The position numbers and the translations under genes were made by a program. The notes below the pieces were generated by a model that worked only from the letters and a program-made list of their open reading frames with translations, ran no database searches and had not been told where the DNA came from. Shown one piece after another: positions 1 to 21,339 of a stretch of DNA of 21,339 bases (the first letter of the stretch is position 1; each line of letters begins with the position of its first letter). The stretch spans positions 1 to 21,339 of the IMG/VR virus record IMGVR_UViG_3300005329_000366. One strand, given 5' to 3'. Source of the DNA: a virus.

Positions 1-90
1 GGTGACGTTGTCGGTGCCGTGCTGGTCGATGACGTGGCGGGCGGTGGCCCAGGAGGTGATGCCTCCGGACCACATGACGACGTGCTTCAT
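1..90 (-). CDS. PP-loop ATPase / PAPS reductase-like protein (partial, 5' part only)
   Basis: The first 30 codons of a minus-strand gene that runs off the left edge. The protein starts MKHVVMWSGGITSWATARHV, and SGGITS at residues 8-13 is a PP-loop (SGGxxS/T) pyrophosphatase motif directly after a hydrophobic strand. This is the N-terminus of the phosphoadenosine-phosphosulfate-reductase-like / adenine nucleotide alpha-hydrolase proteins that are frequent in actinophage genomes. The family activates substrates with ATP (sulfur transfer, tRNA or nucleobase modification). The substrate here is unknown, and a role in DNA modification is only a guess. The start is an ATG overlapping the upstream stop (TGATG), so it is the last visible gene of the replication operon. 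Catalytic cysteines or Fe-S ligands lie outside the window. Confidence 0.75.
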   Translation of the reverse strand, partial: MKHVVMWSGGITSWATARHVIDQHGTDNVT

Positions 91-365
91 CAGGCCACCT
101 CGTTGTGGGGTTGGTGGGTGGTGCGACTGGTGGGATTGCCGCCGCACTTGGCGCAGGTGCACTGGTCCGGCGGCGGGGTCGGGCCGGTGGCTGCAGTGCC
201 GAGGGGCCAGCCGCCGAAGTGGGTGATCCGGTAGCCGGGGTCGGGGACCGCGGTGAGGCGGGCCGGCTTCGGCTTGGCCGGGGCGGCACCGACGAGGGAG
301 AGCAGGTAGTCCTTGAGGTCGCCCTGCTCGCGCATGGCGGCGATGTCTTCAACGTTGTGGTTCAT
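90..365 (-). CDS. Small hypothetical protein with C-terminal Cys/His cluster
   Basis: A 91 aa protein of unrecognised family. The N-terminus (about 1-28) is predicted helical, a Pro/Ala linker follows, and the C-terminus carries C69-x-C71-x2-C74 and H84/H87, a possible small zinc site. The start is taken as the ATG that overlaps the helicase stop codon (TGATG). A GTG one codon upstream is equally possible. Its own stop overlaps the ATG of the PP-loop gene, so the three genes are almost certainly translationally coupled. Function unknown; its position suggests a replication or DNA-modification accessory. Confidence 0.7.
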   Translation of the reverse strand: MNHNVEDIAAMREQGDLKDYLLSLVGAAPAKPKPARLTAVPDPGYRITHFGGWPLGTAATGPTPPPDQCTCAKCGGNPTSRTTHQPHNEVA

Positions 366-1729
366 CACGGGGCCGCCATATCGACGAAAGATGCGTAGTG
401 GAGTTGCGCGGCGACGATGATCGTTCCGATCTGGCCGCCGCGGTGCTTGTCGACGATCAGGTCCGCCTCACCGGCGCGGGGACTTTCGCGCTCGTAGGCG
501 TCGTCGCGGTGCAGCAGGATGACGATGTCGGCGTCCTGCTCGATGGATCCGGACTCGCGCAGGTCGGACTTCATGGGCCGCTTGTCCTGGCGGTGTTCGG
601 GTCCGCGGTTGAGCTGCGCCAGGATGATCACTGTGATGCCGAATTCGCGGGCGAGGAGCTTCATCCCGCGGGACAGCTTGGAGACTTCGTTCTGCCGGTT
701 CTCCGCCTTGGGGGCGGTCATCAACTGCAGGTAGTCGACGATGACGAGGCGCAGGCCGTCGGCGCGGACGTGGTGGCGGACCTTGGCGCGCAGGGCGGGC
801 AGGGTGAGGCTGGAGACGTCGTCGATGTAGAGCGGCGCGGCTGCGATCTTCTGTCCGGCCGCGGCGGCGCGGGCGACGCCGGCGTCGTCGACGATGCCCT
901 GCTTCAGGTGGTGCAGGGCGACCCGGGCTTCGGCGCACAGCAGCCCGTTGGTGATCTCGTCTTCGCTCATTTCGAGCGTGTGGAACAGCGTCGGGATGCC
1001 ATTGGTGACTGCTGCGGCGCGGGCGAACCCGGACGCGATCGTCGACTTGCCCATGGCGGGGCGGGCGCCGATGACGACCATCTGGCCGGGCGCCCAGCCG
1101 CCGCACAGCAGCGCGTCGAGATCGAGGAAGCCGGTGGGGGTGCGGTCTTCCTTGGTGGGCGGGGTGATGCAGCGTTCGAGGGCGGCGCCGATCAGTTCGC
1201 GGACGTGCTTGGCCTGCTTCGCGGCGTCGGGCTTGGCGACTCCGTCGAGGGCGTCCTGAAGGGCGGCGACGTCGGCGTCAGGGTCGAAGGCGGCGCTGTT
1301 TCCGCGGCCGGTGGCGTCGTGGCCGAGGGCGACGATGCGGGCGGCGACGGCCTTGTCGGCGACCTTCTTCGCGTACCAGGCGGCGGCGCCGGGCTGGGCG
1401 TAGTCGTAGATCTGGCGGAGGTCTTGTTCGAGGAGGGGGCGGGCGACCATGCGGCCGTCGGCGTGCCAGGTCTCGAGCTGGCGGGCTACGGGCAGGTAGC
1501 GGATCTCGCCGTCGCGGAAGCTGGTGCGGAGTTCTTCGACGGCGTACCAGACCCACCGGTACTGCTCGGTGCTGATGTCGGCGGGGTCGAAGCCTTCGGC
1601 GGCGAGTTCGTCGACGACGTCGGGGCGGGCCATGGCGGAGGCGATGAGGACTTTCTCGGCCTCCTGGTCGCGGGGCATTTTGGGGCCGATGTCGTCGATG
1701 GCGTCGGCCCAGTCGATCTCGGTGGTCAC
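365..1729 (-). CDS. dnaB: DnaB-like replicative DNA helicase
   Basis: A 454 aa hexameric 5'-3' helicase expected to unwind the phage replication fork. Residues 15-130 match the helical DnaB N-terminal domain. The RecA-like core begins near 180 with Walker A GARPAMGKS (221-229) and Walker B LVIVDYLQL (328-336). AQLNR (371-375) and SDLRESGSIEQDAD (388-401) are DnaB H3/H4-type motifs, and KHRGG (428-432) supplies the arginine finger region. The length is typical of DnaB. The GTG start at 1729 overlaps the loader stop by four bases (GTGA). An open frame continues far upstream, but it lies inside the loader and initiator genes and is a shadow. Immediate neighbours are its likely loader and initiator. 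Confidence 0.95.
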   Translation of the reverse strand: MTTEIDWADAIDDIGPKMPRDQEAEKVLIASAMARPDVVDELAAEGFDPADISTEQYRWVWYAVEELRTSFRDGEIRYLPVARQLETWHADGRMVARPLLEQDLRQIYDYAQPGAAAWYAKKVADKAVAARIVALGHDATGRGNSAAFDPDADVAALQDALDGVAKPDAAKQAKHVRELIGAALERCITPPTKEDRTPTGFLDLDALLCGGWAPGQMVVIGARPAMGKSTIASGFARAAAVTNGIPTLFHTLEMSEDEITNGLLCAEARVALHHLKQGIVDDAGVARAAAAGQKIAAAPLYIDDVSSLTLPALRAKVRHHVRADGLRLVIVDYLQLMTAPKAENRQNEVSKLSRGMKLLAREFGITVIILAQLNRGPEHRQDKRPMKSDLRESGSIEQDADIVILLHRDDAYERESPRAGEADLIVDKHRGGQIGTIIVAAQLHYASFVDMAAP

Positions 1730-2439
1730 GCGGCCACACCCCGGCGGCGGTCCTCGCCCTTGAAGACGACGCGCTGGCACATCTCGATGAGCCGGCTGGT
1801 GACCCGGTCGCCGAGGCGTTCGGCGATCTCCTTCGGCAGCAGGTTGGAGGTGATGAGCGTCGGCATGTGGTGCTCGTACCGGTAGTTGATCAGCCGGAAG
1901 TTGACCTCTTCGGTGAACTCGGTCGGCTTGCGGTCGGCGCCGAGGTCGTCGATGAGGAGGATGCGGGCGTCGCGGTAGTGGCGGAACTCGGCTTCGGAGT
2001 CGACGCCGTGGCGGGGACGCAGGGCGGCGTACAGGTCGGCGGTGGTGGTGACGCCCCAGCGGGCGGCGACGCCGGTGAGGGCGAGTTCGCGGATGGCACC
2101 GTATGCCTGGTGCGTCTTGCCGGTTCCGGTCGGGCCGAGCAGCAGGAGGGAGCGGCCTTCGAAGACGGATGCGACGGGCGCGCTGCGGCTGGCCTGGTCT
2201 TCGCGAGCGCTGGCGACGAGTTCCTTCAGCCAGGTGTGGATCTCGGTGCTGTCGACAGATGCGGCCCGGTAGTGGGCGGGTACGAGCTTGGCGGCCTCGA
2301 CGATGGAATAGCGGGCGATATTGGCCGGGTGGTACGGGTCGGTGTCGCCGGAGTTGAGCCAGTCGAGGGTGATGCCGCGGGCGGCGAGCAGCTGCTCGAG
2401 GTGGTAGCGCTTGGGGTTGATCGGCGGAGTCCACTGCAT
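1726..2439 (-). CDS. DnaC/IstB-like AAA+ helicase loader
   Basis: A 237 aa AAA+ ATPase, the predicted loader of the adjacent DnaB-like helicase. A roughly 90-residue N-terminal region is the likely helicase-binding part. Walker A GPTGTGKT (102-109), Walker B ILLIDDLG (160-167), the sensor-1 stretch TLITSNL (194-200) and the arginine-finger-type RVTSRL (212-217) are all present, as in DnaC/DnaI/IstB proteins. The ATG at 2439 was chosen because AGGGATGGA lies about 8 bases upstream. An ATG at 2451 overlaps the previous gene more deeply and has poorer spacing. The order initiator, loader, helicase resembles lambda O-P and phage DnaD-DnaC-DnaB modules. Confidence 0.9.
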   Translation of the reverse strand: MQWTPPINPKRYHLEQLLAARGITLDWLNSGDTDPYHPANIARYSIVEAAKLVPAHYRAASVDSTEIHTWLKELVASAREDQASRSAPVASVFEGRSLLLLGPTGTGKTHQAYGAIRELALTGVAARWGVTTTADLYAALRPRHGVDSEAEFRHYRDARILLIDDLGADRKPTEFTEEVNFRLINYRYEHHMPTLITSNLLPKEIAERLGDRVTSRLIEMCQRVVFKGEDRRRGVAA

Positions 2440-2441
2440 GG

Positions 2442-3338
2442 TCAGTTCCATCCCTGGTCGTAGTCGGAGTGGTTCTCGGGGTTGCGGTGCGGGCCGCTGG
2501 GCGGCTGGGTGTCGATCGGGTCGTCGTAGCTGCCGGCGTCGAGCCAGGTGCTGGAGTACGGCGTGAATTGCTGGTCTTCGTTGCGGCGGGCGAAGGCGTA
2601 GGCCTTGGCGGCTTTGACGATGTGGCCGGGATCGGCTCCGCGGTCGAGAGCGTCGCGCCATGCCTGCTTGGTCTTCTCCGGCTTCATGGGCCGCGGGTAG
2701 CAGACCCAGAACTCGGCGAAGACGGGCCAGTGGTAGTCGCGCTCTTCGTCCGTAGCGGCTGCGTGTGACGAGTCGCGGGCGCCGTAAGAGTCTTTTGGTT
2801 CAGCTCTTGGTTCATCTTTTTGGTTTGGGTGACGTCCACGTCGCCCCTCCTGCGACGTGGACGTCACCCCATCCGCGACGTCGGCGTCACCGGTGACGTC
2901 CACGTCACCCCTGACGTCCACGTCACCCGTCAAATCGGACGCGACATCGTCTGAGCTGGGCCTTTTCTTTCCGCCGCGCCGACGGGATGACGCCAGCGTC
3001 ACCCGTGACGTCCGCGTCACCTCATCTGCGCTGGCGCGGCCTCCCGGAACGGTGCGCTCAAGGGCGAGGTCGTAGACCTCCGGGCGCTTCCCCTCGGGAA
3101 GGTGCGCGGCCTTCGACTGGTCGCCGAGGCGGATGAAGCCGAGCTCTCGCAGCTGTTTGAGGTCACGCTGGACGGACCGCTCGGCCTTGCAGGTGTACGC
3201 GGCCAGCCGGGCCACAGACGGGTACGCCCCGCGGCCCTTCTTGTCGGCGTGACGCGCAAGCCCGCTCAGCGTGGCGACGAGCTGCGCCGGCATCGGCGGA
3301 GCCTTTTCGAGTGCCCAGTCCATGGCCTCAGTGCTCAC
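2442..3338 (-). CDS. Phage replication initiator (winged-helix, replisome organiser-like)
   Basis: A 298 aa protein in three parts. The N-terminal winged-helix domain (about 20-92) contains SVARLAAYTCKAERSVQRDL, a MarR-like recognition region. A low-complexity, acidic Asp/Val-rich linker (about 105-200) follows. The C-terminal block (about 205-275, FWVCYPRP ... AWRDALDRG ... FTPYSSTWLDAGSYDD) resembles the C-terminal segment of phage replisome organisers that contact the helicase or loader. The linker is Asp-Val repetitive because its DNA holds seven palindromic iterons, so the gene seems to contain its own origin, as lambda O does. The start is a GTG with only a weak GAGAAGAGA Shine-Dalgarno; an ATG five codons in is an alternative. 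Just upstream sits its own promoter region, insulated by a terminator. Confidence 0.85.
   Translation of the reverse strand: MSTEAMDWALEKAPPMPAQLVATLSGLARHADKKGRGAYPSVARLAAYTCKAERSVQRDLKQLRELGFIRLGDQSKAAHLPEGKRPEVYDLALERTVPGGRASADEVTRTSRVTLASSRRRGGKKRPSSDDVASDLTGDVDVRGDVDVTGDADVADGVTSTSQEGRRGRHPNQKDEPRAEPKDSYGARDSSHAAATDEERDYHWPVFAEFWVCYPRPMKPEKTKQAWRDALDRGADPGHIVKAAKAYAFARRNEDQQFTPYSSTWLDAGSYDDPIDTQPPSGPHRNPENHSDYDQGWN
2792..2828. repeat. Three tandem T-rich 12-13-mers, candidate DNA unwinding element
   Basis: CTTTTGGTTCAG (2792-2803), CTCTTGGTTCAT (2804-2815) and CTTTTTGGTTTGG (2816-2828) are three consecutive variants of one T-rich unit in otherwise GC-rich DNA. They directly abut the first palindromic iteron. 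The arrangement resembles the 13-mers of oriC and the AT-rich segment beside the lambda ori iterons. The repeats lie within codons of the initiator gene. Confidence 0.6.
2828..3021. repeat. Seven palindromic 18-bp iterons, candidate replication origin
   Basis: The unit GGTGACGTCCACGTCACC is a perfect 8-bp inverted repeat around CC. Copies or near copies sit at 2828-2845, 2851-2868, 2874-2891, 2892-2909 (perfect), 2910-2927, 2986-3003 and 3004-3021, so starts are separated by 23, 23, 18, 18, 76 and 18 bases. Most differ only in the outer two bases or one inner base. They fall in the linker-coding part of the initiator gene, next to a T-rich triple repeat. The regular spacing and the location in an initiator gene argue for initiator-binding iterons. 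Confidence 0.7.
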
Positions 3339-3458
3339 TTCGGGTCTCTTCTCAAGGAGGGGTGTCTCTCTCGGGTAGATCAGCTGTTTGGGACAGCCCT
3401 CATGGAGGCTTCGACAGGGCTTGATCTCCGCCCTGGATGCAGATCCACCCTACCCCAG

Positions 3459-3516
3459 GGTGCCCATCATTGCGATGGGCACCTATGGACTTGTTCGTCG
3501 GCCTGGGGTGCCCGTC
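3459..3516. promoter_or_regulatory. Operator-like GGTGCCCATC repeats between initiator and divergent small gene
   Basis: GGTGCCCATC at 3459-3468 and its exact inverse GATGGGCACC at 3474-3483 form a 10-bp dyad with a 5-base loop. A third copy, GGTGCCCGTC, lies at 3507-3516 and covers the expected -35 position of the gene at 3544. The intergenic region 3339-3543 must also hold the promoter of the replication module, since a terminator lies behind it. I could not assign a convincing -35/-10 for the minus direction (TAGGGT near 3447-3452 is a weak -10 candidate). Confidence 0.5.
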
Positions 3517-3531
3517 TACTGCACGGTCAGC

Positions 3532-3546
3532 TACGCTGTGCACATG
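3532..3546 (+). promoter_or_regulatory. Possible leaderless promoter of the 3544 gene
   Basis: TACGCT at 3532-3537 fits the actinobacterial TANNNT -10 pattern. The ATG begins seven bases after it, exactly where transcription would start. No Shine-Dalgarno is visible, which suits a leaderless transcript. The -35 position is degenerate. Confidence 0.35.
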
Positions 3547-3717
3547 ACGACGAAGGGAACGACCGGGCGTGTGGTCCGCGTCGACAAGGAGACGTGGGAC
3601 GCCTACGGCGAGGCGTGCGCGGCCAAGGGCCTGTCGCGCGCCGCTGACCTGCGCGTCTACATCAACCGCGAGATCGCCGCTTACAAGCGCCGACAGCGGG
3701 CCGAATCGGCTGACTGA
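3544..3717 (+). CDS. Small DNA-binding protein, ribbon-helix-helix-like
   Basis: A 57 aa basic protein and the only plus-strand gene in the left 13 kb. It has a short N-terminal strand (GRVVRVDKETWDAY) followed by helices LSRAADLRVYINREI, the pattern of ribbon-helix-helix (CopG/Arc) dimers. The match is by secondary-structure pattern only. It is divergent from the replication initiator, and three copies of GGTGCCCATC lie in the shared intergenic region. It is therefore a good candidate for an autoregulated repressor of the replication module. It ends just before a bidirectional terminator. No Shine-Dalgarno; probably leaderless. Confidence 0.65.
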   Translation: MTTKGTTGRVVRVDKETWDAYGEACAAKGLSRAADLRVYINREIAAYKRRQRAESAD

Positions 3718-3738
3718 CATCTCCCCTCCCCTCCTCCT

Positions 3739-3759
3739 GGGCCCCGCTGTGCGGGGCCC
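3739..3759. terminator. Bidirectional hairpin terminator
   Basis: A perfect 9-bp GC stem, GGGCCCCGC / GCGGGGCCC, with loop TGT. It sits between two convergent genes (plus gene ending 3717, minus gene ending 3770). There is no strong T-tract, as is common in Streptomyces. It separates the early operon from the replication module. Confidence 0.75.
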
Positions 3760-3769
3760 TCGTCGTGTC

Positions 3770-4639
3770 CTAGGCGGCGAGCTCGGCGTCGACGGCCGGC
3801 TCGTCGGGCGTCTGGTCGGGCTCCGGGTGCCGCAGTAGCTCCTGGTAGAGGTGGGCTTTGGTGACCCCGAGGCGTTCGGCGGCCTGCTCGACGGGCACGC
3901 CGTAGGCGAAGAGTTCGCGGGCGTCGGCGGCGAGGAGCGCCCCCTTGCCGATGCCGTAGAGGGGCTCGAAGTGGGGGTCGTCGATGGCGTCCATGCGGTC
4001 GGCCCAGTACTTGGGGGGCGCCCACCGGTTGGCCTTGGCCCACTCACGGGCGTGCCGCGCCTTGTGCCGGGGCACGCCGTGGCTTTCGGGCCGGAGGGCG
4101 GCGACGCGCGGGTAGCCGTCGGCGATGCGGTCGCGGGTGAAGGTGTAGATCCGTTCGACTCGGAGGATCTGTTCGGGCCGCTGCCGGTTCATGCCGAGCT
4201 GCCGGCCGACGTGCAGGAGGGGCCAGCCGCGGGCGACGAGGGCCTGGATGCGGCGGTGGGCGCCGGTGGCGTCGACGCGGGATGGGGATGCTGCTGCCGG
4301 TTTGACGGCGAGGACTTTCGCGGCGAACTCGGCGGAGGTGCGGTGGCGCACGCCGCGGCGGGTGCCCCGGCTTTGGATGAGGTCGGTGATGTTTTCGCGG
4401 TCGGTGCCGGCGAGGTCGGCGATGCGCCACGGGGTGAGGCCGGCGGCGAGGAGGCGGTGTACGTGTTCGCGGACGGGTGCGGCGTCTTGGAGGGGCTGCC
4501 AGGTTCCGGCGCGGAGTGCCTGGTTGCGTTCGCGGTGCCACGCGTTTTTGCGTTCGACGCATTCGGGGAGCCGGCAGCCGTAGTTGGTGTAGCAGGTGAG
4601 GGTGTTGTGGTGGGGGGCTTCGCGGACGGCGGTGGTCAC
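3770..4639 (-). CDS. Multi-HTH DNA-binding protein with N-terminal Cys motif
   Basis: A 289 aa protein. Residues 12-47 (CYTNYGCRLPECVERKNAWH) resemble the Cys-rich YxxGCRCxxC-type segment seen at the N-terminus of many actinophage DNA-binding proteins (C16, C22, C27). Three helix-turn-helix-like segments follow: about 59-92, 128-162 (GWPLLHVGRQLGMNRQRPEQIL) and 243-272 (GVPVEQAAERLGVTKAHLYQEL). The GTG at 4639 was chosen because GAGAGGAGGAC lies just upstream and the codon overlaps the previous stop (GTGA). It is the last gene before the 3739 terminator. It probably binds DNA as a regulator or a nucleoid or replication accessory. The precise role is unknown. Confidence 0.8.
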   Translation of the reverse strand: MTTAVREAPHHNTLTCYTNYGCRLPECVERKNAWHRERNQALRAGTWQPLQDAAPVREHVHRLLAAGLTPWRIADLAGTDRENITDLIQSRGTRRGVRHRTSAEFAAKVLAVKPAAASPSRVDATGAHRRIQALVARGWPLLHVGRQLGMNRQRPEQILRVERIYTFTRDRIADGYPRVAALRPESHGVPRHKARHAREWAKANRWAPPKYWADRMDAIDDPHFEPLYGIGKGALLAADARELFAYGVPVEQAAERLGVTKAHLYQELLRHPEPDQTPDEPAVDAELAA

Positions 4640-4854
4640 CGGTCCTCCTCTCGGCGCGGTTCGGGCTGTGTGAAGTCGGCGTGGATGGCGGCGATTTGCT
4701 TGTCGGCGCGGCGGAGTGCCTTCGGGATGGCCCAGGCGGCGAACAGTGCGGCGATGGCGGAGGCGATCCACCACCAGTTGCGGGCGAGCCACGCCCCGAC
4801 GGGCTGGAGGTTGTTGCCGGCGGTGAGCCAGGCGGCGTACAGGTCGGGGGTCAC
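4636..4854 (-). CDS. Small single-pass membrane protein
   Basis: A 72 aa protein. The segment WWWIASAIAALFAAWAIPKAL (about 28-48) is a clear transmembrane helix, followed by a basic patch (RRADK) and a charged C-terminal tail, which suggests the tail lies in the cytoplasm. The GTG start has GGGAGG five bases upstream and overlaps the stop of the next micro-gene (GTGA). Family not recognised. Neighbouring micro-proteins are also membrane-spanning, so they may act together at the envelope. Confidence 0.75.
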   Translation of the reverse strand: MTPDLYAAWLTAGNNLQPVGAWLARNWWWIASAIAALFAAWAIPKALRRADKQIAAIHADFTQPEPRREEDR

Positions 4855-4955
4855 GTCCGCCTCCCGGTGCGTGCAGGGCGGACGATGAGGGCGAAGACGA
4901 CGGCGGCGACACCGACCGTGAAGGCGAAGGCGGCGAGGAACAGGGCGGCGGTCAC
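4851..4955 (-). CDS. Micro membrane protein (34 aa)
   Basis: GTG start at 4955, stop at 4851; 34 aa. Residues 2-25 (TAALFLAAFAFTVGVAAVVF and following) form one hydrophobic helix, then a basic tail RPARTGRRT. Its start overlaps the upstream HTH gene stop (GTGA) and its stop overlaps the next gene's GTG, so it sits exactly in the coupled chain, which supports it being real. Function unknown. Confidence 0.65.
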   Translation of the reverse strand: MTAALFLAAFAFTVGVAAVVFALIVRPARTGRRT

Positions 4956-5290
4956 GCGGCGCCTCCGCAGGTGTTGCAGGTGAATCCGCTCGGCGGCGCG
5001 TCCATGCAGGCGTGGCACTTCGGCTCGGCAAGCAGCTGCTCAGCGCGGACTCCGAGCGCCGCAGCGAGGGCGACCAGATCGTCGACGCAGACAGCGACCG
5101 GCTTGGCGTCCGGCTCGTGCGCCTTCTCGATGCGGCAGATCGTGCTGAACCCGACCGGCTTTCCCTCGCCCGTCTGGGTGCGTGCGGCGAGGGATCGCTG
5201 AGACCAGCCGCGGGAAGCCCGCAGGACTGCAACGTTGCCGCCGACGATGCGCGAGATGGGCAGGTCGTCGTAGTGCCGGGGGCGGCTCAT
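4952..5290 (-). CDS. XRE-type HTH regulator fused to a zinc ribbon
   Basis: A 112 aa protein. Residues about 14-88 form a Cro/CI-type HTH domain (NVAVLRASRGWSQRSLAART ... FSTICRIEKAHEP ... LAAALGV), followed directly by a zinc-ribbon tail with C92-x2-C95 and C105-x2-C108. An extended loop (TQTGEGKPVG) between the HTH helices is longer than usual. The start ATG overlaps the previous stop (TGATG). Likely a DNA-binding regulator of phage early genes. The zinc tail may mediate dimerisation or protein contact. Confidence 0.85.
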   Translation of the reverse strand: MSRPRHYDDLPISRIVGGNVAVLRASRGWSQRSLAARTQTGEGKPVGFSTICRIEKAHEPDAKPVAVCVDDLVALAAALGVRAEQLLAEPKCHACMDAPPSGFTCNTCGGAA

Positions 5291-5697
5291 CACGCCGCCT
5301 TCCGCTGTTCGATGCGGGCGGCGCGTGCTGCTGCGCGTTCTTCGCGGCGGCGTGCGGCGACCATTTCCCGCATGGCGGGCGGTACGCCGATCCACACGTG
5401 GACGAGGCTGTGGTGGGCGCGGACGCTGCCGCCGAACCCGTGGTGGCGGATGATGCCCTCGTTTTGGAGCCGGGCCGGGAGGGATCCCCACTGGCTCTTC
5501 GGGCGGGGCGGGTCCGGCAGCTGCTTGGCGCGCGCCACTTCGTCGATGGTGAACGGCAGGCGGGTGTCGGCGGCTTCGACGAACGCGGGCCACACTTCGT
5601 CGACCCACGCCTCGTAGTCGTCGATGACGCGGCGGGTGGCGGCGGGGGCCGGGGCGGCAAGCTCGGTGCCGTCGAAGGCGGGTTGGATGTGGGACAT
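5290..5697 (-). CDS. Hypothetical protein, possible winged helix
   Basis: A 135 aa protein. The central part (about 48-102) reads FTIDEVARAKQLP ... SLPARLQNEGIIRHHG ... LVHVWIG, the order helix, helix, recognition helix, beta-wing typical of a winged-helix fold. The C-terminus (MREMVAARRREERAAARAAR) is a highly charged basic helix. The ATG is preceded by AAGGAG at good spacing, so it has independent translation after the 5716-5742 hairpin. Family not recognised; probably a DNA-binding accessory. Confidence 0.75.
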   Translation of the reverse strand: MSHIQPAFDGTELAAPAPAATRRVIDDYEAWVDEVWPAFVEAADTRLPFTIDEVARAKQLPDPPRPKSQWGSLPARLQNEGIIRHHGFGGSVRAHHSLVHVWIGVPPAMREMVAARRREERAAARAARIEQRKAA

Positions 5698-5715
5698 GGG
5701 AGACTCCTTCGAGAT

Positions 5716-5742
5716 GGCCGGCCCGATTCCCGCGGGCCGGCC
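5716..5742 (-). terminator. Intercistronic hairpin
   Basis: A perfect 10-bp stem, GGCCGGCCCG / CGGGCCGGCC, with a 7-base loop. It lies in the 60-base gap between two minus-strand genes, after the stop at 5758 and before the AAGGAG site of the next gene. It could be a partial terminator or an RNA-processing or stability element. Confidence 0.6.
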
Positions 5743-5757
5743 GTTCGCGTGTGCGGG

Positions 5758-6420
5758 CTAGAAGGGCGGTTCTGACGGGTCGCGGCCGAGGGTGAGTTCG
5801 GTGATCCGCTTCTCGATGTCGCCGGTGAGGTCGGCGCCTTCGGCCTTCAGGGCGAAGGTGATGCTTCGGGCGATGTTCTGGCTGTCGCCTTCGCTGATGA
5901 GCGCGGCGGCGAGCAGGTCGGCGAGGACCCGACGGACCGGCTCGGGAACCTGTGCGGTGATGTCGGGCGCCTTGGTCCACGGGTCCCGTTGGGAGGCGGC
6001 GATCCATCCGCTGGCCGGAGCGAGGGATGCCGGGGTCTTGTAGGCGGATCGCGGGTCCCAGCCGTCGTCGGAGAGGCGGGCGTCGACGAGGTCGTCGACG
6101 TTGCAGTGGGCTTCGTCGAGCGCCTTACTGAGCTCGATGGCGGCCTTCCAGCGGTCGTTCTCTCGGCTGGCGAGCCCCTCGGCGATGTGTACGGCGACGA
6201 GGCTGCGGGTGTCGTCGAAGCGGCGGCGCAGCGAGTGGAGCGCCTCGCGCAGGTCGGCGGTCCGTGCGGCCTGCTCCTCGTCGCGGGCGAGCGTGGCGTG
6301 GACCTGAGCTTCGGCGATGAGCCGGTCGGCTTCGGGGTTGTGGCCTTCGAAGGTGGTGTTCTTGTCCTCGCGAGAGGCGGCCAGCAGGTTGAGGGCTTCG
6401 GCGCGGTGGTCGATGCTCAC
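5758..6420 (-). CDS. Hypothetical protein downstream of RecT
   Basis: A 220 aa acidic protein, mostly helical. Residues about 30-95 are rich in Glu, Arg and Ala (EAQVHATLARDEEQAARTADL and beyond) and probably form a coiled coil. Residues 120-150 hold a Trp/Ser-rich stretch (DDGWDPRSAYKTP, ASGWIAASQRDPW), and the C-terminus is again helical. The GTG start overlaps the recT stop (GTGA), implying coupled expression with the recombination pair. No known family recognised. Confidence 0.75.
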   Translation of the reverse strand: MSIDHRAEALNLLAASREDKNTTFEGHNPEADRLIAEAQVHATLARDEEQAARTADLREALHSLRRRFDDTRSLVAVHIAEGLASRENDRWKAAIELSKALDEAHCNVDDLVDARLSDDGWDPRSAYKTPASLAPASGWIAASQRDPWTKAPDITAQVPEPVRRVLADLLAAALISEGDSQNIARSITFALKAEGADLTGDIEKRITELTLGRDPSEPPF

Positions 6421-7289
6421 GCGGCACCCGCCTTCTGGGCCGCCGCGGCACGCAGCTTGGCGGTGAGCTCGCGAATGGCGCCCGCCGCAACGTGATCGAG
6501 GGGTGCACCGAGCTCCTCGTAGGCGAGCTGGTCAACGTCGTTGGCGATGCCCATCTCGTTGCCGAAGTCCCGGAGTTCGCGGACCGCGGCGGTGTGCTCG
6601 TCGTCGACGTCGACGTCGACGACGTCCGAGGTGTCCGACTGCGGGGTGGGTGCCGTCGGCGCGGTGAGGGCGGCGACGGACAGCGGGGCCCGCTTCTGCT
6701 GGACGACCTCCCCGTGGGTGTAGCCGTCAAGCTCCTCGGCCGCATACGGCATGCCGTGCAGGACGTCTGCGGCAACCAGCCGGCAGATCTCCCCGGTGGC
6801 GCGGGCGATCAGCATCGTCTTCGGCTGCTTCTTCCACTGGTCCTTGCCGAGGAGGCCGAGCTGGCGGGCACGGTCGGTGTCCCACTCGACTTCCTGCCAC
6901 TTCTCGGCGCCCTTCCGGCGGCCCCGCATCTTGCAGTAGGAGTTCGTGGATTCGAGGAGCTCGATCTCGTGGCCCTTGGCCTGCAGCAGGCCGCGCATGG
7001 CGTGCGCGCGGAGTGCGGGCTGCCCCTGGATGACGTCGATGGACTTGAGGGACGTCATGGGCTGGATGCCGAGCTCGTGTCCGGCGAGGATCACGGCGGT
7101 GACCTCGTCGGGCTTGCCGCGGTAGGCGCCGGCCAGGCTGGTGGTGGCGATGTTCGCGGCGATGTTGGAGATGGCGATGGCGTCGCGGGCCCACGCCTCC
7201 AGCTCCGACTCGGTGGGCGGGCTGGCTTCGAGGTGGGCGACGACCGCGGCGGTCTCTTCGTCGCGGGTGGCGATTTCGTTCGAGGTCAC
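6417..7289 (-). CDS. recT: RecT-family single-strand annealing protein
   Basis: A 290 aa protein. GHELGIQPMTSLKSIDVIQG (70-89), PALRAHAMRGLLQAKG (91-106) and QPKTMLIARATGEICRLVAA (155-174) are hallmark RecT/Bet-superfamily segments. The C-terminus (200-235) is an Asp/Val-rich linker followed by a helical tail. The protein anneals complementary single strands during phage recombination, pairing with a 5'-3' exonuclease. The nuclease is encoded immediately upstream with a GTGA overlap. The GTG at 7289 is chosen over an upstream in-frame start because the extension would read through the nuclease gene. Confidence 0.92.
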   Translation of the reverse strand: MTSNEIATRDEETAAVVAHLEASPPTESELEAWARDAIAISNIAANIATTSLAGAYRGKPDEVTAVILAGHELGIQPMTSLKSIDVIQGQPALRAHAMRGLLQAKGHEIELLESTNSYCKMRGRRKGAEKWQEVEWDTDRARQLGLLGKDQWKKQPKTMLIARATGEICRLVAADVLHGMPYAAEELDGYTHGEVVQQKRAPLSVAALTAPTAPTPQSDTSDVVDVDVDDEHTAAVRELRDFGNEMGIANDVDQLAYEELGAPLDHVAAGAIRELTAKLRAAAAQKAGAA

Positions 7290-8152
7290 TTCAGAAACTC
7301 CTCGGCTTGGCGCAGGGTTGCCCAGCTCGGCATTCCGATCTGGGGGATCTCGGCGACGGGCCCGGTCCAGTCGGGCCACTCGTCGTTGGCGGTGCAGTCG
7401 CGATAGATGCGCAGGGCGACTTCGTTGCGCCCGCGGCCGATGTCCTGGTCCTGGTCCCTCAGCTCGCGGACCGTGACGAGGTACGGCGCCTTCTTCGACT
7501 GGACGACGAAGAGGAAGCGCGCGCCTTCGGGTGCGAGTCCAGCGGCCTCGACGCCGTCGAGGTAGAGGGCGCCTTGCTGGTGGTAGCTGTAGGACTCGAT
7601 GGCCTTGCTGAAGCCGTCCGGGCTGGCGTCGGCTGCGGTCTTCAGGTCGACGACGAGCGTCACGTCGGGGCGCACCATCAGCCAGTCCGGGCGGACACGG
7701 ACACGGACGCCGGTCTCGGCGTGAGTCCAGTAGATGGAGCGCTCCGGGATGCCGTTGCCGAGCGTGAACAGCGGGCCGGCCTGCGGGTGCTGGCGGATCG
7801 CGTCGGCCATCGCCTGCACCTGCTCGCCCTCATGGAAGAGCAGCGGCACGGCGCCGTCAGCGCGGATCGCGTCGCGCTCCTCGCGGGCCGCCTTGGTACG
7901 CCAGTCCTCCCACCCAGTGACGACGATCTCCTCGCCCTCGCCGAGGACGAGCTTGTGCGCGGCGTGCCCGAGGTCGAACTCCCGCTTCGGCGGCTGCGGG
8001 TGGTCGCGGTCGTATTTGAACTGGGCGGGGCAGCCGGGGTTGAGGAGTGCGCGCAGCCCGGACGAGGAGATCGACGTCTTGTCGGCGTGGTACGACTCGG
8101 CGGATAGGCCGTCGACGACCTTCGGCGCCTCCACCTCCACCGCGGCGGTCAC
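7286..8152 (-). CDS. RecE-like PD-(D/E)XK exonuclease
   Basis: A 288 aa protein with the layout of phage exonuclease VIII/RecE-type nucleases (putative PDDEXK family, DUF3799-like). It contains GHAAHKLVL (62-70), RPDWLM (154-159) with D156, VVDLKTA (167-173) giving the D-x-K catalytic pair D169/K171, YHQQGALYLDGVEA (190-203) and the strand FLFVVQSKKAPYLVTV. It would resect double-stranded ends to give 3' tails for RecT. The GTG start overlaps the stop of the upstream zinc-ribbon gene (GTGA). An upstream open extension is a shadow of that gene. Confidence 0.88.
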   Translation of the reverse strand: MTAAVEVEAPKVVDGLSAESYHADKTSISSSGLRALLNPGCPAQFKYDRDHPQPPKREFDLGHAAHKLVLGEGEEIVVTGWEDWRTKAAREERDAIRADGAVPLLFHEGEQVQAMADAIRQHPQAGPLFTLGNGIPERSIYWTHAETGVRVRVRPDWLMVRPDVTLVVDLKTAADASPDGFSKAIESYSYHQQGALYLDGVEAAGLAPEGARFLFVVQSKKAPYLVTVRELRDQDQDIGRGRNEVALRIYRDCTANDEWPDWTGPVAEIPQIGMPSWATLRQAEEFLK

Positions 8153-8331
8153 CGGTTCACCCCGCGGGCGAGGTTGTCGATGTCGCTGACCTCTGCGCCG
8201 CGAAGGGCGCTGGCGACCTCGGGCTCGCAGTCCTCGCACAGGCCGGTGGCCAGAACGAGTGGGCCGCCTTCGTCGCCGCAGCGGGGGCACGCCAGTGGCG
8301 CGACCTGCTTTGTGAGGCTTTCGGTGCTCAT
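8149..8331 (-). CDS. Small zinc-ribbon protein
   Basis: A 60 aa protein with C15-x2-C18 and C32-x2-C35 (ACPRCGD ... LCEDCE), a compact rubredoxin-type zinc ribbon, then a helical acidic tail. ATG start; only a weak GAAAGCGAG sits upstream. Its stop overlaps the nuclease start. Function unknown; it probably binds nucleic acid or protein in the recombination module. Confidence 0.7.
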   Translation of the reverse strand: MSTESLTKQVAPLACPRCGDEGGPLVLATGLCEDCEPEVASALRGAEVSDIDNLARGVNR

Positions 8332-8396
8332 GTGACTCGCTTTCGGGTGTCGTGATGGGTGGCCCTGACCGATGCGGGCCCTCTGGTGACTTGGAT

Positions 8397-9044
8397 TCAG
8401 CGGCGCTTCCTGGTGCGACGTCTCCACCTTTGAGTCGCTTCGCGGGCGCATGTGCGGCAATGTCGTTGTGGCGTTCCGTCGATGCGCAGCCGCTTGACCG
8501 GCTTCGTGTTCTCTGGGGTGAACTCGTGGCCCTGATCGCAGTGCGTCTTCAGGAAGTTCTGCGCTGTGAGGCTCCGGCCGCGCATGTTGTTCTCGGCGGC
8601 GGTCACCGGCTCCAGGTGGTTCGGGTTTACGCAGCGCCGGTGCAGGCACTCCTTGCCGCCGGGGCACTCTGCATCGCTTGAGTGGCAGGTGTGGTCCAGC
8701 ATCATGCCGTCAGGCACTGGTCCAACCGCGTCCAAGTAGAGCTGCCGATGAGCGTTCAACATCTGGCCAGCGATCTTGATGCGGCCGTAGTTGTCGCCGT
8801 TTAGGGGGCCGGTGAAGATGACGCAGCCACCCCAACCGGGTGTGGTCCTCTGGAAGATGCGCTCCGTTACGGGGAGACGTCGCGCAGGGCGCCTTGCGGA
8901 ACGGTATTTACGTGGCGCGTCCAGCTTGTCCGTGCCTGCGGCGCGCAAGGCCTTCAGGAGCTTCCGATAGCAGGGATCGCACCGTCCACGACGGATCTTG
9001 CCGATCACCTCGTTCCCGCAGCCCTCGCAGCGCCAGGCGGTCAT
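8397..9044 (-). CDS. HNH endonuclease with two zinc sites
   Basis: A 215 aa free-standing HNH nuclease. It begins with a zinc ribbon (C6, C9, C22, C25). The basic linker leads to a core in which LNAHRQLYLDAVG (96-108) is followed by LDHTC (116-120, H118) and CVNPNHLEPVTAAENNMRG (138-156), the HNH_3-type signature with the N-P-N-H-L-E-P motif. A second Cys/His site (C169, H173, C196, C199) and a very basic tail finish the protein. The ATG is preceded by AAGGAG. It lies behind a 15-bp hairpin and, unlike its neighbours, is not overlap-coupled. Both fit a mobile homing-type gene inserted in the operon. Confidence 0.9.
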   Translation of the reverse strand: MTAWRCEGCGNEVIGKIRRGRCDPCYRKLLKALRAAGTDKLDAPRKYRSARRPARRLPVTERIFQRTTPGWGGCVIFTGPLNGDNYGRIKIAGQMLNAHRQLYLDAVGPVPDGMMLDHTCHSSDAECPGGKECLHRRCVNPNHLEPVTAAENNMRGRSLTAQNFLKTHCDQGHEFTPENTKPVKRLRIDGTPQRHCRTCAREATQRWRRRTRKRR

Positions 9045-9071
9045 TTCCGGTTCTCCTTCGTCTCTTGGTGC

Positions 9072-9113
9072 GGGCTTCCAGCCCCGACGGGGGGTGTGCG
9101 GGGCTGGAAGCCC
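9072..9113 (-). terminator. Strong 15-bp hairpin after the clamp gene
   Basis: GGGCTTCCAGCCCCG pairs perfectly with CGGGGCTGGAAGCCC around a 12-base loop. It lies 60 bases after the stop of the clamp-like gene and just before the Shine-Dalgarno of the HNH gene. It is one of the most stable structures in the window, and probably a terminator or attenuator that limits HNH expression. Confidence 0.75.
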
Positions 9114-9173
9114 TGGATGGCCGCGGCGCACAACGGGGGGAAAGCGCCAGGCGGCCGGCTGTGGAGGTGTTGG

Positions 9174-10361
9174 TCAGCTGGTGGCGTCGGCCGGTTCGGC
9201 GGGCTGCGGCTTGACGGCCTTCCACTCGGCGGCCTCGGCGTCGAAAGCGACGAACGGGTTGTCGTCGACGCGGAAGGCGATGTCCGCCTGCTTGGCGTCG
9301 TTCAGAGCACGGGCGAGTCGGAGCGCCCACTTGCGGGGCTCTTCCGCCATCTGCTTGGCGGCCCGCTTCTCGTGGTCGTCGTGCCACTTCTGCGGGTTGA
9401 AGCCGGACTCTTCGGCCATGTCCCACGCCCACTCGCCGAGTTCGCCCGAGTCGAGCTGTTCGGCGGTGTCGTCGACGACGGCCTGCGCGGCCCGCGGGTC
9501 GACCTGATGGAGGGCGTCGAGGTAGCGGTAGGCCATCCAGTCGGAGACGCCGGAGCGGATGTGCGCGAACCAGGCGTCCTGATCGTCGTCGAAGGACGTG
9601 TTGTAGACGTTCGACGTCGAGTCGAGGACCCCCTTGAGGAGGTTCGCTGCGGTCTCGCTGATGTCGTGGCTGGCGTCGAAACGGGGCGGCGTGGGCTTCG
9701 GCAGGCTGGCCATGTCGACGTCCGTCGCCCCGGCGGACAGCGTCCACAGCCACAGACTCTGTGCGTCGCCGAAGGTCTGGTTCTTCGACGGGCCGATGCC
9801 GCCGCCGCTGGTGGGCATCTGTGCGCCGATGAAGTCCTCTCCGAAGAACAGGACGGCCTTACGGTCGGCGGTCACTCGGATACGGAGGCTCTGCTCGGCC
9901 GATGCCCAGCGCCCCATGTAGTCCGTGTTGAGGGCGGGGAACGGTTCGCCGTCGACGGTCTGGTCGGCGATGCGGCGGAACAGGCCGCGCCAGTCCGGGT
10001 ATTCCAGGGCGGTGTTGACGGCGATGTTCAGGTCGGTGCGGGGGCCTTCGAAGACGAGGCGGTCCTTGGCGAGGCTGACGGTGATCCAGTCGGCGCCCTT
10101 CATGGCGCGCGCCCACTCGCGGACGGTGGCGACCTGCTCGCCGGGCAGGAGCGCCGCCCACGGCTCCTGGTCGCAGTCGCCGTGGTTGAGGCCGTAGCGG
10201 GCAGCGGCGAGCGTGTAGGCGTCGGTGGCTACCGTGTGCAGGTAGCGGGCGTCGGCGTCGAAGCGGATGCCGTGCAGCTGCTCGTGGTGGTCGCCGCCCA
10301 TGTGAGCGGTCGTCTTGTCGAGCATGAGCCCCAGCTGGTGGGCGTTGATCGTGACGGACAA
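9174..10361 (-). CDS. DNA polymerase sliding-clamp (DnaN)-like protein, two-domain form
   Basis: A 395 aa protein. HGIRFDADARYLHTVATDAY (30-49) is the classic beta-clamp strand-helix signature (bacterial versions read GxxFxxxxxxLxTVATDGHRLA) of domain 2. YPDWRGLF (121-128) corresponds to the FPDYRRV junction between domains 2 and 3. ALNTDYMGRWASA ... AVLFFGEDFIGAQMPT (143-183) matches the domain 3 helix and final strand. A domain 1 equivalent is missing, and about 210 residues of unknown, acidic, Trp-rich sequence follow. The start is TTG with AGGAG six bases upstream; no better ATG or GTG exists nearby. It likely tethers a polymerase or repair factor to phage DNA. Confidence 0.8.
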   Translation of the reverse strand: MSVTINAHQLGLMLDKTTAHMGGDHHEQLHGIRFDADARYLHTVATDAYTLAAARYGLNHGDCDQEPWAALLPGEQVATVREWARAMKGADWITVSLAKDRLVFEGPRTDLNIAVNTALEYPDWRGLFRRIADQTVDGEPFPALNTDYMGRWASAEQSLRIRVTADRKAVLFFGEDFIGAQMPTSGGGIGPSKNQTFGDAQSLWLWTLSAGATDVDMASLPKPTPPRFDASHDISETAANLLKGVLDSTSNVYNTSFDDDQDAWFAHIRSGVSDWMAYRYLDALHQVDPRAAQAVVDDTAEQLDSGELGEWAWDMAEESGFNPQKWHDDHEKRAAKQMAEEPRKWALRLARALNDAKQADIAFRVDDNPFVAFDAEAAEWKAVKPQPAEPADATS

Positions 10362-10413
10362 GGGGATCTCCTAGACTTGGTGGTGGATCCCCGTCGACTT
10401 CGCCTCGACGGGG
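10362..10413 (-). promoter_or_regulatory. Two overlapping, mutually exclusive hairpins in the clamp-gene leader
   Basis: Hairpin 1 is CCCCGTCGA (10389-10397) with TCGACGGGG (10405-10413), 9 bp with a 7-base loop. Hairpin 2 is GGGGATC (10362-10368) with GATCCCC (10386-10392), 7 bp. Hairpin 2 ends at the TTG start and encloses the AGGAG site. The two share bases 10389-10392, so only one can form at a time. On the plus strand hairpin 1 is followed by GTTTCTTCTT, which also makes it a T-tailed terminator in the antisense direction. Confidence 0.5.
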
Positions 10414-10466
10414 GTTTCTTCTTGGGCGCCGGCCGTCGCGGGAGGGTGCACCGGACGGCCGGCGGG

Positions 10467-10943
10467 TCAGTGGGTGGCGCGCACGTGCCCGGGGTTGGTG
10501 ACGGGTCCGAGGAGTCCGGCGTCGGCGGCTTGCCGTAGCGTCCGCACGTCGATCGGCCCGGTCGCCTGGTCTTCGATGGCGCTGGTGTCGCGGACCATCG
10601 GCGGCACGTCGACGCGGTTGGCGTTCGCCTCCGCGGCGAGCTGCGGGCCGAAGCGGGCCTGCAGTTGCAGGGCGCGGTCCCGCCATTCGTCGCGTTCGGC
10701 GGTGAGCTCTTCGATGTCGGCCAGCTGCTGCACGACCAGCTCCTCCGCGGCGCCCTGCTTGGTGCGGGCGTCGGCGAGCTCCCGTTCCTTGTCGTCGAGC
10801 TGGAGTCGGTAGCCAGCCATGAGGAGTTCGGCGCCGGCGAGCTTGTGGCGCAGCCGCTCCACTTCTGCGGGGGCGCTGTGCTTCGGCTTGCGGATGGTCC
10901 GGTCGAAGAGTCCGAGGCGGGGCAGGTAGGCGGTGAGCGTCAC
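10467..10943 (-). CDS. Coiled-coil hypothetical protein
   Basis: A 158 aa protein. After a basic N-terminus (PRLGLFDRTIRKPKHS), residues about 26-100 form a long charged coiled coil (EVERLRHKLAGAELL, QLDDKERELADARTKQ, EELTAERDEWRDRALQLQ). The C-terminal third is predicted disordered with a short helix, TLRQAADAGLLGPV. The GTG start is preceded by GAGGAGGAG and overlaps the stop of the next micro-gene. Function unknown; a structural or scaffold-type role in the early complex is possible. Confidence 0.75.
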   Translation of the reverse strand: MTLTAYLPRLGLFDRTIRKPKHSAPAEVERLRHKLAGAELLMAGYRLQLDDKERELADARTKQGAAEELVVQQLADIEELTAERDEWRDRALQLQARFGPQLAAEANANRVDVPPMVRDTSAIEDQATGPIDVRTLRQAADAGLLGPVTNPGHVRATH

Positions 10944-11044
10944 TGCTCCTCCTCGGTCTCGGTGGCGCGGAAGGTGTGGATGAAGGCGGCGGCGAAAGCG
11001 ACGATCAGTGCGACCGGGGTGGCGCAGAGGGCGACGGTATTCAT
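10940..11044 (-). CDS. Micro membrane protein (34 aa)
   Basis: ATG at 11044, stop at 10940; 34 aa. The sequence MNTVALCATPVALIVAFAAA followed by FIHTF is one hydrophobic helix with an acidic tail ATETEEEQ. The GAGGAGGAGCAGTGA at its 3' end doubles as the Shine-Dalgarno of the next gene, and its start overlaps the preceding stop (ATGA). This tight embedding supports it as a real gene. Function unknown. Confidence 0.6.
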   Translation of the reverse strand: MNTVALCATPVALIVAFAAAFIHTFRATETEEEQ

Positions 11045-11151
11045 GGCCTCTCCTGGGTGTTGCGGTTGCGGCGGGTACGGCGGGCGTCGATTTCGCCGGC
11101 GGCGAGGACCATGAGGCAGGCGGCGACGGCGAGCAGCAGGTTGGCGATCAC
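11041..11151 (-). CDS. Micro membrane protein (36 aa)
   Basis: GTG at 11151, stop at 11041; 36 aa. Residues 2-19 (IANLLLAVAACLMVLAAG) form a transmembrane helix, followed by a strongly basic tail (DARRTRRNRNTQERP), so the C-terminus should face the cytoplasm. It overlaps the neighbouring genes by GTGA and ATGA. It pairs with the next, acidic-tailed micro-protein and may interact with it through the opposite charges. Confidence 0.6.
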   Translation of the reverse strand: MIANLLLAVAACLMVLAAGEIDARRTRRNRNTQERP

Positions 11152-11405
11152 GAGGCGCCCTCCGTCCGGCTGATGCGGGTGCAGTAGTCCTCGAACGACT
11201 CGGTGAAGCCGCCGACGAGGGAGGCCATGAAGTCGTCGTCGCCTGGGGCGGTTTCGCCGCCGAGCCAGGCGGCGAGGCCTGGGATGGCGACGACGGCGCC
11301 CGGTTCGGATGCGGCGTCCAGGACCACGCCGATCGGGTCTGCGGTGGCCAGCTGGCGGCGGTTGCGGCGCCACAGGCGGGCGGCGATGCGGGCGATGGCG
11401 GCCAT
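11148..11405 (-). CDS. Hypothetical small protein
   Basis: An 85 aa protein. A basic amphipathic N-terminal helix (AAIARIAARLWRRNRRQL) is followed by a hydrophobic Gly/Ala-rich middle (GAVVAIPGLAAWLGG) and an acidic C-terminal region with DDDFMASLVGGF and FEDYCTRI. The start is an ATG overlapping the previous stop; a GTG one codon upstream is an alternative. Family not recognised. Confidence 0.65.
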   Translation of the reverse strand: MAAIARIAARLWRRNRRQLATADPIGVVLDAASEPGAVVAIPGLAAWLGGETAPGDDDFMASLVGGFTESFEDYCTRISRTEGAS

Positions 11406-11566
11406 CACGCGGTCACCTGCTCGTCGAAGCGGGCGGCGTCAGCGCGCAGCCAGTACTCGCGCCAGGTGCCGGGCGTCCACGACGAGTCGTCGTCGCCGAA
11501 CTCGCGGTGGGCTTCGACGTCGACGCGCACCAGGGCGTCCTCGGTGATGTCGGCGAGCGCACGCAC
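11405..11566 (-). CDS. Hypothetical small protein (53 aa)
   Basis: GTG at 11566 immediately follows the preceding stop (TGAGTG), with GGAGG eleven bases upstream. The 53 aa protein is acidic and Trp-rich: it starts MRALADITEDALVRVDVEAH and ends in SSWTPGTWREYWLRADAARF. The stop overlaps the next start. Function unknown, but the frame, Shine-Dalgarno and junctions support a real gene. Confidence 0.6.
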   Translation of the reverse strand: MRALADITEDALVRVDVEAHREFGDDDSSWTPGTWREYWLRADAARFDEQVTA

Positions 11567-11818
11567 TCAAACCACCTCCGGCAGGACCCGGAGCTGCTGC
11601 TGGCGCATCGTCCACGCCTTCAGCTCGGCGACCGCCTCGGCGAGCTCGTCGAGGATTTCCGGCGTGGACCGGGTGACGCTGATAGCGATGGACTCCCCGG
11701 CGTCGCCGATGATCAGCTGGGCGCACGGCTTGCCGTCGATGTCGCGGAGGTGCTTGGTGCGGATCGGGCCGTCGTTCAGGTCGAAGTTGATCCCGCCATA
11801 CATCTGGGCGCGGTTCAT
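11567..11818 (-). CDS. Hypothetical protein
   Basis: An 83 aa alpha/beta protein. A strand-rich N-terminal half (YGGINFDLNDGPIR, PCAQLIIGDAGESIAISVTR) is followed by one long helix (TPEILDELAEAVAELKAWTMRQ). The ATG overlaps the upstream stop (ATGA). Such small single-domain proteins are common in actinophage early regions, with no assigned function. Confidence 0.65.
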   Translation of the reverse strand: MNRAQMYGGINFDLNDGPIRTKHLRDIDGKPCAQLIIGDAGESIAISVTRSTPEILDELAEAVAELKAWTMRQQQLRVLPEVV

Positions 11819-12015
11819 GACGTCGCCTCCTCGGGCGTGCAGGTGCAGGTGTCTGGGTGGGTGCAGGCGAGGAGGTCGAAGACCCGCTCGTACCAGTCGG
11901 AGGGCTGCGGGGCCGCGGTGTGGCCCGCCGGCGGGGCGGCGAGGAGCGACTGCAAGCGGACGTCGTCCTCGACCACGGCGCGCGGAACGTCCATGCGGGA
12001 CATGTCGACGGCCAT
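11815..12015 (-). CDS. Hypothetical small protein with C-terminal Cys pair
   Basis: A 66 aa protein. The ATG at 12015 overlaps the upstream stop (TGATG). The C-terminal half holds SDWYERVFDLLACTHPDTCTCT, a CTHPDTCTC cluster that could bind a metal. Function unknown. A longer frame upstream is not used because it lies wholly inside the next gene. Confidence 0.6.
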   Translation of the reverse strand: MAVDMSRMDVPRAVVEDDVRLQSLLAAPPAGHTAAPQPSDWYERVFDLLACTHPDTCTCTPEEATS

Positions 12016-12470
12016 CACCAGCACCTGCCGATCTCGGTCAGGCCACCGGTGTCGGCGCGAACCTCTTCGGCCGAGGCGACCTTCCACGGGTTGGTGATCC
12101 CGGTCAGCTCGCGCTCACCCGTCACCGGGTCGATGCTGAGGTCGATCCAGCCGTCACCTTTTCCGTCGACGTAGATGCGGCGCCGGCAATCAGCGGCTTC
12201 GTTCGCGGCCTTCTCCGCCGCGGCCACGGCCTCGGCTTCCTTCGCCGCCGCCCACTCGTCCTCCGACACCACGTCGATGTGGGTGAAGGCGATGCAGGAG
12301 CTGTAGCCGTCGACCCAGACGACGTCGGTGTGACCGCCGAGCCTCTCGGCCTTGGAGCGGGTGCGGGTCACGAGGCGCGGGTCGTTGGGGCAGTCCTCCG
12401 GGCGGCAGACGGGGTAGGCGAACACCGGAGTGCCGACCGGGTGCAGGGAGTTGAACTCTTCGGCGTTCAC
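12015..12470 (-). CDS. Conserved-type actinophage hypothetical protein
   Basis: A 151 aa protein. The N-terminal domain (about 5-70) reads FNSLHPVGTPVFAYP, RLVTRTRSKAERLGGHTDVV, WVDGYSSCIAFTHIDVV. This arrangement is familiar to me from Streptomyces prophages and from small beta-rich proteins, but it has no known function. An Ala/Glu helix (73-95) and a C-terminal beta segment follow. The GTG overlaps the previous stop (GTGA). Confidence 0.7.
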   Translation of the reverse strand: MNAEEFNSLHPVGTPVFAYPVCRPEDCPNDPRLVTRTRSKAERLGGHTDVVWVDGYSSCIAFTHIDVVSEDEWAAAKEAEAVAAAEKAANEAADCRRRIYVDGKGDGWIDLSIDPVTGERELTGITNPWKVASAEEVRADTGGLTEIGRCW

Positions 12471-12736
12471 GCGGCCTCACCCGCCTCGGCGGCGGCGCGT
12501 TCGCGGGCGGCGATGACGGTCTCCCAGAACGTGTAGAAGAGGACGTCCAACGCCTCCTCCCGCTCCGCCGCGGGCAGCGACTCCAACGCGATCCGGCCGA
12601 TCTCCTCAACCTCGAAACCGTCAGGCCGAGTCGCGTGCAGCAGCTCCTCCGCCTCGTTCCACATCGCCCGCCACGGCGACACGAAGGCGATCGAAGAGGT
12701 GATCTGATCGAACGGGGTCAGGGGCTCGGGGATCAT
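12467..12736 (-). CDS. Hypothetical helical protein
   Basis: An 89 aa, all-helical acidic protein (EEIGRIALESLPAAEREEAL, DVLFYTFWETVIAARERAAA). The ATG overlaps the preceding stop (ATGA). Family not recognised. Confidence 0.65.
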   Translation of the reverse strand: MIPEPLTPFDQITSSIAFVSPWRAMWNEAEELLHATRPDGFEVEEIGRIALESLPAAEREEALDVLFYTFWETVIAARERAAAEAGEAA

Positions 12737-13053
12737 CGGGCACCGCCCTCGACCAGCTCGGCGAGGATGCGGCGGATCTCGCCCGCCGGGATCTCGAAGT
12801 CGTCATGGACGTCGTCGCCGTCCGTCGACTTGAGGAGGGCGTCCGTGAAGTCGGCGGCGACCTGGGCGCGGAGCTTCGCCTTGACGGCGACCTCGAAGGC
12901 GTTGACGAGCTTCGCGGCGTCCTTCGTCGACAGGCCGAACTCGTCGGTCACCCACTCGGTGGGGTTCTCCAGCTCACCCATCAGGGCGGCACGAGCCTGG
13001 TCGACGGTGGGGTTGGTGGGGTATCGGGATGAGACCATGTTCATCAGGTCCAC
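12733..13053 (-). CDS. Hypothetical helical protein
   Basis: A 106 aa, helical, acidic protein with central LSTKDAAKLVNAFEVAVKAK and a C-terminal EIPAGEIRRILAELVEGG. The start is uncertain: GTG at 13053 (GAGAG upstream), or the ATG at 13044, which has GGAG eight bases upstream. It is the first gene after the hairpin downstream of the excisionase-like gene, so the long chain of coupled small genes begins here. Function unknown. Confidence 0.65.
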   Translation of the reverse strand: MDLMNMVSSRYPTNPTVDQARAALMGELENPTEWVTDEFGLSTKDAAKLVNAFEVAVKAKLRAQVAADFTDALLKSTDGDDVHDDFEIPAGEIRRILAELVEGGAR

Positions 13054-13106
13054 TCCGGTTTCTCTCAGGGATCGATGGGTGGATCGGTGCGGCTCTCGGG
13101 CCGCGG

Positions 13107-13150
13107 CGCCCCTGCTGCCGGTGTGTGAAGGCCCGGCGTGGGGGCGTTTT
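13107..13150. terminator. Nested hairpin between excisionase-like gene and small-gene operon
   Basis: CGCCCC (13107-13112) pairs with GGGGCG (13141-13146), enclosing a second stem, GCCGG / CCGGC. On the plus strand it is followed by TTTT. In the operon direction it lies between the stop at 13153 and the gene starting at 13053. It may attenuate read-through from the immunity promoter or block antisense transcripts. Confidence 0.45.
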
Positions 13151-13152
13151 GC

Positions 13153-13473
13153 CTAGGCGGCGGGCTGGAGTTCCGCGTCGTCGGCGTCAGCCGGCGTGGC
13201 CTTCTTGCGGCGGGCGAGGCGGGGCTCCGGGGGGCGGGAGTCGTGCTCCTGCTCCGGGCTGGGGGCCGCCTGCTTGCGCTGGGCGGCGAGCCAGGCGTCG
13301 AGGCTCTCAATGGGCCAGGCGAGTTTGCGGGCGATGGGGAAGCACTCGGGCGCCTTGCCCTGGTTCTTGTACGTGTAGAGCGTCTTGACGGTGAGGCCGA
13401 TGCGGTGGGCCGCTTCGGTGGTCCAGAGGCAGCCGGCGGGGGGTGGGGCGGGGTTCTTGGCGGGCGTGGGCAC
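13153..13473 (-). CDS. AlpA/MerR-like HTH protein, candidate excisionase
   Basis: A 106 aa protein. CLWTTEAAHRIGLTVKTLYT (15-34) followed by YKNQGKAPECFPIARKLAWP and IESLDAWLAAQ (to about 65) is the Xis/AlpA-type winged HTH (helix_turn_helix_17 family). These proteins bend att DNA for excision or act as small activators. A charged, disordered tail of about 40 residues follows. The GTG is preceded by GGAAGGAG five bases upstream; a longer upstream frame overlaps the next gene and is ignored. Location in the early operon beside the XRE gene supports an excisionase or early regulator role. Confidence 0.8.
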   Translation of the reverse strand: MPTPAKNPAPPPAGCLWTTEAAHRIGLTVKTLYTYKNQGKAPECFPIARKLAWPIESLDAWLAAQRKQAAPSPEQEHDSRPPEPRLARRKKATPADADDAELQPAA

Positions 13474-13498
13474 GTCCGCTCCTTCCTGTGGGGGTAGG

Positions 13499-13759
13499 TC
13501 AGGTGTCAGGGTGTCCCTGTTTCGGGGACGCGGGGGGCATGAAGAGCACCAGTACGGCGACACCGAGGGCCTCCGAGACGGCGTGGGCTTCGATGACGTC
13601 TAGGTTGTCGAGTTCGCCGGTGAGGATGCGCCCGATCTGAGAGCGGGACACACGGGCTTCTGCCGCAAGGGAGCGGACTGTGTGTGGGACTCCCCGACCT
13701 GGGGCTTCCATGATCTTTTTGAAGGTTTCCAGGTCTCTCAGGATGTAGCGCACGCTCAA
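13499..13759 (-). CDS. XRE-type HTH regulator (first gene of the minus-strand operon)
   Basis: An 86 aa Cro/CI-type protein. VRSLAAEARVSRSQIGRILT (28-47) is the HTH, followed by VIEAHAVSEALGVAVLVLFM, the usual hydrophobic C-terminal helix of short Streptomyces XRE proteins. Start choice: the TTG at 13759 has GGGGGA six bases upstream and gives the usual MxVRYILRD N-terminus. A GTG two codons later, or a TTG at 13792, are alternatives. It is transcribed from a TTGACA promoter whose spacer carries a GGGACGACT repeat, so it is probably autoregulated. Confidence 0.8.
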   Translation of the reverse strand: MSVRYILRDLETFKKIMEAPGRGVPHTVRSLAAEARVSRSQIGRILTGELDNLDVIEAHAVSEALGVAVLVLFMPPASPKQGHPDT

Positions 13760-13793
13760 TGGATTTCCCCCGATTTGCGAGGTGCCTTTCAAT

Positions 13794-13829
13794 GTCCTTG
13801 AGTTAAGTCCATCTGGGACGACTTGTCAA
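13794..13829 (-). promoter_or_regulatory. Sigma-70-type promoter of the early operon
   Basis: On the minus strand TTGACA (13829-13824), 17 bases, then TTAACT (13806-13801). Transcription would start near 13794, leaving a leader of about 35 bases to the GGGGGA/TTG start. The -35 is perfect consensus, rare in this GC-rich window. Confidence 0.7.
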
Positions 13830-13902
13830 CAGATTCGGGACGACTGGGGGCGGCTCTCGGCAAAGTTCTTGGCTGGATAGCATTGATCTGTGGACGATCT
13901 GT
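13815..13902. promoter_or_regulatory. Operator-like direct repeats in the immunity region
   Basis: GGGACGACT occurs at 13815-13823, inside the promoter spacer, and again at 13837-13845, 22 bases (two helical turns) apart. GATCTGT occurs at 13885-13891 and 13896-13902, 11 bases apart, on the side of the plus-strand regulator. They are probable binding sites for the two divergent regulators. Confidence 0.5.
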
Positions 13903-14004
13903 CCCGGATCCCCGATGGTTGTAGGGAATGACCTGGTACTTTTCCCGCGCGAACCGCTACCTACAGAGACAGTCGGTGTGACAGTGACGCGAGAGGACGA
14001 GGAC

Positions 14005-14433
14005 ATGACGGCAGCCGCCGCCAACCCGGAACGGAGCGCGACCGGCTCTGCAGAGCTTGGCGCCCTGTCACGACTCGTCCAGGACGCCAACGACGCCGGC
14101 ATCTCCTACCAGGCAATGGCCGACCGCGGACGAGAGCCGGACGGCAAGCAGTACCCCAAGCAGTGGTATCAGAAGCTCGTCAAGACGCCGCCGGTCGGTG
14201 CGCCGTCCGTCCCTCAGATGCACGCCATTTCTACTGCGACCGGCAAGACATTCAGGGCCGTACAGCTCGCTGTCGCGGAACAGTGGCTGCAGTACGAGGC
14301 GACGGAACTCAGCCGCCTCGACCCGGAGGTCCGTATCATCGTCGGGCATCTCGCGAACAAGACGCCGGACGAGCTGAGGCGCTGGCGTTACATGATCGAG
14401 GCCGATGAGAGGGCCCAACACGAGGGCGAATAG
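14005..14433 (+). CDS. Repressor-like HTH regulator, divergent from the early operon
   Basis: A 142 aa protein. Residues about 18-105 contain LGALSRLVQDANDAGISYQA, then YPKQWYQKLVKTPPVGAPSV, then PQMHAISTATGKTFRAVQLA, a Cro/CI-like arrangement seen in Streptomyces prophage regulators. The C-terminal 35 residues (LDPEVRIIVGHLANKTPDEL and onward) form helices probably used for dimerisation. The ATG at 14005 has GAGG eight bases upstream; GTG codons at 13978 and 13984 are alternatives. Its position between operator repeats and the integrase makes it the best candidate for the lysogeny regulator. Confidence 0.75.
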   Translation: MTAAAANPERSATGSAELGALSRLVQDANDAGISYQAMADRGREPDGKQYPKQWYQKLVKTPPVGAPSVPQMHAISTATGKTFRAVQLAVAEQWLQYEATELSRLDPEVRIIVGHLANKTPDELRRWRYMIEADERAQHEGE

Positions 14434-14478
14434 AGGAAGTTGACGGTCCGTCGGGCGCTCAGAACCCGAGATCGATCG

Positions 14479-14540
14479 CGATTGTCCGTATGTAGACATT
14501 TTCGCAACCGATTGTCGGCAACTCTCAGTAGACGTACTCT
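14479..14540 (+). promoter_or_regulatory. Promoter with CGATTGTCsG repeat upstream of the 14604 gene
   Basis: TTGTCG (14512-14517), 17 bases, then TACTCT (14535-14540) is a good -35/-10 pair. The -35 is embedded in CGATTGTCGG (14509-14518). A second copy, CGATTGTCCG, lies 30 bases upstream (14479-14488), suggesting a regulator site. Confidence 0.55.
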
Positions 14541-14603
14541 TCACCAACCGTGTACTTCTGGCCGTTATGGCTCGGAGTGCACCGTTGCACCTGGGGAGGA
14601 CGC

Positions 14604-15047
14604 ATGCTGCACGTTTCTTACGAGGCCCGCACCGACCTGCCGCCGGGCAGATTCGTCCAGATCAACGAGGACCACGGAAGCGTCGAGATACTGCTGGACC
14701 AGAACGCGCCCCTCGCGGACGTCGTCCGCCAGTTCAACATAGAGATCGACGGCATGGTGAGATCAGGGCGCTGGTTCCAGTGGTGGGACGAAGAGATCGT
14801 CTCCTGCAACACCCCAGGCAAGCCCCTGCGGATCGAATTCCTGCTGGAGAAGCGGGAGCACCTCGGGGTGGCCTTCGAGGAGCGCAAGGGAGACCTCAAG
14901 GCACTCGTCGACCCGGCGATCGACGTGGTCCGCTTCGCCGCCGTGATGAATCCCCTCACGGCGCAACACCTCTCTGGGGGACGCTGGTTCCAGCTGTACG
15001 GCGGCGAGATCCACGACGTGGCTCCGGAACCGATGAGCCAGGTCTGA
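14604..15047 (+). CDS. Conserved hypothetical protein next to the integrase
   Basis: A 147 aa protein with a two-fold internal look: GRWFQWWDEEIVS near 53-65 and GGRWFQLYGGEIHDV near 123-137 are similar Trp/Phe-containing beta segments. The rest is alpha/beta, with LRIEFLLEKREHLGVAFEER in the middle. The ATG is preceded by GGGGAGGA. It has its own promoter and ends 19 bases before the integrase, so the two are probably cotranscribed. Function unknown; a recombination or lysogeny accessory is possible. Confidence 0.75.
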   Translation: MLHVSYEARTDLPPGRFVQINEDHGSVEILLDQNAPLADVVRQFNIEIDGMVRSGRWFQWWDEEIVSCNTPGKPLRIEFLLEKREHLGVAFEERKGDLKALVDPAIDVVRFAAVMNPLTAQHLSGGRWFQLYGGEIHDVAPEPMSQV

Positions 15048-15066
15048 ACGAACAGAACGGGGAGCC

Positions 15067-16479
15067 ATGCCGGGCTACATCGAAGACAGGTGGCTCAAGA
15101 AGGGCCCGGACGGCAAGCGCAACGTGCGCACCAGCCTGTACGGCGTCGGCAAACGCTACAAGGTCGCAGGCATCCCCGGAGTGCGGGCCCGCTCCTTTCC
15201 CGACAGGCAGAAGAAGGCCGCCGAAGATTGGCTGGCTACAGCCCTGTCGGACAGCAACAAGGGCGAGTTCGTTGACCCGCGTGACGGCAACTTGCTGCTG
15301 CGCGAGTACGTCGAGAAGCACTGGTGGCCCTCTCGGACCGGCGACCCAGCCACGCTGGAGACCGTCAGCCGCAGGGTCCGCAACCAGATCCTCCCCTATC
15401 TCGGCTCCCTGCCGCTGCGTCAGATCAAGGTCGACACCCTCCGACAGTGGCTCAAGGAGCTTGAAGGCGTCATCTCGCCCGGCACCGCAGTCGTCGTGTG
15501 GGGCTACCTCAACAACATCCTCGACTGCGCCGTCGACGACGAACGCATCCGCAAGAACCCGTGCCGGGCCAAGACCATCAAGGCGCCCGTCAAGCCGCCC
15601 ACGAAGGCGCGCGCCTGGACCCGCGAACGGGTGGCCGCCGTGCAGGCCGCACTGCCCGCCGCGTATCAGGTCCTCGTCGACATCGGCGCCGGCGCCGGCC
15701 TGCGTCACGGCGAGGCCCTCGGCCTGTCCGAGGACGACGTCGACTTCGAGGCCGGCGTCATCCATGTGCGCCGCCAGGTCCGCAGCGTCAACGGGAAGCC
15801 GGTGTTCTCACTGCCCAAGGGGAACAAGACACGCGTAGTGCCGCTGTCCGACTACCTTGCCGCGCGCATCCGGGAGCACATCGCCGCTTTCTCCCCGACT
15901 GCGGTGACGCTGCCGTGGAAAGACCCGCGCCCGCCGACGACCAAGGTGGAGGCGAAGGAGCGGGCTCCGCAGACGCACCGGCTGCTGGTGGCCAACAGCA
16001 ACAAGGCGGCGGTGCGGGCGAACATGTGGAACGAGAACTACTGGAAGCGGGCGCTGGCCACAGCGGGCGTCATCCCCCAGCCGGAGAAGGTGGTCCGCAA
16101 GGACGGGCGCGGGACTCGCCTCGTCTACCAGGCCGCGCACGAGCACGGCTTTCACTGCCTGCGCCACACGTATGCGAGCGTGCAGCTGGACTCGCGGGAG
16201 AATCCCGTGGCAGTCTCGAAGTGGCTCGGCCACGCCGATGCGGCGATCACGCTCAGGGTGTACGGACACTTCCTGCCCGATGCGGACGGCCGGGGCCGGC
16301 AGGCGATGGACGCCTGGTTCGCTTCCTCCCCACCTGTTTCTGCGTCATCCTCCCTGGACGCTCCCTGCGACGAGATCGCCGAAGGGGAGGCGCCGGATTC
16401 GGGGCGGTTGCGGGCCGTCGAGGGCGACTCCGACGAGACCTCTGAAAGCGGCCCTGACCTGGGCGAAGATGTGGCGTAG
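15067..16479 (+). CDS. int: Tyrosine site-specific recombinase (integrase)
   Basis: A 470 aa tyrosine recombinase that would integrate and excise the element. The N-terminal arm-binding region (1-60) and the SAM-like core-binding domain (about 75-170) precede the catalytic domain. Catalytic residues visible are R213 in GLRHGEAL, the beta-hairpin lysine K251 or K254 (PKGNKTR), H363-x-x-R366 in HCLRHTYA, H389 in WLGHA and Y399 in RVYGHF. A roughly 60-residue acidic C-terminal extension is longer than usual. The ATG has GGGGAG just upstream. Gene and protein are intact. Confidence 0.95.
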   Translation: MPGYIEDRWLKKGPDGKRNVRTSLYGVGKRYKVAGIPGVRARSFPDRQKKAAEDWLATALSDSNKGEFVDPRDGNLLLREYVEKHWWPSRTGDPATLETVSRRVRNQILPYLGSLPLRQIKVDTLRQWLKELEGVISPGTAVVVWGYLNNILDCAVDDERIRKNPCRAKTIKAPVKPPTKARAWTRERVAAVQAALPAAYQVLVDIGAGAGLRHGEALGLSEDDVDFEAGVIHVRRQVRSVNGKPVFSLPKGNKTRVVPLSDYLAARIREHIAAFSPTAVTLPWKDPRPPTTKVEAKERAPQTHRLLVANSNKAAVRANMWNENYWKRALATAGVIPQPEKVVRKDGRGTRLVYQAAHEHGFHCLRHTYASVQLDSRENPVAVSKWLGHADAAITLRVYGHFLPDADGRGRQAMDAWFASSPPVSASSSLDAPCDEIAEGEAPDSGRLRAVEGDSDETSESGPDLGEDVA

Positions 16480-16750
16480 GGTCGGCTGCGAACTGCCTCA
16501 GCTCTTCTGCCAGATAGAGCCAGACAACGGCCCGGTACCGGTTGAGATAGAACTTGACGGTGGCAGGCGGATGCCTGCGGCGTTCCTTCGGGATGATCGC
16601 TCCACGCCTCTGACCTGCATCCCATCGGCGCCCATGACATCCCATGGGATCTCTTGACTTGAGTTCCTGACGCCCCCTGTCACCTCCCTGAGGCTCCAGA
16701 CTCCCCACAGGCTCCCTGGGAAATGACAGCTAGATGGCTGATGGGACGGC
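16480..16750. other. Gap downstream of integrase with weak hairpin and palindrome
   Basis: 271 bases without a convincing gene. It contains a 6-bp hairpin, GCAGGC / GCCTGC (16563-16578), a possible weak integrase terminator, and the 12-bp palindrome ATCCCATGGGAT (16639-16650). An attP core is often found here in actinophages, but no repeated core is seen within the window, so this remains a location guess. Confidence 0.35.
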
Positions 16751-16990
16751 CTATCCCAGTACCCTGCCGAGGTGTCCCGGCTCGTAGTCGCTCCCCGAGC
16801 GCGCAGCCTCCTCGCGCCTTATATCTTCCATCGTGATCACGCAGTCCTCGCAGGCGCGGACCTCGCGTTCGCCGTCTTCGCGCGGATGGATGACGCCGAC
16901 GACAGCCGTGGGGACACTCCCCTTGCCGGGGTGCCGGAAGCAGATGGCGGGCCACCACGTGTAGAGGTCGAGGATTTGCTGGCGGTCCAT
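16751..16990 (-). CDS. Small Cys/His protein
   Basis: A 79 aa protein. C17-x2-H20 (ICFRH) and C47-x2-C50 (ACEDC) could form one zinc site, within a sequence with TWWPAICFRHPGKGSVPTAV and VGVIHPREDGEREVR. The C-terminus is charged. The ATG is preceded by GGGAGA; longer upstream frames lack a Shine-Dalgarno. A LexA-type box lies about 100 bases upstream. Family not recognised; it resembles small actinophage proteins. Confidence 0.7.
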   Translation of the reverse strand: MDRQQILDLYTWWPAICFRHPGKGSVPTAVVGVIHPREDGEREVRACEDCVITMEDIRREEAARSGSDYEPGHLGRVLG

Positions 16991-17092
16991 GCGCTGTCTC
17001 CCATTGGTAGGCCGGCGATGGTGGGGGGCGTGGATCTGGTGCCCGTTGTGTGTAACTGAACGCACTTCTCTGGGGTTGTTCACCCTTTCGAG

Positions 17093-17106
17093 CGAACACC
17101 TGTTCG
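17093..17106. promoter_or_regulatory. LexA (SOS) box candidate
   Basis: CGAACACCTGTTCG is a perfect match to the core CGAAC-N4-GTTCG of Gram-positive/actinobacterial LexA boxes. It lies about 100 bases upstream of the minus gene at 16990 and 214 bases upstream of the plus XRE gene. It is the only such match I found. Confidence 0.55.
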
Positions 17107-17254
17107 GTTACGGACACTACCTGCCGCCCTGCGGCATATGCCAGTCCGCAGGGCTGCCAGTGGGGGGTTGGCAGTGCTAGTGCACGGAGCTGTGTAGGGC
17201 TCCGCATGTTCTACGGCGGCGGGCGGCTCGTCCGTCGCGCGACTTTCACGAATC

Positions 17255-17300
17255 CATGATCACAGAAAGCGTGCTGTCACCACGCTGACATGTGATCATG
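17255..17300. promoter_or_regulatory. Long hyphenated dyad upstream of the 17320 XRE gene
   Basis: CATGATCACA (17255-17264) and TGTGATCATG (17291-17300) are perfect 10-bp inverted arms, each containing TGATCA. Between them AGCGTG (17268-17273) and CACGCT (17281-17286) make an inner 6-bp stem. It ends 20 bases before the XRE start, so it is a likely paired operator for that regulator. Confidence 0.6.
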
Positions 17301-17319
17301 AGGCTCCGAGCGTTGTCGA

Positions 17320-17565
17320 GTGCCAAATGACCTGCCCAGCAGCGACGACGAGTGGCTTCGACGGGAGCGCCAACGCATCGGCAGGTGCATCCGTCTCGCC
17401 CGCGAAGACCACGACCTCACACAGGAAAAGGTGGTCTTAGCGGTTCCGATGAACCGGCGCCATTACCAGGACATCGAGGCCGGCGAGGCGAACCCGACGC
17501 TCAATCTCCTGCTGCGGATCGCCCGCGTCATCGGTGTGTCGCTCGCCGACCTCCTCGGTCGCTGA
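17320..17565 (+). CDS. XRE-family HTH regulator
   Basis: An 81 aa protein comprising a single Cro/CI HTH domain. IGRCIRLAREDHDLTQEKVV (20-39), NRRHYQDIEAGEANPTLNLL (45-64) and IARVIGVSLADLL (67-79) give the full five-helix pattern, including the conserved E-x-G-x-x-N-P-T turn. The GTG start at 17320 has no clear Shine-Dalgarno, so the gene may be leaderless or start slightly later. The long TGATCA dyad lies directly upstream and suggests autoregulation. It ends before a hairpin. Confidence 0.85.
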   Translation: MPNDLPSSDDEWLRRERQRIGRCIRLAREDHDLTQEKVVLAVPMNRRHYQDIEAGEANPTLNLLLRIARVIGVSLADLLGR

Positions 17566-17573
17566 TATCTGGT

Positions 17574-17598
17574 GCGCGGCTACGGTTCCGAACCGCGC
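17574..17598 (+). terminator. Hairpin after the XRE gene
   Basis: GCGCGG / CCGCGC arms (17574-17579, 17593-17598) enclose a second small dyad, CGGTTCCGAACCG, nine bases after the XRE stop. A short T-containing tail, GGCTTGATTT, follows. Plausible terminator. The rest of the gap to 17766 is relatively AT-rich and shows no gene. Confidence 0.5.
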
Positions 17599-17736
17599 GG
17601 CTTGATTTAGATTCAACGACAGGTGCTCGTCCAAGTGACGGCGCTTTCTGCATATATCTACGTGGATCCTGTGTGCCCACTGTGAAGTTCTCGCCGCACG
17701 TCATCCGTTGGCCAAACGTTCCGCCCGGTAACCCGT

Positions 17737-17764
17737 CCCGCCGCACCGTCCACGACGGGGCGGG
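17737..17764 (-). terminator. Bulged hairpin downstream of the 17767 gene
   Basis: CCCGCC / GGCGGG outer stem and CCGTC / GACGG inner stem with a 3-base bulge and CAC loop, just after the stop of the minus-strand Cys protein. GC-rich, with no T-tract. Confidence 0.5.
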
Positions 17765-17766
17765 CG

Positions 17767-18012
17767 CTACGTCGTCCCGCGGTTGTACCGCCGCAGCGCC
17801 TCACTGTCGGCCTTCTGGTAGGCGTCGTACAGCTCGTCGCCCTCGGCGCAGCGTTCGCAGTCGATGTCCCGGCAGCGCTTGCAGTGGAGGGCGTGGCGAG
17901 CCCACTTGCCGTAGGCCTCTTGTGGCGGGGCGAGGTGGGCGCCGGAGGCTATGAGGCCGGATGGCGGCAGGCCGCTTTCGTACTCGGCGGGCGGGTCTCT
18001 ACGCTCGTCCAT
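17767..18012 (-). CDS. Small Cys-rich protein
   Basis: An 81 aa protein. HCKRCRDIDCERC (43-55) provides H43, C44, C47, C52 and C55, a likely zinc-binding knuckle of the C-x2-C-x4-C-x2-C type. A helical tail (EGDELYDAYQKADSEALRRY) follows. The ATG has TGGAG eight bases upstream. Similar HCxxCxxxxCxxC mini-proteins are frequent in Streptomyces accessory regions; function unknown. Confidence 0.7.
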   Translation of the reverse strand: MDERRDPPAEYESGLPPSGLIASGAHLAPPQEAYGKWARHALHCKRCRDIDCERCAEGDELYDAYQKADSEALRRYNRGTT

Positions 18013-18039
18013 GGCGGCGCTCCAGCGGTGTCGTCCACG

Positions 18040-18076
18040 CCCCCGGGCCGGTCACACGGCCGCGGGGGTCTTTCTG
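18040..18076 (+). terminator. T-tailed hairpin in a divergent promoter region
   Basis: CCCCCG-GGCCG pairs with CGGCC-g-CGGGGG (11 bp with one bulge, 6-base loop), followed by TCTTTCT on the plus strand. It looks like an intrinsic terminator but lies upstream of both divergent genes, so it may block read-through into the GntR gene. Confidence 0.5.
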
Positions 18077-18100
18077 TGAATTTGCACGATACCCCTGCGG

Positions 18101-18127
18101 GATAGGCGGTATAGGTCGTATAGGTCG
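18101..18127 (+). promoter_or_regulatory. Three tandem 9-bp repeats upstream of the GntR gene
   Basis: GATAGGCGG, TATAGGTCG and TATAGGTCG follow one another without gaps, 44 bases upstream of the GntR start. Tandem 9-mers place sites slightly less than one helical turn apart, which suggests cooperative regulator binding. A TAGCGT -10-like box at 18158-18163 would start transcription at the ATG (leaderless). Confidence 0.55.
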
Positions 18128-18170
18128 ACTCGTCTCGCGTGTCGGGCTAGGCCCACCTAGCGTCTGGATC

Positions 18171-18419
18171 ATGAGATGGGAGCCGGAGATTCCGAGATGG
18201 CGGCAGGTGTACGCCGTGATGTCCGAGCGGATCGTCGACGGAACCTACGAGCCCGGCGGGCGGCTCCCCTCCGCGATGGCGATCTGCGGCGAGTTCGAGA
18301 TCTCGCAGGTGACCGCGAAGCGCGTACTGAAGGAGCTGCGTCAGGCGGGGCTCGCCGAGATGCAGCCGGGCATTGGGACCTTCGTCACCGAGCTGCCCCA
18401 GCCGCCCACCGAGGGCTGA
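18171..18419 (+). CDS. GntR-family regulator, DNA-binding domain only
   Basis: An 82 aa winged-helix protein. YAVMSERIVDGTYEPGGRLP (14-33), then SAMAICGEFEISQVTAKRVL (34-53) and LRQAGLAEMQPGIGTFV (56-72) are the canonical GntR N-terminal domain, but no effector-binding domain follows. Such short GntR proteins are common in Streptomyces plasmids, ICEs and phages as repressors of element functions. The ATG has no Shine-Dalgarno, and the TAGCGT box sits seven bases before it. Tandem repeats upstream are likely binding sites. Confidence 0.88.
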   Translation: MRWEPEIPRWRQVYAVMSERIVDGTYEPGGRLPSAMAICGEFEISQVTAKRVLKELRQAGLAEMQPGIGTFVTELPQPPTEG

Positions 18420-18427
18420 CATGCCGA

Positions 18428-18449
18428 AGCCCCGCACGATGACGGGGCT
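18428..18449. terminator. Bidirectional hairpin between convergent genes
   Basis: AGCCCCG / CGGGGCT, 7 bp with an 8-base loop, between the GntR stop (18419) and the minus gene ending at 18472. Confidence 0.65.
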
Positions 18450-18471
18450 CCAGATTGGGGCGAAGTACGGG

Positions 18472-18750
18472 TCAGTCGGTTGGGATCTCGTAGCCGACGG
18501 CAAAGGCGGTCTTCTGGGCTGCCTGGACGTCGAAGCACGGGAACGGGTCCTGGTCGCGGAAACAGTGCCCGGTCTCATCCGGGCCGTGCAGGGTCGCGGT
18601 GTCCACGAGCCACGTGCACAGCTCGCCGGAAAGCCAGTCGCCGCGCTCCCGCAGGACCCGCGCGGCGGCCAGCAACTCGTCGCGCGGACTGGTCGGCCCG
18701 ATGTTGGCGGACGGCGCGGCGTACAGGGCTTCCAGGTCGCTCACCGTCAC
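18472..18750 (-). CDS. Hypothetical protein
   Basis: A 92 aa protein from the GTG at 18750. A GTG two codons later has better spacing from GAGGGAGG. The helical N-terminus (PRDELLAAARVLRERGDWLS) is followed by a Cys/His-containing part (LHGPDETGHCFRDQDPFPCF). The 18750 GTG overlaps the upstream stop (GTGA). Family not recognised; the gene is the last of a coupled three-gene minus unit ending at the 18428 hairpin. Confidence 0.65.
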   Translation of the reverse strand: MTVSDLEALYAAPSANIGPTSPRDELLAAARVLRERGDWLSGELCTWLVDTATLHGPDETGHCFRDQDPFPCFDVQAAQKTAFAVGYEIPTD

Positions 18751-18956
18751 GCCTCCCTCTGAATGTCGCGCTCGCGTTCTTCCGCCTCAGGGTCGCGCTC
18801 TTCCAACGGCAGCTCCGAGAGCGGCAGCGCGGCAGATGGGCAGTACGAGAGACCGCACGTCCAGTCCATCCCCCTGGCGCAGCGGCAGGCGTGGCAGGTG
18901 ACGCACAGTTCGACGTGGCAGGTGGAGCAGACGTCGGGCTGCTGCTGGGTGGCCAT
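18747..18956 (-). CDS. Cys-rich zinc-finger-like mini-protein
   Basis: A 69 aa protein with eight cysteines in the first 39 residues (C10, C13, C18, C21, C24, C26, C34, C39) plus H14 and H22, enough for two interleaved zinc sites. The acidic, Glu-rich C-terminal tail (ELPLEERDPEAEERERDI) is helical. The ATG overlaps the upstream HTH gene stop (TGATG). Function unknown; it may be a protein-binding adaptor of the neighbouring regulator. Confidence 0.7.
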   Translation of the reverse strand: MATQQQPDVCSTCHVELCVTCHACRCARGMDWTCGLSYCPSAALPLSELPLEERDPEAEERERDIQREA

Positions 18957-19267
18957 CAGACTTCGTCCTCGCTCTCGCGTTCGGCGACGTACTCGCGGCA
19001 GTCCTCGCAGCCGCACAGGGCGCTTCCGAGGTACGTGTCGTTGACGTTGACGTACTCGACTGCCCGGCATTCGAGTGGGGCGACGGTCCGTTCCTTCCCA
19101 TGCAGCAGCCAGTCGACGGTAACCCCGCTCGCCTCGGCGATGAGCGCGTACTCCAGGCTGGTCGGCAGGCGGCGCCCCTCAAAGATCTCGCCCATGCGCG
19201 TTGGGGAGATGTCGGCAACGGTGATGCCGACAAGTGCGGTTCGGATCCTGTTGAGCCGCTCAGTCAT
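18956..19267 (-). CDS. XRE-like HTH regulator with C-terminal Cys motif
   Basis: A 103 aa protein. ITVADISPTRMGEIFEGRRL, then YALIAEASGVTVDWLLHG (40-57), gives a recognisable but short Cro/CI-type HTH. The C-terminal half carries C67 and CGCEDC (85-90), a probable metal site. The ATG has AAGGAAGG upstream. It heads the three-gene unit with the Cys-rich mini-protein, so the two may share a metal-dependent role. Confidence 0.75.
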   Translation of the reverse strand: MTERLNRIRTALVGITVADISPTRMGEIFEGRRLPTSLEYALIAEASGVTVDWLLHGKERTVAPLECRAVEYVNVNDTYLGSALCGCEDCREYVAERESEDEV

Positions 19268-19294
19268 GGAGCCTTCCTTTCGCTCTCGGCGTGG

Positions 19295-19651
19295 CTACCA
19301 CTTTCCGCCCATGTGGGACAGCGGCTGGGCGGCTTCGCGAAGGTAGCCGCCTCCGGTGGCGAGGAGCCTGCGGGCCTCGCTCAGCGCCAGCCGGGCCCTG
19401 TCCATCTCGGCCGCCAGATCGGTTCCGTTGTCCATGCGGATGGCTTCGCCCTGCTCCATCGCCCGGAGCTGCTTCCATGCCTGCTCGATGGCCTGCGGCA
19501 GGCCGTGAGTCAGTGCCGCCAGGGCTTCGACGGTGCGGTAGACGTCGGCGGGCTGCTCGAACGCCCCAGCGTCGAGGCTGCGGTGGTTGAGAGCCCGGAC
19601 TTCTTCGGCTGCCGCCTGGGCGATGGCGACGGGTTCACGGTTCAGGTTCAT
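19295..19651 (-). CDS. Hypothetical helical protein
   Basis: A 118 aa, almost entirely helical protein. The middle (ADVYRTVEALAALTHGLPQA, IEQAWKQLRAMEQGEAIRMD) looks like a type often annotated only as hypothetical in Streptomyces mobile regions. The ATG has AAAGGA four bases upstream. The stop is TAG. It sits 27 bases from the HTH unit and is probably cotranscribed from the 20178-20269 promoter. Confidence 0.7.
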   Translation of the reverse strand: MNLNREPVAIAQAAAEEVRALNHRSLDAGAFEQPADVYRTVEALAALTHGLPQAIEQAWKQLRAMEQGEAIRMDNGTDLAAEMDRARLALSEARRLLATGGGYLREAAQPLSHMGGKW

Positions 19652-19676
19652 GGTGTCCTTTCGTTCTGATCGGCAG

Positions 19677-20177
19677 TCACGCCGCGTTGCCGAGGAGTCG
19701 GTCGATGGGGCCGGTGTAGGCGCGCATGCTGGCGAGGTTCTCGTCGATGATCGCGGTGATGGCGTCGTTGGCGGCGCCTTCCCAGTGGTCGAGAACTTCG
19801 GCACGCCGGATGATCTCGCCGAGTTCCTGGAGGCGCTCGGTGCCCTCGCAGATACCTTCCGCGAGATCGCGGATCACCTTGACGGCAATCTCCCGGGCAG
19901 CCTGCGCGGCGGGGTTCAGGGCCTCCATGACGTCCGGGAGAACGTTCCCCTGTTCGTCGACCAGGACCAGTCCGTGGAAGCCGCACCGGCCGAGCAGGTA
20001 GCGGCCGACCGGGCGCCCGTCGGCGAGCTCGAACAGCTCCTCACGGCGCATGCGATGCGTGCGGCGGGCGATGTCGCAGTGCTCGCCGTCGGGGCAGTCG
20101 TCCGGGTGCGTCCAGTCGACGCTGCGCTCGCCATCGGCCTCGGTGACAGTCAGGAAGTGCGGGTGATTCGTGGGCAT
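19677..20177 (-). CDS. Hypothetical protein with N-terminal Cys/His motif
   Basis: A 166 aa protein. The N-terminal VDWTHPDDCPDGEHCDIARR (20-39) with C28, H33, C34 and H41 may bind a metal. A beta part (VGRYLLGRCGFHGLVLVDEQ) follows, and the C-terminal half is two long helices. The ATG has AAGGGGAA upstream. It is divergent from the ribbon-helix-helix-like gene and shares its palindromic operators. Function unknown. Confidence 0.7.
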   Translation of the reverse strand: MPTNHPHFLTVTEADGERSVDWTHPDDCPDGEHCDIARRTHRMRREELFELADGRPVGRYLLGRCGFHGLVLVDEQGNVLPDVMEALNPAAQAAREIAVKVIRDLAEGICEGTERLQELGEIIRRAEVLDHWEGAANDAITAIIDENLASMRAYTGPIDRLLGNAA

Positions 20178-20197
20178 GCGGGCGTTCCCCTTGCTCG

Positions 20198-20226
20198 TTG
20201 CTTGCGGTGTAGCTACACCCTAGAAT
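20198..20226 (+). promoter_or_regulatory. Promoter of the ribbon-helix-helix-like gene, operator in spacer
   Basis: TTGCTT (20198-20203), 17 bases, TAGAAT (20221-20226). The spacer is occupied by the 14-bp palindrome GGTGTAGCTACACC (20206-20219). Confidence 0.7.
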
Positions 20227-20289
20227 GCGGCGTAGCTACACCGCAACTACTCTCGGGAAGGATCAACGAGTGACTGACGTAGCTACACC
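20206..20289. repeat. Three GTAGCTAC palindromic operators
   Basis: GGTGTAGCTACACC (20206-20219, perfect palindrome), GGCGTAGCTACACC (20229-20242) and GACGTAGCTACACC (20276-20289). The first lies between -35 and -10 of the plus promoter. The second lies in the spacer of the minus promoter and over the plus start point. The third lies just inside the plus coding sequence. Confidence 0.75.
20217..20246 (-). promoter_or_regulatory. Divergent promoter toward the 20177 gene
   Basis: On the minus strand TTGCGG (20246-20241), 18 bases, TAGGGT (20222-20217). It overlaps the plus promoter, and the second palindrome falls in its spacer, so one repressor could close both. Confidence 0.55.
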
Positions 20290-20527
20290 CCGATATCGTT
20301 CACGCGTGCCCAACCAGCCGAAGACCCCAGCCCGCCAAATGCGCATCGGTGACGAGTGGTACGACTTCGACCTTGCCGCCAAAGCCCAGGACAGCGAACG
20401 CTCAGCCGTCATCCGGGACTTCATCGACTGGTACATCCGCAAGCCCGGCGCCGAACTCCCCCAGCGGCCCGAGGGCAGCTACTGGCAGGCGGCCAAGGCA
20501 GAGTCAGCCGAGAGGGGACCGTCATGA
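20270..20527 (+). CDS. Ribbon-helix-helix-like DNA-binding protein, likely autorepressor
   Basis: An 85 aa protein. RQMRIGDEWYDFDLAAKAQD followed by SERSAVIRDFIDWYIRKPG has the strand-helix-helix order of small RHH regulators (a beta strand about residues 22-30, then two helices). The GTG was chosen because GGAAGGA lies seven bases upstream. The start codon is followed at once by a third copy of the operator palindrome. It shares an overlapping divergent promoter with the 20177 gene and overlaps the next DUF6221 gene by ATGA. It probably represses both directions. Confidence 0.75.
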   Translation: MTDVATPRYRSRVPNQPKTPARQMRIGDEWYDFDLAAKAQDSERSAVIRDFIDWYIRKPGAELPQRPEGSYWQAAKAESAERGPS

Positions 20528-20928
20528 TCGACGACCTGGTGCAGTTCCTGCGTGACCGGCTCGACGAAGACGAGCGGATCGCCAAGGCGGCCGGGGGCGC
20601 CCCATGGGAAGCTTCGGTGCCCGGCATGGTTCATGTGAGCGCTCCGGCGCAGCGCGAGACTCGGGGGCTCCGTGCTCAGGGCTACGTCGCGGTAGTCGAG
20701 CACGCCGAGCGCCAGCAGCACATCGCCCGCCACGGCCCGGCCCGTGTCCTCGCCGATGTCGACGCCAAGCGGCGGATCATCGACCGAGCGGCCGGAACGC
20801 GAGCGTGGGCAATCGGAGAGTCGGGCAGGAGTGCGGGCCCAGCCGTCTCGCTCGCCAACGACACGCTGCGGGCGCTTGCTCTGCCCTACGCCGACCACCC
20901 GGCCTACCGACAGGAGTGGAAGTCGTGA
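20524..20928 (+). CDS. DUF6221 family protein
   Basis: A 134 aa protein. MIDDLVQFLRDRLDEDERIA at the N-terminus, HIARHGPARVLADVDAKRRI in the middle and LRALALPYADHPAYRQEW at the C-terminus are the conserved blocks of the actinobacterial DUF6221 family, whose function is unknown. The ATG overlaps the RHH gene stop (ATGA), so it is in the same repressor-controlled operon. The full family length appears present. Confidence 0.82.
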   Translation: MIDDLVQFLRDRLDEDERIAKAAGGAPWEASVPGMVHVSAPAQRETRGLRAQGYVAVVEHAERQQHIARHGPARVLADVDAKRRIIDRAAGTRAWAIGESGRSAGPAVSLANDTLRALALPYADHPAYRQEWKS

Positions 20929-21339
20929 TCACCGATTTGATCCAGTTTCTACGAGAACGCCTCGCCGAGGATGAGCGGCTAGCGCAGGACGCATCCCAGC
21001 GAGCGGCAGCCCAGTTGGCGATCTCCGACAGCAAGGACGACATGCACGAACCGCCCTACGACGGTTCGCGTTGGGGCTACGACTACGGGGTCCTCACTGT
21101 TGGCGAGCGCATCCCGAGCCGACACCGTTTCACCGAGATCGCCGACTGTGGTCCGATGGGCTTCACTCTGACTCCCCACATTGCTCAGCATGATCCGGAG
21201 CGGGTACTCCGGGAGATTGACGCCAAGCGCCAGTGGTTGGAAGCGCTCATCGGCGAAGGTCACGCGACGCTGCGTCCCGGGGGTTCGACGGAGATCTACT
21301 GCGACGCCGACTACGGGGCGGGCGACCCTTGCGGCTGCG
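20925..21339 (+). CDS. Second DUF6221 family protein (partial, 3' end missing)
   Basis: Opens with a GTG overlapping the previous stop (GTGA), with CAGGAG upstream, and stays open to the window edge (138 codons). MITDLIQFLRERLAEDERLA is clearly paralogous to the preceding gene, and HIAQHDPERVLREIDAKRQW matches its central block. An insert of about 20 residues (DDMHEPPYDGSRWGYDYG) replaces the first gene's PGMVHVS region. The tail containing CDADYGAGDPCGC is cut off by the edge. Confidence 0.8.
   Translation, partial: MITDLIQFLRERLAEDERLAQDASQRAAAQLAISDSKDDMHEPPYDGSRWGYDYGVLTVGERIPSRHRFTEIADCGPMGFTLTPHIAQHDPERVLREIDAKRQWLEALIGEGHATLRPGGSTEIYCDADYGAGDPCGC

Follow-up and report, generated by a model that had tools for sequence, protein, structure and literature searches.

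The initiator gene and its neighbourhood

The DNA analysed here, hereafter the window, is the whole of the 21,339-bp virus record IMGVR_UViG_3300005329_000366, and all the evidence presented is computational. It contains a gene for a replication initiator (table 1), a member of the HTH_36 phage replication initiators (PHROG 270/1032). The N-terminal HTH_36 domain scores 39 bits against a Pfam cut-off of 25 bits, and the protein matches two PHROG families of replication initiation proteins, phrog_270 over residues 4-286 (4e-20) and phrog_1032 over residues 1-120 (5e-20). Weaker matches to the O-like PHROGs 391, 678 and 345 were also obtained, the same three that lambda O matches. The next two genes had been annotated initially as a DnaC-like loader and a DnaB-like helicase, and the profile matches confirm both assignments: the loader gene begins 2 nt downstream of the initiator gene and is overlapped by the helicase gene over 4 nt. 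Loader and helicase genes adjoin the initiator gene in the window and in most close relatives.

Elsewhere in the window, genes for a RecT-like annealing protein and a phage integrase were identified, and the record is regarded as an early region of a temperate phage. The product of a gene with a weak sliding-clamp match is possibly a phage-encoded DnaN-like processivity factor. Near the right end, three copies of a palindromic motif lie directly ahead of a rightward open reading frame or across its start, and look like a repressor operator. Rfam and tRNA scans of the whole window returned nothing.

Table 1. Features of the window. Iterons are numbered in gene order, and their matches to the 18-bp consensus are counted on the better strand.
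Feature	Position	Strand	Sequence or match	Remarks
DnaB-like replicative helicase	365..1729	-	DnaB_C 6e-82; phrog_19 6e-85	454 aa
DnaC-like AAA+ helicase loader	1726..2439	-	phrog_50 4e-38; IstB_IS21 4e-11	237 aa
Replication initiator	2442..3338	-		298 aa, GTG start
Initiator N-terminal domain	residues 27-69		Pfam HTH_36	
Initiator linker	residues about 100-190			bears the putative origin
Initiator C-terminal domain	residues about 200-280			
Presumed DNA unwinding element	2786..2826	-		41 bp, three tandem 12/13-mers, low third-position GC
Iteron array	2828..3021			nt 318-511 of the 897-nt initiator gene
Iteron 7	2828..2845		GGTGACGTCCACGTCGCC	17/18; nearest the A/C-rich stretch
Iteron 6	2851..2868		TGCGACGTGGACGTCACC	16/18
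Iteron 5	2874..2891		CGCGACGTCGGCGTCACC	14/18, weak
Iteron 4	2892..2909		GGTGACGTCCACGTCACC	18/18, exact consensus
Iteron 3	2910..2927		CCTGACGTCCACGTCACC	16/18
Iteron 2	2986..3003		GATGACGCCAGCGTCACC	14/18, weak
Iteron 1	3004..3021		CGTGACGTCCGCGTCACC	16/18
Gene upstream of the initiator	3770..4639	-	phrog_1590 (function unknown) 3e-39	C-terminal homeodomain-like helix-turn-helix
RecT-like annealing protein	6417..7292	-	phrog_4171	
Possible DnaN-like factor	9174..10361	-	DNA_pol3_beta_2 2.5e-4	weak match, below cut-off
Phage integrase	15067..16479	+	Phage_integrase; phrog_1	
Palindromic motif, three copies	20203..20289		GTAGCTACACC	best copy GGTGTAGCTACACC at 20207-20220

Repeats inside the initiator gene

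Seven 18-bp sites lie within the linker-coding part of the initiator gene, with spacings of 23, 23, 18, 18, 76 and 18, exactly as initially annotated. Their consensus, GGTGACGT-CC-ACGTCACC, is made of two inverted 8-bp half-sites GGTGACGT flanking a non-palindromic CC. The description of these iterons as fully palindromic was therefore wrong: the centre is asymmetric, the consensus forms eight of nine palindromic pairs (the CC/GG centre being the exception) and single copies form six to eight of nine. Matches to the consensus with three mismatches or fewer number eight in the whole window against 0.07 expected from dinucleotide shuffles, and seven of these eight fall on five of the array sites; the weakest sites, at 2874 and 2986, have four mismatches.

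The linker had also been described as visibly shaped by the repeats into Asp-Val reiterations. This holds for three copies (GDVDVR, GDVDVT and GDADVA) but not for the other four (EVTRTSR, RVTLASS, GVTSTSQ and GRRGRHP), which are read in two other frames. Since the copies are read in all three frames, it is the DNA that is repeated and not a peptide.

On the C-terminal-coding side, the array is adjoined by the presumed unwinding element. The three tandem 12-13-mers already reported beside the iterons were recovered here, and read AACCAAAAAGATG, AACCAAGAGCTG and AACCAAAAGACT on the coding strand, after the iterons; they are A/C-rich on this strand and T-rich on the other, and each opens with AACC on the coding strand (2822-2825, 2809-2812 and 2797-2800). 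The GC content at codon position 3 is 0.14 within this stretch, versus about 0.85 in the flanking domains. The relatives of the initiator display a comparable profile: the family mean is about 0.85 over the N-terminal domain and 0.77 over the main iteron block, drops to 0.23 in codons 171-184 (14 codons past the last iteron) and rises again to 0.90 in the C-terminal domain.

Conservation of the sites at the DNA level

In almost every one of 12-15 relatives, Streptomyces genomes included, all seven sites occupy the same positions of the gene, although protein identity drops to about 59%; iteron 1 is degraded in one relative (L018). Within the 60-95 kb phage records of these relatives, near-exact sites concentrate in the initiator gene. 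For 14 distinct relatives, we redrew the linker codons from the family codon usage while keeping the peptide fixed (2,000 draws per gene). The recoded genes retained 74-76 ± 2.9 half-site matches, with a maximum of 85, versus 95-99 of 112 observed; iteron 5, taken singly, does not exceed the level expected from synonymous recoding (P 0.32). Moreover, an Asp of the D-V-D-V peptide is replaced by His in three relatives (L016, L025 and L043), where the site centre changes from GG to CC and both arms stay intact. The initial annotation had proposed to compare related phages for repeats that are kept while linker residues change, and the outcome favours its reading, as these three do so; the converse situation, i.e. 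a peptide kept with synonymous codons that destroy the sites, was seen nowhere in the close family. The iteron sites are conserved at the DNA level beyond what the peptide needs.

These observations bear directly on the idea that the repeats are a feature of the protein, namely a repetitive acidic Asp-Val linker selected at the protein level only. Three copies do encode G-D-V-D-V-type peptides, and the linker residues are well conserved. Nevertheless, the copies occur in three frames, the repeats are lost on synonymous recoding and the DNA dyad is retained through the Asp to His replacement, so that we rejected this reading and consider it virtually excluded; the spacing of the AACC repeat described below, which peaks at 11 nt and hence at no multiple of three, also argues against it.

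Arrays in the initiator family

Distant relatives of the initiator were retrieved from Arthrobacter, Gordonia, Bifidobacterium, Brevibacterium and Pseudomonas phages, from the Streptomyces plasmid pCQ3 and from Streptomyces chromosomes. The location of the repeats within the gene is the same in these relatives, but their sequence differs: GGGGTGAAC or GGGGTGCAC in Arthrobacter, CGGGGTGCAAC in Pseudomonas, CCCCATGACAC in Gordonia, GTGCAAACAG in Bifidobacterium, and GTCACGCACTC, CAGTCCCCC, CGGACCCC, TCCGGACCC and CTGACACTGA in Streptomyces.

Repeat clustering was assessed with a local 250-bp statistic against synonymous shuffles, which replaced an earlier whole-gene statistic because some control genes had reached z values of up to 4 with the latter. 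Lambda O, used as a positive control, reached a z of 11.2, versus -0.1 for lambda P and -1.2 to 1.8 for 22 control genes. Values of 4.6 to 31 were obtained for 42 of the 45 family genes; within this set, no clear array was detected in L053 (which has a different N-terminus), L061 (short and HNH-fused) and L068 (whose start is probably misread). The hold-out then comprised 44 representatives selected to have little similarity with those already used, although one member (L196) is the same contig as the previously examined L015. Here z was at least 4 in 35 genes, and the nine others, mostly C-terminal-only matches, had a z below 4 or too little usable sequence. Four Arthrobacter phages (L034, L037, L038 and L039) display an array and have DNA methyltransferase genes following the initiator; within some 2 kb no phage DnaC was detected, and these phages perhaps use the loader and helicase of their host.

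The family also informs on a possible role of the palindromes as hairpins in RNA or single-stranded DNA (attenuation, mRNA stability or a single-strand origin). The RNA folding of the region is strong (z = -8.5), as such a role would imply, but strong folding comes with inverted repeats as a matter of course, lambda O likewise reaching -5.7, and family members with direct repeats fold no better than shuffles (L034 -0.3, L038 0.8, L042 -0.5 and L070 -0.2). Hairpins are thus no shared property of the family, and we rejected this function, to which we attach next to no credence.

A recurrent strand-specific repeat after the iterons

The 70 nt that follow the iterons were compared with synonymous shuffles in 26 representatives, AACC having been spotted by eye in these discovery data before the count. 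Among the 256 tetranucleotides, AACC on the coding strand was the most enriched (45 versus 20.0 ± 2.6; GGTT, 3 versus 1.9). It ranked second in the hold-out (53 versus 33.2 ± 3.7, z 5.3; GGTT, 5 versus 4.3). When 52 genes were pooled, discovery set included, the distance between consecutive AACC was 11 nt in 19 cases (2.7 expected) and 10-13 nt in 41 cases (10.9 expected). The usual form of the repeat is GAACC[A/G]TC; the copies in the window, 13 and 12 nt apart, read AACCAA, and so fit the spacing and only in part the consensus. This motif accompanies both C-terminal types described below as well as unrelated iterons, and is not universal, as at least two copies were found in 17 of the 34 hold-out genes. 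A strand-specific GAACC[A/G]TC, repeated about every 11 nt downstream of unrelated iterons in Pseudomonas, Arthrobacter and Streptomyces phages, is new here. Dozens of related phages combine the same layout with different putative recognition repeats and a similar putative strand-opening repeat.

Tentatively, and with doubt slightly outweighing belief, we propose that the fast-evolving iterons represent half of an origin code. The other half would be a conserved, strand-specific code in single-stranded DNA, GAACC[A/G]TC about once per helical turn, that might be read during strand opening by a component common to these phages, be it the initiator, the loader or some other factor. Its logic would be comparable to the strand-specific DUE binding of plasmid Rep proteins or DnaA. 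Our first guess for the reader would be the initiator itself, since single-stranded DNA is a substrate of lambda O (PMC7466680) and sequence-specific binding to the single strands of a DUE is described for plasmid Rep proteins (PMC4081077). The recurrence of the repeat makes the question of what reads the opened strand directly testable.

Two exchangeable halves

Over 40 genes, repeat sets resemble one another where the first 95 residues of the proteins do (partial Mantel 0.51, 0 of 1,000 permutations), and their link with the C-terminal part is weak (0.14, 24 of 1,000). Repeat 7-mers were common to 76% of the 72 pairs alike only in the N-terminus and to 16% of the 68 pairs alike only in the C-terminus, for a background of 8%. 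Two loci illustrate this: L043 associates the N-terminus and iterons of the window with an unrelated C-terminus, and L046 joins an unrelated N-terminus and CGGACCCC repeats to a C-terminus of the window type, its loader and helicase also resembling those of the window (70% and 82%). Repeat type is co-inherited with the N-terminal domain, and C-terminal domains are swapped independently. The gene would thus consist of two exchangeable modules, a DNA-binding half together with its putative origin and a presumed helicase-recruiting half, with the breakpoint lying within the gene.

Most loci that match in the C-terminal half have a DnaC homologue next door, and no recognisable one was found next to loci matching in the N-terminal half only, some flanks being short. 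This pattern agrees with a contact between the C-terminal domain and the loader, like that between O and P in lambda. In L043, L044, L045 and L070, the FW..YP type of C-terminal half gives way to a second type (MRRWA...DYSTAQF..HYRSTG..R..WP..W..WI); no DnaC homologue was found beside it, and these initiators may bring the helicase by another route.

A putative replication origin

Taken together, these results make it very probable that a temperate Streptomyces phage has its replication origin at positions 2786-3021, within the very gene that encodes its initiator. The HTH_36 domain would bind the seven dyads, probably with one dimer on each, and the bound array would strain and open the adjoining low-GC stretch with its tandem coding-strand AACC. 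The C-terminal domain would then bring the DnaC-like loader, which would deliver the DnaB-like helicase encoded next door. Binding, strand opening, helicase delivery and replication activity are here what we infer from sequence comparison.

Palindromic sites in an early operon could also suit any dimeric regulator. The seven sites might then be operators of the initiator or of another regulator (for transcription control, or for restraint of excess copies through autoregulation or incompatibility), the origin lying elsewhere. Plasmid iterons often serve as origin and as regulatory sites alike. However, the sites lie about 320-510 nt within the coding region and not at a promoter. Most classes have a low-GC stretch with AACC repeats after the sites, and often a helicase loader gene as well. 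A repressor needs no adjacent unwinding stretch. Operators in place of an origin therefore seem improbable to us, and an operator function could be an additional role of the origin.

The GC skew follows gene direction and does not change sign at the site, be it in the window or in the 84-kb S. sparsogenes prophage (L016), and neither supports nor refutes the origin. AlphaFold models of the whole initiator and of its N-terminal domain were of low confidence (mean pLDDT 46.5 and 56.7) and show just a winged-helix-like order of helices and strands. A PDB fold search with these models gave no significant match, and a PDB sequence search with the initiator gave no relatives.

Comparison with known origins

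A search of open-access literature returned no description of the origins used by this HTH_36 family, and an earlier one may exist in subscription journals. The present results provide sequence-level putative origins for a large family of phage initiators mostly labelled 'hypothetical' or 'HTH protein', including those of cultured Arthrobacter and Pseudomonas phages. They also match DNA-binding domains with putative cognate sites in dozens of cases, a collection that could reveal the recognition code.

Among known systems, iteron plasmid origins (RK2, P1, F), with their mostly direct repeats and monomeric Rep, do not fit a locus whose sites are dyads inside the gene; plasmid direct repeats have themselves been contrasted with the inverted repeats of lambda (PMC5043065). 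The iteron plasmids of Streptomyces (pWTY27, pFP1, pFP11) likewise combine an actinobacterial initiator with iterons, which RepA binds in vitro (PMC3583192), but the iterons of pWTY27 occupy a 300-bp non-coding stretch beside the gene, and the initiator is of another type. For mycobacterial RepA prophages, an origin upstream of or within repA has been suggested, as for lambda O (PMC7157519); compared by description, they differ in that their authors found no repeats there.

The initial annotation recognized the logic of lambda O/ori in this locus, and the layout bears it out, with a putative origin in the initiator gene and the loader gene next. The palindromy, presented as a departure from lambda, is no distinction, as lambda iterons are also 18-bp inverted repeats, of hyphenated symmetry and bound by two O proteins (PMC6022878). 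In both cases, the initiator gene contains the inverted-repeat iterons (nt 349-433 of 900 in lambda, 318-511 of 897 in the window), with an AT-rich stretch on the 3' side, an N-terminal DNA-binding domain and a helicase-loader gene next. The differences concern the components: seven iterons of another sequence instead of four, AACC-type unwinding repeats instead of an A-rich tract, and a DnaC-like AAA+ loader instead of P, together with the phage's own DnaB-like helicase. The initiators differ as well: lambda O belongs to Phage_rep_O (PF04492, 6e-36), of which the window initiator is not a member, Pfam returning HTH_36 only (7e-10), and hhalign detected no direct profile similarity between the two proteins. 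The origins of Stx phages (P27, 933W) are similar in having six iterons in the O gene beside an AT-rich tract, and O dimers (PMC7466680), but their initiators are lambdoid O proteins of enterobacterial phages.

In Bacillus phage SPP1, oriL lies inside gene 38, gp39 being the loader and gp40 the helicase (PMC6316719). As compared through its paper, SPP1 shares with the window origin repeats in the initiator gene, an AT-rich unwinding region and a phage-encoded loader and DnaB-family helicase (PMC6316719), and differs by its direct repeats and its second origin, oriR. Tandem repeats under DNA-level selection in an initiator coding sequence, as putative binding sites, and a low-GC putative unwinding element directly 3' of the last iteron place the locus with the lambda O/ori and SPP1 gp38/oriL type, and it is likely that the same design is used here by a different initiator family.
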